Assembly: GCF_001307315.1 (NCBI RefSeq) | Contig: NZ_LGUC01000001.1 | Coordinates: 434,001 to 498,000, forward strand | DNA from: Halolamina pelagica | Lineage (GTDB): Archaea; Halobacteriota; Halobacteria; Halobacteriales; Haloferacaceae | Direction of reading: 5' to 3' | Length of the DNA: 64,000 nucleotides | Part shown: positions 1-64,000 of the stretch, one piece after another | How positions within the stretch are numbered: position 1 is the first letter of the stretch | Layout: every line of letters starts with the position of its first letter | Translations under genes and position numbers: made by a program | Notes under the pieces: generated by a model | What the model was told of the DNA's origin: nothing | The model's database searches: none | Seen by the model: only the letters and a program-made list of their open reading frames with translations

Positions 1-134
1 CGAAGCAGCTTCGTCTTGCAGTCCGGACAGAGTGCAACCGAGCGGTCGCCGCCGCCGAGGCGCGGGGGAACCACGGCGTACTCGCCCACGTCGTCCGGAC
101 TCGCACAGAAGTAACACGACTGGAGGTCGGCCAT
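1..134 (-). CDS. Small zinc-ribbon protein, 5' part only (runs off window start)
   Basis: The start codon is at 132-134 on the minus strand and the frame stays open to the window edge, so only the first 44 residues are present. The visible part begins MADLQSCYFC and later has CPDCKTK. Two CxxC pairs (C7/C10 and a second pair near residues 37-40) are spaced like a small zinc ribbon. No other domain can be seen in the fragment. Such short one-ribbon proteins are common and mostly uncharacterised in haloarchaea. It is transcribed divergently from the ACT-domain gene at 233. The function is unknown. Confidence 0.6.
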   Translation of the reverse strand, partial: MADLQSCYFCASPDDVGEYAVVPPRLGGGDRSVALCPDCKTKLL

Positions 135-232
135 AGTCGGGCGTCGACCCCGGCGGTGAAAAAAGCCGTGTCGTCCGCGGCCACGGCCGGAAGAGTGGGT
201 TTAACTCTCCACCGAGTGTTCCTCCGGCAAAC

Positions 233-733
233 GTGTTCGACGAGATCATGGAGAAGTTCGAGGGGTCGCCCTCCCAGCAGGCGGTGGTGCGGCTCCTGCT
301 CGAACGCGGCTTCTCGATCAACGACGAGGGGCGGGTCGTCTCCGGCGAGATCGAGATCCCCAACACCCAGATCGCCCGCGAGATCGACGTCGATCGGCGC
401 GTCGTCGACTCCACCACCCAGGCGCTGCTCGACGACGACGAGCTCCGGGACATCTTCCGGAACATCTCGGCGGTGCCGAGCCTGATGGATCTCGCCCCCG
501 TGCTCGACTTCACCGTCGTCCGGGTGAAACCAACCGACGCCGACGCCGCGGGCATCGTCGCCCGGGTCACCGAGGTCGTCGCCGACGAGGGGCTGTCGAT
601 CCGGCAGGTGCTCTCCGACGACCCCGAGTTCGCTGACGAGCCGATGCTGTACCTGATCCTCGACACCGACCCCTCCGGTAAACTGCTGAAACGTGTCCGC
701 GACCTCCCCCACGTCCGGGAAGTGAGCTTCTGA
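233..733 (+). CDS. ACT-domain predicted regulator of amino acid metabolism (COG2150-like)
   Basis: The 166-residue protein has an N-terminal helix-turn-helix-like part (about residues 1-60, with the stretch NTQIAREIDVDRRVVDSTTQ looking like a recognition helix) and a C-terminal ACT domain (about 90-166, FTVVRVKPTDADAAGIVARV...). This order matches COG2150, predicted regulators of amino acid metabolism. A ligand-sensing transcriptional role is inferred from the family. The GTG start at 233 was chosen because a TTTAA box at 200-204 lies about 30 nt upstream, which fits a leaderless transcript. The stop is directly followed by the ATG of the next gene, so the two are probably co-transcribed. Confidence 0.8.
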   Translation: MFDEIMEKFEGSPSQQAVVRLLLERGFSINDEGRVVSGEIEIPNTQIAREIDVDRRVVDSTTQALLDDDELRDIFRNISAVPSLMDLAPVLDFTVVRVKPTDADAAGIVARVTEVVADEGLSIRQVLSDDPEFADEPMLYLILDTDPSGKLLKRVRDLPHVREVSF

Positions 734-1366
734 ATGACCGACCCCGAGCCGTTCCGCACCGTCGCCGGCCGCGGCGAGGCCCGCTTCGAGATCCGCGGCT
801 CGGAGTTCATCGGCCACGTCGACCGCGCCGACAGCGTCGACGCGGCCGAATCGTTCGTCGACGCCGTCCGCGAGCGGTACGACGACGCGACGCACAACGT
901 CCCGGCCTACCGCGTGCCGGCGGGTGACACGGCTCCCGACCGCGTGAACGAGGTGCTGATCCGCGAGTACCAGAGCGACGACGGCGAGCCGACGGGCTCC
1001 TCGGGCAAGCCCGCGCTGAACGTGCTCCAGCAGCGCGACCTCCGGAACGTCGTCGCGGTCGTGACGCGCTACTACGGCGGCACCAACCTCGGCGTCGGCG
1101 GCCTCGCCCGCGCCTACTCCCGGGCGGTGAAGGAGGCCGTGGACGACGCGGGCGTCGAGGCGGTCCGCCCCCGTCACCGCTTCACCGTCACCGTCGAGTA
1201 CGACGACTCCGGCACCGTCCGGGGGATTCTCGACGGCGCGGACTGTGAGTTCGACGCCGCTTACGAGGCCGAGGTCGCCTTCGACGTGTCGGCGCCGGTC
1301 ACCGAGAGCGACGAGCTACGCGACCGGATCCAGTCGGCGACCAGCGGCCGCGCGCGGATCGAGTAA
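734..1366 (+). CDS. IMPACT/YigZ family protein
   Basis: The 210-residue protein has the UPF0029 N-terminal domain with the family signature around residues 80-135: DDGEPTGSSGKPALNVLQ, then VVAVVTRYYGGTNLGVGGLARAYS. A second small domain follows (residues about 140-210), as in YigZ. The family is linked to translation control (eukaryotic IMPACT acts on GCN2), but the prokaryotic role is not settled. The ATG is adjacent to the stop of the preceding ACT-domain gene, so the two form a likely two-gene operon. The length is normal for the family and no defects are seen. Confidence 0.88.
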   Translation: MTDPEPFRTVAGRGEARFEIRGSEFIGHVDRADSVDAAESFVDAVRERYDDATHNVPAYRVPAGDTAPDRVNEVLIREYQSDDGEPTGSSGKPALNVLQQRDLRNVVAVVTRYYGGTNLGVGGLARAYSRAVKEAVDDAGVEAVRPRHRFTVTVEYDDSGTVRGILDGADCEFDAAYEAEVAFDVSAPVTESDELRDRIQSATSGRARIE

Positions 1367-1439
1367 CAGTCGGCGACCGACTCGCCCCCGGACCCCCGAC
1401 GGGCGCAACCGTTTTGCCCCCACCGTCGAACCGACCCGC

Positions 1440-2561
1440 ATGCTCGAACGGACGGACGTGGTCGTCGTGGGCGGCGGCATCGTCGGCACGGCGGCCGCCT
1501 ACCAGCTCGTGGACCGGGGAATCGAGACGGTTTTGGTCGACGAGGACCGGGCGGGGAGCGCGACCGCCGCGGGCGCGGGGATCATCTCCCCACCAACCAG
1601 TAGCCGGCGCGAGAACGACGACTGGTTCGCGTTCGCCGAACTCGCCGCGGCTCACTACCCGGCGCTGATCAGCAGCCTCGAAGCGGCGGGGATCGACGAC
1701 CACGGCTACAAGCGGGGCGACATGCTCTCGATCGCGCGCACGCCGGCCGAGGCAGAGACGATCGAGACCGACCTGGCGCGCGCTCAGCGACGGGGCGCGT
1801 CCGTCGAGGAGATCTCGCCCGCCGAAGCCGAGGCGGCGTTCCCCGCGCTCTCGGGCGTCGAACGCGCGCTGCGGTTCCCCGACGCCGGTCGCGTCGACGG
1901 CGCGATGCTCACGGCCGCGCTCGATCGGGCGGCTCGGGCGGCTGGCCTCACTGCCGTCGACGGGCGCGTCGAGGCGATACACACCGACGAGGGGGCGGTT
2001 TCTGGCGTCGTCGTCGACGGCGACCGGCTTGAGGCGGACCGGGTCGTCGTCGCCGGCGGCGCGTGGTCGGGCGGGTTCGGCGACGATCTGGGCTGCTCGT
2101 TGCCCGTGAGCCCGATCCGGGGGCAGATCGTCCACCTCGACGGGAGCGACATCTTCGAAACTCCGGGCGACCTCCCGATCGTCGGGAGCGTCGCGGACAA
2201 CTACATCGTGCCGTGGGCGGACGGCCGGATCGTCGTCGGTGCCACCCGCGAGCACGACGCCGGTTTCGACCCGCGGATCACCGCCGGCGGCGTGCAGACC
2301 GTGCTCGATTCGGGGCTCCGACTCGCGCCCGGCCTCGCCGAGGCCACCTTCGAGGAGGTTCGGGTCGGCCTCCGGCCCGGGAGTCCGGACGGGCTGCCGA
2401 TACTCGGCGAGATCCCGGGCGTCGACGGCGCCTACGTCGCCACCGGCCACGGGCCGACGGGGCTGACGCTGGGCCCCTACTCCGGCGCGGTGGTCGCGCA
2501 GTCGATCGCCGGCGAGGAGCCGACGGCGGATCTCTCGGCGTTCGATCCGGCGCGGTTCTAG
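1440..2561 (+). CDS. FAD-dependent amino-acid-type oxidoreductase (DadA/ThiO family)
   Basis: The 373-residue protein begins MLERTDVVVVGGGIVGTAAA. That is a classical dinucleotide-binding fold with GxGxxG at residues 11-16. A DAO-family body follows, with FPDAGRVDGAMLTAAL mid-protein and a C-terminal FAD-contact segment with the stretch YVATGHGPTGLTLGP. Family members oxidise glycine, D-amino acids or N-methylated amino acids. The substrate cannot be decided here. An open frame continues upstream of 1440, but the Rossmann motif normally starts within about 10 residues of the N-terminus, so the ATG at 1440 is preferred. Confidence 0.85.
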   Translation: MLERTDVVVVGGGIVGTAAAYQLVDRGIETVLVDEDRAGSATAAGAGIISPPTSSRRENDDWFAFAELAAAHYPALISSLEAAGIDDHGYKRGDMLSIARTPAEAETIETDLARAQRRGASVEEISPAEAEAAFPALSGVERALRFPDAGRVDGAMLTAALDRAARAAGLTAVDGRVEAIHTDEGAVSGVVVDGDRLEADRVVVAGGAWSGGFGDDLGCSLPVSPIRGQIVHLDGSDIFETPGDLPIVGSVADNYIVPWADGRIVVGATREHDAGFDPRITAGGVQTVLDSGLRLAPGLAEATFEEVRVGLRPGSPDGLPILGEIPGVDGAYVATGHGPTGLTLGPYSGAVVAQSIAGEEPTADLSAFDPARF

Positions 2562-2616
2562 CCCGCGGCCGGCACGGAACAGGAAACTTATCCGCCCTAC
2601 GGCCACTACTCGGGGT

Positions 2617-4174
2617 ATGACCAGCGGCTCGCCGTCGAACGTCCTCTTCGTGGTGATGGACACGGTCCGGAAGGACCACCTCGGCCCGTACGGCTACCAC
2701 CGTGACACGACGCCGGGGCTCGACGAGTTCGCCGAGGAGGCGACCGTCTTCGACAACGCCGTCGCCCCCGCCCCGTGGACGCTCCCGGTCCACGCCTCCA
2801 TCTTCACCGGGATGTACCCCTCACGCCACGGCGCCGACCAGGAGAACCCCTATCTGGAGGGGCGACGACGCTCGCGCAGTCGCTCTCGGCGGCGGGCCAC
2901 GAGACCGCCTGCTACTCCTCGAACGCCTGGATCACCCCCTACACCCACCTCACCGACGGGTTCGACGACCAGGACAACTTCTTCGAGGTGATGCCGGGCG
3001 ACCTGCTCTCGGGCCCGCTGGCGCGGATGTGGCAGGTGCTCAACGACAACCCCCGACTCCGGAAGCTGGCGGACATGATCGTCAGCGCGGGCAACACCGC
3101 CCACGAGTACCTGAGTTCCGGCGAGGGCGCCGACTCGAAGACTCCCCGCGTCATCGACCGCACGAAGCAGTTCGTCGAAGCGGCGGAGGCGGGCGACGAC
3201 GACGGCTGGTTCTCCTTCATCAACCTCATGGACGCCCACCTGCCGTACCACCCGCCCGAGGAGTTCGGCGAGGAGTTCGCGCCGGGTGTCGACTCCACCG
3301 AGGTCTGCCAGAACTCGAAGCTGTACAACTCCGGCGCTCGGGAGATCGACGACGACGAGTGGGAGGAGATCCGCGGGCTGTACGACGCCGAGATCGCCCA
3401 CATCGACAGCCAGCTCACCAGGCTGTTCGACTGGCTGAAGGCGACCGACCGCTGGGACGACACCGCGGTGGTCGTCTGTGCGGACCACGGCGAACTCCAC
3501 GGCGAACACGGCCTCTACGGCCACGAGTTCGGCCTCTACGACCCGCTCGTCAACGTCCCGCTGATGGTCAAACACCCCGAAATCGAGCAGGGGCGCCGCC
3601 AGGAGACGGTCGAACTGATCGATCTCTACCACACCGTGCTCGACACGTTCGACGCCGACGCGGCCGCGACGGCCGCCGACGAGGAGGCGGTGCCGCTCGA
3701 CCGCACTCGCTCGCTGCTCGCCGACGAGTACCGCGCGTTCGACGGCGTCGACGACGCCGACCCCGCACAGCAGGCCGCGCCCGACGGCGAAACTGGGTTC
3801 ATCGAGTACTCCCGTCCGGTGGTCGAACTCAAGCAGTTGGAGGAGAAAGCCGCCGACGCCGGGATCGACCTCGACGAGGACTCGCGGTTTTACGCACGCA
3901 TGCGCGCCGCCCGCCGGGCCGACGCGAAGTACGTCCGGATCGACCGGATCGAGGACGAAGCGTACCGACTGGACGAGGACCCCGACGAGACGGAGAACCT
4001 GGCGGGCGTCGACGACGAGACGATCGACGACGTGGAGGGCGAACTCGCGATCTTCGAGAACGAGATCGGCGGCGCCTGGACCAGCGCCGCCGCGGGCGAG
4101 ATCACCGACGACGCCGTCGAGGGATGGACGAGGAGATCCAGGATCGGTTGCAGGATCTCGGGTATATGGAGTGA
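2617..4174 (+). CDS. Sulfatase / alkaline-phosphatase superfamily hydrolase, two apparent frameshifts
   Basis: The start reads MTSGSPSNVLFVVMDTVRKDHLGPYGY, the usual metal-site opening of the sulfatase superfamily. APWTLPVHASIFTGMYPSRHG follows with Ser/Thr rather than Cys at the nucleophile position. Further on come MDAHLPYHPP and VVVCADHGELHGEHGLYGHE, the second metal site. The frame breaks at the G run 2859-2862 and again at the G run 4121-4123. Adding one G at each restores a continuous protein of about 519 residues ending LQDLGYME. Without Cys the protein would need Ser-type maturation or act as a phosphodiesterase or phosphotransferase; the substrate is unknown. Two run contractions in one gene suggest sequencing error rather than a pseudogene. 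Confidence 0.8.
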
Positions 4175-4267
4175 CACCAGCCACGGCACGCGACCAGCGA
4201 TCGGCGACGGCCGATCGCCCGGAGCTGTTTCCGTGACTGTGTAAAACCGACCACGGCGCGCGACTGC

Positions 4268-4555
4268 TCAGCCCTCGGTCCAGTAGTACAGCGCGGTCCG
4301 ATCGGCGCCGCAGTCCGGACACTCCCCGGGAAGCTCCTCGATGTTGCGGAGTTCGCCGCAGTCCGCACAGCGCGACAGCAGTTCGGCCTCGCCGAACTCG
4401 TGGCCCGCGCCGTCGTGGTCGATCGAGAGCGCCCGGATCCCCTCCCGGGTGGTGATGGCGAAGCCGTCGTCGGTCAGGCCGCGAATGCTGCCGAGTTTCG
4501 TCCCGTCACGGTCGTACACCTCTGCGCCAATGGTGACCGTGCGTTTCTCGCTCAC
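4268..4555 (-). CDS. Small rubredoxin-like zinc-ribbon protein
   Basis: From the GTG at 4553-4555 the protein has 95 residues. The N-terminal half, beginning MSEKRTVTIGAEVYDRDG, resembles a small beta-barrel (PRC-barrel-like, with GTKLGSIRGL). The C-terminal half has CADCGEL and CPDCGAD, a four-cysteine zinc ribbon. Longer upstream in-frame starts exist, but they add a Pro/Arg-rich tail typical of non-coding G+C-rich sequence. I remember similar DUF7130-type haloarchaeal proteins but cannot confirm membership. The function is unknown. The gene is convergent with the sulfatase. Confidence 0.6.
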   Translation of the reverse strand: MSEKRTVTIGAEVYDRDGTKLGSIRGLTDDGFAITTREGIRALSIDHDGAGHEFGEAELLSRCADCGELRNIEELPGECPDCGADRTALYYWTEG

Positions 4556-4604
4556 AGGATTCACCTTGGGTCGCTGAGGCGAGAAAGACGGCGGCGGGGT
4601 GGAT

Positions 4605-5030
4605 CTACCGTCGAACCGACGCAAACGCGAGGGTGACGACCGAGAGCAACGTCGTTGCCAGTGTCACCGTGTAGAGTTCGACAGCGGCCAGTCGTGCGGG
4701 CGTGCGAAGCAGCAGATAGGCGTGAGCGAGGCCAGTACCCGCCAATCCAGAATAGAGAACGAGCGGTCCGATACTCCCAGCGGTGACTTCGCCCCCGAGT
4801 ACATGAGTGTCGCACTGAATCTGCACGAGGGCGAGTGTTGGGAGCGCGACCGAGACGGAACCCACGAGTAGCGCGAGGCCACTACCGGTAGGTTCGTGCA
4901 GAACGCCAACAAGCGGACCCAGTTCACCGATAGCGACGCCGCGACGGATGACGAACTGGGCCTGGAGGAGGATGACTGTCGTCAGCCAGAGCGTGGCGCC
5001 GACGACGGCGGGGCGGAATCGACAGGACAC
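4605..5030 (-). CDS. Small membrane protein, function unknown
   Basis: The 141-residue protein has a GTG start (5028-5030). It shows about four hydrophobic segments (near residues 8-28, 50-72, 82-107 and 114-136), giving a predicted four-helix membrane protein. It is much less acidic than the cytoplasmic neighbours, as expected. An A-rich/TATA-like element lies about 30 nt upstream on the minus strand (around 5055-5065), consistent with leaderless transcription. No family was recognised. It lies downstream of the DNA polymerase D large-subunit gene on the same strand. Confidence 0.55.
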   Translation of the reverse strand: MSCRFRPAVVGATLWLTTVILLQAQFVIRRGVAIGELGPLVGVLHEPTGSGLALLVGSVSVALPTLALVQIQCDTHVLGGEVTAGSIGPLVLYSGLAGTGLAHAYLLLRTPARLAAVELYTVTLATTLLSVVTLAFASVRR

Positions 5031-5072
5031 AGTCAGATTCGAAACTGAGGTCGGATATTTTTTTTGGAACTA

Positions 5073-8000
5073 CTACATGAAGTCCGCGATGCCGCTCTGT
5101 TTGTTCTTGTCGTTCTCGAAAATCGACTCCAGCGAGCGTTCGAGCACCTCTAACCGCTGTTTCGTGTAGTCCCGGCAGCCGTACTCCTCGGCGACCTCGA
5201 TAGCCACGTCCATGTACTTGTTCACGGAGCCGCGGTGGACGGTCAGCGTCATCCGGCCGCCACACTCCCGACAGTCGCCGGTGAGCGGCATCCGGCGGTA
5301 CTTCTCGCCACAGTCCAGACAGCGCGTCTCCTGCCGAGAGAACGCCCGGAGGTTGCCGATCAGGTCCGGCAGGAAGTGGTTCTCGATCACTCGCTCGGCC
5401 ACGTCGGTCTGGTCGACGGCGCGGAGCTTTCGGGAGAGTTCGAGCTGGGCGTCCATCTTCGTCTCCATGTCGCCCAGCGTCTTGTACGCCGAGAGATCCG
5501 GCCCGAGCGCGATGTCGCTGGTGTCGTGGGTGTGGTCGAAGCCGCGGTACTCGTCGTCGGTGCCGAGCGTGTCCTCACCGAGCTGGATCAGCTCTTCGAC
5601 CTCGCCGGGGTCGGCCATCTCGAGGGTCGCCTCGTAGAACTCCTGGGGGTACTGCCGGACGATGTCCATGTTGTGGGCCTCGTCGTCGATCTCCGAGGGG
5701 TCGATCCGTGAGGACATCACCAGCGGCGCGTCCATCCGGCCCCCGCGCTGGTCGGGGAGGAACTCCTTCGAGAAGTTGAGCAGGCCGTCCAGCAGGAGCA
5801 TGACGCAGTCCTCGTCGCCGTCGCACTGGGCGGAGTACATGTCGTTCGCGACGAGCGTGTGTGTCTCCTCGACGGTGAGGCAGTAGGTATGGTCACTTTC
5901 GGCTTCGACGTACTCGACAGTGGCCACCTCGTCGGTCACGGGTGCGCCGCCGTCGGCGATTACCGCCGTCTCGGCGTCGCCCCGGATGCTGGCAGGCTGT
6001 TCGCCCGTCCCAGTCGAAGGCACGGGGATCTCGTCGCCGACTTCGATTTCGGTGGCGACGATCGACTCGACGCCACTGGTCCACCGACAGAGTTCGTGAT
6101 CCGGCGTCACCGTGATCTCCCGACCGCTCCGGGTCTCGACGCGGACCATGTGCTCCGGTGCGGGATGCTTGCTCACCGCCTCGACGGGCTTGACGACCTC
6201 GTCGCCGTCGGCGTCGATTGACGGAACAAACACGTCGCCGTCGAGTTCCTGCACCAGCGTCCCGAAGTCGTCCTCGTCGGCGGTTTCGGGGTTGAGCCGA
6301 TCCTCGACGAGCGTCCGAATCTCGTCGTGGTGCCACGACTCGCTCTCGTCGCGGAACCACACCTTCGTCTCGGGGTGGAAGCAGTTCCGCCGCTTCGCCG
6401 CGTGGAAGTACGGGTGCGCGTAGCCGACGGCCGCACTCGTGAACCCAACGACGCGCCCGACCACCGCGGCGGAGGTGTGCGGCGCCATCCCGAACACGAG
6501 TTCGCCCACGAGGTCGTCGCGCTCCTCAACCCCGTAGAACGGCTCCAGCCCGTAGAACTCCTCCAGCAGGTCGTCGACGAAGTCCGCCGTCCGCATCATG
6601 TGCTCGGCCGCGCCGTCGGGGAGGACGATGTCCTGTACCTTCAGCTCGACCAGCTGGTCGTCGTGCCGCAGCGGCTCGCCGTCGACGTCGGTCTCGTAGC
6701 CGAGTCGGCGGAACTCCGCGGCGGTGGTGTCGAGCTCCTCGGGCCGGACCGAGGTGACCGGCAGGTCGGTCATGTCGTAGCGCACGGTGCCGTCCTTGAA
6801 CGACGACACGTCGTGTTTCGCCCGGAGGACCCCCTTCTCCATCGGCTCGGGAGTCTCGTTGGCGGACATCAGCCCCTGGACCCCCTTCAGGATCGAGAAG
6901 CTCCCCTCGCGCTCGCCGACGCTGTCGAGGGCGTCGTGGTAGATCGCATTGAGGTCGATCACCCGTTCCTCGGGGCTCTCGACCTCCCACTCACAGCGCG
7001 GGCAAACGACGCGGCCGGACTCGTCGGGTTCGACCTCGATCCCGCAGTCGTCGCACTCGTAGTACGGTTCGGTGTGGCTCTCACACTCCGGACAGCGGTT
7101 CTCGTAGGTGTGTTCGCCACACTCTGGGCACTCGCGCTCGCCGAGGCTGACCTCGATCACGCCGCGGCCGGCGTCGGTACGGTCCTTCGCGGCCTTGGCC
7201 ACGTCGCGTTGGCTGCCGCCGGCCTCGCCGATGGGGAACATCGTGTGGACCGCCGGCGAGAGGTCGCGGCTCTCGGACTTCTCGGGCCGGCCCATCCGGT
7301 TGCCGATCCGGGTGGGCGCACGCTCCCGGACCGCGAAGGAGGCGACTTCGTTCACGGCCTCGATCGCGTTCGTGCCGGGGAGTGGGACCGAGTCGGCCCC
7401 CTCGGTGTGTTCCGCCTCGGCCGCCGTGTCGGACTCGTCTCGCACAGCCACCCCGGTGTCGGCCTCAGCGGTCGGTGGCGCCTGTCGACTGTCGTCGGAG
7501 CCCGTGGACGGCGGCGCCTGTTGGCCGCCGTCGGCGACCGCCTCGTCCGGCCCGTCGTCCGCTGCGCCCCACGTTCGTGCGCGCTCGCTCAGGTCCGCGG
7601 GCTGCCACTCGCGTTCCAGTTCCGCGGTCACGCCAAGTGAGCGGAGGAGCGGGCGGTACTCGGGCACGCGGAGGGTGTCCTCTGTCGCGGTGTGCTCGAC
7701 GAGCAGGCGTTCGAGCGCGCGCTGGGCGTCGTCGCGCCGCTCGATCAGCAGCCCGTCGTCGTCGATCTCCCCGTCGGCGGCGGCGGCCGCCAGCGCGTCG
7801 TACTCGGCGACGGTCACGTCGTGCCAGAGGTAGGTGTACTCGGGGTGGATCGGGCAGTCATAGCGCTCGGCCCAGTCCAGCGCCGTCCGGGGGTCGGGCT
7901 CGTCGAGGTCGACGTGGGGGTCGTCCCGGAGCGCCTGCACGTCGGCGCCGGCGTCGTCGAACTCCTGTTCCCACCACTCGACGCTGTACGACGCCGGCAC

Positions 8001-9341
8001 GAGCGGGTGGTTGTTCTCGACGAACTCGCCGTAGTTGACGAGGTACTCGCCGAGGTCGAGGATCTCGTCGACGCCGTTTCTCACGTCGAGCGCCTCCTGC
8101 GGGTCGTCGATCCGGCGCACGTCGCCGTTGGCGAGCTTGACCGTCGGCCCCTCGATCGAGTCGACCGGGACGACGCCGGCGGCCTTCCCGGGGCGTTCGG
8201 TTTTGATCTGGGTCCCCGTCGCGAGGAAGTCGTCGACGAGATGCATCGTCGCCGGGTGGACGCCCGCGGTCGCGAACCCGTGGTTGCGCGAGCGGCCGTA
8301 GCGCAGGCGGAAGCCGCCTGATTCGGAGGGGTGGCCGAACACCGGCCGGCCGGCGATCAGGTCCCGGAGGTACTTGGTCGCGGACTCGGCTCGGACCGGC
8401 CCCTCGGGCTCGGCCGGTTCGTCGGCGTCCGCCTCCGCGTCGCCGTCGTCGGCGGCCGCCGCCTCGTCGCCCTCGTCGCTCCCGTCGTCGGCGGCGCCGT
8501 CGTAGTAGGTGCCGTCGATGAGGTCCTGCAGCCACGGCCAGTCGACCTCGTCGAGCTGGCGCGTGTAGCGCTGGATCTTCGGCGCCTTCAGCGCGATCCC
8601 CTCGGCCATGACGAGACACATCCCGCCGCGGGCGGAGTTGGTGTCGACGCGCTCGAGATCCCGGAACCCCGAGACCTCCTCGTCGCCGGTGGCCTCGCCG
8701 TCGAGCATGATCGGCATGTGCTCGGCGATGAACTTCGTCTCCTTGTCCTTCGGCGTGTACTGGAGCCCGGTCTCCTTCTCGTACAGCGCGATCTCCTCGG
8801 CGTAGCGCTCGATCTCGTCGTCGCGGGCGTGGAACTCCTCGATCCCGAGCAGCGAGCGGGCGTAGTCGGCGACGAGCACCGACAGCGCCTGTGCGGTCCC
8901 GCCCGCCGAGCGGATCGGCCCGGCGTAGTAGACGTTGACGAACTCGGTCCCGTCGTCGTTCTGGAGCAGTTCCGCGCGGTCGATCCCCTCGATCGGCGCG
9001 GCGACGACCCCCTCCGTGAGGAGGGCGACCGCGGTCCGGACCGCGCCCTCGATCTTCCCCTCGCGGCTGTCGTAGTCGCCGACGTTGCCGTCGACGAAGT
9101 CCTCCACGAGTTCGAGGGCGGCCTCCTCGCGGCTCATCTGGCCCTCGAGCTCCCGGACGCGCTCGGCGACGCCGGGGATGCCGAGGATGTTCTCGACGCG
9201 GTCGGCCATGTCCTTCGCGACCGGGATTTCGATCTCCGGCTGGGGATCTCTCCCCTGTTCGCGGGCGGCTTCGGCGCGGTCGAACGCGTCGTCGAGCTGG
9301 TCCTCGATGCGCTCGAAGTAGCGCTCGTCGTCCTCCCTCAT
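5073..9341 (-). CDS. polD2: DNA polymerase D large catalytic subunit (DP2), intein-containing
   Basis: This is the 1422-residue precursor of the euryarchaeal replicative polymerase D catalytic subunit. N-terminal DP2 signatures include YYAGPIRSAGGTAQALSVL. Cysteine-rich zinc fingers lie around residues 735-785 and near the C-terminus (CLDCGEKY...CRECGG). The active-site motif N-CDGDED is interrupted by an intein at residues 987-1172; without it the subunit is 1236 residues. Two acidic or low-complexity insertions (about residues 277-314 and 594-654, the latter with repeated QAPP) look like haloarchaeal expansions. The C-terminus KQSGIADFM resembles a PCNA-interacting box. The gene lies 22 nt after the PPC gene and probably shares its transcript. 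Confidence 0.97.
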   Translation of the reverse strand: MREDDERYFERIEDQLDDAFDRAEAAREQGRDPQPEIEIPVAKDMADRVENILGIPGVAERVRELEGQMSREEAALELVEDFVDGNVGDYDSREGKIEGAVRTAVALLTEGVVAAPIEGIDRAELLQNDDGTEFVNVYYAGPIRSAGGTAQALSVLVADYARSLLGIEEFHARDDEIERYAEEIALYEKETGLQYTPKDKETKFIAEHMPIMLDGEATGDEEVSGFRDLERVDTNSARGGMCLVMAEGIALKAPKIQRYTRQLDEVDWPWLQDLIDGTYYDGAADDGSDEGDEAAAADDGDAEADADEPAEPEGPVRAESATKYLRDLIAGRPVFGHPSESGGFRLRYGRSRNHGFATAGVHPATMHLVDDFLATGTQIKTERPGKAAGVVPVDSIEGPTVKLANGDVRRIDDPQEALDVRNGVDEILDLGEYLVNYGEFVENNHPLVPASYSVEWWEQEFDDAGADVQALRDDPHVDLDEPDPRTALDWAERYDCPIHPEYTYLWHDVTVAEYDALAAAAADGEIDDDGLLIERRDDAQRALERLLVEHTATEDTLRVPEYRPLLRSLGVTAELEREWQPADLSERARTWGAADDGPDEAVADGGQQAPPSTGSDDSRQAPPTAEADTGVAVRDESDTAAEAEHTEGADSVPLPGTNAIEAVNEVASFAVRERAPTRIGNRMGRPEKSESRDLSPAVHTMFPIGEAGGSQRDVAKAAKDRTDAGRGVIEVSLGERECPECGEHTYENRCPECESHTEPYYECDDCGIEVEPDESGRVVCPRCEWEVESPEERVIDLNAIYHDALDSVGEREGSFSILKGVQGLMSANETPEPMEKGVLRAKHDVSSFKDGTVRYDMTDLPVTSVRPEELDTTAAEFRRLGYETDVDGEPLRHDDQLVELKVQDIVLPDGAAEHMMRTADFVDDLLEEFYGLEPFYGVEERDDLVGELVFGMAPHTSAAVVGRVVGFTSAAVGYAHPYFHAAKRRNCFHPETKVWFRDESESWHHDEIRTLVEDRLNPETADEDDFGTLVQELDGDVFVPSIDADGDEVVKPVEAVSKHPAPEHMVRVETRSGREITVTPDHELCRWTSGVESIVATEIEVGDEIPVPSTGTGEQPASIRGDAETAVIADGGAPVTDEVATVEYVEAESDHTYCLTVEETHTLVANDMYSAQCDGDEDCVMLLLDGLLNFSKEFLPDQRGGRMDAPLVMSSRIDPSEIDDEAHNMDIVRQYPQEFYEATLEMADPGEVEELIQLGEDTLGTDDEYRGFDHTHDTSDIALGPDLSAYKTLGDMETKMDAQLELSRKLRAVDQTDVAERVIENHFLPDLIGNLRAFSRQETRCLDCGEKYRRMPLTGDCRECGGRMTLTVHRGSVNKYMDVAIEVAEEYGCRDYTKQRLEVLERSLESIFENDKNKQSGIADFM
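5826..6383 (-). other. Mini-intein inside DP2, C-terminal residue Gln
   Basis: The intein spans 186 codons. Its first residue is Cys (codon 6381-6383), block A reads CFHPETKVWF, and block B lies near ITVTPDHELCRW. The C-terminal part has HTYCLTVEETHTLVANDMYSAQ, ending Ala-Gln before the extein Cys. It sits between Asn and Cys of the N/CDGDED active-site motif. There is no room for a homing endonuclease. Most inteins end His-Asn; a terminal Gln is known for the Pyrococcus abyssi PolII intein at this kind of site. The boundaries follow from uninterrupted DP2 sequence on both sides (HAAKRRN and CDGDEDCVML). Confidence 0.93.
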
Positions 9342-9363
9342 CGCTCACCCCGCCCGTTCCGGC

Positions 9364-9783
9364 TCACAGCCAGAGATCCAGATCAGTCTCTTCGTGGTGT
9401 GTTCGCTCCAGCGGTTCCTCGAACGTCCGCATGTACACCTCGCCCGCGAACACCGTCCCGGCGTCGAGATGCCCCGCGAGCGCCTGCCCGCTCGGCCGCG
9501 AGAGCACCGCGTGGGTGTGTGCGAACCGCTCGCCGTCGAGGATGGAGACGTTGCCCACACAGGCCGCCACCTCCAGGGGCTCCTCGAACTCCACGGACTC
9601 GTACTCGCCCTCCTGCTGGTCGTAGAACCAGACGACGGCGTCCTGCACCGCGCCCATGGCGTTGAACCAGGCGGCGTCGACGTCCTCCTCGACCGCCAGC
9701 GACTCGATCTCCTCGCGCCAGTCGGCGCCGGTCTCGAGGCGGGCGAGGAACTCACGGTCGGGCGAGAGTTCGCGGTAATCCAT
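9364..9783 (-). CDS. PPC (DUF296) domain protein
   Basis: The 139-residue protein is a single PPC/DUF296 domain. Typical stretches are DVDAAWFNAMGAVQDAVVWF, VGNVSILDGERFAHTHAVLS and GHLDAGTVFAGEVYMRTF, with the conserved His residues and the Gly-His-Leu of the trimeric fold. The family occurs as stand-alone bacterial and archaeal proteins and in plant AT-hook proteins; the archaeal role is unclear and DNA binding is often assumed. The ATG at 9781-9783 was chosen because longer starts add a Pro/Arg-rich non-homologous tail. It lies directly upstream of the DP2 gene on the same strand. Confidence 0.85.
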   Translation of the reverse strand: MDYRELSPDREFLARLETGADWREEIESLAVEEDVDAAWFNAMGAVQDAVVWFYDQQEGEYESVEFEEPLEVAACVGNVSILDGERFAHTHAVLSRPSGQALAGHLDAGTVFAGEVYMRTFEEPLERTHHEETDLDLWL

Positions 9784-9893
9784 ACGCGTGTACAAGCGGC
9801 GACGAGGACAAAAACCTTCACTCCCGCCGCGGTCGCGCTGCGTCGAGAGCCACCTCGGCGGACAGTATCGAGAAAAAGCGGGATGAGGGGGCG

Positions 9894-10037
9894 CTACGCC
9901 CACTCGGCGACGACTGGTGCGTCGCCCTCCGCTACCGAGATCCAGGCCTCTTCGCGGCCGAGATCCGCGATAACGAACTCGGCGTCGTCCAGCGAGCCCA
10001 TCACGTCGTCACCGCCGTGAACCGTGCCCGGTGCCAT
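9894..10037 (-). CDS. Small conserved-looking acidic protein (47 aa)
   Basis: This short frame begins MAPGTVHGGDDVMGSLDD and ends VVAEWA. It is acidic and has haloarchaeal codon use (GAC, GTC, GAG). The stretch EFVIADLGREEAWISV resembles small haloarchaeal proteins I remember as DUF7556, but this cannot be confirmed by eye. It is flanked by a 110-nt gap towards the PPC gene and a 228-nt divergent gap towards the CBS gene. The function is unknown. Confidence 0.6.
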   Translation of the reverse strand: MAPGTVHGGDDVMGSLDDAEFVIADLGREEAWISVAEGDAPVVAEWA

Positions 10038-10265
10038 GCTATAGCCTCACACGCACAGAGGCATAAACCCGTCGAAACATTGACTATGATTCTCATGGTT
10101 TATCGACCGCCGGCTCCAGGGTGAGACAGTCGCGCTTACTGTACTCGGCCAGCGCACGGTTCCACCCCCACGATTGTCAGTGTTCGAACACGATCTTCCT
10201 GCGCGGTTGCGAGTACCGCGCACACCTTCGCAGAGTACAAGAGGGGCCCAAGAGAACACGCCCCC

Positions 10266-11123
10266 ATGAAGGTAGCCGACGCTATGACGCCCGGGTCCGA
10301 CCTCGTGACTGTCTCGCTGCCGGGCTCGCGCGACGATGCCCTCGAGTACCTGCAGGAACGCGAGTTCTCCTCGGTCCCCGTGGTCCGCACGACAGACGAG
10401 GGCGAGCGGTACCGCGGGCTGGTCTCCCGTGACGACCTGATCGAACGCCCCGACGAGGACGACCTCGCGCTCCTGATGCGGGAGGTGCCGACGACGACCG
10501 CCGACGCGACGCTCCAGGAACTCGCGGCGCTGATGCTCGAAGCGGGCACGCGGCGCGCTCCGGTCGTCGAACCCGACGACGGCGGCACCCTCGTCGGCAT
10601 CGTCACGATTACCGACGTGATCCACGCGCTGGCCCGCGAGAAAGTCGCGACCGACGCCGAGGTGGGCGACCTCTGTAGCGACACGGTCAACACCACCTAC
10701 ACGGGAACGCCCCTCCCCGTCGCGGAGCGAGAGATCGGGCTCGCCGACGTGCCATACACGGTCGCACTCGACGACACCGCCGAGATGGCCGGCGTGCTCA
10801 CCGAACCCGACATCGTCGCCGTCGCGGAGGTCGTCGAGGGCGAGGAGGACGCCGGCGCCTCGATGGCCGGCGACGACGAGCACTGGAAGTGGGAGAGCAT
10901 CAAGTCCGTCGGGAACCGCTACGTGCCGACCCGGAACGTCGAGCTCCCGGCCGAGCCCGTCTCGGAGTACATGACCGAGGACGTGGTGACCGTCTCGAAG
11001 CGGAAGTCCGCCGTCGAGGCCGCACAGCTGATGATCACCAACGACATCGAACAGATCCCGGTCGTTAGCGGCGGCGAACTCGCCGGCATGCTCCGGGACG
11101 TGCACCTGCTGGAGGCGTTGTGA
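10266..11123 (+). CDS. Protein with four CBS domains
   Basis: The 285-residue protein is made of four CBS motifs arranged as two Bateman modules. They start near residues 1 (MKVADAMTPGSDLVTVSL), 65 (VPTTTADATLQELAALML), 140 (degenerate) and 228 (SEYMTEDVVTVSKRKSAVEAAQLM). CBS pairs bind adenine nucleotides, so an energy-sensing role is possible but unproven. The stop overlaps the ATG of glyS (TGATG at 11121-11125), so translation is probably coupled to glycyl-tRNA synthetase. No catalytic domain is attached. Confidence 0.88.
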   Translation: MKVADAMTPGSDLVTVSLPGSRDDALEYLQEREFSSVPVVRTTDEGERYRGLVSRDDLIERPDEDDLALLMREVPTTTADATLQELAALMLEAGTRRAPVVEPDDGGTLVGIVTITDVIHALAREKVATDAEVGDLCSDTVNTTYTGTPLPVAEREIGLADVPYTVALDDTAEMAGVLTEPDIVAVAEVVEGEEDAGASMAGDDEHWKWESIKSVGNRYVPTRNVELPAEPVSEYMTEDVVTVSKRKSAVEAAQLMITNDIEQIPVVSGGELAGMLRDVHLLEAL

Positions 11124-12919
11124 TGGGCGAGCACGACGTTACCGAACTCGCCAAGCGCCGCGGCTTCTTCTTCGCGGCCGCGGCGGCGTACGGCGGCGCC
11201 GCCGGCTTCTACACGTTCGGCCCGGAGGGTGCGGCGCTGAAGCGCAACGTCGAGGCCGCCTGGCGCGACCGCTTCGCGCTCAAGGAGGACAACGAAGAGA
11301 TCGCGGCGCCGACGATCATGCCCGAGCCCGTGTTCGAGGCCTCCGGCCACCTCGACACGTTCGACGACATGCTCGTCGAGTGTCCGGAGTGTGGCGAGTC
11401 CCACCGCGCGGACCACCTCGTCGAGGACGCGACCGATCTCGAGGACGCCGAGGCGCTCGACCCCGAAGCGGTCGCCGACCTCATCGCCGAACACGACCTG
11501 ACCTGTCCGGCCTGTGGCGCCGAACTCGGCGGCCAGGCGGTCGAGGAGTTCAACCTCATGTTCGAGACGAGCATCGGCCCCGGCTCGGGCCAGCCTGGCT
11601 ACCTCCGGCCCGAGACCGCACAGGGCATCTTCGTGGAGTTCCCGCGGCTGAAGGAGTACGCTCGCGGCAAGCTCCCCTTCGGCGTCACCCAGATCGGTCC
11701 GGCGTACCGCAACGAGATCTCGCCGCGTCGCGGCCTGATCCGGGTGCGCGAACTCACCCAGGCCGAACTGGAGACGTTCATCGACCCGGAGACCGACGAC
11801 CCCGACCTGGAGAAGGTCGCGGACGTGGAGCTCCGGCTCTACGCCGCGCCCGAGCAGCAGACGGACGCGCCCGCCGCCGAGGGGTACCAGGAGCTGACCG
11901 TCCGCGAGGCCGTCGACGAGGGCGTCGTCGCCTCGGACTGGATCGCCTACTACCTCGGCGTCGCCCAGGAGTGGTACGAGCGCATCGGCGTCGACACCGA
12001 GCAGCTCCGCTTCCGCCAGCATCTCCCGGGCGAGCGGGCCCACTACGCCGCGGACTGTTGGGACGCCGAGGCCAAAGTCGAGAGCGCCGGCGGCGACTGG
12101 ATCGAGATCGCCGGCTTCTCGACCCGGAGCGACTACGACCTCTCGAAACACGCCGCGGGCAGCGGCGAGAACTTCACCGTGTTCAAGCAGTACGACGAGC
12201 CGCGCACGGTCGAACGCCCCAGCGTCGAGCCCGACATGGCGACGCTCGGCCCCGAGTTCGGCGGCGACGCCGGCGCGGTCGCCGCGGCGCTCGAAACGCT
12301 CGCGGAGCGGGACCCCGACGCGTTCGAGGCCGAGGCGGTCACCGTCGAGGTCGACGGCGAATCGTACACCGTCGACACCGACGTGGCGAACTTCGAGGTC
12401 GTCGAGGAGACCGAGGCGGGCGAGCACATCGTCCCGCACGTGATCGAGCCCTCCTTCGGCGTGGACCGCACCGTCTACACGCTGATCGACCACGGGCTTC
12501 AGCGCGACGAGCTCGGCGGCGAACCGCGGGACTACCTCTCGTTCGCGCCCGAGATGGCGCCGACGGACGTGGCGGTGTTCCCGCTCGTGAGCAACCACGA
12601 GCCGCTGCTCGAGACGGCGGGCGAGATCGTCTCGACGCTCCGGGCGGCGGGCTTCGACGCCACCCGGGACGACTCGGGCTCGATCGGCCGGCGCTACCGC
12701 CGACAGGACGAGGTCGGCACGCCGTTCTGTGTCACCGTCGACCGCGACGGGCTCGAGGACGATCCCGAGACCGTGACGCTGCGGGACCGCGACACGGGCG
12801 CACAGGCCCGCATCCCGATCGGTGAACTGGTCGGCCAGCTCGAGGCGCTCCACGAGGGGGAGGCCGACTTCGAGACCGTACTGGCCCGGTACGAAACCGT
12901 CGAACCCGTCGACGGATGA
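11123..12919 (+). CDS. glyS: Glycyl-tRNA synthetase (class II)
   Basis: The 598-residue class II synthetase charges tRNA(Gly). Motif 1 and the substrate region are represented by FNLMFETSIGPGSGQPGYLRPETAQGIFVEF. Motif 2 is IGPAYRNEISPRRGLIRVREL and motif 3 lies near the stretch VIEPSFGVDRTVY. The C-terminal anticodon-binding domain is DVAVFPLVSNHEPLLETAGE onward. Two CxxC pairs (CPECGESH and CPACGAEL, residues about 90-135) form an inserted zinc ribbon. The ATG at 11123 overlaps the CBS stop and the gene's own stop overlaps the next ATG, forming a tightly coupled three-gene operon. Confidence 0.97.
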   Translation: MGEHDVTELAKRRGFFFAAAAAYGGAAGFYTFGPEGAALKRNVEAAWRDRFALKEDNEEIAAPTIMPEPVFEASGHLDTFDDMLVECPECGESHRADHLVEDATDLEDAEALDPEAVADLIAEHDLTCPACGAELGGQAVEEFNLMFETSIGPGSGQPGYLRPETAQGIFVEFPRLKEYARGKLPFGVTQIGPAYRNEISPRRGLIRVRELTQAELETFIDPETDDPDLEKVADVELRLYAAPEQQTDAPAAEGYQELTVREAVDEGVVASDWIAYYLGVAQEWYERIGVDTEQLRFRQHLPGERAHYAADCWDAEAKVESAGGDWIEIAGFSTRSDYDLSKHAAGSGENFTVFKQYDEPRTVERPSVEPDMATLGPEFGGDAGAVAAALETLAERDPDAFEAEAVTVEVDGESYTVDTDVANFEVVEETEAGEHIVPHVIEPSFGVDRTVYTLIDHGLQRDELGGEPRDYLSFAPEMAPTDVAVFPLVSNHEPLLETAGEIVSTLRAAGFDATRDDSGSIGRRYRRQDEVGTPFCVTVDRDGLEDDPETVTLRDRDTGAQARIPIGELVGQLEALHEGEADFETVLARYETVEPVDG

Positions 12920-13524
12920 GCGAACTCGGGCGCCGCGGCGTGCACGCCTCGGGGATCGGCATCCCGGCGCTGTACCTGCTCGGGCTGGTCGACTGGCCGC
13001 AGGTCCGGCTGCTGCTGGTCGGCCTCTCCGTGGCCGTCTCGGTGCTCGAGTTCGTCCGACTGGTGCTCGACTACCAGTGGCCGCTGTTCGACACGCTGGC
13101 CCGCGAGTACGAGCGCGAGAACGTCGCGGGCTACGCGCTGTACGCCTACTCCCAGACGGTGGTGGCGTTCGTCTTCGCCCCCGCGGTCGCGCTCCCGGCG
13201 ATGCTGATGCTGATCATCGGCGACCCCGTCTCGGGCTATCTCGGCTCGAACGACGCCGGCACCGCCAAACAGGCGGGCGTCCTCGGCGTGATGTTTCTCG
13301 TCTGCTTCGCGCTCGCGGCGCCGTTTACGACGGCGGCCACTCCGCTGCTGGCGGGGCTCGCGGCCGCCGCCGTCGGCGCCGCGGGCGCGACGCTGGCCGA
13401 CGGCGTGACGCCGGTGATCGCGGGCTACGTCGTCGACGACAACGCCTCCATCCCGCCGGCGGCGGCGCTGGGGATCGCGCTCGTGTTCGTCCTCACCGGC
13501 AACGGCGCCGCCCTCGGGGTCTGA
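12916..13524 (+). CDS. Dolichol kinase-like membrane protein
   Basis: The 202-residue integral membrane protein has about six hydrophobic segments and the CTP-dependent prenol-kinase pattern. Key parts are RRGVHASGIGIPALYLLGL near the N-terminus, LIIGDPVSGYLGSNDAGTAKQAGVLG mid-protein, and ATLADGVTPVIAGYVVDDNASIP towards the end. In archaea such kinases supply dolichyl phosphate for glycan and lipid carriers; the activity here is inferred. The ATG overlaps the glyS stop (ATGA), so it is the third gene of the CBS-glyS operon. Confidence 0.82.
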   Translation: MSELGRRGVHASGIGIPALYLLGLVDWPQVRLLLVGLSVAVSVLEFVRLVLDYQWPLFDTLAREYERENVAGYALYAYSQTVVAFVFAPAVALPAMLMLIIGDPVSGYLGSNDAGTAKQAGVLGVMFLVCFALAAPFTTAATPLLAGLAAAAVGAAGATLADGVTPVIAGYVVDDNASIPPAAALGIALVFVLTGNGAALGV

Positions 13525-13566
13525 ATCGGCCACCACGCTCTTCGGTCTCGCCGGCGGACCCGTTCG

Positions 13567-13704
13567 ATGCCAATGGAGATCGGACTGGTCGAGATCCTGA
13601 TCGCCGCGATCGTACTGCTCGTGGTGCTGGGAACCCTCTACGTCCTGCTCCAGCGCGAGGGGGACGGGGAGATGCTCGAACTCCTGATCGAACTGGTGGA
13701 CTGA
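13567..13704 (+). CDS. Small single-span membrane protein (45 aa)
   Basis: The frame begins MPMEIGLVEILIAAIVLLVVLG, giving one transmembrane helix at about residues 6-27. A short acidic tail follows with the sequence EMLELLIELVD. It lies 42 nt after the dolichol-kinase-like gene on the same strand and could be the last gene of that operon. No family was recognised. The hydrophobic-then-acidic pattern supports a real product. Confidence 0.5.
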   Translation: MPMEIGLVEILIAAIVLLVVLGTLYVLLQREGDGEMLELLIELVD

Positions 13705-13912
13705 TCTCCAGTCGAAACGGAGGGGTGTGAACGGTTCGCTTGCGGGTGGTTACCTTCCCGTTCTTTTTGAGCCGGGGGACCACTCGCATCCCGCCCACCC
13801 ACGGCTCGCTCCGCTCGCCGTTCGCATACGAGGCCGTTTGCCTCCTCACTCCGTTCGGAGTGTCCCGGCCTCGCCCCGAGCCTTTTAGGCCGATAGCCAC
13901 CCAATCCCGCCC

Positions 13913-16101
13913 GTGGCAGAGACGACACGCCGGTTCTTCCCGTACGAGAGCCCCTACCCAAACCAGGGGGAGGCGATGACCCGCATCGCCGCCGCGCTGG
14001 ACGACGGCGACGACGTGCTGTTCGAGGGCGCGCCCGGGACTGGCAAGACGCTCTCAGCGCTGGTACCCGCGCTGGAGCACGCCCGCGAGGAGGACCGGAC
14101 CGTCGTCATCACGACCAACGTCCACCAGCAGATGCGCCAGTTCGTCGAGGAGGCCCGCGCGATAAACGACGAGGAGGACATCCGTGCGGTCGTGTTCAAG
14201 GGGAAGTCGTCAATGTGTCACATCGGCGTCGACTACCAGGAGTGTCAGACGCTGCGTGACACCACGCGCGAACTGGTCGAGGACCAGGCCGAGAAGCGCG
14301 AACTCGAACAGCAACAGCGCGAGCTGTTGGACGCCAGCCGCGAGGGCGACGCCGCCGCCGCTCAGCGCCGCGAGGCGGTGATGGAGGAGCTGGAGGCCGT
14401 CGAGGAACGCATCGACGCCGTCGAGGGGACGAACGTCTGTGAGCACTACCGGAACAACCTGCTGGGCGACAACGACGAGTTCTACGAGTGGCTGTACGAC
14501 GGCGTTCGGACGCCCGAGGAGATCTACGAGTACGCTGACCAGCACGACCTCTGCGGGTACGAACTGCTGAAAGAGGGGATGGAGGCGGTCGATCTGGTGG
14601 TCTGTAACTACCACCACCTGCTCGACCCCACCATCCGCGAGCAGTTCTTCCGGTGGCTGGACCGGGAGCCCGAACGCGTCGTCACCGTGTTCGACGAGGC
14701 CCACAACATCGAGTCCGCCGCCCGGGACCACGCGAGTCGGAGCCTCACGGAGAACACGCTCGACAGCGCGCTGGACGAACTCAACGACCGGGAGGATTCC
14801 CGGGCCGACGCCGCCGAGAACGTCGTCGGCGCGTTCCGTGACGCGCTCGTCGACGCCTACGAGGACGGCTTCGAGTACGGGGAGCGGGAGGGGATCGACG
14901 AGCACTGGCACGACGTCCCCATCGCCAACGACGACGCCCGCGACGACCTGACGCTCGCGTTCCTCCGGAACTACGAGGGAAGGGGGATCGACACCGAGAT
15001 CGAACTCGCGGTCCAGTTGGGCGAGGCGATCGACGAGGAGTACGAGGAGGCGTACAAGAACGGCGACGCGACCTCCCGCGCCGAGAGCGCGACGCTCGCG
15101 GCCGCCCGGTTCCTCTCGATCTGGATGGACGAGAACGCCGAACTCGGCCAGTACCCCGTTGTCTCAGTGCGCCGGAACGAGGCCACCGACGAGATATACG
15201 GCCGTGCGGAGCTGTACACGTGCATCCCGCGCCGCGTGACCGAGGCGCTGTTCGACGAGGTGTACGCGAGCGTCCTGATGTCGGCGACGCTGCGCCCCTT
15301 CGACGTGGCCGCCGACGTGCTGGGGCTAGACGATCCCGTGACGATGGCGTACGGGCTGGAGTACCCCGAGGGGCACCGCCGGACGTACGCCGCCGGCACG
15401 CCGCCGCTGTTCGCCAGCGACCGCGGCGACCCGGCGGTTCAGGAGTCAGTCTCCGGGGTCGTCTCCGATCTCGTCGAGTTCACGCCCGGGAACACGCTCC
15501 TGTTTTTCCCCTCCTACGCCGAGGCCGAGCGCTACTACCAGCGCCTGGGCGGCGGCGACGGCCGCCCCGTGGGCGACGCCGACGGCGGCGACGCGGCGCT
15601 CATGCTCGACGGTTCGGACGTTGACACCGACGACCTCCGGGAGCGGTTCGTGGCGAGCGAGAACGCCGGGCTGTTCACGTCGCTGTGGGGGACGCTCGCG
15701 GAGGGGGTGAGCTTCGACGGCGACGCCGCCCGGAGCGTCGCCGTCGTCGGCGTCCCGTACCCCACATCGACGACCGACTGGAAGCGGTGCAGGACGCCTA
15801 CGACCGCGCCTACGGCGACCGGAACCAGGCCGGCTGGCGCTACGCCGTCGAAATCCCGACGGTCCGCAAGACCCGGCAGGCGCTGGGGCGGGTGATTCGT
15901 TCGCCCGACGACTTCGGGGTGCGCGTCCTCGCGGACAAGCGCTACACGCGCGCGGACATGGGTCGGTTCTCCGTCCGGGACACGTTCCCCGAGGAGGAAC
16001 GCGACGAACTCATCGACATGAACCCCGAGAAGGTGAAGTTCGGGATGCTGAACTTCTACGCCGACCTCGACGCCTACGACGGCGAGCCGCCGCGGCCGTG
16101 A
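13913..16101 (+). CDS. XPD/DinG-type ATP-dependent DNA helicase, one apparent frameshift
   Basis: The GTG start gives MAETTRRFFPYESPYPNQGE, with a Q-motif-like opening and Walker A GAPGTGKT at residues 39-46. The DEAH box (VFDEAHNIES) is near residue 260. Cysteines between them (MCHIGVDYQEC, NVCEHY, DLCGYE) are placed like an XPD iron-sulfur cluster. Superfamily 2 motifs of helicase domain 2 follow (SLWGTLAEGVSFDG, RKTRQALGRVIRSPDDFG). The frame breaks at the C run 15760-15763. One extra C restores GVPYP-HIDDRLEAVQDAY and a total of about 729 residues. A role in repair or nucleic-acid unwinding is inferred from the family. Confidence 0.88.
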
Positions 16102-16301
16102 ACTGGTTCGCCGTAACGTGTATCAGTCCCCTGGCGTATGTCTGACGCGTATCCGACGCCCGCCAGACGGACACGGACGGCTGCTCGATCGACGAACGGC
16201 CGGCATTCGGCGTGAGACGGTCGATTTGCCCAGTTTCGGCGCCGTCCTGTCAGACCAATTAGCGCCGCCTTTATCAGACTCCTCCGAGAAAGGGCGGGCG
16301 C

Positions 16302-16502
16302 ATGGCCACTCAACCCTCCGATCCTGACAACGTTCGAGAGAGCTGTCCGGAGTGTGACGGGGAGACGATCCACGACGTCCGGGTCGAGATCCGGACCGAG
16401 AGCGATCAACAGGAGAACTCGGAGTTCTCCAGGGAGCCGTACCGCGTGGCCGTCTGTCAGACGTGCGATTCCCAGACGGCGACGCGGATGAACAACGCGT
16501 AA
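16302..16502 (+). CDS. Small zinc beta-ribbon protein (66 aa)
   Basis: The protein starts MATQPSDPDNVRESCPECDG and has a second pair, VCQTCDSQTATRMN. The four cysteines are spaced like a zinc ribbon, with an acidic linker between them. It resembles small haloarchaeal ribbons I remember as DUF7835, without confirmation. A CTTTATC box at about 16268-16274 sits 30 nt before the ATG and fits a leaderless transcript. The function is unknown. Confidence 0.7.
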   Translation: MATQPSDPDNVRESCPECDGETIHDVRVEIRTESDQQENSEFSREPYRVAVCQTCDSQTATRMNNA

Positions 16503-16610
16503 CCCCCGGCAGTGGCCGTCGCGGGTGTGGGGCCCGACGACGAGCGATGCCGGCTATGCGTCGGAACGGCGCTTCGGCGCCGTCGTTTTTCGGTCGGCGA
16601 GACCGACTAG

Positions 16611-17516
16611 CTACTCGAACAGCCCGGCGGTCGTCAGTTCGTACCCGTCCTCGGTGACGATCAGGGTGTGCTCGGCCTGTGAGACGAGGGTGCCCTCGTT
16701 CTCCTGGAGCACGGGGTAGCCCTTGACGGCGCCGTCGGCTTTCAGGCGGCGCAGCGCCATCGACGGCCGCGGGGTGTCGAGCCAGCGCTCGGCGAACGGG
16801 AGGCCGTCGAACTCGCTGACGATCTGGTCCATCGCCTGCCGGGCGGCGCGGTCTCGCACCGAGCGCTCCTCCTGCAGTTCGAAGATCTGCTCGTGGCTCC
16901 CCTCGCCAACTTTGCCGCTGCCGTCGGTGGCGAACGGTTCGATCGCGACCACCTGGCCGGCTTCCAGTTCGGCGGAGCGATCGACGCCGCGGTTCGGGAT
17001 CGACGGCCCCGTGTGGGCGTCGTAGTGGCCGAGCCCGTGACCGGAGAGGTTGAGCACGGGCGAGTAGCCGTAGCCGTCGATCACGTCCTCGATAGCCCCG
17101 CCCACGACGCCGACCTCGGCGCCGGCTTCGACCTCGTCGAGCGCGGCGTCGAGCGCCTGTTCGGCGGCTTCGACCAGTTCGTCGCTGCCCGAGAAGTCGA
17201 CGGTGACCGCCGAGTCGGCGATGTAGCCGTCGACGTGGACGCCGATGTCGAGACAGACCATGTCGTCCTCGCCGAACTCGGTGTCGTCGTCGGCCTCCGG
17301 GGTCGCGTGGGAGGCCTCGTGGTCGATGCTGATGTTGACGGGGAACGCCGGCTCGCCGCCGAGTTCGACGATGCGCTCCTCGGCGGTTTCCGCGACCTCC
17401 AGATGGGTCACGCCGGGTTCGACCAGCTCTCGGGCCTCCTGCATCACCTCGACCAGGATCTCGCCGGCCTCGTGGTGCTTTTCGACTGCCTCCTCGCTCA
17501 GATCGCCGTAGCTCAT
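16611..17516 (-). CDS. map: Methionine aminopeptidase, type II
   Basis: The 301-residue enzyme removes N-terminal Met from nascent proteins. All metal and catalytic positions are visible: His in SIDHEASHATPE, two Asp in VCLDIGVHVDGYIADSAVTVDF, His in LSGHGLGHYDAHTGPSIPN, Glu in VVAIEPFATDGSG, and Glu in LVSQAEHTLIV. The insert before the last Glu is the type II helical subdomain. A 38-bp tandem repeat lies upstream, in its promoter side. Confidence 0.96.
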   Translation of the reverse strand: MSYGDLSEEAVEKHHEAGEILVEVMQEARELVEPGVTHLEVAETAEERIVELGGEPAFPVNISIDHEASHATPEADDDTEFGEDDMVCLDIGVHVDGYIADSAVTVDFSGSDELVEAAEQALDAALDEVEAGAEVGVVGGAIEDVIDGYGYSPVLNLSGHGLGHYDAHTGPSIPNRGVDRSAELEAGQVVAIEPFATDGSGKVGEGSHEQIFELQEERSVRDRAARQAMDQIVSEFDGLPFAERWLDTPRPSMALRRLKADGAVKGYPVLQENEGTLVSQAEHTLIVTEDGYELTTAGLFE

Positions 17517-17551
17517 GGCTGTTCGATTGGCCTGTGCCGGGGAAAGAGGTT

Positions 17552-17650
17552 CCGGGACAAAGGGCCGTGCGCGGCGATCGACAGCCGTACCGGGACGAGG
17601 GGCCGCGTGCGGCGATTGACAGCCGTACCGGGACGAGGGGCCGCGTGCGG
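17552..17650. repeat. 38-bp tandem repeat, about 2.6 copies
   Basis: Units at 17552-17589, 17590-17627 and a partial copy at 17628-17650 share the core GGGCCG-GTGCGGCGAT-GACAGCCGTA, with a few substitutions in the first unit. The last two copies are nearly identical. It fills the gap between the stop of the isoaspartyl peptidase gene and the start of map, both on the minus strand, so it lies in a 3' UTR/promoter region. Confidence 0.85.
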
Positions 17651-17663
17651 CCGCGAAGCGACC

Positions 17664-18512
17664 CTACCGCGTCGCCGTACTCGTCTGCATCGCGTCGGAG
17701 TTGAACGCCGCACCGGTCCCCTCGTCGTCACAGACGATCACGCCCGCCGAGGAGCCCGTGAGCTCGTCGAACTCCGCGATCGCGTCGTCGGCGGCGGTCT
17801 GGGCGTCGGCGCCCGCTTCCAGCTTGTCGACCGCGCGCTGGGTCAGCGTCACCTTCGCGATGTCCTCACCCGCGCCGGTGGCGGAGGCGCCGCCGGCGGG
17901 CGTACAGTAGAACCCGGAGCCGACCTGGGGCACGTCGCCGACCCGCCCCGCGAGCGCCCACGAACGCCCGCCCGTGGAGGTGGCGGCGGCGAACTCGCCG
18001 TCCTCGAAGGCGACGGCGCCGACGGTGTCGTGGCCGCCGAAGCGTTCTTCGAGCCACTCGAGGTGGGCTTTCGGCCCCGCTGTCGGCGGGTCCTCGTCCG
18101 CGTACTCCTCGCGTTTTTCGGGTGTCAGGAGATCCACGTCGGTTTCGACGCCGAACTCGTCGGCGAGATCGACGGCGTGCTCGCCGGCGACGAAGATGTG
18201 GGGCGTCTCCTCCATCACGACCCGTGCGGCGGAGATCGCGTCCCGTACGCCGTCCATGCTGGCGACGGCGCCGGTCTCACGGTCGGAAGTCATCAGGCCG
18301 GCGTCGGTCCGGACCGCGCCGTCGGACTGGACCGCGCCGCCGTAGCCGGCGTTGAAACGGTCGGACGCTTCGAGGACGTTCACCGCCGCCTCGACGGCGT
18401 CGACCGGATCGGACTCGGCTGCGCCGGTTTCCGCGGCCTCGTCGAGCACTTCTTGCCGCGGTTCGGGTTCGTCGGGGGTGCCGCCGGCGCCGCCGTGGAC
18501 GATGATTCGCAT
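17664..18512 (-). CDS. Isoaspartyl peptidase / L-asparaginase (Ntn-hydrolase)
   Basis: The 282-residue protein begins MRIIVHGGAGGTPDEPEP, the glycine-rich start of the plant-type asparaginase family. The autocleavage and nucleophile region is GGHDTVGAVAFEDGEFAAAT, with the Thr of DTVGAVA (about residue 151) as expected nucleophile. Substrate-site residues follow in STGG and GSGFYCTPAGGASATGAGE. Members cleave isoaspartyl dipeptides and L-asparagine after self-processing. The ATG at 18510-18512 was chosen over an upstream Met because the VHGGAGG motif is normally at the very N-terminus. Confidence 0.9.
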   Translation of the reverse strand: MRIIVHGGAGGTPDEPEPRQEVLDEAAETGAAESDPVDAVEAAVNVLEASDRFNAGYGGAVQSDGAVRTDAGLMTSDRETGAVASMDGVRDAISAARVVMEETPHIFVAGEHAVDLADEFGVETDVDLLTPEKREEYADEDPPTAGPKAHLEWLEERFGGHDTVGAVAFEDGEFAAATSTGGRSWALAGRVGDVPQVGSGFYCTPAGGASATGAGEDIAKVTLTQRAVDKLEAGADAQTAADDAIAEFDELTGSSAGVIVCDDEGTGAAFNSDAMQTSTATR

Positions 18513-18579
18513 GGGCAGGTGAGCGGCGCCGGCGCCCATCAATCCACGGGAAGCGGTCGCGCGCGCCGACTCCGTCGAC

Positions 18580-19089
18580 TCATCGCTCGGCCGGCGGCGG
18601 CGTACAGATCGACTCGCGCTGTCGCCACGCGTGGTCGATCTCCCGCATCAACAGCGCGCAGTCGAACCGCACCGCGTCGTCGTCGAGGCGCTGATCCTCG
18701 AAGAAGCCCGAGTGGACGCTCTCGACCGTAAGCGGTTCGACCGACCACGTCTCGGTGTCGAGTTCGACGCCCTCGTAGGTGCGTTCGGCCCCACTATCGG
18801 GATCGCCGACGCCCGCGTCCGACTCCGCAGGCGCGTAGCCGAGGGAGCCCTCTCTGAAGAACGCCGAAGCGGCATCGATATCGTCGAAGACGGAGTCGGG
18901 TGGCAGGTCGTCGGCGACACGCCCATCGACGGCCACGTTCGCTTCCCCGTCGTCGCTCCTCATCTCGACTGCGTAGTGATCCCCGTCCTCCTCGGTCTCG
19001 AACGTCGCGTGGCTGTAGCTGCCGGAGAACAGGCGACTACCGAACAGGACTTGCAGCCACGAGTCGGTGTCGCGGATAACGGCAAGCAT
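18580..19089 (-). CDS. Hypothetical protein, possibly DUF2071-like
   Basis: The 169-residue acidic protein begins MLAVIRDTDSWLQVLFGSRLF. Its conserved-looking blocks are SAFFREGSLGY, the stretch WSVEPLTVESVHSGFFED, and VRFDCALLMREIDHAW near the end. The order of these blocks reminds me of the C-terminal half of DUF2071/YqjF proteins, but this is weak. It is transcribed divergently from icd with only 30 nt between the starts, so the two promoters must overlap. A much longer in-frame extension upstream is antisense to icd and was not used. Confidence 0.6.
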   Translation of the reverse strand: MLAVIRDTDSWLQVLFGSRLFSGSYSHATFETEEDGDHYAVEMRSDDGEANVAVDGRVADDLPPDSVFDDIDAASAFFREGSLGYAPAESDAGVGDPDSGAERTYEGVELDTETWSVEPLTVESVHSGFFEDQRLDDDAVRFDCALLMREIDHAWRQRESICTPPPAER

Positions 19090-19119
19090 TTGGGGCCGCT
19101 CCGAGACGTTTAACGCGCT

Positions 19120-20391
19120 ATGAGCTACGAGCACATCGAACCGCCGGAGTCGGGGTCGAAGATCACCCTGGCCGACGAGGAGACCGGCGAACTCGACGTA
19201 CCGAACGACCCGATCATCCCGATCATCCACGGCGACGGCATCGGGAAGGAAGTCGGTCCCGCGGCCCAGAAGGTGCTGACCGCCGCCGCCGAGGCGACTG
19301 GTCGTGACGTGAACTGGATGCGCGTCTACGCCGGCGAGACCGCCCGCGAGATGTACGACGAGAACCTCCCCGACGAGACGGTGGAGGCCATCCGCGAACA
19401 CCGCGTCGCGATCAAGGGGCCGCTGACGACGCCCGTCGGCGCCGGCTTCCGCTCGCTGAACGTCGCGCTGCGGCAGACGCTCGACCTGTACGCGAACGTC
19501 CGACCGACGTACTACCTCGACGGCGCGCCGTCGCCGATGAAGGACCCGGAGGCCATGAACATGGTCACGTTCCGGGAGAACACCGAAGACGTCTACGCCG
19601 GCATCGAGTGGGAGGCCGGCACCGACGACGTCGAGGAGGTCCGTGACTTCGTCGAGCAGGAGATGGGCTTCGACGAGACGATGCACGACGGCCCCATCGG
19701 TATCGGCATCAAGCCGATCTCCGAGAAGGGCTCGAAGCGTCTCGTGCGCGAGGCGATCGACTACGCCATCGAAAACGATCGCGACAAGGTCACGCTGGTC
19801 CACAAGGGGAACATCATGAAGTTCACCGAGGGCCAGTTCGGCGAGTGGGGCATGGAAGTCGCCGAGGAGGAGTACCCCGACGAGGAGGTCTTCGCCGCGC
19901 CCGACTCGCTGTGGGAGCAGGAGGGTGAGGTCGACATCCCCGAGGACGCCGTCATGGTCGACGAGCGCCTCGCGGACGCGATGCTCCAGTGGATGCAGCT
20001 CCGCCCCGACGAGTACGACGTGCTGGCGATGCCGAACCTCAACGGCGACTACCTCTCCGACGCCGCGGGCGCCCAGATCGGCGGCCTCGGCATCGCGCCG
20101 GGCGCCAACTTCGGCCACGGGCGCGTGCTCGCGGAGCCGGTCCATGGCTCCTCGCCGAAGAACGCCGGCGAGAACAAGGCCAACCCGACCGCGCTGATCC
20201 TCTCCGGTCGCCTGATGTTCGAGCACATCGGCTGGGAGGACACCGGGACGCTGGTGCGTGACGCCGTCGAGAAGACGATCTCCGAGGGCGACGTGACCTA
20301 CGACATCGAGCGCCACCGCGAGGACGCCCGGAAGCTCTCGACCGACGAGTACGCCGAGGCCGTCGTCGAGAACATTCGCGAACTCGCCTAA
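19120..20391 (+). CDS. icd: Isocitrate dehydrogenase
   Basis: The 423-residue enzyme oxidatively decarboxylates isocitrate to 2-oxoglutarate in the citric acid cycle. Visible signatures are IPIIHGDGIGKEVGPA near the N-terminus, phosphate/substrate region GFRSLNVALRQTLDLYANVRP, MNMVTFRENTEDVYAGIEW, and the metal and cofactor region MPNLNGDYLSDAAGAQIGGLG followed by EPVHGSSPKNAGENKANPTA. Known haloarchaeal enzymes prefer NADP; cofactor choice was not verified here. The length is normal and the frame intact. Confidence 0.96.
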   Translation: MSYEHIEPPESGSKITLADEETGELDVPNDPIIPIIHGDGIGKEVGPAAQKVLTAAAEATGRDVNWMRVYAGETAREMYDENLPDETVEAIREHRVAIKGPLTTPVGAGFRSLNVALRQTLDLYANVRPTYYLDGAPSPMKDPEAMNMVTFRENTEDVYAGIEWEAGTDDVEEVRDFVEQEMGFDETMHDGPIGIGIKPISEKGSKRLVREAIDYAIENDRDKVTLVHKGNIMKFTEGQFGEWGMEVAEEEYPDEEVFAAPDSLWEQEGEVDIPEDAVMVDERLADAMLQWMQLRPDEYDVLAMPNLNGDYLSDAAGAQIGGLGIAPGANFGHGRVLAEPVHGSSPKNAGENKANPTALILSGRLMFEHIGWEDTGTLVRDAVEKTISEGDVTYDIERHREDARKLSTDEYAEAVVENIRELA

Positions 20392-20406
20392 GCGAGTTCC
20401 TCGGGC

Positions 20407-20427
20407 TCTCGCGGCTGCGCCGCGAGA
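20407..20427 (+). terminator. GC-rich hairpin after icd
   Basis: A 9-bp perfect stem TCTCGCGGC / GCCGCGAGA with a 3-nt loop lies 15 nt after the icd stop. A T-rich stretch (CGTTTTCTTTC, around 20469-20479) follows about 45 nt later. Archaeal termination usually depends on T runs, so the hairpin may instead stabilise the 3' end or serve the convergent cupin gene. Confidence 0.45.
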
Positions 20428-20499
20428 ACATCGAGAAGCTGTCGTAGAGCCCGCTCTCTACTTTCGACCCGTTTTCTTTCGCTGCCCGCCCGTCAGTGC

Positions 20500-20841
20500 C
20501 TACTCCGCCCAATCGGGGTCGGTCCGCGGCGGCGCGAACACGTCGATGCCGACGACGGGCTCGTCACCCCGGTTCTCGGCGCCGTGGACCTCGTCGCCGA
20601 GCAGCGTGTAGGACTCGCCAGCGCCGACGGTGACCTCCTCGCCGTCCTCGAGGACGAACGTGAGTTCGCCCTGGGTGATCAGGCCGGCCTGCTCGTGGTG
20701 GTGGCTGTGCGAGGGGACCTCGGCGCCGGGCTCGATGCGGAAGTGCTGGACGCTGGTCTCTTCGCCGCTGGCGCCGACAGTCAGGTGCACGTCGTCGACC
20801 GCCTCGACGAAATCGTCGTCGTCCGGTGTGTAGCGATCCAT
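20500..20841 (-). CDS. Cupin-domain protein
   Basis: The 113-residue protein is one cupin barrel. Cupin motif 1 is PGAEVPSHSHHHEQAGLITQGE, with three candidate metal His residues and Glu. Motif 2 is GAGESYTLLGDEVHGAENRGD, with the fourth His. Such stand-alone barrels bind metals and serve as small dioxygenases, isomerases or sensors; no substrate can be assigned. It is convergent with icd and lies 49 nt downstream of the SDR gene start-to-stop direction on the minus strand. Confidence 0.88.
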   Translation of the reverse strand: MDRYTPDDDDFVEAVDDVHLTVGASGEETSVQHFRIEPGAEVPSHSHHHEQAGLITQGELTFVLEDGEEVTVGAGESYTLLGDEVHGAENRGDEPVVGIDVFAPPRTDPDWAE

Positions 20842-20890
20842 GTGGGTGTATGGCGAACGAGGGCGTATAGTTCCTCAGCTTCCGGCGAAG

Positions 20891-21724
20891 CTACTCCAAC
20901 AGTTCCCGGGGCGGCGACTGCCAGTCGCTCGCGGAGTCCTGCGGCTCGTACCCCAGCAGCTCCTTCGTGTGCTTCAGGTCGAACCAACTCCGCGGATTAT
21001 CACTCGTGGCGAAGAAGATCCCGAACTCGGTGTCCTCGTCGGTCAGACACAGCTCCACCAACTGCGCCCAGTCCCGCAGCGAGAGCCACGTCCCCTTCAG
21101 CCGCTTCACTTGCTCGGTGTACTCGTCGCTGCCGCGCTCCCAGTCGCCGTTCTCGACGCCCTGCTCGGCGTCGCCGTAAGGGTTGTCGTACAGCCCGCCG
21201 CGGACGCTGGCGATCCGGGCGGCGTAGAACCGCTTGGGGTACTCCCGCTGCTCGATGTAGAACCGACCCATGTCCTCGCCGTACGCCTTCGAGACGCCGT
21301 AGTAGGAGTCGGGCCGCTCGTCGTCGTCGACGGTGACGTTGGTGTCGTCGTCGAGCTCGTACACGTCGGGCTTGCCCTCCTCCTCCCACATCCCCGCGGC
21401 GTGGATCGAGGAGGCGAACAGGAAGCGTTCGACCTCGGCGTCTGCGGCCGCTTCGAGCACGTTCCGTGTGCCGACGAGGTTGCTCTGTTCGACGGACTCC
21501 CACGTCGCGGAGACGTGCGGGTCCGCGGCGAGGTGGACCACCGCGTCGACGCCGTCGAACGCCGGGCGGATCTCCTCGTACGCGGAAACGTCGGCGACGT
21601 GGTCCACGTCCGGCGCCGCCTCGCGGTCGAGGTAGACGAACTCGTGATCCGAGTCGTCACTGTCCAGGTGCTGCTTGATCCCCGAGGCGACGCGACCCTC
21701 CGAACCGGTGACTAGCACGCGCAT
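20891..21724 (-). CDS. NAD-dependent epimerase/dehydratase (extended SDR, Azf/uronate-dehydrogenase-like)
   Basis: The 277-residue protein begins MRVLVTGSEGRVASGI, a TGxxGxxG Rossmann motif. It has the SDR Ser in FLFASSIHAAG and the YxxxK pair in SYYGVSKAYGEDMGR. The C-terminal part has TWLSLRDWAQLVELCL and YEPQDSASDW, which resembles Azf, the haloarchaeal NAD-dependent glucose-6-phosphate dehydrogenase, and uronate dehydrogenases. The sugar substrate is inferred only by resemblance. The ATG at 21722-21724 was chosen by the position of the glycine motif. Confidence 0.82.
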   Translation of the reverse strand: MRVLVTGSEGRVASGIKQHLDSDDSDHEFVYLDREAAPDVDHVADVSAYEEIRPAFDGVDAVVHLAADPHVSATWESVEQSNLVGTRNVLEAAADAEVERFLFASSIHAAGMWEEEGKPDVYELDDDTNVTVDDDERPDSYYGVSKAYGEDMGRFYIEQREYPKRFYAARIASVRGGLYDNPYGDAEQGVENGDWERGSDEYTEQVKRLKGTWLSLRDWAQLVELCLTDEDTEFGIFFATSDNPRSWFDLKHTKELLGYEPQDSASDWQSPPRELLE

Positions 21725-21839
21725 ACTCCGAAGTCGGTGGAGCCGGGGATAAGCCTCGGGATGCGTGCGGGCCGGCGGGGCGTCGACGCCCGCCGCGGCG
21801 AGCGGAGGATTCATAGCCGAAAGCGCACCACCTCGACCC

Positions 21840-22355
21840 ATGTACGCGGTCGTCGGCTGCACCGAGTGTGGCACCTACTGGCTGCTCACGGATCCCCGCG
21901 AGAGCGACTCGGCGACCTGTCCGAAGTGCGGGCGACGCCACCAGACGAAGAAGCTCCGGACGTTCTACGAGACCGACGACCGCGAGGCCGCCCGCGAGGC
22001 GCGCGCGGCGCTCCTGGCGAAGAAACACGGCGACAGCGCTGCCTTCAACGACGTCGCCCACGTCTCCGAACTCGAGGACCGCGTCGAGGACAGCGGCATG
22101 TCCGAGACCGAGTACCTCGAACAGTCCGGCATCGATCCCGACGAGGTGCAGGCGGCGGGGGACACCTCGACGGAGTCGTCGCGGAGCCGCGACGAGAAGG
22201 TCCGCGACGCCGTCCGGGAGGGCGGCACCGAGGCGGAAATTCTGGAGCGGGCCGTCGACGACGGCGTCCCACGCGGCGCCGCGGAGAAACTGCTGGAGAA
22301 ACTCCGCCGGCAGGGAGAAGTGATCCAGTCCGGCGGGGAGTTGCGGCTGGTCTGA
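21840..22355 (+). CDS. Zinc-ribbon plus helical C-terminal domain protein (DUF5817-like)
   Basis: The 171-residue protein starts MYAVVGCTECGTYWLL and has a second pair CPKCGRRHQTKKL, forming an N-terminal zinc ribbon (residues 7-35). A charged helical region follows. The C-terminal part, residues about 115-171, with AVREGGTEAEILERAVDDGVP and VIQSGGELRLV, looks like a winged helix. I recall this order as haloarchaeal DUF5817. A nucleic-acid-binding role is plausible but not shown. It is transcribed divergently from the SDR gene. Confidence 0.72.
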   Translation: MYAVVGCTECGTYWLLTDPRESDSATCPKCGRRHQTKKLRTFYETDDREAAREARAALLAKKHGDSAAFNDVAHVSELEDRVEDSGMSETEYLEQSGIDPDEVQAAGDTSTESSRSRDEKVRDAVREGGTEAEILERAVDDGVPRGAAEKLLEKLRRQGEVIQSGGELRLV

Positions 22356-22373
22356 GGCGGACGCGCCCGGGGC

Positions 22374-23605
22374 TTACCGGCCCAGCTCCGCGTGCGCGCT
22401 CGACAGATTCCGCGAGGCGAGCGCCGAGAGCAGCGAGAGCTCGCCCGCGAGCGCCCCGGTCGCCACACACTCCGCCAGCGCGTCGGCGTTCGAGCCAGCG
22501 GGGTCGCCGCCACCGCGGATGCCCAGCACGTCCAGCCCCTCGGACTGCGTCGGGAGCTTCGTGCCGCCACCGACGGTACCGACCTCGATCGAGGCCAGCG
22601 AGACCGCGGCGTAGAGGCCGTCCTCCCGGGCTTCGACGGAGACGATCCCGTTGCTCCCCTCGACGACCTGCGCGGCGTCCTGCCCGGTCGCGAGATACAT
22701 CGCGGCGACGACGTTCGCGACCTGGGCGTTGAAGCCGAGACTGCCGGCTTTCGCGCTGCCGATGAGGTTCTTCCGAGTGTTCACCTCGGCGATCGCCTCG
22801 GGCGTGGTTTTCAGCGTCTCTTCGACGAACTCCCGGGGAGTAGCGCCTCCGCGGTGACGCTGCGCCCGCGCCCCTCGACGGCGTTGATCGCGGCGGGCTT
22901 TTTGTCCGTACAGAGGTTGCCCGAGAGCGCGACCAGCGAGGCGTCGGTCTCCGCCTCGATCACGTCGCAGGCCTCGCCGGTGGCGATGGTGGCCATGTTC
23001 ATCCCCATCGCGTCGGCGGTGTCGTAGCGGAAGCGCAGGAACACGTTGTCGCCGACGACGTACGGCGTCACGTCCAGCAGTTTCCCGTGGCTCGTCGTCG
23101 ACTCGGCGGCCTCCCGCAGCAGGTCGGTGTCGTCCCGGACCCACTCCGCGAGCGCCTGGGACTCGGCGATCCCGCTCGTCTGGAAGACGGGTGCGCGAGT
23201 CATCCCCTGTTTCGTGACCCGGGCGGTCGCGCCGCCGGCGTCGTCGATGACGGAGAGCCCACGGTTGACCGAGGCCAGCAGCGCGCCCTCTGTCGTCGCC
23301 AGCGGGAGGTACGTCTCGCCGGAGTACGCGCCGCCGTCGATCGTGACGGGGCCGGCGACGCCCATCGGGATCTGGGCGGCGCCGATCATGTTCTCGATGT
23401 TGGAGCCCGCCGCCTTCTCGGCCGGGAAGCTGTAGTCGCCGGTGGTGTCCAGTTCGGCGCCGGAGTGGCGCTCCACCACCAGCCGCCGGGCCGCGGCGGC
23501 GGTGTCGGCGTCGGCGTGCTCTCCGAGTTCGTACAGCCGGAGGTCGCCGCTCTCGACCCGGTCGGCGAGTTCCTCCGCGGTGTCGGCGTCGACGCGGTCG
23601 GTCAT
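22374..23605 (-). CDS. hmgA: HMG-CoA reductase (class I), one apparent frameshift
   Basis: This enzyme reduces HMG-CoA to mevalonate for archaeal isoprenoid lipids and is the target of statins such as mevinolin in haloarchaea. Signatures are ENMIGAAQIPMGVAGPVTID, catalytic Glu in TTEGALLASVNRG, Lys in NLCTDKKPAAIN, DAMGMNM, GTVGGGTKLPTQSE, and the C-terminal catalytic His in LSSAHAELGR. The frame breaks at plus-strand G run 22835-22838. One extra base joins RSVTAEALLP to REFVEETLKTTPEAI and gives about 410 residues, normal for the family. An essential gene is unlikely to be truly broken. Confidence 0.93.
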
Positions 23606-23732
23606 GCCCCGGGTTCCGCCGGGGCGGGCAAACCGTTACCGATCCGCGGCGGCCGGGCGCGCGCCGTCGCGGCCCCGCGTCGGCTCGCCCGGTTCCCGAA
23701 CGGTTTTGGCCGGTCCGACCCGCGCTCCACCA

Positions 23733-25277
23733 ATGACCGAGGCCGCCGACACCGTCTTCATCGACGGCGAGATCCACACGCTGACCGATCCAGACGAGAC
23801 CCACGAGGCCGTCGCCGTCCGGGACGGCGAGATCGTCCGGCTGGGAACCACCTACGACGTGGAGTTCCTCGCGGGCACCGACACCGAGGTGATCGACCTC
23901 GACGGGCGCGTGCTCCTCCCGGGGTTCATCGACGCCCACACCCACCTCACCACCGTCGGGAAGTACCTCGTCCACGCCGATCTCTCGGCGGCCGGGGACC
24001 TCGACTCGGCGGTCTCGATCCTGCGGGAGCACGCCGCCGAAACCGACGGCCCCGAGGATGGTGAATGGGTACGGGGCTACGGCTACGACGAGAGCACCTG
24101 GCCCGAGGACCGCTACCTCGACCGCGAGGACTTAGACGCCGTGAGCGAGGCGCGCCCGGTCGTCGCGTTCCGCGAGGACATGCACGTCGCCTCCGTCAAC
24201 AGCGTCGTGCTCGACCGCTACGAGCGCGAGATGGCGCAGGCCAACGTCCACTACGAGGACGGGGAGCCGACGGGCGTCCTGGTGGAGGAGGCCGTCGACG
24301 TGCTCTACGAGGCCGTCGCCCCCGACACCGACGAGACCGAACGCCTCGTCGCGGCCGCGCAGACACACGCCAACGAGCGCGGCGTCACCGGGATCCACGA
24401 CATGGTTCGGGGCTCCTACGCCCCGGAGGTGTACCGCGAGCTGGACCTCGCCGACGAACTCTCGCTGCGGGTTCGGGTGAACTACTGGGCCGACCACCTC
24501 GACGCGCTGATCGAGACCGGGCTCAGAACCAACCACGGCTCCGGGATGGTCCAAACGGGGGCGATCAAGACCTACACTGACGGCTCCTTCGGCGGCCGCA
24601 CGGCCCGCGTCTCCGAGGCGTACGACGACGACCCCGCGGAGCACGGCTCCTGGGTTGTCGACCCCGAGGAGCTCCAGGAGATCGTCCAGCGCGCCGACGA
24701 CGCCGGCTTTCAGGTCACCGCCCACGCCATCGGCGACGAGGCCATCGACGCGGTGCTCGACGCCTACGCGGCGACCGACGACCCCGGCGGGATGCGCCAC
24801 CGCGTCGAGCACGTGGAACTCGCCTCCGACGAGGCGATCCAGCGCTTCGCCGACATGGGCGTCGTCGCCTCCGTCCAGCCGAACTTCCTCAAGTGGGCGA
24901 AGCCGGGCGGGCTCTACGACTCCCGGCTCGGCGACCGCCGGACGGAGACGAACCGCTACGCGCTGCTCGAGGACGCGGGCGCGCCCCTCGCGTTCGGCTC
25001 TGACTGCATGCCGCTCGACCCGTTACTGGGCGTCCACCACGCCGTCACCACCGATGTCGACGCCCAGCGGCTCTCGGTCACCGACGCGCTGCGAGCGTAC
25101 ACGCTCGGCGCAGCGTACGCCGGCTTCGACGAGGAGCGACTCGGCACCGTCGAGCCCGGGAAGCTCGCGGACTTCACCGTGCTCGAGCGCTCGCCGTGGG
25201 AGCACACGACCGAGATCGAGGGGATCGACGTGGCGATGACGGTCGTCGACGGCGAAGTCGTCTACGACGGCCGGTAA
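23733..25277 (+). CDS. Amidohydrolase family protein (YtcJ-like)
   Basis: The 514-residue metal-dependent hydrolase has DAHTHLTTVGK near residue 70 (first metal His pair). TAHAIGDEAIDAVLDAY and RVEHVELASDEAIQRF carry the next His residues. FGSDCMPLDPLLGVHHAV holds the catalytic Asp, followed by the C-terminal beta-sandwich GTVEPGKLADFTVLE. This matches the amidohydrolase_3/YtcJ group, whose substrates are diverse. The ATG at 23733 lies about 30 nt after a CGGTTTTGG stretch and is preferred over earlier in-frame starts that overlap the hmgA promoter. Confidence 0.88.
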   Translation: MTEAADTVFIDGEIHTLTDPDETHEAVAVRDGEIVRLGTTYDVEFLAGTDTEVIDLDGRVLLPGFIDAHTHLTTVGKYLVHADLSAAGDLDSAVSILREHAAETDGPEDGEWVRGYGYDESTWPEDRYLDREDLDAVSEARPVVAFREDMHVASVNSVVLDRYEREMAQANVHYEDGEPTGVLVEEAVDVLYEAVAPDTDETERLVAAAQTHANERGVTGIHDMVRGSYAPEVYRELDLADELSLRVRVNYWADHLDALIETGLRTNHGSGMVQTGAIKTYTDGSFGGRTARVSEAYDDDPAEHGSWVVDPEELQEIVQRADDAGFQVTAHAIGDEAIDAVLDAYAATDDPGGMRHRVEHVELASDEAIQRFADMGVVASVQPNFLKWAKPGGLYDSRLGDRRTETNRYALLEDAGAPLAFGSDCMPLDPLLGVHHAVTTDVDAQRLSVTDALRAYTLGAAYAGFDEERLGTVEPGKLADFTVLERSPWEHTTEIEGIDVAMTVVDGEVVYDGR

Positions 25278-25303
25278 CGACCAATTCGCCCGGGAACGGC
25301 GTG

Positions 25304-25717
25304 CTACCGCTCGACCGCGGGCGCTCGCTCACGCGCGCCCTCCCCCTCGGGCCGGGCGCCGCTCTCCAGCAGCCGATCCATTCGTGCCTCGAACTCCGCG
25401 TCGGTGAGCTCGCCCGCGGCGTAGCGCTGCTGGAGCGTTTCGATCGGTTCGGGCTCCCGCTCGGGCGTCGACGGCGCACTGGCGGCGGGGTTGGCGGCGC
25501 CGGGCGCGGCCGCGGCCTGTTCGGCGAGCCCGGAACCCAATGAGACCGCCAGCCCGGCCGCCGCGACGGTGAAAAGCACCGCGAGCACGATCGCGGGGGT
25601 GGAGCCCGCCATCGCCGTCGAGAGGACGCCGACCATCGACGCGACGAGCATGGCGCCGGTGAGGATCATCCGAACCCGGGGGCTGGAGGGGGCGACGCGG
25701 TGGACCAGATCGCTCAT
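25304..25717 (-). CDS. Two-span membrane protein with C-terminal SHOCT domain
   Basis: The 137-residue protein has two hydrophobic segments (about residues 17-37 and 42-62), an Ala/Pro-rich linker, and a C-terminal SHOCT motif, IETLQQRYAAGELTDAEFEARMDRLLE (residues about 92-118). SHOCT domains are short oligomerisation modules often found on membrane proteins of unknown role. It is convergent with the amidohydrolase gene. The sequence keeps an intact 5-G run near its start, showing that not every such run in the window is shifted. Confidence 0.8.
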   Translation of the reverse strand: MSDLVHRVAPSSPRVRMILTGAMLVASMVGVLSTAMAGSTPAIVLAVLFTVAAAGLAVSLGSGLAEQAAAAPGAANPAASAPSTPEREPEPIETLQQRYAAGELTDAEFEARMDRLLESGARPEGEGARERAPAVER

Positions 25718-25837
25718 GTCGGGCTGCTATTGCTCTCGGCCAAAATAGCTTCTCCCCTCGTCGCGCCTCGTACCGGCGGGCGGCGCCTACCGCAGTCGGG
25801 GGAAAAGCCCATGCACCGAGCGACCCAACGTCGAGCT

Positions 25838-26083
25838 ATGCTCCTCCAGATTCCCGGCGGCCCGGAACTGCTGATCATCTTCCTCGTGATGGCGCTGCTC
25901 GTCGGCGTCCCGGTGGTCCTCGTGGGACTGTTTCTGGTCGTTCGGGCCATCGGTAGCGACGGCGACGACGAGGTCGCCGAACTCAAAGCCCGGATCGAGG
26001 AGCTGGAAGCGCAGGTCGCGGCCGGCAGCGAGGCGGCCCACAACGAAGTGACGGTCGAGGACGACCGGCGGGAGGAGCAGTGA
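25838..26083 (+). CDS. Small single-span membrane protein, first of a tandem pair
   Basis: From the ATG at 25838 the protein has 81 residues: MLLQIPGGPELLIIFLVMAL, one long hydrophobic helix to about residue 38, then an acidic helix with ELKARIEELEAQVA that looks like a short coiled coil. The order resembles TatA/TatE-type small proteins in shape only. It is paralogous to the next gene (shared PGG-E-L start and coiled-coil tail) and overlaps it by four bases. An ATG at 25811 would add nine residues. Confidence 0.6.
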   Translation: MLLQIPGGPELLIIFLVMALLVGVPVVLVGLFLVVRAIGSDGDDEVAELKARIEELEAQVAAGSEAAHNEVTVEDDRREEQ

Positions 26084-26328
26084 CCCCGCTGCAGGTTCCC
26101 GGCGGCATCGAGATCCTCGTGATCCTGCTCGTGCTGCTGTTCAACTTCGTCGTGATCGCCCTGGTGGTGCTGGGGATCGTGTTCCTCTCCAGACGCTGGG
26201 GCGGCGCCGACGAGTCGGAGCTCGACGCGCTTCGGGACCGGGTCGCGGATCTGGAGGCGCAGGTCGAAGCGTTGGCCGCGCGCGGCGACGAGGCGGCTGG
26301 CGACGAGGGGACCGGGGACGACCGCTGA
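26080..26328 (+). CDS. Small single-span membrane protein, second of a tandem pair
   Basis: The GTG start at 26080 overlaps the stop of the preceding paralogue (GTGA), which indicates translational coupling. The 82-residue protein reads MTPLQVPGGIEILVILLVLL and continues hydrophobic to about residue 37. It ends with a coiled-coil-like tail (ELDALRDRVADLEAQVEALA) and an acidic end. The shared plan with its neighbour suggests duplication and possibly a hetero-oligomer in the membrane. The function is unknown. Confidence 0.62.
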   Translation: MTPLQVPGGIEILVILLVLLFNFVVIALVVLGIVFLSRRWGGADESELDALRDRVADLEAQVEALAARGDEAAGDEGTGDDR

Positions 26329-26371
26329 CGGAAACGGCAGGGTTCTTACTCCGGCAGCGCGCGCTTCGGGT

Positions 26372-27231
26372 ATGTCCTTCTTCGACGACCTCGCCGCCCG
26401 TATCGACGCCGTCGACAGCGTCGTCTCCGTGGGGCTGGACGCTGACCTCGACCGCATCCCGTCGTTCCTCGACGATCGGGACCTCCCGCGTTGGGCGTTC
26501 AACCGCCGCATCATCGACGCCACCCACGAGCACGCCGCCTGCTACAAGCCCAACGCCGCGTTCTACGAGGACGCCGACGGCTGGCGCGCGCTCCGGGAGA
26601 CCGTCGCCTACGCCCACGGCAAGGGCGTTCCCGTCCTGCTCGACGCGAAACGCGGGGACATCGGCAACACCGCACGCCAGTACGCGCAGGTGCTCGACGA
26701 AGTCGACGCGATCACCGTCAATCCCTACATGGGCGGCGACTCCCTGCAGCCGTTTCTCGCCGACGCCGATGCGGGGGTGTTCGTGCTCTGTCGCACCTCC
26801 AACCCCGGCGGCGCGGACCTGCAGGATCTCGAACTCGCCTCGGGGAACCGCTGTACGAGCGCGTCGCCGCGCTGGCGGACACGTGGAACGAACACGGCAA
26901 CGTCGGCCTCGTCGTCGGCGCGACCGCCCCCGAGGAGCTGGAGACGGTGCGGGAGATCGTCCCCGAGATCCCGTTTCTCGTGCCGGGCGTCGGCGCGCAG
27001 GGCGGCGATGCGGAGGCCGCGGTGGCGCACGGTCTCGCCGAGCGCGAGGGCGCCGGCGTCGACGTGGGGCTCGTCAACTCCTCGCGCGGGATCATCTTCG
27101 CCGGCGAGGAGGTCGGCCGCAACACGGTTTCGGGGCCGTCCGGCGGCCACGACCCGGACGAAGCCGCCTACTTCGGCGCCGCGGGCGACGCCGCCGAGCG
27201 GCTGAAAACCCGACTGAACCGGTACCGCTGA
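26372..27231 (+). CDS. pyrF: Orotidine 5'-phosphate decarboxylase, one apparent frameshift
   Basis: This enzyme makes UMP, the last step of pyrimidine synthesis. It belongs to the longer OMPdecase group: SVGLDADLDRIPSFL near the start, CYKPNAAFYE, and the catalytic Lys-Asp cluster in LLDAKRGDIGNTARQYAQ. Towards the end are PFLVPGVGAQGGDAE and VNSSRGIIFAGE, the phosphate-binding part. The frame breaks at the G run 26842-26845. One extra G joins QDLELASG to EPLYERVAALADTW and gives about 286 residues. pyrD lies elsewhere in this window (39790-40845). Confidence 0.92.
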
Positions 27232-27234
27232 GGA

Positions 27235-28110
27235 TCAGACGAACTCCGCGCCGCCGCCGGTCCAGGTCCGGTAGGCCCGGGCGCGCTCGCCGTTCTCCGC
27301 GAACGCCTCGACCATCGCCGCCGCGACGTCGCGGCGGCGGTCGGGCGGGCAAACCGCGAGCACGCCCGGACCGGAGCCGCTGACCGTCACGCCGTGGGCG
27401 CCGGCCTCGCGGGCGGCGTCGGCGGCGTCGTCGTAGCCGGTGATGAGGGCGGCCCGGTGGGGCGTGACCACCTCGTCGGCCATTCCCGCACCGACGAGCG
27501 CCGGGTCGGAGCGGCACATCCCCACCGCGAGCGTCGCCGCGTTGCCGACCGTCGCCACCAGCTCCTCGATAGTGACGTGAGTCGGCACCACCTCGCGAGC
27601 GTCGCGGGTGGAGATGGGCTCCTCGGGCAGGCAGGCCACGAGCGGGACGTTCGTCTCGATCGAGCGGACGCCGTCGGCGGTGGCGATCGTGAACCCGCCG
27701 AGCAGCGCGGGGGCGACGTTGTCGGCGTGGGCGGCGCCGGAGACGACGGCCTCGCCCTCGGCGGCGATGGGGACCAGCTCCTCGCGGGTGAGGCCGCGGT
27801 CGTAGAGGTCGTTGAGCGCGAGCGCCGCGCCCGCGGCGGAGGCGGCCGAGGAGCCCAATCCGGAGGCGGGCCTGACGCCCTTGTCGATCTTGATGTGGGC
27901 CGGGGCGTCGAGCGCCCGCGCGACGGCGCCGACGGTGTTCTTCGCCGGGTCCTCGGGGATGAACTGCGCCCCCGCGCCGGTCACCTCGATGGTGGTGCGA
28001 TCGGCGCGTTCGACGCTGACGATGTCGGCCGGGCGCGAGAGCGCGACGCCGAAACTGTCGTAGCCGCTACCGAGGTTCGCGCTGGTCGCCGGAGCCCGGA
28101 CTGTTCGCAT
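27235..28110 (-). CDS. thrB: Homoserine kinase (GHMP family)
   Basis: The 291-residue kinase phosphorylates homoserine in threonine synthesis. Its start, MRTVRAPATSANLGSGYDSFG, is typical of archaeal ThrB. The GHMP ATP-binding motif is in PASGLGSSAASAAGAALALND, and the C-terminal GHMP domain has HGVTVSGSGPGVLAVC. The gene is convergent with pyrF, with only three bases between the stops. Length and frame are intact. Confidence 0.93.
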   Translation of the reverse strand: MRTVRAPATSANLGSGYDSFGVALSRPADIVSVERADRTTIEVTGAGAQFIPEDPAKNTVGAVARALDAPAHIKIDKGVRPASGLGSSAASAAGAALALNDLYDRGLTREELVPIAAEGEAVVSGAAHADNVAPALLGGFTIATADGVRSIETNVPLVACLPEEPISTRDAREVVPTHVTIEELVATVGNAATLAVGMCRSDPALVGAGMADEVVTPHRAALITGYDDAADAAREAGAHGVTVSGSGPGVLAVCPPDRRRDVAAAMVEAFAENGERARAYRTWTGGGAEFV

Positions 28111-28155
28111 GCGGAGTCGTACCGCGGATCGCGCGAAAAAACTGGCGCTCGCTCG

Positions 28156-28407
28156 CTACTCGTCGGCGATGGAGAAGATCATCGGCGCGATGATGACCAG
28201 TGCCAGGCCGAGGAACAGGTAGATTCGGGAGTTGACTGCCTGTGGCGTCAGCAGGAAGATCAGGCCGAACGCACCGAAATGCAGGCCGAGCACCTTCTTC
28301 GACCCGAGCCCGAGCAGGCCGATCGTTCCCAGGGCGAACACGAGCAACAGCACCTGCCCGATCTCGTAGTTGAGCAGGAAACTGTCGATGACCTGGAGCG
28401 GGAGCAT
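28156..28407 (-). CDS. Small three-helix membrane protein (83 aa)
   Basis: The protein starts MLPLQVIDSFLLNYEIGQ and has three hydrophobic segments (about residues 15-35, 40-56 and 62-80). A CTTTAAAG box (about 28434-28441) sits about 28 nt upstream of the start on the minus strand, fitting a leaderless transcript. No family was recognised. The conserved-looking core GLGSKKVLGLHFGAFGLIFL suggests a real protein. It lies upstream of thrB on the same strand with a 45-nt gap. Confidence 0.65.
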   Translation of the reverse strand: MLPLQVIDSFLLNYEIGQVLLLVFALGTIGLLGLGSKKVLGLHFGAFGLIFLLTPQAVNSRIYLFLGLALVIIAPMIFSIADE

Positions 28408-28584
28408 CTCTTATGACTTCTCTGTCCGAACGGCGCTTTAAAGTTCTGTTCTCCGCCCGGGCTCGCCGCCCCATGTGTTGCCGCCCCGACAGCCCCGGAT
28501 CGGGCACAGTACAGGCTTCACTCGCCGTCGGCGACGCCTGCCACTCGCGCCACATACATACGCTCCCGTGCCGTACCGGCGGGT

Positions 28585-29118
28585 ATGACCCAAACAGCGA
28601 CACTCGGCGGCGGCTGCTTCTGGTGTGTCGAGGCGGCGTTCGAGGAGCTCGCGGGCGTCGAAGACGTGACCTCCGGCTACGCCGGCGGCCACGCCGAGGA
28701 CCCGACCTACCGCGAAGTCTGCTCCGGCAACACGGGCCACGCCGAAGTGGTCCAGATCGAGTACGACGAGGACGTGCTGGAGTACGAGGACGTGCTGGAG
28801 GTGTTCTTCACGATCCACGATCCCACCCAACTGAACCGCCAGGGGCCAGACGTGGGGAGTCAGTACCGCTCGATCGTCCTCACCCACGACGACACCCAGC
28901 AGGAACTCGCAACGGCCTACGTCGAGGCGCTCGACGAGGAGGGCGGCTACGACGACGCCGTCGTCACCGAGGTCGAGCCCCTCGAGACGTTCTACCGCGC
29001 CGAGGAGAAACACCAGAACTACTTCGAGAAGAACCCCGACGACGCGTACTGCACGATGCACGCCAAGCCGAAAGTCGAGAAGGTCCGCGAGAAGTTCGAG
29101 CAGAAGGCGCAGGCCTGA
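28585..29118 (+). CDS. msrA: Peptide methionine sulfoxide reductase A
   Basis: The 177-residue enzyme repairs oxidised methionine. The catalytic motif GGGCFWCVEAAF is at residues 8-19. The family blocks TSGYAGGHAEDPTYREVCSG, FFTIHDPTQLNRQGPDVGSQYRS and EKHQNYFEKNP are all present. A CATACATACG element 25-30 nt upstream could be its TATA box. It is convergent with the HAD gene, with the two stops directly adjacent. Confidence 0.96.
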   Translation: MTQTATLGGGCFWCVEAAFEELAGVEDVTSGYAGGHAEDPTYREVCSGNTGHAEVVQIEYDEDVLEYEDVLEVFFTIHDPTQLNRQGPDVGSQYRSIVLTHDDTQQELATAYVEALDEEGGYDDAVVTEVEPLETFYRAEEKHQNYFEKNPDDAYCTMHAKPKVEKVREKFEQKAQA

Positions 29119-29766
29119 TCAGTCCGCCAGCCGCCCCAGCAGCTCTTCGCGCAGTTCGTCGCTCCCCGCACAGACCACGTCACACGCCGAGAGATCCGTC
29201 TCGGCGTTGTGCTCGACGCGGTAGCCGACGACGACCATCCCGGCCCGATCGGCCGCGAGCGAGCCGTTCCGGGAGTCCTCGACGGCCACACACCCTGCCG
29301 GATCGACGCCGAGCCGGTCGGCTGCGGCCTCGTAGATGTCGGGCTCGGGCTTCCCCGGGCCAGGGACCTCGTCGTTCGAGAGAACGAGGTCGAACGTCAG
29401 GCCGAACCGGTCGAGGACGTACCCCATCCACGTCGGCGGCGACGAGGAAACGAGGCCGACCGGGACTCCCGATCCGCGAGCGGCCTCCCGAACGTCCCCG
29501 AACCCAGCGAGGAGTTCGACCCGTTCCCGATAGATCTTCGCGGCGGTCTCGTCGTACAGGTCGACGAACTCGGCTTCCGAGACGGTCGTCTCGTAGTGGG
29601 CATCGAGGTACTCGTAGATCTCCCGGTACGGCATGCCCGTGATCTCGTCCAGGTCCGGCACGTCGCCGGCGAGCACCGTAGGCAGCAGTTCCCCGCGTTC
29701 GGCGGGGTGCCAGTAGTCCTCGGAGTCGACGACGACGCCGTCCATGTCGAACAGCAGCGCGTCCAT
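29119..29766 (-). CDS. HAD-superfamily hydrolase (beta-phosphoglucomutase-like)
   Basis: The 215-residue protein has HAD motif I in LLFDMDGVVVDSEDYW, motif II in VPVGLVSSSPP, and motif III/IV in GKPEPDIYEAAADRLG with CVAVEDSRNGSLAADRAGM. A helical cap lies between motifs I and II (residues about 17-90), as in phosphoglycolate and beta-phosphoglucomutase-type enzymes. The phosphorylated substrate cannot be assigned. Confidence 0.9.
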   Translation of the reverse strand: MDALLFDMDGVVVDSEDYWHPAERGELLPTVLAGDVPDLDEITGMPYREIYEYLDAHYETTVSEAEFVDLYDETAAKIYRERVELLAGFGDVREAARGSGVPVGLVSSSPPTWMGYVLDRFGLTFDLVLSNDEVPGPGKPEPDIYEAAADRLGVDPAGCVAVEDSRNGSLAADRAGMVVVGYRVEHNAETDLSACDVVCAGSDELREELLGRLAD

Positions 29767-29826
29767 GATCGCCGTACCGTTGCCCCCGCCATCGCGTTTG
29801 GGGTTTCGGGCCGACGCTCAAGGCGG

Positions 29827-30615
29827 ATGCCGGGACCACTCCCGCGCGTGACCGAGACGATCCGGCTGTTCGCGGGCGACTGCACTGTCGAGTTCGAGGG
29901 CGAGCGCGAGCGCACCCAGCGCGGCTACGTGGTGGTCGTGGTGAAGCCCGACCGCACCGTGCTGGTCCACGACGCCGAGGGGTACCAGCCCGTGGCGTGG
30001 CTCACCCGCGCGGACGAGCTCACGACCGAGACCGAGGGCGACTCCTTCTCGATCGTCGCCCGGAGCGGCGAGCAGGAACTGCGCGTGGCCTCCGAGGCGC
30101 CGACGGGGCGCCGCGAGTTCCCGGCGAGCGAGGCGGGCGTGCCGGTGGGGACCTGCCCCGACTGCGGCGACGCGCTCGTGCGTGCGGGCGGGGAGGTGAC
30201 ATGTCTGGGCTGTGACGCTGCCCACGGGCTCCCCGCCGGGGCGACCGTCCTCGATGAGTCCTGCGACGACTGCGGGTTGCCGAAAATGCGGGTCGAGCGC
30301 GGCGAGCGCTTCGAACTCTGTGTGGACTGGCAGTGCGACTCGCTGGCCGACGCCGTCGCCGACGCGCTCGACGGCCGGTGGGACTGCCCGGACTGTGGCG
30401 CACCGCTGGGCGTGGTCTCCCGCGGCAACCGACCGTTCCTCGGCTGCGAGGGGTATCCGGACTGCGAGACGACGTTCTCGATCCCGGCGGGCGTGGTGGT
30501 GTGTGAGTGCGCCTGCGGGCTCCCGGTGTTCGAGACCGCGGCCGGCCGGCGCTGCCTGGACGGGACCTGTGACCAGTACTACGAGTCGGGGGTCGACACC
30601 ACGACCGGGCCCTGA
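29827..30615 (+). CDS. NucS N-terminal-like domain fused to topoisomerase-type zinc fingers
   Basis: The 262-residue protein opens with TETIRLFAGDCTVEFEGERE and YVVVVVKPDRTVLVHDAEGYQPVAWL, matching the N-terminal DNA-binding domain of the mismatch endonuclease NucS/EndoMS. The RecB-like nuclease domain is absent. Instead four cysteine clusters follow: CPDCGDAL with CLGCDAAH, CDDCGLPKM with CVDWQC, CPDCGAPLG with FLGCEGYPDCETTF, and CECACGLP. The third is a topoisomerase I-type C4 finger. Nucleic-acid binding without cleavage is inferred. A GTG at 29848 is an alternative start that would remove seven residues. Confidence 0.78.
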   Translation: MPGPLPRVTETIRLFAGDCTVEFEGERERTQRGYVVVVVKPDRTVLVHDAEGYQPVAWLTRADELTTETEGDSFSIVARSGEQELRVASEAPTGRREFPASEAGVPVGTCPDCGDALVRAGGEVTCLGCDAAHGLPAGATVLDESCDDCGLPKMRVERGERFELCVDWQCDSLADAVADALDGRWDCPDCGAPLGVVSRGNRPFLGCEGYPDCETTFSIPAGVVVCECACGLPVFETAAGRRCLDGTCDQYYESGVDTTTGP

Positions 30616-30714
30616 GCGGCGCCCGTGCCGTCGGGCGCCCGCCGCGCTCGCGGCCTGCCACAGCCGCCGCGGGCTACCACAGTCCCTATACCTGCCGACC
30701 CGGGAGGTAGGGCC

Positions 30715-31748
30715 ATGAACGGGACCCTTCGCGACGGCGTCGTCCACCTCTCGGGCAACGCCAGACAGCAGTTCTACGACTCCGGGGGTACGGCCGCCCG
30801 GCCGGCGGGAGCGACCTCGAACTCGCGCCGGTGGAGGCCGCCCACCTGCTCTACCGCGGCGACATCGACGCTGTCGTGGACGAAGAGGGAGCGTCGATGG
30901 GGTTCCGGGAGTTCCTCACCCGGACCGACGCGGTGCTCTCCTTCGTTGTGTACAAAGACCTCCGCGATCGCGGCTTCTACCTCTCGCCAGCCCGCGAGGG
31001 CTGGGTCGACCCGAGCGTCGACGACGCGACGGATTTCGTGGTCTACCCGCGCGGGAAGGGGCCGAGCGACGACGAGATCGCCCACCGGCTCCGGGTCGTC
31101 GGCGAGCGCGCGCCGCTGCCGGCCGCGAGCATCGACGAGCACGTGCTCGCTGTCGTCGACGAGGACGGCGAGCTTACCTACCTCGGCACGGAGTGGCTCT
31201 CGCCGTCGGGGAACGCCGACCCGCCGCTGCCCGACTCGCTGGACGCGACGCTGACCGACGACCGCCTGCTGGTCTGGGACCCGCCCGCGGCGCTGTACGC
31301 GGACGGCTTCTTCGGCCAGCGGCTCGCGGGCCGGAACGCCGACGCCGGGCCGCTCCAGCTCTCGCTGCTCGAGGCCGCGTATCTCGCCCACAACGACTGC
31401 CTCGACGTCGATGCTGCGACCGTCCAAGGGCACGCCGAGGCGGTCGAGGGCGAGCGGTTCCGCCGACGCTACGCCGCGTACGAGGCGCTTCGGGACGCCG
31501 GCGCCGTCCCCAAGTCCGGCTTCAAGTTCGGCGCCGACTTCCGGGTGTACGAGTCCTTCGACGGCGTCGCCGACCTGGGCCACTCGGACAAACTGGTCCG
31601 GGTGGTGGAGCCGGGCCACGAGTTCCTCCCCCGGGAGCTGTCGCTCGACGTGCGGCTGGCCGGCGGGGTTCGCAAGCGAATGGTTTTTGCGCTGACCGAG
31701 CCGAAGGACGGAATAGATTGGCTCTGCGTCGAGCGAATCACGCCGTGA
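30715..31748 (+). CDS. endA: tRNA-intron splicing endonuclease, one apparent frameshift
   Basis: This is the two-repeat archaeal EndA (about 344 residues when restored) that cuts bulge-helix-bulge RNA in pre-tRNA and pre-rRNA. The first repeat holds VYKDLRDRGFYLSP. The second carries the catalytic Tyr in GADFRVYESF, His in DLGHSDKLV and Lys in GVRKRMVFAL. The frame breaks at the G run 30784-30788; one extra G joins YDSGG to YGRPAGGSDLELAPVEAAHL. trpS follows after 13 nt, an apt pairing because haloarchaeal tRNA(Trp) genes carry an intron that EndA removes. The rRNA processing stems in this window are also EndA-type substrates. Confidence 0.92.
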
Positions 31749-31761
31749 CGCGAGGTCTACG

Positions 31762-33361
31762 ATGACTGAGGATACACCCACACCGAAGACCGACGGGGGC
31801 ACCGACAGCGTAGCAAGCGACGACGTCGCCCTCGACCCGTGGGGATCCTCGACCATCGAGGACTACCGCAAACTGTTCGAGCAGTTCGGTATCGAGGAGT
31901 TCGACGCCGACGAAGTCCCCGACCCACACTACCTGATGCGCCGTGGCGCCATCTTCGGCCACCGCGAGTACGAGCGCGTCGCCGAGGCGATGGCGAACGA
32001 CGAGCCGTTCGCGGCGCTTTCGGGGTTCATGCCGACGGGCGACCCCCACATCGGCCACAAGATGGTGTTCGACGAGCTCATCTGGCACCAGCAGCAGGGC
32101 GGCGAGGTGTACGGCCTGATCGCCGACCTCGAAGCCCACTCCGCCCGGGGATGTCCTGGGACGAGATCGACGAGCACGCCCGGAGCTACCTGCTCTCCTT
32201 CATCGCGCTGGGGTTCGACGTGGAGGACGGCGAGCTCTACCGCCAGTCGGACAACCGCGTCCTGCAGGATCTCGCCTTCGAGATCGGCTCGACGACGAAC
32301 TTCTCGGAGTTCGAGGCGATCTACGGCTTCGGCGGCGAGACCAACGTCAGCCACATGCAGTCGGTGGTCACCCAGCTGGCGGACATCCTCTACCCCCAGC
32401 TCGACGAGCCGATGCCGACGGTGATCCCGGTCGGGCCGGATCAGGACCCGCACGTCCGGTTCGCCCGCGACGCCGCCGCCCGGATGCGCTACTTCAAGGT
32501 GACCGAGGCGTTCGCCTCCTTCGAACTCGACGACGCGGAGCGCGACCTGTTCCGGGCGCTGTACGACGAGCTGACCGAGCCCGACGACGTGGACACCGAC
32601 GATCTGCGGTGTGAGGACGCCGCCGAGCAGCTCCTGGCGTTCGTCAACGATTCCTCGACGGCCGTCGACGCCGATCCGTCGACCCGCGACTCGCTGGTCG
32701 AGAAGCTCGAGAACGGCGGCAAGGAGCCGATCCGCCCCCGCGTGCGCTTCCTCGACCGCAACGCCAACGAGGCGGCGTTCGACGCGTTGATAGAAGCGAT
32801 CCCGGGCGAGAAGCGCCGCTACGACGCCCACATCGACAGCTTCGACCTCGACCCTGCGGAAGCCGAGGAGATCGCCCGCGAGATCGAGATCGACCACGAC
32901 GGCTACGGCTTCCAGGCGCCGTCGTCGATCTACCACCGCTTCATGACCGGGCTCACCGGGGGAAGATGTCCTCCTCCATCCCGGCGTCGCACATCTCCCT
33001 GCTCGACGACCCCGAGGACGGCTACGACAAGGTGAAGTCCGCGGCCACTGGCGGACGTGCGACCGCCGAGAAGCAGCGAGAACTCGGCGGGGAGCCCGAC
33101 GAGTGCCCGGTGTACGAGCTGTACGCCTACCTGCTCGCCGAGGGCGACGACGAGTTCGCGGCCCGGGTGTACGAGGAGTGCGCCGAGGGTGAGCGACTCT
33201 GTGGCGGCTGCAAGGAGCAGGCCGCGGAGCTGATGCGGGAGTTCCTCGCAGAGCACCAGGAGAAACGCGAGGAGGCGAAGGAGGTCCTCGCGGACGTGGA
33301 CATCGACCTCTCGAGTGAGCGGCGCGGCCTCGGCGGGAAGGAAGAGGAAGACGCGGTGTAG
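31762..33361 (+). CDS. trpS: Tryptophanyl-tRNA synthetase, two apparent frameshifts
   Basis: The class I synthetase charges tRNA(Trp). The HIGH motif is in GFMPTGDPHIGHKMVF, the body has PVGPDQDPHVRFARDAAARM, and the KMSKS loop reads GLTGGKMSSSIPASHISLLD once the frame is repaired. Breaks lie at the G runs 32147-32150 and 32958-32962, each repaired by one G, giving about 533 residues. The second break falls inside the catalytic KMSSS loop. Because the enzyme is essential and both breaks are run contractions, sequencing error is much more likely than a pseudogene. It is probably co-transcribed with endA. Confidence 0.94.
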
Positions 33362-33373
33362 GCAGACGGCGCA

Positions 33374-33390
33374 TCGCGGCAGTGCCGCGA
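33374..33390 (+). terminator. Hairpin after trpS
   Basis: A perfect 7-bp stem TCGCGGC / GCCGCGA with a 3-nt loop lies 12 nt after the trpS stop. No T run follows at once. A TTTTT at 33451-33455 may serve as T-rich terminator, as the TATA-like box of the next unit, or as both. Confidence 0.4.
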
Positions 33391-33479
33391 CGGCGCTCGG
33401 GCGCCTCGACCGACTGCCGCCCTGCGTTCGCTCGCCCCGTTCGCGGAAGCTTTTTGCGAGAGCGGGGGAATCACGACGT

Positions 33480-33554
33480 ATGGCGCCCGACACCGCCACC
33501 CGCACGAATCGCCTCGCAGCCGCCGGTCGCGGGGTCGGGTTCTTTTTCGCCTGA
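33480..33554 (+). CDS. Putative phenylalanine leader peptide (24 aa) upstream of pheST
   Basis: This 24-codon frame begins MAPDTATRTN and ends GRGVGFFFA-stop. Three consecutive Phe codons (TTC TTT TTC, 33540-33548) stand just before Ala and the stop. One is TTT, rare in this G+C-rich genome. A TTTTT box at 33451-33455 is centred 27 nt before the ATG, the spacing for a leaderless transcript starting at this codon. The pheS start is 115 nt downstream and the gap folds into strong hairpins. The layout resembles the bacterial pheM leader peptide in front of pheST. That the peptide is made and senses charged tRNA(Phe) is inference. Confidence 0.55.
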   Translation: MAPDTATRTNRLAAAGRGVGFFFA

Positions 33555-33555
33555 G

Positions 33556-33640
33556 TCGGTCGGCGGAGCCCGGGAGCGGTGCGGACCGGGCGAAACCGAC
33601 CGAGCGGGCAGCACCGCCCCGGAGCGACGACGCCGGGGCG
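33556..33640 (+). promoter_or_regulatory. Candidate attenuator RNA structure between Phe leader peptide and pheS
   Basis: Hairpin 1 has an outer stem TCGGTCGG (33556-33563) / CCGACCGA (33596-33603) and an inner stem GCCCGG (33568-33573) / CCGGGC (33586-33591). A symmetric internal loop CGGA/GAAA, able to form tandem G-A pairs, separates them. Hairpin 2 pairs 33615-33622 with 33633-33640 (8 bp, CGCCCCGG/CCGGGGCG). The hairpin 1 loop, GCGGTGC at 33576-33582, is fully complementary to GCACCGC at 33611-33617, which overlaps the 5' arm of hairpin 2. The two states exclude each other. No U run follows, so control could act on translation or on factor-dependent termination. Confidence 0.5.
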
Positions 33641-33669
33641 ACCGATCAGCGACACACACCACTCACCAC

Positions 33670-35174
33670 ATGCGACTTCCGGAACGACAGGTCGCGGCCC
33701 TGGAGGCCGCGAGCGCGACCGACGCACAGCCGATCCCCGACCTCGCCGCCGAGGCGGGGATCGACGAGGCGGCAGCCACGACTGCCGTCTTCGAACTGGA
33801 GGAGGAGGGGCTCGTCACCGTCGAGAGCGAGACCGAGGAGACGGTCTCGCTCACCGACGAAGCCCGCGACTATCTCGACGAGGGGCTGCCCGAGGTCCGG
33901 CTCTACCGGGGCGCCGTCGAGGCCGGCGCCGACGAGACGCCGGTCCAGATGGGGCAAGTCATCGGCGCCTCGGGTCTGGCGGGCCCACAGGTCGACATCG
34001 CGCTGTCGAACTTCGCTCGCAAGGGGTACGGCGAGATCGACAGCGGCGAACTCGCCGCCGACCCCACCGCCGACCCCAACTCGGACCCGGAGGCTGCGGC
34101 GCTCGAAGCGCTCGACGCCGGCGAGGCCGTCGACGACGAGTCGCTGCTCGACCGCCTCGCAGAGCGCGGCCTGATCGAGCGCGAGGAGCACACCGTCCGA
34201 TCGGTGCTGCTGGCCGACGCCGGCGTCGACGCGCTGATGGCCGGCGTCGAGGCCGCCGAGACCGCCGACCGACTCACTCCCGAGATGCTGACCTCGGGGA
34301 GTGGGAGGACGTGGAGTTCACCGACTACAACGTCGAGGCCGACGCGACCGAGGCCGGCTCGGGGAAGGTCCACGTGCTCCGGCAGGCCGCCGAGCGCGTG
34401 AAGGACGTGCTCGTCGGGATGGGGTTCCAGGAGATGGACGGCCCCCACGCCGACGCGGACTTCTGGATCAACGACGCGCTGTTCATGCCCCAGGACCACC
34501 CTGCGCGCACCCACTGGGACCGCTTCGCGCTGGACGTGGACCCGATCGAGGAGCTGCCGGAGGAGCTCCTCCAGGCCGTCGAGAACGCCCACCGCGAGGG
34601 TGTGGGCCCGGACGGCGACGGCTACCACTCGCCGTGGAGCGAGGAGTTCGCCCGGGAGGTCGCGCTGCGCGGGCATACGACCTCGCTGTCGATGCGGTAT
34701 CTCTCCGGGGCCGCCGAGGGCGATCTCGAGCCGCCACAGCGGTACTTCTCCGTGGAGAAGGCGTACCGGAACGACACCATCGACTCGACGCACCTGCTCG
34801 AGTTCTTCCAGATCGAGGGTTGGGTGATGGCCGAGGAGCTCTCGGTGCGTGATCTGATGGGCACCTTCGAGGAGTTCTACGCCCAGTTCGGCATCACCGA
34901 CGTGCAGTTCAAACCCCACTACAACCCCTACACCGAGCCCAGCTTCGAGCTGTTCGGCCGCCATCCCGAGACGGACGAACTGATCGAGATCGGCAACAGC
35001 GGGATCTTCCGCGAGGAGGTGCTCTCGCCGCTGGGCGTCGAGTGTGACGTGATGGCCTGGGGGCTCGCGCTGGAGCGGCTGGCGATGCTGTACACCGGCG
35101 CCGAAGACATCCGCGACCTGCACGGCACGCTCGCGGATCTGGAGTTCCTGCGGAACGCGGAGGTGATCTACTGA
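33670..35174 (+). CDS. pheS: Phenylalanyl-tRNA synthetase alpha subunit, one apparent frameshift
   Basis: The class II catalytic subunit starts MRLPERQVAALEAASATDAQ, with N-terminal winged-helix domains to about residue 210. The catalytic domain has WINDALFMPQDHPARTHWD, SMRYLSG, motif 2-like YFSVEKAYRNDTIDSTHLLEF, and motif 3 MAWGLALERLAMLYTG. The frame breaks at the G run 34296-34299. One extra G joins PEMLTSG to EWEDVEFTDYNVEA for about 501 residues. There is no Shine-Dalgarno sequence before the ATG despite a long leader, so translation may depend on the upstream peptide. Its stop overlaps the pheT start (TGATG). Confidence 0.95.
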
Positions 35175-36987
35175 TGCCCGTCGTCGATATCGACACTGAC
35201 GAACTGCGCCGGCTGACCGGCCACGAGGAGAAGGACGACGACCAACTGAAGCAGGACCTGTTCGGCCTCGGGCTGGAGTTCGAGGGCGAGACCGAGGACG
35301 GCGATCTGCAGTTCGAGTTCGCCCCCGACCGCCTCGACCGGCTCTCCGTCGAGGGCGTCGCCCGCTCGCTGCGCTACCAGTACGGCGACGACCGGGGGTG
35401 GACGTCCCGAGCATCAACGACGCCGAGTGGACGATCACGGTCGACGAGTCCGTCCCGGCCGAGCGCCCGTACGTCGCGGGCGCGGTCGTTCGCGGGGTGG
35501 ATCTGGACGAGGACGCGCTGGACTCGCTGATCCAACTACAGGAGAAGCTCCACGCGACGATGGGTCGCAAGCGCGCGAAGGGCGCCATCGGCATCCACGA
35601 CCTCGCGATGCTGAAAGGCGAGCGCATCGAGCAGCGCGAGGTCGGCGTGGAGAACGAACTCGAACCGCCGGAGGATCTCACCCCCGTCGGCGGCGACGCG
35701 GGGCCGACCGACGTGGGCGGCCCGACGATCACCTACCGCGGCATCGATCCGGAGGGCGACGAGTTCGTGCCGCTCGACGCCGATCGGGGGATGACGCCCG
35801 CCGAGGTGCTGACCGACCACCCGACCGGCGAGGAGTACGCCGACATCGTCAGCGAGTACGAGCGTTACCCCGCCATCTACGACGAACTGGGGTTGTTCTC
35901 GTTCCCGCCGGTGATCAACGGCCAGCGGACCGAGGTAACGACGGAGTCCCGCGAGCTACTCGTCGAACTCACCGGCACCGACCAGTGGACGATCGACCGG
36001 ATGCTGGCGATCATCTGCTACGCGCTCGACGCCCGCGGGGCGACGATCGAGGCGGTTGACGTGGTGTACGACGAGGACGCCGCCGGCGAGCGTGCGGGCG
36101 ATCACCTCGTCCGCCCCGAACTCGACGTTCGGAAGAAGACGGTCTCCCACGAGCAGATCGAGACCACGCTCGGCGTCGAGTTGGAGATGGAGACGGTCGT
36201 CGACCTGTTCGAGCGCTCCGGGCTGGACGTGACGACGAACCTGGGCGAGCGGACCGAGTACGAGGTGGCGATCCCGCCGTACCGCGTCGACGTGCTCCAC
36301 CCGGCCGACCTCGTCGACGACGTGGGGCGGGCGTACGGCTTCGACGATCTCAAGCCCAAATACCCCGACATCGGCACTATCGGCGGCCGCCACGAGCGGA
36401 GCCGGCTGGAGCGTGCCACCCGGACCGCGCTCGTCGGCCTCGGCTTCGAGGACCTACTGAACTTCCACCTCTCCTCGCCGGAAGAGAACTACGCGCGCAT
36501 GGGCGTCGAGGAGGGCAGCGACCACCTCGGCGGCGGCGAGTCGGTGGACGTCACCAGCGCCTACAGCGAGGACTACACCCAACTCCGGACGTGGGCGCTG
36601 CCGTCGATCATGCACGTCCTGGAGAACAACACCCACCGGCGCTACCCCCAGGAGCTCGCCGAGGTGGGCTTCGTCGCAGCGCAGGACGATGAGGAGAACA
36701 CCCACGTCGCGGAGCACCGCACGGTCGCGGCCGCCATCGCGCGCACCGACGCGACGTACGAGGACATCAAGGGCAAACTGCAGGCGCTCGTGAGCGAGTT
36801 CGACGCGAGCCTGGAGACGCCCGCCACCGAGCACCCGAGCTTCATCGACGGCCGCGCCGCCGAGGTCGTGATCGACGGCGACAGCGTGGGCGTCATCGGC
36901 GAACTCCACCCGAAACTGCTGGTCGAACGCGATCTGGAGGTGCCGGTCGCGGCGTTCGAGTTCCGGCTCGACGCGCTGGCGAACTGA
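35174..36987 (+). CDS. pheT: Phenylalanyl-tRNA synthetase beta subunit, one apparent frameshift
   Basis: This is the archaeal PheT (about 604 residues when repaired), partner of PheS in the heterotetramer. B3/B4 editing-domain parts include HATMGRKRAKGAIGIHDL and PPVINGQRTEVTTESRELLV. B5 is near DVRKKTVSHEQIETTLGVEL, and the catalytic-like core has IPPYRVDVLHPADLVDDVGRAYG and EVGFVAAQDDEENTHVAEHR. The frame breaks at the G run 35394-35398. One extra G joins YQYGDDRG to VDVPSINDAEWTITV. It is translationally coupled to pheS by the overlapping stop/start. Confidence 0.94.
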
Positions 36988-37094
36988 CCAGTCCGCTCGG
37001 TCTCCTTCTCAACCACGACTGATGGTCGTCCTGGGGAGCGTCTCGGATTCACGTCACGGTTGGCAGGGGGACGCCTACCCACAGGACCGAGCTA

Positions 37095-37123
37095 TTTAAC
37101 AGGCGTTCACGGGAACGTTCACG
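37095..37123 (+). promoter_or_regulatory. valS promoter with repeat between TATA box and start
   Basis: A TTTAA box (37095-37099) lies about 30 nt before the valS ATG. Between them the octamer CGTTCACG occurs twice (37104-37111 and 37116-37123), and CGTTC/GAACG (37104-37108, 37113-37117) forms a short palindrome. A regulator site is possible, but the transcript would be nearly leaderless, leaving little room downstream. Confidence 0.45.
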
Positions 37124-37127
37124 CAAC

Positions 37128-39767
37128 ATGCCCAGCGGCCCGTACGACGCCGACGCCGTCGAAGAGAAGTGGCAGCAGCGGTGGCTCGACGAGGACACCT
37201 ACGCCTACCGCGAGGGCGAGGTAGACGACCCGAACACCGCCTTCGCTATCGACACGCCGCCGCCCACGGTGTCGGGGAGCCTCCACTGGGGCCACGTGTA
37301 CGGGACGGTGCTACAGGACATCGTCGCCCGCTTCACCCGGATGCAGGGCGAGGAGGTGTACTACCCCTTCGGCTACGACGACAACGGGATCGCCTCCGAG
37401 CGACTGACCGAGCGCGAACTCGACATCCGCCACCAGGACTACGAGCGCAAGGAGTTCCAGCAGAAGTGTCGCGAGGTCTGTGCGGAGTTCGAAGACGAGT
37501 TCACCGAGAACATGCAGTCCTTTGGCTTCTCGATCGACTGGGACAACACCTACCGCACGATCGAGCCCCGCGTTCAGCGCATCTCGCAGCTCTCGTTCAT
37601 CGATCTCTACGAGCAGGGCAAGGAGTACCGCAAGCGCGCGCCGGCGATCTGGTGTCCGGAGTGTGAGACGGCGATCTCGCAGGTCGAAACCGAGGACGAC
37701 GAGCAGGACAGCCACTTCCACGACATCGCATTCGATGTCGTCAACGCCGACTCGGCTGGGCAAGAGGAGTTCACCATCTCGACGACGCGCCCCGAACTGC
37801 TCCCTGCCTGTGTCGCGGTGTTCGTCCACCCCGACGACGAGGCGAACCAGAACCTCGTCGGCCAGGCGGCACGCGTCCCGCTGTTCGGTCACGAGGTCCC
37901 GATCATCGCCGACGAGCGCGTCGACATGGAGACGGGCTCGGGGATCGTGATGTCCTGTACGTTCGGCGATCAGACCGACATCGAGTGGTACCAGGCGCAC
38001 GACCTGGACCTCCGGGTCGCCATCGACGAGTCCGGCCACATGACCGAGGTCGCCGACGAGTACGAGGGGATGTCTTCCGCGGACGCGCGGGAGGCGATCG
38101 TCGCCGACCTCGACGAGACGGGCGCGCTGCTGGACCGCTGGCCGATCACCCACACCGTCAACGTCCACGAGCGCTGTGGCACCGGAGTGGAGTTCCTCGT
38201 TGCCGACCAGTGGTACGTCGAGATGCTCGACAGCACCGACGAGTACCTCGAGGCCGGCCGGGAGATGGACTGGTACCCCGAGAAGATGTTCTCCCGGTAC
38301 AAACACTGGATCGAGGGGCTCCAGTGGGACTGGTGTATCTCTCGCCAGCGATCCTCGGGCATCCCGTTCCCTGTCTGGTACTGCGATGAGTGTGACGGGG
38401 CGGTCATGGCCGAGAAGGCCGACCTGCCCGTCGATCCGCTCTCGGACGACCCGCCCGTCGACGCCTGCCCCGAGTGTGGCCACGACGAGTTCGTCCCCGA
38501 GGACGACGTGTTCGACACGTGGGCCACCTCCAGCCTGACGCCGCTGATCAACGCCGGCTGGGACTGGGACGAGGACGCCGGGGAGTTCACGATGGACAAC
38601 CCCGAGCTGTTCCCGATGGATCTCCGGCCCCAGGGCCACGACATCATCAGCTTCTGGCTGTTCCACACGGTCGTGAAGTGCTACGAGCACACCGGCGAGG
38701 TGCCCTTTGACTCGGTGATGATCAACGGGATGGTGCTCGACGAGAACCGCAAGAAGATGTCCAAATCGAAGGGCAACGTCGTCAGCCCCCAGGAGGTCAA
38801 AGCGCAGTTCCCCGTCGACGCCGCGCGGTTCTGGGCGGCCGGAAGCTCCATCGGCGACGACCTGCCGTACCAGGAGAAGGGGCTGCGCGCCGGCGAGAAG
38901 CTGCTCCAGAAGCTCTGGAACGCGTCGAAGCTGGTCGACTCGCTAACCCCGGAGACGACCCCGGAGATCGACGACGAGGAGCTGTCGGCGCTCGACCGCT
39001 GGCTGCTGGCCGAACTCGACGCCGAGGCCGAGTTCGTCCGGGAGAAGCTCGAGAACCGAGAGTTCTCGAAGGCGCGGGACAGCCTGCGGAGCTTCTTCTG
39101 GGGGACGTTCTGTGACGACTACCTCGAGATCGCCAAACAGCGCGTCCGCGAGGAGGACGACGAGTCCGCGAAGTACACGCTGACGGTCGCACACCGACGG
39201 TTCCTGCAGCTGTTCGCGCCGGTGCTCTCACACATCACCGAGGAGATCTGGCAGGAGATGTACAGCGAGGGTACCGGCTTCGAGAGCGTCCACCGGACCG
39301 CGTGGCCTGAGCCAACGGGCATCGACGCCGACCACGCGGCCGGCGAGACGGCGATGGCCGTCGTCGGCGCGCTCCGGCGGTACAAGAGCGAGCGCCAACT
39401 CCCGCTCAACGCCGAACTCTCGGCGGTCTCCGTCTACGGGGAGATCGCCGGGTTCGAGAACGACATCCGGAACGTGATGCACGTCGACCGGCTCGAGACG
39501 CTCGAGTCCGAGCCCGAGATCGAGTCGGTCGTCACCGGGATCGACCTCGACTACTCGATCGTCGGGCCGGAGTATGGCGCCGACGTGTCCGACATCGACG
39601 CCGGGATCGAGCGCGGCGAGTACGAGATCAGGGACGACGGCGAGACCCTCGCCGTGGCGGGTCACGAGCTCTCGGCCGACGAGTTCAGCGTCGAGCGCGA
39701 GCGACAGTACACCGGCGAGGGCGAGATGCTCGAAGCCGACGACGCGCTCGTGATCGTCCGAGAGTAA
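37128..39767 (+). CDS. valS: Valyl-tRNA synthetase
   Basis: The 879-residue class I synthetase charges tRNA(Val). The HIGH-type motif is in DTPPPTVSGSLHWGHVYGTVLQ. The editing CP1 domain has ISTTRPELLPACVAVFVHPDD. Two zinc-knuckle-like sites are WCPECETAI and WYCDECDG with CPECGHDEF. The KMSKS motif is in ENRKKMSKSKGNVVSP, and the anticodon-binding and C-terminal domains follow. The frame is intact. It lies 140 nt after pheT with its own promoter, closing the tRNA gene cluster. Confidence 0.97.
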   Translation: MPSGPYDADAVEEKWQQRWLDEDTYAYREGEVDDPNTAFAIDTPPPTVSGSLHWGHVYGTVLQDIVARFTRMQGEEVYYPFGYDDNGIASERLTERELDIRHQDYERKEFQQKCREVCAEFEDEFTENMQSFGFSIDWDNTYRTIEPRVQRISQLSFIDLYEQGKEYRKRAPAIWCPECETAISQVETEDDEQDSHFHDIAFDVVNADSAGQEEFTISTTRPELLPACVAVFVHPDDEANQNLVGQAARVPLFGHEVPIIADERVDMETGSGIVMSCTFGDQTDIEWYQAHDLDLRVAIDESGHMTEVADEYEGMSSADAREAIVADLDETGALLDRWPITHTVNVHERCGTGVEFLVADQWYVEMLDSTDEYLEAGREMDWYPEKMFSRYKHWIEGLQWDWCISRQRSSGIPFPVWYCDECDGAVMAEKADLPVDPLSDDPPVDACPECGHDEFVPEDDVFDTWATSSLTPLINAGWDWDEDAGEFTMDNPELFPMDLRPQGHDIISFWLFHTVVKCYEHTGEVPFDSVMINGMVLDENRKKMSKSKGNVVSPQEVKAQFPVDAARFWAAGSSIGDDLPYQEKGLRAGEKLLQKLWNASKLVDSLTPETTPEIDDEELSALDRWLLAELDAEAEFVREKLENREFSKARDSLRSFFWGTFCDDYLEIAKQRVREEDDESAKYTLTVAHRRFLQLFAPVLSHITEEIWQEMYSEGTGFESVHRTAWPEPTGIDADHAAGETAMAVVGALRRYKSERQLPLNAELSAVSVYGEIAGFENDIRNVMHVDRLETLESEPEIESVVTGIDLDYSIVGPEYGADVSDIDAGIERGEYEIRDDGETLAVAGHELSADEFSVERERQYTGEGEMLEADDALVIVRE

Positions 39768-39789
39768 GAGACAGCCCGCGGACGCGTTT

Positions 39790-40845
39790 CTACAGGTCCG
39801 CGCCGACGGCTTCGGAGACGTGGTCGAAGCCGTCGCGGTCGAGCAAGTCCAGCAGCCCTTCGTTGATGTCGCGAGCCAGCGACGGCCCCTCGTAGACGAG
39901 CCCGGTGTAGAGCTGGACCACGTCCGCGCCCGCACGGATCTTTCGGTAGGCGCCTTCGGCGTCGCTGACGCCGCCGACGCCGACGACCGGTACGTCGGTA
40001 CGCTCGGCGACGAAGCCGACGAGGCCAGTCGAGCGCTCCTCGATCGGGTCGCCCGAGAGCCCGCCCGGCTCGGCCTGGTTGGGCGACTGCAGGCTCTCCG
40101 GGCGCTCGGTGGTCGTGTTGGTGACGATGACGCCGTCGAGTCCCTTCTCGGCGACGAGGTCGAGGGAGTCCTCGATCGCCGGGCCGGGGAGGTCCGGGGA
40201 GAGTTTGACGAGTAGCGGGGCCGCGCCGGCGTCCTGCAGCTCGTCGACGATGGCCGCGAGCGAGTCACGGTTCTGGAGCGAGCGCAGGCCGGGGGTGTTT
40301 GGGCTGGAGACATTGATGACGAAGTAGTCGCCCGCGTCCGCGACGGCGTCGTACGTGTAGCGGTAGTCGGCCGGGGCCTCCGAAAGCGGCGTCGACTTCG
40401 ACTTCCCGATGTTGACGCCGACGGGGACGTGCGGGAGCGCAGTGTCGTCGAGGCGCGCGCCGACGGCGTCGGCGCCCTCGTTGTTGAACCCCATCCGGTT
40501 GATCAGGGCGCGATCCGGCTTGAGGCGGAACAGCCGCGGGCGAGCGTTGCCCGGTTGGGCCTCCGCGGTGACGCCCCCGACCTCGACGTGGCCGAACCCG
40601 AGCGCGGCGAGCGCGCGCGGGACCCGGGCGTTCTTGTCGAACCCCGCGGCGACGCCGACAGGGGTGGGGAAGCGCAGGCCGAACGCCTCCGTCTTCAGGC
40701 GGTCGTCGTCGACCACGTACCGGTCCCGGAGGACGTCTTCGACGGGTGTCCCCTGGACGGCCTCGAGGCCACGGCTCACCACGGTGTGGGCTGTTTCCGC
40801 CGGCAGCGCGAACAAGAGCGGTTTCCCGACGGCGTAGAGGTCCAT
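39790..40845 (-). CDS. pyrD: Dihydroorotate dehydrogenase (quinone type, class 2)
   Basis: The 351-residue FMN enzyme oxidises dihydroorotate at the membrane, passing electrons to quinone. Its N-terminus MDLYAVGKPLLFALPAETAH is the class 2 membrane-associating helix pair. FMN and active-site parts are GFGHVEVGGVTAEAQPGNARPR, FVINVSSPNTPGLRSLQNRD (with the class 2 Ser region), LLVKLSPDL and VGVGGVSDAEGAYRKI. It lies 5 nt after the small AbrB-like gene on the minus strand and is convergent with valS. Confidence 0.95.
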   Translation of the reverse strand: MDLYAVGKPLLFALPAETAHTVVSRGLEAVQGTPVEDVLRDRYVVDDDRLKTEAFGLRFPTPVGVAAGFDKNARVPRALAALGFGHVEVGGVTAEAQPGNARPRLFRLKPDRALINRMGFNNEGADAVGARLDDTALPHVPVGVNIGKSKSTPLSEAPADYRYTYDAVADAGDYFVINVSSPNTPGLRSLQNRDSLAAIVDELQDAGAAPLLVKLSPDLPGPAIEDSLDLVAEKGLDGVIVTNTTTERPESLQSPNQAEPGGLSGDPIEERSTGLVGFVAERTDVPVVGVGGVSDAEGAYRKIRAGADVVQLYTGLVYEGPSLARDINEGLLDLLDRDGFDHVSEAVGADL

Positions 40846-40850
40846 GGTCC

Positions 40851-41048
40851 TCAGAAATCGTGTTCCACGTCCTCGGCGTCGGCGGACTGGATGATGATTT
40901 TGCCGTCGCGGACGCGCACGAACACCTCCTCGCCGATCTCCATGCCGGCGACTTCGAGCTCGTCCTCGTGGAGGTTCACGTGGACGTTGTGGTACTCGCC
41001 GTTCTCGTCTTTGGCCCCGCTCGGGCTGAGCTTCTTCTTGCGGACCAT
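40851..41048 (-). CDS. Small AbrB/SpoVT-like swapped-hairpin protein (65 aa)
   Basis: The protein starts MVRKKKLSPSGAKDENGEY. It continues NVHVNLHEDELEVAGMEIGEEVFVRVRDGKIIIQSA, a pattern (Leu-x-Ile-GDEV-like turn, then VRVRDGKIIIQ) that resembles AbrB-type swapped-hairpin DNA-binding domains. The basic N-terminus would suit nucleic-acid contact. A CTTTAGTA element about 30 nt upstream on the minus strand fits a TATA box. pyrD follows after 5 nt, so both are likely one transcript; a regulatory link to pyrimidine genes is speculation. Confidence 0.65.
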   Translation of the reverse strand: MVRKKKLSPSGAKDENGEYHNVHVNLHEDELEVAGMEIGEEVFVRVRDGKIIIQSADAEDVEHDF

Positions 41049-41178
41049 CTGGTCTGTCTATCTCCGTTTGGCTTCAGACAGTACTAAAGTGTTTGTCTCC
41101 GCCTGCGGCGCGCCCGAGCCTCTATCGGGTGGGCTGATGCTAGTTTTCGAGGATATCTGGAAGAAGCAAAGACGCGAG

Positions 41179-41227
41179 TATATAAACCTAGCGCTCAGGA
41201 GGGTCGTTTGCCCCGATATTTTTATAT
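41179..41227 (+). promoter_or_regulatory. Two TATA boxes in front of the MC1 gene
   Basis: TATATAAA (about 41179-41186) and TTTTTATAT (about 41218-41226) are both near-consensus archaeal TATA elements. The second is centred about 27 nt before 41250, which would give an 11-12 nt 5' UTR holding GGAG (41251-41254), eight bases ahead of the MC1 ATG. This makes MC1 a likely leadered gene with a short Shine-Dalgarno match, unlike most neighbours. Confidence 0.55.
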
Positions 41228-41261
41228 CGGACCCTGTGCACCACTCCCATGGAGAGAAACC

Positions 41262-41567
41262 ATGGTACGAGAAGACGGTAAGCGAAACTTCGCGCTTCGG
41301 GGCGACGATGGCGAGGACAGCGTGTTCTCGGGCAACACTCCGCGACAGGCGGCGCTGAAGGCCGCTCGACGGCTCGAGCCGGCTGGCTCCGAGAGTGCTG
41401 CCGAGCGCGTCCCGATCGAGCTTCGGGAGAAGGGGACCGACAAGGTGCACATCTACGAGGGATGGGCTTGGGAAGAGGAAGCGCCAGAGAACAAACCCGA
41501 CTGGATGCCCCAGGTCATCACCGAGGCGAACGTCTCCAAGCAGGGGATCGAGCACCTCGACGAGTAG
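41262..41567 (+). CDS. MC1-family non-histone chromosomal protein
   Basis: The 101-residue protein reads MVREDGKRNFALRGDDGEDS and SVFSGNTPRQAALKAARRLEP, then IELREKGTDKVHIYEGWAWEE. These are the MC1 signatures, including the Trp-x-Trp and conserved basic face that bend DNA. MC1 is a monomeric architectural protein of methanogens and haloarchaea. The gene lies directly before the rRNA operon on the same strand, but the rRNA promoters are downstream of its stop. Confidence 0.93.
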   Translation: MVREDGKRNFALRGDDGEDSVFSGNTPRQAALKAARRLEPAGSESAAERVPIELREKGTDKVHIYEGWAWEEEAPENKPDWMPQVITEANVSKQGIEHLDE

Positions 41568-41783
41568 ACAGCGGCCGTCGCCGTCTGTCGCTCCGACAGG
41601 TGTATCACTTCCCGCGTCGGATCGAACCGATGCGTGGTACCACGCGGCCCGACCCTGAGTACGAGCGTGGGATGACTGGCCGCCCTCCTGCCGCGCCGTA
41701 TCTTCCAGTTGCGAGCCGCTGCGCCGTCGACGCCCCGTCCGTGTGAACGCGACGCGTGAAACCGCATGACGTAGCGTCGATAC

Positions 41784-41800
41784 TCCGACGGGGTTAAGTA
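41784..41800 (+). promoter_or_regulatory. rRNA operon promoter 1
   Basis: The motif TCCGACGGGGTTAAGTA combines a BRE-like TCCGACG with the TATA element TTAAGTA (41794-41800). The same arrangement recurs about 104 nt downstream. Tandem promoters with TTAAGT-type boxes are known upstream of halobacterial rRNA operons. The region 41568-41783 between MC1 and this element shows no gene. Confidence 0.7.
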
Positions 41801-41887
41801 CTTACCTCCCATCGAATGAAATGCGAAGGTCGCCGGGGCGGTCGCCCCCGGTGACACCCGGACTCGCTCGGTGCGAGCCCGGTACGA

Positions 41888-41904
41888 TCCGACGCCCTTA
41901 AGTG
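41888..41904 (+). promoter_or_regulatory. rRNA operon promoter 2
   Basis: TCCGACGCCCTTAAGTG repeats the plan of promoter 1: TCCGACG, three bases, then TTAAGTG (41898-41904). Transcripts would start near 41925-41930 and carry a 16S leader of about 230 nt. Confidence 0.7.
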
Positions 41905-42030
41905 AATACGGGCGTTCGGTTGGAATACGCAGAGGGCAGCGGGGTTCACACGGGGTCGTCCCGGTTCTCCGCTGTCTGCGACGAATGAGGATACCGCCCC
42001 CGTGGTCCGCCGCAGGACGGTATCTGATGT

Positions 42031-42045
42031 GAGCCTTGGTAGTTC
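42031..42045 (+). other. 16S rRNA processing stem, 5' arm
   Basis: GAGCCTTGGTAGTTC is perfectly complementary to GAACTACCAAGGCTC at 43702-43716 on the other side of the 16S gene (15 bp). Such stems carry the bulge-helix-bulge motif cut by EndA to release pre-16S. Confidence 0.85.
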
Positions 42046-42158
42046 GGTGTCCCCCGGTTCGGCCGGCGGGCAGCGAACGGTAACCGATACGCAAGACCAG
42101 ATGGTAACGATCACGTACTGTGATCCGACCCGCCACCCACGTGCAGACGCACGTACAC

Positions 42159-43630
<1,472 letters not shown>

Positions 43631-43701
43631 ACAGACCGGGATCTGCCTTCGGGCAGACCCACCTTTCACGTTCGGTGCCACCGGTTCGACCGGGCACCTT
43701 A

Positions 43702-43716
43702 GAACTACCAAGGCTC
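43702..43716 (+). other. 16S rRNA processing stem, 3' arm
   Basis: This arm pairs with 42031-42045 over 15 bp. It ends five bases before tRNA(Ala), so 16S and tRNA processing sites are close together. Confidence 0.85.
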
Positions 43717-43720
43717 CATA

Positions 43721-43792
43721 GGGCTCGTAGCTCAGTGGGAGAGTGCCTCCTTTGCAAGGAGGATGCCCGGGGTTCGAATCCCCGCGAGTCCA
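43721..43792 (+). tRNA. tRNA-Ala (TGC)
   Basis: The 72-nt tRNA has acceptor GGGCTCG/CGAGTCC with one G-T pair, an anticodon arm CCTCC-TTTGCAA-GGAGG with anticodon TGC at 43753-43755, a TTCGAAT T-loop, and discriminator A. It lies in the 16S-23S spacer, the usual place in euryarchaea. CCA is not encoded. Confidence 0.97.
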
Positions 43793-43810
43793 TGTCGGAT
43801 AGAAGGAAAC

Positions 43811-43824
43811 CGGACGGCTTATAC
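43811..43824 (+). promoter_or_regulatory. Candidate internal promoter in the 16S-23S spacer
   Basis: CGGACGGCTTATAC resembles the upstream rRNA promoters (GACG, three bases, T-rich TATA-like box). A spacer promoter has been described in Halobacterium. Apart from tRNA(Ala), this element and the 23S processing arm, the spacer 43793-44010 shows no gene. Confidence 0.4.
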
Positions 43825-43942
43825 GCCCGACGGAAGTACGATGGAATCCAGACCGACCGATGCACCAGACCGCGAGAGCGCGTCTGGGAAGGGTCCGATG
43901 TACGCTCCCGTGACACCCACGGGACGTGCAATGACGACCGTG

Positions 43943-43958
43943 TGTAAGCGTAGTCCAG
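43943..43958 (+). other. 23S rRNA processing stem, 5' arm
   Basis: TGTAAGCGTAGTCCAG pairs perfectly over 16 bp with CTGGACTACGCTTACA at 46962-46977, bracketing the 23S gene. It is expected to form the bulge-helix-bulge substrate for pre-23S release. Confidence 0.85.
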
Positions 43959-44010
43959 GCACCCACTGGACCCGTTCAACGGGTTGCAGTGGAACGACGA
44001 TTACCGACAG

Positions 44011-46908
<2,898 letters not shown>

Positions 46909-46961
46909 ATTCATCCGGTAATCTCTCTGCACTGCACCCGTTTTACGGGTCCAGGTGCGAA

Positions 46962-46977
46962 CTGGACTACGCTTACA
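46962..46977 (+). other. 23S rRNA processing stem, 3' arm
   Basis: This arm is complementary over 16 bp to 43943-43958. Together they enclose the 23S gene. Confidence 0.85.
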
Positions 46978-46995
46978 TTACGGTCGTGGACCCGA

Positions 46996-47034
46996 CCGAG
47001 CTTGGTATGATCGCGGTTCGATTCCGCGACTCGG
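46996..47034 (+). other. tRNA-like element in front of 5S rRNA
   Basis: CCGAG (46996-47000) pairs with CTCGG (47030-47034). Between them is a perfect T-arm mimic: CGCGG, 7-nt loop TTCGATT, CCGCG (47012-47028). D and anticodon arms are absent, so it is not a tRNA. In Haloferax volcanii a tRNA-like structure at this place directs tRNase Z to form the 5S 5' end. The same role is inferred here, with cleavage about 47035-47037. Confidence 0.8.
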
Positions 47035-47036
47035 CG

Positions 47037-47157
47037 TGAGACGGCCAGAGTGGTGAGGTAACACCCGTACCCATCCCGAACACGGAAGTTAAGCTCACCT
47101 ACGTGTGAGCGAGTACTGGCGTGGGCGACCCGCTGGGAAAGTTGACTCGCCGTCTCT
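47037..47157 (+). rRNA. rrf: 5S ribosomal RNA (ends approximate)
   Basis: Terminal helix GAGACGGC / GCCGTCTC brackets the conserved 5S core CCCGTACCCATCCCGAACACGG-type sequence (47064-47085) and GTACTGG. The length of about 121 nt is typical. The ends were placed by the terminal helix. Confidence 0.95.
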
Positions 47158-47293
47158 TCCATTCATTGCGGTCATTTCGTGTCGGCGAGCGGGACGCTTC
47201 GCGTTCGTCCACACTCCATTCATCGACGTTTGAGCGACCGCGCTCGCAGTCGTTCGTCACTCCCGACGAGCGAAAGCGCCCGATACGGTACGC

Positions 47294-47298
47294 TTAAA
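47294..47298 (+). promoter_or_regulatory. tRNA-Cys promoter (TATA box)
   Basis: TTAAA lies 27-31 nt upstream of the tRNA(Cys) 5' end at 47325, the correct spacing for independent transcription. The 5S-tRNA gap 47158-47324 shows no gene. Confidence 0.5.
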
Positions 47299-47324
47299 CG
47301 ACTGAGTCTACAACTGGAGAGTGC

Positions 47325-47400
47325 GCCAAGGTGGCAGAGTCCGGCCTAACGCAGCGGCCTGCAGAGCCGCCCATCGCCGGTTCAAATCCGGCCCTTGGCT
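47325..47400 (+). tRNA. tRNA-Cys (GCA)
   Basis: The 76-nt tRNA has acceptor GCCAAGG/CCTTGGC, anticodon arm GCGGC-CTGCAGA-GCCGC with anticodon GCA at 47361-47363, T-arm GCCGG-TTCAAAT-CCGGC and discriminator T. It stands at the end of the rRNA operon, the usual haloarchaeal position. The 285 nt that follow up to the ATPase gene hold no supportable gene. Confidence 0.97.
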
Positions 47401-47685
47401 CTTTCCTGCGACGCGAGATCGAACAGCGACGGCGCCGTAAACAGCCGTAGCGCAGCCCCGATACGGACCGACCTACCCGTTTCGGGTCCAGAACCGGCCC
47501 ACGAGACGTTGACGAGCGCCCGAAGTCGAGCGATCCTGTCCACGACGAAGCGATCCCCTGAGCGACAGCTCCGCGAACCCACCGGTGGTCGGGCAGAACC
47601 ACCCAATCGAAGGTACCAGCGGTTCGCCGGCGGGTAGTACCCGCCCCCAGACAACTCCAAGTGTGCGGAGTGTGAACAGTCGGTG

Positions 47686-50257
47686 ATGACCGACAGTCCG
47701 CACAGCCGTTCGGCCGAGGCGGTGCTGGCGGACTACGACGTTTCTCCCGAGGGACTCACGTCCGCGGAGGCCCAGCGACGGCTTGCGGAGTACGGCGAGA
47801 ACGAGGTCGTTCAGACCAGCGACCGGACGCCGCTTGCGATCTTTCTCGCGCAGTTCGACAGCGTGCTCATCTGGGTGCTGCTGGCGGCGGCCGCGCTCTC
47901 GGCCTGGGCCGGCCACACCGTGGATACGGTTCTCATCGTCGTCATCGTCGTCGTGAACGGCATCTTCGGGTTCGTGCAGGACTACCGCGCCGAGCAGAGC
48001 CTCGAGGCGCTCCGTGAGCTGGCTGCGCCGACGGCGACCGTCCGGCGGGACGGAACGACCGTCGAAGCCGACGCGACCGAACTGGTCCCGGGTGACGTGA
48101 TCGAACTGGAAAGCGGGAACGTCGTCCCGGCGGACGGCCGACTGCTCGAGGACACCGACCTCGAAGTCGACGAAGCGGCGCTCACCGGCGAGAGCGCCCC
48201 GGTGTCCAAGTCGCCGGATCCCGTCGCCCCAGAGACGCCGCTCGCCGACCGCGACTGTATGGTGTTCAACAGTACGAACGTCACGCGTGGCAGGGGCGTC
48301 GTCGTCCTCACCGCGACCGGGATGGACACTGCGGTCGGATCGATCGCGCGAGAGCTCGCGGCGACCGAGGAGACGCGGACGCCGCTGCAGGCCGAACTCG
48401 ACGAACTCGGCCGTCGGCTCGGGGTCGGCGTGGCCGTCCTCGCCGCGCTCGTGATCCCGCTGTTGCTCGTGCAGGGCACACCCGCGGTCGAAGCGGGGCT
48501 CACAGCGGTGTCGCTGGCCGTCGCGGCGATCCCCGAGGGGTTGCCGGCAGTGGTGACGCTGACGCTCGCACTCGGGGTCCGGACGATGGCGGCGGAGAAC
48601 GCGCTCGTTCGCCGGCTCCCTGCCGTCGAGGCGCTCGGGTCGGTCGACGTGATCTGCACCGACAAGACCGGGACGCTCACCGAAGGGCAGATGTCGGTCA
48701 GCAGGATCTGGGTGCACGATACGGTCGTCGACCCCGGCGACGAGCCGCCGTCCGACCGGGTCGACCTCCTGCTACGGGCGGGGGCGCTCTGTAACGACGC
48801 GACCGCCGAGACGGGCGACCCGACCGAGCAAGCGCTGGTCGACGCGGCCGAAACCCACGGGATCGACGTTGGGGCGCTCCGCGAGTCGCAGCCTCGGACC
48901 GACGAGGTCCCGTTCTCTTCCGACCGCAAGTGGATGGGCACCGTCCACGGCGACGTGGGGTACGTCAAAGGGGCCCCGGCGGTCGTCCTCTCGAAGGCCT
49001 CTCGCGTGCTCACCGAGGATGGACCGGCCGATCTCGATCCCGGCCTGTGCGAGCGCGTCAACGACCGGGTCGAGGCGTTCGCCGACGACGCGCTCCGCGT
49101 GCTCGCGATCGCGTACGCGCCAGACTCGACACGGGTCGCGGACGATCTGGTGTTCGTCGGCCTCGTCGGGATGATCGACCCGGCGCGCCCGGAGGTCGCG
49201 GACGCGCTCGCGGCGACCGACCGAGCCGGGATCGACGTGAAGATGATCACCGGCGACAACGTCCGCACGGCCGCCGCGATCGCGGAGACACTCGGTATGG
49301 GGCGGGCGGTGATGGAAGGACGCGAACTCGACACGCTGGACGACGATGAACTGCGTGAACGGGTCGAAGCCGTCGACGTGTTCGCCCGTACCGCCCCCGA
49401 ACACAAGGTGCGCATCCTGCAGGCGCTCAAGGACACCGGCCACGTCGTCGCGATGACTGGCGACGGCGTCAACGACGCGCCGGCGTTGAAGAACGCGGAC
49501 GTGGGCGTCGCCATGGGGCGCCGCGGGACGGACGTGGCCAAACACGCCAGCGACGTCGTGCTGCTCGACGACAACTACGCGACCATCGAGCGGGCGGTCG
49601 AGCGCGGGCGGGCCATCTTCGACAACCTCTGGAAGTTCGTCGCCTTCCTGCTCAGCGCGAACCTGGCAGAGGTCGCGCTCGTGTTCCTGGCCTCGCTGTA
49701 CGGCTACCTCGTGCTCCCGGCGGTCCAACTGCTGTGGATCAACCTCCTCACCGACGGGCTGCCCGCGCTGGCGCTGGGTGCGGACCCAAAATCCGGCGAC
49801 GTGATGGAGCGGCCGCCGCGTGACCCCGACGGGGGATCGTCGATCGGTCCATGCTCGGCTTCGTCGGCGGGGCCGGGGCGATCACTACCGTCCTCATGCT
49901 CGGGCTGCTGTTCTACGCGCTCGACGGCGCGGCCGCGATGACGCCGTACGCGATGACGATGGTGTTCACGGGCTTCGTCGTCCTCGAGTTCGAGAAGCTG
50001 TACGTCGTCCGGTGGCTCCGCGAGACACCGACGCGCTCGAACCGCTGGCTCGCGCTCGCAGTCGGCGGGTCCGTGGCGCTCCAGCTCGCCGTGTTGTACA
50101 CGCCGCTGAAACAGTACTTCGGGACGGTCTCGCTCGGCCTCGCTGACTGGGGGTCATCGCCACCGTGCTCGCGATCGGACTCCCCGGCTATCTCGCGGTC
50201 GTGTACGCGATCCGCCGGTACCTCCCCCGGAGCGACCACGCCGAGCGGGACGGCTGA
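47686..50257 (+). CDS. P-type cation-transporting ATPase (P2 group), two apparent frameshifts
   Basis: The protein has the N-terminal cation ATPase domain (about 1-70) and first membrane helices. The A-domain TGES motif is in [12 protein letters not shown], helix M4 has [18 protein letters not shown], the phosphorylation motif is in [14 protein letters not shown], and the hinge [21 protein letters not shown] comes before the C-terminal membrane helices. The PEGLP motif fits Ca2+/Na+/K+-type P2 ATPases; the ion is not decidable. Breaks at G runs 49831-49835 and 50149-50153, each repaired by one G, give about 857 residues ending [12 protein letters not shown] 47686 was chosen over GTG 47683. 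Confidence 0.93.
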
Positions 50258-50302
50258 GCCCGGGGGAGATCGCGCTTCTGGTCGGCGGATTACGCGACGG
50301 CG

Positions 50303-50752
50303 CTACGACTCCACGTCGGTTTTCACGACCAGCGCGGGCCGACTCGTCAGGCGGAGCACGCGATCGGTGACGCTTCCGAGCAGCGCGCGGTACTCGTCGG
50401 GACGGCGTTTCGTCCCGAGCACGAGCAGGTCGGCGTCCTCGTCGTCGGCGTAGTCGACGATCGCGTCCGAGGGGCGGCCGTGCCGCATCGCGTCGACGAC
50501 GTCGACCCCCGCGTCGTTCGCGCGGGCTCGCAGATCCGCGATCGTCTCTTCCCCGTGTTCCTCGAGTCCGTGTTCCGGGCCTTCGGCCTCGTCGACGTAC
50601 TCGTCGCCGCTGTAGGCGTTGTAGACGTTCTCGTCGACCACGTACAGGACGTGGAGCTCGGCGTCGTGGGCCGCAGCGAGATCGAGCGCGTGGGATTCGG
50701 CGTCGGTGGAGGCGGCGGTACCGTCGGTCGACAGCAGGATCCGATCGTACAT
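50303..50752 (-). CDS. Universal stress protein (UspA family)
   Basis: The 149-residue single Usp domain begins MYDRILLSTDGTAASTDAES. The nucleotide-binding C-terminal segment is DLLVLGTKRRPDEYRALLGSVTDRVLRLTSRPALVVK, a variant of the G-2x-G-9x-G(S/T) motif in which the second Gly is not clear, so ATP binding is uncertain. It is convergent with the P-type ATPase gene. Such proteins are abundant in haloarchaea and often sit next to transporters. Confidence 0.9.
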   Translation of the reverse strand: MYDRILLSTDGTAASTDAESHALDLAAAHDAELHVLYVVDENVYNAYSGDEYVDEAEGPEHGLEEHGEETIADLRARANDAGVDVVDAMRHGRPSDAIVDYADDEDADLLVLGTKRRPDEYRALLGSVTDRVLRLTSRPALVVKTDVES

Positions 50753-50859
50753 TCGTCAGGATATCGGGGTGGCAGCTACAAAAATCACCACGACGACCAC
50801 CGCGGTGAGTGTTTTCGAAAGAGGAACCGTTTTTACGTCGGGTGTACCACCAACAGAAC

Positions 50860-51359
50860 ATGCAACGACGCGCTGTGGCAGTCGCCGCCGCTCTCTTCCT
50901 GGTCGTGGGGGCACTGTCGCTCGGACTGGTCCTCACTGGCGAGGCGCCGGCGTTCGACGCGGGGGCCGACAACGTGTATCAGGCGGGTGACGAGTTCACC
51001 GTCGATGGCCAGACGTACACCGTTGCCGCAGTCGAGGCCACCGAGGAAAGCGGCGGCGGCCACGGTGGCGGCGGCGGCACGACGTACGAGGCGACCATCG
51101 AGTGGGATACCGAGAACGGCACCCAGAGCGCGACGGTCAGCCAGCACGGCAACGTCACGCTCTCGGGGCAGACGTTCTTCGCCCACTTCAACTCGGGCGA
51201 GGAGGTCGTCATCTCCTCGAACTTCGAGACGCTGCGGGAGTACAACACCGAGACAGCGCAGTTCGAGGAGCACACTAACGGGCTCTGGGGGTCTCGATCC
51301 TCACCGGCCTCGTGGGCATGCTCATGATCGGGATGGCCTACCTGCCGTCGCGGTACTGA
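50860..51359 (+). CDS. Membrane-anchored extracytoplasmic protein with Gly/His-rich loop, one apparent frameshift
   Basis: The protein starts MQRRAVAVAAALFLVVGALS, a signal anchor to about residue 27. An extracytoplasmic part follows with AGDEFTVDGQTYTVAAVEA, a flexible GGGHGGGGG loop (residues about 67-75), and small beta-rich segments. The frame breaks at the G run 51287-51291. One extra G gives NGLWGVSILTGLVGMLMIGM, a C-terminal membrane helix, and an end at SRY (about 166 residues). Both ends would then be membrane-anchored. A TTTTTACG box lies about 30 nt upstream of the ATG. No family was recognised. Confidence 0.65.
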
Positions 51360-51371
51360 ACGCGACCCTTC

Positions 51372-51806
51372 TCACTCCGCCGTTTCGACCAGTTCGCTCG
51401 TGAAGTAGCGATCGTAGTGGCGACGACAGCCGGGGTTGAACGCGGCCCGACAGTTCGGACACCGGTCGTCGCAGTCGAGGTACTCGGCGACGGTCAACAC
51501 GCTGCCACAGCTCCCACAGAGCACTGCGTTCGCGTCCTCGCCGACTGCTCGGTCCGCCGAGCCTACGTCTTCACCGACCGTTCGGTCCGGCGAGCCCTCA
51601 CCGACTGCTCCTTCCGGCGACCCCGACACCTCTCCCCACCGTTCGGGCTCGTGATCCGCCGCCGCAAGGTGACACTCGTAGCAGGGGTAGAACGTCCCAC
51701 AGCACGGGAACCGGATCGCGATCACGTCGCGTTCGCTGTCGTAGTGGCGACACCGCGTCTCCGGGCCGACATCGACGCCCCGGACCGCGTGGCCGTGAAC
51801 CTCCAT
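51372..51806 (-). CDS. CHY zinc-finger protein with inserted 9-residue repeats
   Basis: The 144-residue protein has the CHY pattern TRCRHYDSERDVIAIRFPCCGTFYPCYECH and, near the end, CGSCGSVLTVAEYLDCDDRCPNC with NPGCRRHYDRYF. Between the halves (residues about 59-90) three tandem repeats of the type GSPDRTVGE are inserted (GSPEGAVGE, GSPDRTVGE, GSADRAVGE), encoded by 27-bp degenerate DNA repeats at 51538-51624. CHY fingers bind zinc; the prokaryotic proteins are uncharacterised. The repeat probably forms a flexible acidic linker. Confidence 0.86.
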   Translation of the reverse strand: MEVHGHAVRGVDVGPETRCRHYDSERDVIAIRFPCCGTFYPCYECHLAAADHEPERWGEVSGSPEGAVGEGSPDRTVGEDVGSADRAVGEDANAVLCGSCGSVLTVAEYLDCDDRCPNCRAAFNPGCRRHYDRYFTSELVETAE

Positions 51807-51898
51807 ACGTCGGCTACGGACGCCCGGGGCAAGGGCGTGACGGCGACCGACGCGTCGCTGGCGGGCGTCGAAACTGGCTGAAAAAGCGGTGCCGTCCG

Positions 51899-52486
51899 TT
51901 AGGGTGCTTCGCCCGTCTCGAGGGTGAAGTCGTCACGCGGGTAGGCGACGCAGGTCAGCGTGTACCCCTCGTCGATCTCGTCGCCGGAGAGCATCTCCTG
52001 GTTGTCGTGTTCGACGAAGTCCTCGCTCGGACCGTCGGTGATGTGGCCCGCACAGGAGACACACTGGCCCTGCCGGCAGGCGTAGGGCAGGTCGAATCCT
52101 TCGTCCTCGCCGGAGTCGAGGATGGGCTGGTTGTTCGGGAGTTCGACGGTCTCGCCCTGCTTGGCGAACTCCACCTCGAAGTACTCCACCTCGTCCTCGG
52201 GGATGTCGCCCGGGCCGGAGCCGCCCTGGGTGGTTTCGCCTTCGAGTTCACCCTCCTCGGCGGCCTCCCCGCCGACCGCGGCCGCGGGCGCGGCGCCGCC
52301 GCCACCGATCGATCGGTTGTACGGCTCCGGGAAGTCCGTCTCGGGCACGCTCGCGGCCCGGCGTTCGAGCACCTCCTCGGAGATATCCGGGGCGGACTCC
52401 CACTCCGTTCCACGAACGTAGTGGAAAACCGCGATTGCCCCGCTGAGGACGACGGCGAGACCCAGCGCGGTCGTGTTCACAGCCAT
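51899..52486 (-). CDS. Membrane-anchored 2Fe-2S ferredoxin
   Basis: The 195-residue protein has one N-terminal helix (MAVNTTALGLAVVLSGAIAVF), a long Gly/Ala/Glu-rich linker (residues about 60-100), and a C-terminal plant-type ferredoxin domain. Cluster ligands are in YACRQGQCVSCAGHI and, further on, YTLTCVAYP, giving C-x4-C-x2-C...C. It probably carries electrons next to the membrane. It is divergent from nothing nearby and follows the ligase gene on the same strand, 61 nt away. Confidence 0.88.
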   Translation of the reverse strand: MAVNTTALGLAVVLSGAIAVFHYVRGTEWESAPDISEEVLERRAASVPETDFPEPYNRSIGGGGAAPAAAVGGEAAEEGELEGETTQGGSGPGDIPEDEVEYFEVEFAKQGETVELPNNQPILDSGEDEGFDLPYACRQGQCVSCAGHITDGPSEDFVEHDNQEMLSGDEIDEGYTLTCVAYPRDDFTLETGEAP

Positions 52487-52547
52487 ATTCCGAACATTGA
52501 GTGCCCGGGTTAAGGTGGTTGTGATTCCGCGCGTCGGCTGCCGCCGT

Positions 52548-54758
<2,211 letters not shown>

Positions 54759-55427
54759 CTACTCGCTGTTGGCGATCTCGCGGATTCGCTCGCTGCCCGC
54801 GTCGACGTGGCCGCCGTGGAAGCAGACGGTGTGTGACACGTCGAGTTCGCCCAGCAGCGCGACCGACTCCATCGCCTGGTCCATTTCCAGGGTGTGCTGG
54901 GCTGCGGGGCCCTGCAGTTCGCCGTCGGCGGCGGTCAGCGCGTCGCCGGCGATGAGCAGCTGCTCCTCGGGCAGGTGGAACGAGGAGTGCCCGCGCGTGT
55001 GGCCGAACGTCTCGACCAGCTCGATCGGGCCGGCGAGCGTGCTGAACCCGACGCCGTCGATTAGCTCGACGTCGACGCGAGCCGGCGGGTAGCGCTCGGC
55101 GTCGGATTTCTCCGGGAACTCTCGGCCGTCGACGTACGGCGCCTCGGCCCAGTGGGCGAACGTCGGCGCGCCCGTCCGCTCCTGGATCGTCGCGAGCGCG
55201 CCCGCGTGGTCGCCGTCGTGGTGGGTGAGGACGACGAACCGCACGTCGTCGAAGCCGAACCCGTGCTCGGCCAGCGCCTCCTCCAGCGCGTCGGCGTGGC
55301 CGGGTAGCGTCGTGTCGAACAGGATCAGGCCCGTCTCGGTCTCGACGGCCGTCGGCGTGAACGTCCGTTCGGCGCCGTCGAGTTCGAGCGTCACTGGGAG
55401 GCTGTAGACGTGGTCAGTGAGTTCCAT
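54759..55427 (-). CDS. Metallo-beta-lactamase fold hydrolase
   Basis: The 222-residue protein has the HxHxDH-type site as FVVLTHHDGDHAGAL (residues about 62-76), a second His in TFGHTRGHSSFHLPEEQ, Asp in LLIAGDALTAADGEL, and a C-terminal His in HTVCFHGGHVD. It fits the glyoxalase II/MBL hydrolase group. The substrate is not assigned. It lies between the ligase and RIO2 genes on the same strand. Confidence 0.9.
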   Translation of the reverse strand: MELTDHVYSLPVTLELDGAERTFTPTAVETETGLILFDTTLPGHADALEEALAEHGFGFDDVRFVVLTHHDGDHAGALATIQERTGAPTFAHWAEAPYVDGREFPEKSDAERYPPARVDVELIDGVGFSTLAGPIELVETFGHTRGHSSFHLPEEQLLIAGDALTAADGELQGPAAQHTLEMDQAMESVALLGELDVSHTVCFHGGHVDAGSERIREIANSE

Positions 55428-55497
55428 GGGCTGGCGTAGGGGCTCCGGGGTCGTAGAACTGACGGCGGCGAGCCGACTGCGGTGCCGGCGGCGGCAG

Positions 55498-56411
55498 CTA
55501 CTCCGCCGCGAACGCCGCGACGCTGCCGAACTCCCCGTCGGCGATCGCCGCAGCGAGCGCTCGATACCCCACGTCGTCGGGCATCTCCTGGGGGTACTTC
55601 TGCTGGAAGAAGCTCACGACGTTCGTCACGTCGCGTTCGAGGAACTCGTCGGCGTTCTCGTGGTCGGTCGCGACCGCCTGGGGCCAGTCGAAGACGGTGA
55701 CGCCGCTCTCGGCGACGGCGACGTTGTGCTGACTCATGTCGGCGTGAACGAAGCCGGCGTCGTAGGCGTCGCGCACCTCCCGTAGGACGAGGTCACAGAC
55801 GCCGACTACCTGCTCGCTCGGGAGCGACGCGCGCTCGAGCTCGACGCCCGCGAACTTCTCCATCAGGATCGCGTGGCGGTTCTGGTCGACGGGCCGGGGA
55901 CCGACACGTCGGGGTAGAGCTCGGAGAGCACCTCGTGTTCCCGCTCGGCCGCTTTCCGGGCGGTGTAGAACCACGAGACGTGGTTGCGGTCGGCGGTGTA
56001 CTCCCGCTCCTTGTCGACTTTCCGGAACTCCGTGTAGCCTTCGCGGTGGAACTTCAGCGCCATCGGCTCGTAGGACTGCACCTCGTACACGTCGCTCTCC
56101 TTGCCGACGCCCAGCGAGGCGCCCATCCCCTCGATCGTGCCGCGCTCGGAGAACGTCCGCAGCGCGAGGCAGTCGTACCCCTCGAAGGTGAGGCGGTATC
56201 CCTCGTACTGGATCGTCTTGCGCTCGATCAGCTCCCGGTCGGCACACCGGTCGATCCGGTAGTCGACCTCCTCGGCAGTCATGTCGGCGTACTCGGGGAG
56301 CTTCTCGCGCTGGACCCACTCCGAGAAGCGCATCCCCTGTTCGAGCCCGGAGAGGAGGTAGAAGTCCTCGGGTTCGAGCTCGGCCATCACGCTCGCGACG
56401 TTGCCGACCAT
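55498..56411 (-). CDS. rio2: RIO2-type serine/threonine kinase, one apparent frameshift
   Basis: RIO2 acts in late small-ribosomal-subunit maturation. The protein has an N-terminal winged helix (FYLLSGLEQGMRFSEWVQRE onward), an ATP-loop SLGVGKESDVYEVQSYEPMA, catalytic HADMSQHNVAVAE and metal motif VFDWPQAV. The frame breaks at the plus-strand G run 55896-55899. One extra base joins PDVSVP to RPVDQNRHAILMEKF and gives about 304 residues, normal length. The start at 56409-56411 follows the family N-terminus; longer frames upstream overlap the lipoate ligase promoter. Confidence 0.92.
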
Positions 56412-56535
56412 ACCGGTGATGGGTGTTCCGTGCGAAAAAGGGTGCCGCGTTGGCCGTCGCCGCCCGCGCCCGCCTGCGGCCACACGGGAGCGCCCCACCG
56501 CAACCGCTTTTCGGCCTGCCCACGCACCACCACCA

Positions 56536-57354
56536 ATGACCGACCACGCCGACCGGGAGTGGCGCCTGATCCGCGAGGAGGCCCGTCCCGGCCCGCTCCA
56601 GATGGCGCTGGACGAGGTGGCCGCCGAGACCGCCGCTGCCGGGGGCCCGCGCACGGTCCGCGTCTACCGCTGGGACCCCTCCTGCCTCTCGATGGGGTAC
56701 GGGCAGGCCGTCGACACCGTCGACTGGGAGCACTGCGAGGCTGCTGGGGTCGACGTGACCCGCCGACAGACCGGCGGCGGCGGCATCTACCACGACAACG
56801 AGGGCGACATCGCCTACTCCATCGCCGCGCCCGCGGCCGAACTCCCGGGCGAACTCATCGAGAGCTACCACGAGCTCTGCCCGCCGATCTTGGACGCCTT
56901 CGCCCGGCTGGGCGTCGACGCCGACTTCGTCGACGCGGAGCGCCCGCCGATCTATCAGCCGGCCTGCTACCTCCGCGGGCTCCACCCGGCTCACGACGTC
57001 GTGAGTGACGGCGGCGCCGGCCGGAAGCTGGCAGGCAACGCCCAGTACCGCCGGAAGGACGCCGTGATCCAGCACGGCTCGATCACGTACGACGCTCGGC
57101 CCGAGGCGCACCTCGCGGTGTTCGCGGACCCGGAGGTGAGCCCAGAGGAGTTCTCGGAACGCGTCGCGGGGATCACCGACATCGTCGACGCCAGCCGCGC
57201 GGAAGCTGTCGACGCCTTCGAGACGGCGCTCCAGGAGTGGGCCGACGCCGAGGAGGGGTCGTGGACCGACGCGGAACTCGGTCGCGCCGAGGAGATCGCC
57301 GACGCGAAGTACCGTCGCGACGCCTGGGTCAGGGAGCGCGACGCTGAGCGGTAG
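56536..57354 (+). CDS. lplA: Lipoate-protein ligase A family protein
   Basis: The 272-residue protein has the biotin/lipoate ligase fold. RVYRWDPSCLSMGYGQ and TRRQTGGGGIYHDNEGDIAYSIA form the lipoate-binding loop. The catalytic Lys is in AGRKLAGNAQYRRKDAVIQHGSI. It attaches lipoate or a related acyl group to E2 or GcvH proteins. Some archaeal ligases need a separate C-terminal-type partner (LplB), so activity alone is uncertain. The ATG at 56536 was chosen from the start of the family domain. Confidence 0.88.
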   Translation: MTDHADREWRLIREEARPGPLQMALDEVAAETAAAGGPRTVRVYRWDPSCLSMGYGQAVDTVDWEHCEAAGVDVTRRQTGGGGIYHDNEGDIAYSIAAPAAELPGELIESYHELCPPILDAFARLGVDADFVDAERPPIYQPACYLRGLHPAHDVVSDGGAGRKLAGNAQYRRKDAVIQHGSITYDARPEAHLAVFADPEVSPEEFSERVAGITDIVDASRAEAVDAFETALQEWADAEEGSWTDAELGRAEEIADAKYRRDAWVRERDAER

Positions 57355-57401
57355 TTTCGGCGACCCGACCTTTTTGCCGCCGGCGTTCACCGTGTCGACT
57401 G

Positions 57402-58643
57402 ATGCCAACGCCGAGTCCTCCGGTCGACGACCTTCGTGACGCCGCCGTCCCGCTGGACGGCACCGACCCCGAAACTCCGATCGACACCGCTGCAGCCGAC
57501 AGCCTTCGGGACCTGTTCGCCGACGCCTCCCTCGTCGGACTCGGTGAAACGTCACACGGCGCGCGGGCACAGTTCCGCCTGAAGCATCGGTTGATCCGCT
57601 TCCTGGTCGCGGACGTGGGGAGCCGGGCGTTCGCGCTGGAGGTCGACCCCAACTGGGCCCGGGCGGTTGACGACTACGTCGCCGGCGGGGAGACGGACAT
57701 CGAGGCGCTGCTCCAGCACGCTCGGATCAGTTGGCCCTGGAAGACGGGGGAACTGATCGACCTGTTCGACTGGATGCGGGCGTTCAACGACGGCCGGCGG
57801 GCCGAGGACCGACTCCGGGTGTACGGCTTCGACACCAGTACGTTCGACCGCGTGGCCGACGCGCTCTCGACGTTCCTCGACAGCGTCGACGCCGACGTGC
57901 CCGCGGTTCGCGATCGGCTCGACACCCTCGGCGGCGAGGACGAGGATGCCGCCCTCACGGCGGCGGAGTGGCTGGTCGACACGCTTCCACCGCTGTTCGA
58001 GGAGCACGGGGACGAGTGGGCCACGCGGTGCTCCGACCGGGCGCTCGCGTTCGCGCGACGGCAGCCGACGTTGCTCGCACAGACTGTTGATCTCACCACG
58101 GCCGACGGGGCAGACCAGTTCACGATCCGTGACGAAGCGATGGCCGCGAACGCGTCGTGGCTCGTCGACGACGCCGGTACGGAGCGGGCGGTGCTCTGGG
58201 CCCACAACGTCCACATTGCCCGAGATGAGCTGTCCGGTGGGGTGCTGGGCTTCTCCGGGCGAACGATGGGTGACCAGCTCGCGGCGAAGTGGGGCGACGA
58301 CTACGTCCCGATCGGTATCGGACTCGGCAGCGGCGAGTATCTCGCGATGGACGCCGAGACGATGGGGCCGACGATGCCGACGGTTCCGGAGCCGCCCGCA
58401 GGCTCGATCCCGGACGCGTTCTCGCGAATCGACGTGGCGACGCCGTTCGTCTCGACGGCAGCGCTTCACGAGCGGTCACCGGTCGCCGACTGGCTCGCCG
58501 CCGAGCCGCGGCGCCACCGCATCAGCGGGATGGTCGAGGACGGCGAGTCGCTGACGTACGCCGCGTCGGATCTCTCCGAGTTCGACGGCTTCGCGTTCGT
58601 GGAGACGACGGAGCCAACCCACCACCTCGGACTCGACGGCTGA
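57402..58643 (+). CDS. Erythromycin esterase-like protein
   Basis: The 413-residue protein has the family opening [25 protein letters not shown] with the conserved Glu-x-x-His. [20 protein letters not shown] follows, then [23 protein letters not shown] and [13 protein letters not shown], with the catalytic-site His pair. [21 protein letters not shown] lies further on. The wider family includes Ere macrolide esterases and succinoglycan-biosynthesis-type proteins; in haloarchaea no macrolide role is expected. The frame is intact. Confidence 0.88.
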
Positions 58644-58744
58644 GCGCGGGCCGCCGCGGACTTTCCGTCGACCCCCGATTGCCGCTCGGAGGCCGTATCA
58701 CCCGCCTTCGAACACTTTTTGCCGGTCGCTTGCGGACTCAGCGT

Positions 58745-59575
58745 ATGCTCAAAATCGGGGCGCACGTCTCTATCGCGGGCGGGGTCGACAACGCGGTGGA
58801 GCGACAGCTCGAGATCGACGGCAACTGCGGGCAGGTGTTCACCCACTCGCCGCAGGTCTGGGACCACGGCGAGATTACCGACGAGGAAGCCACCCAGTTC
58901 CGTGAGGGGACCGACGAGGCGCTCGCGGGGCCGTGGGTGATCCACTCCTCCTACCTCGTGAACCTCTGTACGCCCAAGGAGGACCTCCGGGCGAAGAGCC
59001 GCGACTCGATGCAGCAGGAGGTCGACGCGGCCGCCACGCTCGATATCGACTACGTGAACGTCCACCTCGGCGCCCACACCGGCGCCGGCGTTGAGGGCGG
59101 CATCGAGAACGCGGCCGGCGTGATCGACTCGCTGGACGTGCCCGACGACGTGACGGTGCTCGTCGAGAGCGACGCCGGCAGCGGCACCAAGCTCGGCGGC
59201 CAGTTCGAACACCTCGCCAGCGTCATCGACCAGACCGACGAGGAGATCGGCGTCTGTCTCGACACCGCCCACATGTTCGCGGCGGGCTACGACCTCTCGA
59301 CCCCCGAGGCCGTCGACGAGACCGTCGCGGAGTTCGACGACGTGGTCGGCACCGAGTACCTCCACTGCATCCACCTCAACGACTCGAAGCACGCCTGCGG
59401 GACGAACAAGGACGAACACGCCCACATCGGCGACGGCCACATCGGCGACGACGGGATGGCCCGGATCATCAACCATCCCGAGTGGCGCGACCAGCCGTTC
59501 GTGCTGGAGACGCCGACCGAGGACGGCCGGAGCTTCGCGTGGAACGTCGAACACGTTCGGGAGCTTCGGGAGTAG
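58745..59575 (+). CDS. nfo: Endonuclease IV (AP endonuclease)
   Basis: The 276-residue TIM-barrel enzyme cuts at abasic sites in base-excision repair. Metal-site motifs are [28 protein letters not shown] (His), [15 protein letters not shown] (Glu), [15 protein letters not shown] (Asp-His), [26 protein letters not shown] (His, Asp, His), and a last Glu in [21 protein letters not shown] box about 30 nt upstream of the ATG fits a leaderless start. The frame is intact. Confidence 0.95.
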
Positions 59576-59578
59576 GCT

Positions 59579-59619
59579 GTTACTCACTCAGTAACACATA
59601 TAGGTGTCAACCGACACCT
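59579..59619 (+). promoter_or_regulatory. Promoter with two inverted repeats upstream of the 656-aa protein
   Basis: GTTACT-CACTC-AGTAAC (59579-59595) is a 6-bp inverted repeat directly after nfo. AGGTGTC-AACC-GACACCT (59602-59619) is a perfect 7-bp inverted repeat. The second starts within or right after a CATATA TATA-like box (about 59597-59602). A repressor bound there would block the promoter. The regulator is unknown. Confidence 0.5.
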
Positions 59620-59629
59620 TTCGGTAACG

Positions 59630-59647
59630 ATGAAGAGGCTCGCATGA
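59630..59647 (+). CDS. Possible five-codon upstream frame overlapping the next start
   Basis: ATG AAG AGG CTC GCA TGA encodes Met-Lys-Arg-Leu-Ala and its stop overlaps the next ATG (ATGA). The TATA-like box is about 30 nt before this first ATG, so it could be the leaderless start. The same bases also offer a GAGG Shine-Dalgarno match (59635-59638) for the ATG at 59644, so the mini-frame may be chance. Confidence 0.25.
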   Translation: MKRLA

Positions 59648-61614
59648 CCGGTGAGGCCGTGTCGTTCTCGCTCTCGGGAGGCGAGTTGACTGTCCGGGAC
59701 GAGGCCGGGGGGGAAGCTCACCGTCGCAGTGGAGGGAGCCGATTCGCTTACCCCCGCCACCGACGCGTGGTTCGACGTGCCCGTCGACGACGCGGTGAGT
59801 CTCGAGACCTCGTCGCTTCGCTTCCACAATCTCCTCTCGGTGTTTCTCCGGGACGACGACGGCACCGAACACGGGAAGGTCACTGCGGAGCCGTTCGAGA
59901 TCGACAGCCACGGCACGTTCATCGACGTGAACGCCGCCCTGAAGCTCCTGATCTACGTGGAACGGGGGACGATGCGGGGCAGCGTGGTCGAGAACGACGA
60001 CGGACCGGCGGACACGGTCGTCTCGTTCGAGACGGCAACTCGGGTCGTGGTCGGCGCCCGTTCGACCCACGAGGTGCCTGTCTCGTCGATGACGGTGACC
60101 GAGGATTCGGCCGACCTGATGGATGCGGTTTCGCTTCTGGGTGCCTCGGTCAAGGAGTGGTCCGCAGAGCGGTCGTGGCCGACGCTGCGGGGCCACCCGC
60201 CGGCGATCGAACTCGGCACGGAACGGGACATCCCTGACAGGCTCTCGGTGCCCGATACCGGCGTAACAATCGGGATCCCGCCTGAAACGGCGTCGATCTA
60301 CCGCGTCGCGCCGCTTTCGTACTACCTCGGCGCCGACCTCGTTGCGCACGATCGTGCGGAGCTCCGGCTCGGCTCGAAACACGTCGAGCCGCTGGGCGCC
60401 GGTCGCGACCTCGAGGCGTCGGTGGACGAACTGCTCGCCCGCTGTCTGTTGCTCGACAGCCTCGTCCGGATCGGCGGCTACTACTCGATACCGCGTCTGG
60501 AGTACGACGAACTTGCGCCGGAGCTCCCGTTCTACCCCCCGAACTGTACGGCGAGCCGATCGACAAGCAGCTGCTGGAGTACCTCGAGGTCTCCTTCGAC
60601 AAGCTTCGGCCGTACTTACCGGAGTGGCCAGTCGAAGCGACGCTCCGCCCCGATGCGTCAGATGTCGAGGTGCTGCCGTACGTGCAGCACGCAATCGGTC
60701 GCGTTCGTGTGACCGACGACGGGAAGCCACCGACTCGATCCGGTGGGGCTGCGACCCTTTCGACGGCCCCAGAACCACGGCCGGGTGTCGCGTCAGTCAC
60801 GCCGAGGGCGTGGGAGAAAGCGGTCGGGTGGGACCGACCGTCGACCGAGGAGGCCTCGCTCCTGTTCGTCGACGACGGCCCGGACACGACTGATAGATTC
60901 ACGCAGGGGGCCTGGGAACAGTTCCGTGACAGCCCGCCGGGAGTGGCGACCTACGACGGCTCGGTCTCGATGGCTGCCCTCCGGCAGCATCTCGCCGAGG
61001 GGCAGCTTTACGTCCATTACGGTGGTCGCGTCACCTCTGACGGGTTCGTTTGTGCTGACGGCGTGCTCCCGTTCCGGGATCTCCCTGACGGTGCCATCGG
61101 CGTCCTCTCGGTCGACTGGCGAGACAGGAGCATCCCCGACTCGATCCGTGGGGCGGCCGCAGTGGTCGCACTCGCCACAGATCCGCTCGAACCGGCAGAG
61201 TCACGCCGGTTCGGGAAGTTGATCTCCCTCGGCTTTTCGCCAACAGTCGCCGCCGATATCGCGGACATCGCCGACCGTGTTCGGTTCGTCGGCGACGCCT
61301 CTCGCCCGTTCGTCAACCGCCAGTCCGGATCGCCGCCGACGCTGCTCCGGATCGAACAGGTCGGCGACGACCAGTATCGGGTGACTGCGACGTTCGGGTT
61401 CAACGACCCCGACGGGCTGGGACAGATCAACCAGTTAGTCTTCGATGATACGGCCGATACGTTTCAGCTGGCCGGAACGAGCTACCGGCTTGACGGGCCG
61501 CTGTCCAGTACGGAGATCGACGAGGAGTTGATCTTCGACTCGATCCCGTTGTTCGTCGAGAACAGCTTGGAGGCAGCAACCACCGACCCGATCGACGATC
61601 TCCTCACGAAGTAG
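59644..61614 (+). CDS. Haloarchaeal protein of about 656 aa, possibly CHAT/caspase-like; two apparent frameshifts
   Basis: The protein starts MTGEAVSFSLSGGELTVRD and has an N-terminal beta-rich part (to about residue 180). A middle block follows with ETASIYRVAPLSYYLGADLV and LLARCLLLDSLVRIGGYYS. The C-terminal part (from about residue 400) has SLLFVDDGPDTTDRFTQGAW, GQLYVHYGGRVTSDGFVCADG and GAIGVLSVDWRDRSIPDSIRG. The order resembles haloarchaeal proteins with a CHAT-like His/Cys domain. The His region is present, but the expected Cys after the beta strand is replaced (SVDW), so it may be inactive. Shifts lie at G run 59707-59713 (one extra or two missing) and C run 60535-60540 (one missing). 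Confidence 0.6.
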
Positions 61615-61658
61615 CCCGCTTCCGAGGGAGACTTACCACTCCGAGCCCAACGCCCGCT

Positions 61659-62512
61659 ATGCGACCCCTCCTCCTCGTGGCCCTGCTCTCGCTGGTCGTC
61701 GCGCCCGCGGCCGTCGCCGCGCCCGCCGGTGCGAGCGCGGCGCCGGCGGTCCAGACCGACACGAACCTCTCGGGCACCGTCAGCTACCTCAACGGGAGCG
61801 CCATCGCCGACGCGACGGTGATCGTCGGCAGCGAGGCCCGGCTCGGCAACGCGTCCGAGAGCGAACTCCGGGCGCTCGCGGCCGACCCGCCCGACGACGT
61901 GGCGACGGCGACGACCAACGCCTCCGGCGGCTACGAGATGACCGTCGCGGACGACGTCGACGCCGAACTCGTCGTCGCCGTCGCCGAGGACGGCGTGAGC
62001 CGCCTGCGGAGCTACGTGGCCGGTGAGATGGATCTCACCGTCCGCACGACTGCGACGCTGACACTCGAGTCGCCCTCACTCACGGCCGAGCCGGGCGAGC
62101 GGGTGCACGTGCCGTTCTCGCTGACCAACACCGGCGACCAGCCGGTCGAGGGGCTGTCGCTGTCGGTGACGCTGCCCGACGGCTGGAACCACGTCTCGGC
62201 CACCTCCGAAACCGGGACGTACCACCAGAGCAACCGGACGTTCACCTGGGGGCCGATCGAGCCGGGCGAGACCGTCGAGGCGTCGTTCCGCATCTTCGTC
62301 GGCCTCGACGCCGTCAACGACTCGGCGGAGACGTACGAGCTCGCGACGTTCGCCGACAGCCGGACCCACCCCTCGACGTATCGGACGCGTCGGTCACCGT
62401 CCGGTACCCGACCGAGAGCACGAACGCCGATGTGCCCGGGTTCGGCGTGCCGGCGGCGCTCGGTGCCGTCGCCGTCCTCGCGGGTGCGGCCGCGCTCGCC
62501 CGACGGGACTGA
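61659..62512 (+). CDS. PGF-CTERM surface protein, one apparent frameshift
   Basis: The protein starts MRPLLLVALLSLVVAPAAVA, a Sec-type signal peptide. A carboxypeptidase-regulatory-like beta domain follows (GTVSYLNGSAIADATVIVGS, residues about 37-110), then a CARDB/DUF11-like domain with VHVPFSLTNTGDQPVEGLSLS. The frame breaks at the C run 62369-62372. One extra C gives the C-terminus ADVPGFGVPAALGAVAVLAG and ARRD: PGF, a hydrophobic helix and Arg, the archaeosortase A sorting signal. The restored length is about 284 residues. It is probably cell-surface, lipid-anchored after processing. N-glycosylation sequons (NGS, NAS, NVS-type) are frequent. Confidence 0.8.
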
Positions 62513-62607
62513 TCGCTCGGGCGACTGAGGACCGCCGCTCTGTCGGCTGTCCGTCGCCGGGCAGTCCGACCGACTCACTTTTGCGCGTTCCGGTATCACC
62601 GACGCCC

Positions 62608-63396
62608 GTGCGGGAGTTCACGCCGGAGTACCTCGAACACACGCGCCGCGGGATGTGGGAGTCGACTGCGGCGCTCGACCCGCTCGAACTCGACAGCAGA
62701 GCGCGCGTCCTGGACGTTGGCTGTGGGACGGGCGAACTCTCCCGCGTGCTCGCCGCCGAGAGCCCCGGCGACGTGATCGGCGTCGATGCGGATACGGCCC
62801 TGCTCGGGGTCGCCCGGGAGGCGACCGGACTACCCACCGTCGCCGGCGACGCGACCCGGCTGCCGTTTCGGGCCGACGCCGCCGACCTCGTCGTCTGTCA
62901 GGCGCTGCTGATCAACCTCCCCGACCCGACCGCGGCGGTGCGGGAGTTCGCGCGGGTGTCGTCGGATCTCGTGGCGGCGATCGAACCCGACAACGCCGCC
63001 GTCGAGGTGTCCTCGACCGTCGACGCCGAGGAACGACTCGAACGGGAGGTGCGCGAGGCGTACCTCGCGGGGGTCGAGACCGACGTGGCGATGGGCGAGC
63101 GCGTCGGCGACCTGTTCGAGGCGGCCGGCCTCGACGTGATCGCCCGGCGGACCTACCACCACGAGAAGCTGGTCGAACCGCCGTACTCGGAGCCGGCGAT
63201 GGAGAGCGCCGCGAAGAAGGCCAGCGGCGCGGGCATCGCTGAGCACGAGCGGGAACTCCGGGCGGCGGGCGCGGACTACGACGACCTCCGGGCCGCCTGG
63301 CGCGAGATGGGGCGGGACGTGGTTCGGGCGATGGGCGAGGAGCGCTATCGCCGGCGCGAGGTGGTGCCGTTCGAGGTTACCGTGGGGCGGGTCTGA
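62608..63396 (+). CDS. SAM-dependent methyltransferase (class I)
   Basis: The 262-residue protein reads MREFTPEYLEHTRRGMWES. SAM motif I is in RVLDVGCGTGELSRVLAAES, an acidic loop in VIGVDADTALLGVARE, and motif II/III in TRLPFRADAADLVVCQALLINLPDP. A helical C-terminal region (from about residue 150) could be a substrate cap. The GTG at 62608 was chosen because a T-rich CACTTTTTGC box lies 28-30 nt upstream. The methyl acceptor is unknown. Confidence 0.85.
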   Translation: MREFTPEYLEHTRRGMWESTAALDPLELDSRARVLDVGCGTGELSRVLAAESPGDVIGVDADTALLGVAREATGLPTVAGDATRLPFRADAADLVVCQALLINLPDPTAAVREFARVSSDLVAAIEPDNAAVEVSSTVDAEERLEREVREAYLAGVETDVAMGERVGDLFEAAGLDVIARRTYHHEKLVEPPYSEPAMESAAKKASGAGIAEHERELRAAGADYDDLRAAWREMGRDVVRAMGEERYRRREVVPFEVTVGRV

Positions 63397-63441
63397 GCCG
63401 CGTCCCCCGGATATTTACCGCTCCCGCGGGAGTCCCACCCC

Positions 63442-63732
63442 ATGCCCTCCCTCATCGACGAGATCGCCTTCAGCGAACCGTCCGGACGCGGCCACTCGAT
63501 CGTCATGTTCGCGAGTGCGCTCGTCTTCCTCGGGCTCTACGGCTACGTCCACGCCGATACGTCGGCGGAGTGGCTCCTCGTTATGGCCGGCGGGAACGTG
63601 CTGTCGGGGGTCGCGGAGTCGCTCCCGGCGGACCGACGGCGCGCGGCCGGCGCCTTCCGGATCGCGGTGGTCTCGCTGCTCCTCTGTCTGGTGATCGCGA
63701 TGGTGGTCGCCCCCGATCTCGTCGTCGGGTAG
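63442..63732 (+). CDS. Small three-helix membrane protein (96 aa)
   Basis: The protein starts MPSLIDEIAFSEPSGRGHSI. Hydrophobic segments are at about residues 19-37, 44-58 and 72-93. ATATTTACC about 30 nt upstream (63410-63418) is a good TATA box for a leaderless start. No family was recognised. It is convergent with the partial gene at the window end. Confidence 0.65.
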   Translation: MPSLIDEIAFSEPSGRGHSIVMFASALVFLGLYGYVHADTSAEWLLVMAGGNVLSGVAESLPADRRRAAGAFRIAVVSLLLCLVIAMVVAPDLVVG

Positions 63733-63753
63733 CCGGCGGTCGACGCTCGATCC

Positions 63754-64000
63754 CTACACGGCTTCCATCGACGCCAACAGCCGACACTTCCGACAGACGT
63801 CCCCCGACGTGGTCGACCCGCACCGCTCACACTCGCCGAGGTTCCCCTCCTCGTCGCCGCCGTACGCGTCAGCCGCCAACTCGGCCAGCTCCTCGTAGCC
63901 GGACATGATCGAGTGGCGCGCCCCAGGGTGGTTCTCCTCCAGCTTCAGCAGCAGTTCCTGAATCTCGCCGCGGTACGCCTCGCTGGCGTGGGGGCACTCG
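63754..64000 (-). CDS. tRNA 2-thiolation protein NcsA/TtuA-like, 3' part (runs off window end)
   Basis: Only the last 81 residues are present. They read ECPHASEAYRGEIQELLLKLE, then HPGARHSIMSGYEELAEL and, at the end, CERCGSTTSGDVCRKCRLLA. The ExxCPxxS-type start and the terminal four-cysteine ribbon match the C-terminus of TIGR00269/Ctu1-NcsA proteins, which thiolate tRNA wobble uridine using an N-type ATP pyrophosphatase domain that would lie beyond 64000. The N-terminus cannot be judged. Confidence 0.75.
   Translation of the reverse strand, partial: ECPHASEAYRGEIQELLLKLEENHPGARHSIMSGYEELAELAADAYGGDEEGNLGECERCGSTTSGDVCRKCRLLASMEAV

Follow-up and report, generated by a model that had tools for sequence, protein, structure and literature searches.

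A short open reading frame ending in a run of phenylalanine codons stands within 500 nt upstream of pheS, the first gene of the synthetase operon pheST, in 108 of 154 distinct haloarchaeal loci. Judged from sequence comparison, it probably encodes a phenylalanine leader peptide, which would act in cis as a ribosome-mediated sensor of Phe-tRNA charging and thereby control pheST in haloarchaea. The frame lies in a 64,000-nucleotide stretch of Halolamina pelagica DNA (contig NZ_LGUC01000001.1, positions 434,001 to 498,000; hereafter the window), in which the conserved unit exceeds the peptide and extends from a promoter at 33444 through the end of a hairpin at 33603 (Table 1). The leader-peptide interpretation, already proposed in the initial annotation of the window, is supported by the conservation in these 108 loci, by a promoter in register with the frame, by a 26-residue uORF listed for Haloferax volcanii, by covarying hairpins termed P0 and P1, and by a fixed spacing; from these features we infer the regulatory response.

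Table 1. Features of the pheST leader region in the window (positions counted from the first letter of the window)
Feature	Position	Strand	Remarks
trpS, neighbour upstream	31762-33361	+	Named by eye; several frames
BRE/TATA-type promoter CGGAAGCTTTTTG	33444-33456	+	Consensus of 108 leaders; start placed at or next to the leader ATG
Leader peptide ORF, MAPDTATRTNRLAAAGRGVGFFFA then stop	33480-33554	+	24 codons, ending GFFFA-stop; sequence and relatives
P0 arm 1, CCGACACC	33487-33494	+	Codons 3-5; 7/8 paired with arm 2 in Halolamina
P0 arm 2, GGGGTCGG	33531-33538	+	Separated by one base from the Phe run
Three Phe codons, TTC TTT TTC	33540-33548	+	Coordinates from sequence
P1 hairpin	33556-33603	+	Outer stem 33556-33563/33596-33603, inner stem 33568-33573/33586-33591
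P1 internal loop, CGGA/GAAA	33564-33567/33592-33595	+	Anchors conserved in relatives
GC-rich inverted repeat CCCCGG/CCGGGG before pheS	33617-33638	+	By eye, in Halolamina
pheS (PheRS alpha)	33670-35174	+	Frameshift between about 34290 and 34305; N-terminus agrees with relatives
pheT	35174-36987	+	Named from position and operon; two frames, split near 35400-35530

The initial annotation had described a 24-codon frame ending in Gly-Phe-Phe-Phe-Ala-stop with three adjacent Phe codons, one of them TTT, a TTTTT box centred 27 nt before its ATG, and a pheS gene 115 nt past its stop that lacks a Shine-Dalgarno match. These observations were borne out: the box occupies 33451-33455 inside the promoter CGGAAGCTTTTTG, and no obvious Shine-Dalgarno sequence was seen by eye before pheS. 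Frameshifts split trpS, pheS, and pheT within 31762-36987 of the window, whose assembly is estimated to be 79.93% complete, and the split frames are probably indel errors of the assembly. Given such frameshifts in the neighbouring genes, the leader itself might be thought a chance ORF or an assembly artefact, an explanation to which we assign a negligible probability. By pheS, the closest relatives of the window are Halolamina, and six other Halolamina species, in separate assemblies, share the frame and its ending as well as both hairpins, so that the leader is present in 7/7 Halolamina overall. These relatives, the leaders in 108/154 loci, and the pairing statistics of P0 described below rule out a chance or artefactual origin.

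We gathered pheS loci from named genome contigs, keeping 80 of 312 confirmed loci, and from relatives, of which 97 of 99 gave a pheS match and 90 were taken in (G022, G035, G069, G073, G082, G093, and G098 were left out). Dropping 14 loci with identical last 200 nt and three without a usable start (L034, too near the contig end; L055, no start found; L178, poor start) left 154 distinct loci, each represented by up to 500 nt upstream of pheS. A leader was counted where the last ten residues of a short ORF included two or more Phe in the arrangement FF or FxF. By source, leaders were found in 56 of 78 loci from named contigs and 51 of 75 loci from relatives, in addition to the window. Among the named loci, the leader is present in Haloferax (6/6), Halolamina (3/3), Natronorubrum (4/4), Natronococcus (3/3), Halobaculum (2/2), and others, and absent in Haloquadratum (4/4), part of Halorubrum (11/28), and Natronomonas (3/4); a separate search found it in 15/15 Haloferax genomes. 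The absence of a conserved Phe-ending short frame in relatives had been named beforehand as a result that would refute the proposal. The predicted frame was found in the 108 loci and, at a greater distance, in one of the 46 loci counted as leaderless (L103), where the leader lies 676-757 nt before pheS, ends in GFFFGRV, and has a match to the P1 model alongside. The remaining 45 of the 154 loci have no detectable leader, which counts against the sensor reading and implies that the leader is dispensable.

The 108 leaders are 23-30 residues long, apart from one of 40, and frequently take the form M-x-(S/P)-E-(P/S)...G-F-G-F-F-F with variable central residues; the exact ending GFGFFF occurs in 45 of them. 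FFF is found in 67, most commonly encoded by TTC TTC TTC (27/67), and the last Phe stands 1-3 residues from the end in 104. In 102 of the 108 loci, the leader stop precedes the pheS ATG by 87-204 nt. TTT accounts for 39 of 198 leader Phe codons, compared with 38 of 921 in the pheS C-domain of the same loci (odds ratio 5.7).

That the Phe run is not due to chance, as the initial annotation had argued, was confirmed under a stricter criterion, namely an ATG ORF of 15-45 codons with at least three Phe in its last 10 residues. Such ORFs occur in 105/154 pheS upstream regions of up to 500 nt, against 1/770 mononucleotide shuffles of these regions and 0/90 of the 650-nt stretches before hisS, pheA (PDT), and trpE matches (0/30 each). 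A genome-block control yielded 15 ORFs in 2330 blocks, of which 12 were pheS leaders in pheS loci and 3 were background; an earlier block control, with pheS loci included among its blocks, had given 14/2810.

In Halorubrum and one Halobellus, we observed Phe runs decayed to different degrees (FGPFF, FEPFF, FGFVF) with the frame and mostly the P1 anchors kept (L020, L027, L048, L049, L022, L023, L058, L063, and L073). The decayed run in part of Halorubrum counts against the sensor reading. At two further loci, L157 and L160, the leader is only 35-37 nt from pheS and has no P1 anchors, and P0 arms are there by eye.

As for the promoter, the 108 leaders aligned on their ATG share an upstream consensus: position -37 is C in 81%, positions -34 and -33 are A in 91-92%, position -32 is C in 76%, and the four positions from -29 to -26 are T in 76-98% (98% for -28). 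Four or more consecutive T occur between -40 and -18 in 80/108 leaders, with the centre of the run at -29 to -26, as opposed to 147/2160 random positions. This BRE/TATA spacing is the usual haloarchaeal spacing for leaderless mRNA, and transcripts made from this promoter would begin at the leader's own ATG or right beside it. A sigma-70 promoter scan, which is ill-suited to archaea, found none at the locus.

A promoter-like sequence, P2 (CGGAACCGCTAACTGAC), is found closer to pheS with at least 12 of 17 matches in 120/154 loci, namely 83 of the 108 with a leader and 37 of the other 46; shuffling gives a mean score of about 9.5. It most often ends 26-27 nt before the pheS ATG, and in the window itself it was not seen by eye. 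P2 could bypass the leader, which counts against the sensor reading. Because P2 is retained where the leader is lost, we read it as a pheS-proximal promoter outside the sensor. The H. volcanii map of Babski et al. (2016; PMC4983044) marks no second start site at pheS, which speaks against P2 being active there.

RNAalifold on four clades first revealed P0, a hairpin inside the ORF that pairs codons 3-5 with the codons preceding the Phe run. We defined arm 1 as ORF bases 8-15 and arm 2 as the eight bases ending one base before the last Phe triplet, permitting two offsets for arm 2 in the leaders and in the controls. At least seven of the eight pairs form in 97/108 leaders and all eight in 77/108. 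With synonymous recoding of the same peptides, at least seven pairs were reached in a mean of 37.7 leaders (maximum 49 in 200 trials), and with the arms swapped among loci in a mean of 78.4 (maximum 87 in 300 trials). Slide controls gave 3.8-5.1 of 8 pairs, the slide of -3 (7.1/8) being void since two offsets of one codon are permitted. Across the 44 different combinations of arms, two-sided changes were found at seven of the eight positions: the middle triplets are matched as GAA/TTC, GAC/GTC, GAG/CTC, or GGA/TCC, and the Phe of G-F-G turns into Val, Leu, or Ser jointly with its P0 partner. The window combines GAC with GTC and has one of its eight pairs mismatched. Such covariation despite residue changes indicates that RNA pairing is at least part of the reason why the N-terminal E-P and the G-F-G are conserved, and the Phe run following G-F-G is likely to be the sensor. 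An alternative fold between P0 arm 2 and the 3' arm of P1, sought by eye, was inconsistent among clades, and we do not propose it.

The second hairpin, P1, begins just past the stop codon and comprises an outer and an inner stem, between which YGGA faces GAAA or GAAC in an internal loop; a variable loop caps the inner stem. A pairing-based finder scored at least 9 in 63/108 leader loci, in 1/540 shuffles, and in 0/46 other loci, which include L103 with its leader beyond the stretch tested; scores of 5-8 were obtained for 12 leader loci and six others. The anchors YGGA and GAA(A/C), with pairing not required, are present in 96/108 leader loci and missing in 12/108. The outer positions are 68-100% paired compared with 41-99% for shuffled partners, the three innermost of them barely varying and thus being little informative. 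Inner positions 2-6 are paired in 85-93% compared with 44-77% after shuffling, and the inner position beside the loop is mostly non-standard (standard pair 26%) or G-Y. Two-sided changes occur at 13/13 pairs with a covariation score of 0.622 (n = 41; shuffling gives 0.194 and sliding no more than 0.197), a figure biased upward because the alignment consists of 41 of 56 sequences chosen for having stems; the anchor-only analysis serves as the check without pairing. In a search of 60 genomes, every one of the 22 matches to a P1 covariance model with E < 1e-3 was located upstream of pheS, which is partly by construction since the model was built from pheS-upstream sequences. Matches away from pheS in 20 stretches (L219-L238; E 0.004-0.65) were taken as chance, and no ATG ORF of 12-40 codons ends near these weak matches, save an unremarkable one in L238.

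Single-sequence lowest-energy folds differ from P1 in several loci, which, like the missing anchors, counts against the sensor reading. RNAalifold produces P1 for Halolamina, Haloferax, and Natrialbales; the Halorubrum consensus prefers another fold, likewise a point against. There are also clade-specific extras, with the last codons and the stop paired in Haloferax and Halolamina and a small competing stop-codon hairpin in Natrialbales. No conserved competing partner for P0 or P1, forming a mutually exclusive terminator fold, emerged from RNAalifold on the four clades. A kink-turn consists of a 3-nt one-sided bulge followed by tandem G.A pairs. YGGA opposite GAA(A/C) permits tandem G.A pairs as in an L7Ae-type site, but the P1 loop is 4x4 and not one-sided; it is possibly a protein site or a tertiary motif of some kind. 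A known Rfam RNA was rejected, since Rfam 15 gave nothing above the gathering score at the leader or P1; at E up to 5, the only matches were a minus-strand piece of sR18 at 33644-33668 (16.1 bits versus 45) and a 9-base match at 33430.

P1 stands at a constant distance from the Phe codons. The first base of the last Phe codon lies 20.4 nt (sd 1.7, 96 loci) before the P1 core, and the stop codon 8.5 nt (sd 2.2) before it. The distances from Phe to stop and from stop to core are inversely correlated (Spearman -0.75), and the standard deviation of their sum is 1.72, whereas 5000 permutations gave 3.36 on average and never less than 2.76; as the loci are related by descent, the permutation p-value is not independent evidence, the constancy nevertheless being plain. 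Because the distance from Phe to P1 stays constant while the stop moves, P1 is positioned relative to the Phe codons and not to the stop. The outer stem starts 13.2 nt (sd 3.1) past the first base of the last Phe codon, approximately the leading edge of a ribosome with this codon in its A site when the bacterial footprint is applied. The two covarying hairpins and the fixed Phe-to-hairpin distance thus tie the Phe codons to RNA structure.

Based on this geometry, we propose that scarcity of Phe-tRNA would make the ribosome wait on the leader Phe codons, where it would keep P0 open, with arm 2 within its footprint and the foot of P1 at its leading edge. With plentiful Phe-tRNA, the ribosome would proceed 3-9 nt onward to the stop codon, into P1, and then be released. 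The two ribosome states would lead to different RNA folds and different pheST expression, presumably higher under Phe shortage. Most likely, the outcome would be decided in the gap before pheS, where transcription would either end prematurely or read through. From the geometry, we prefer P1 as an antiterminator-like hairpin formed during the stall; with the other sign, P1 would be a terminating hairpin that is blocked directly.

A U-tract was sought between leader and pheS, and T runs of at least four were found in 0/108 gaps; with no U-tract behind P1, a bacterial-type terminator is absent, a point against the sensor reading. From the leader end to pheS, such runs are confined to the Phe block, where they occur in 61/108 loci. 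This distribution favours the main mechanistic rival, a translation-coupled terminator without Phe sensing, composed of a hairpin ending in P0 arm 2 and the U-rich Phe codons. A ribosome at the leaderless ATG would cover arm 1 and keep P0 open, so that general initiation would be sensed and the Phe codons would be there for being U-rich. The sole match of a terminator scan here, a 6-pair stem at 33523-33538 followed by GTTCTTTTTC (0.1 expected), agrees with such a device; it overlaps P0 arm 2 and differs from P0. The TTT enrichment in the leader points the same way, and together with the T runs it is compatible both with slow decoding and with hairpin and Phe block acting as a terminator. Termination at hairpins is possible in this group, given that the H. 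volcanii hairpin S12, taken from a coding region (HVO_A0420), ended 59% of transcripts in vivo according to the results given for it by Berkemer et al. (2020; PMC7237163). Nevertheless, we hold a terminator of this kind to be quite improbable. In 47/108 Phe blocks there is no T run above three, and TTC TTC TTC is the commonest pattern, which argues that the amino acid is kept and not a U-tract; P1, its fixed distance from the Phe codons, and the Trp codons found before trpS2 (see below) would also be left unexplained.

An effect after transcription is unlikely, though worth weighing: the position of the leader ribosome together with P1 might set mRNA cleavage, stability, or access to pheS in place of termination. 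The conserved internal loop of P1 with no U-tract behind it could indeed be a protein or nuclease site. Against it stand the 87-204 nt that separate the leader stop from the pheS ATG in 102/108 loci and the outcome of RNAalifold, in which no pairing with the pheS start was common to the four clades.

Published data on H. volcanii already contain a small ORF at this place. Among the 97 transcripts with 5'-UTRs of 150-250 nt analysed there by dRNA-seq, Table 2 of Babski et al. (2016; PMC4983044) lists a 26-residue ORF before pheS HVO_2948, with a pI of 5.9 and a mass of 2772. Length and pI match the leaders of 6/15 Haloferax genomes, the ATG of the 26-residue leaders being at -212, and the listed mass fits none of the 15 Haloferax leader peptides (nearest 2792), so that we only infer the identity of the published ORF with the Phe leader. 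The section of that paper on these uORFs gives no Phe run, hairpin, attenuation, or conservation for the pheS uORF and raises independent small genes as an alternative for such uORFs. Whether as a functional small protein or as a separate small gene lying before pheS by chance, this alternative appears very improbable for the Phe leader, where the residues in the P0 arms change in ways that preserve the pairing, the central residues are variable, and P1 accompanies the leader. A 2025 ribosome-profiling paper on H. volcanii (PMC12482152) makes no mention of uORF, leader peptide, tRNA synthetase, stalling, pause, or phenylalan.

A parallel case exists for tryptophan. Four of the 15 Haloferax genomes contain a second, higher-scoring trpS (trpS2), which appears to be of the bacterial type, and a 23-residue ORF with Trp-Arg-Trp precedes all four. 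Its length is that of entry 12 in Table 2 of Babski et al. (2016; PMC4983044), a 23-residue ORF before the tryptophan--tRNA ligase HVO_A0127, where the table marks no extra start at the gene. Of 12 further trpS2 loci from 40 genomes, nine have an ATG leader with WRW or WRWW, which brings the ATG form to 13/16 trpS2 loci examined; the leader of L330 is readable by eye from GTG (loci with a Trp leader: L189-L192, L320, L322-L329, and L330). With this parallel, cognate-codon sensing is the simplest common reading of the Phe and Trp leaders. In most trpS2 leaders, inspection by eye shows complementary sequences on either side of the Trp codons; these are typically GTCCGCTCCC and GGGAGCGGAC, with variants that match each other, and GCTCACTC(C/G) recurs downstream.

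Searches at other genes, restricted to ATG starts, gave no sign that the device is general for hisS, pheA, the trp genes, or the other trpS; for hisS, pheA, and the trp biosynthetic genes, this counts against the sensor reading. Three nested His-containing ORFs at one of 30 hisS loci were not conserved, no Trp leader was found at 30 trpE loci, and 20 stretches upstream of trpE, each about 4.5 kb long, contained four isolated Trp-containing ORFs in three loci, again not conserved. The 30 pheA/PDT loci contained one unrelated ORF and no conserved leader, and the other trpS had no leader at 18 loci.

In bacteria, the leader peptide pheM carries Phe codons before pheST. The likeness to pheM suggested in the initial annotation holds insofar as a short ORF with a Phe run lies upstream of the same synthetase operon (108/154 loci), but the haloarchaeal leader is no copy of the pheM attenuator: it has an archaeal promoter, a leaderless start, two hairpins that are laid out differently, and no U-tract terminator before pheS (0/108 gaps). 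Nothing suggests common descent with the bacterial attenuator. Bacterial attenuators of the trp and pheM type have codons for the cognate amino acid and place them at a set distance from the RNA structure, and the haloarchaeal leader shares both traits. In the part of their study concerned with synthetase genes, Seliverstov et al. (2005; PMC1262725) name the gamma-proteobacterial pheST attenuator and predict by comparison candidate leader peptides with alternative hairpins for Streptomyces trpS (including a trpS2) and leuS. These cases resemble ours in that synthetase genes follow candidate leader peptides; as described in that part, they are bacterial and have terminators followed by poly-U, and the haloarchaeal WRW leader of trpS2 is their parallel rather than the element of the window.

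For archaea, a statement in Blombach et al. (2021; PMC8448881) holds that no transcription attenuation or antitermination mechanism is known to date, and we found no archaeal Phe or Trp leader-peptide attenuator in the open-access literature. Bacteria are known to control synthetase genes through leader peptides; the archaeal form, the leaderless start, and the RNA parts are new within the searchable literature. We are inclined, with slightly better than even confidence, to regard the leaders as a haloarchaeal attenuation class of its own, in which leaderless leader peptides, codon runs, and RNA switches would control aminoacyl-tRNA synthetase genes, pheST by way of Phe codons and trpS2 by way of Trp codons. 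On this reading, the fold of P1, a new RNA motif, would depend on where the ribosome stops, and transcription attenuation would be seen for the first time in archaea. The leader is a concrete and widespread candidate in a genetically tractable group (Haloferax). If the proposal is true, transcription and translation are coupled closely enough in archaea for amino-acid control, leader-peptide control operates on leaderless mRNA made by a eukaryote-like polymerase, and a function is found for a small ORF left uninterpreted in a published table (the pheS uORF in Table 2 of PMC4983044).

In the window, an rRNA operon with the order 16S-tRNA-23S-5S lies downstream of pheST on the same strand, at 42159-47158.
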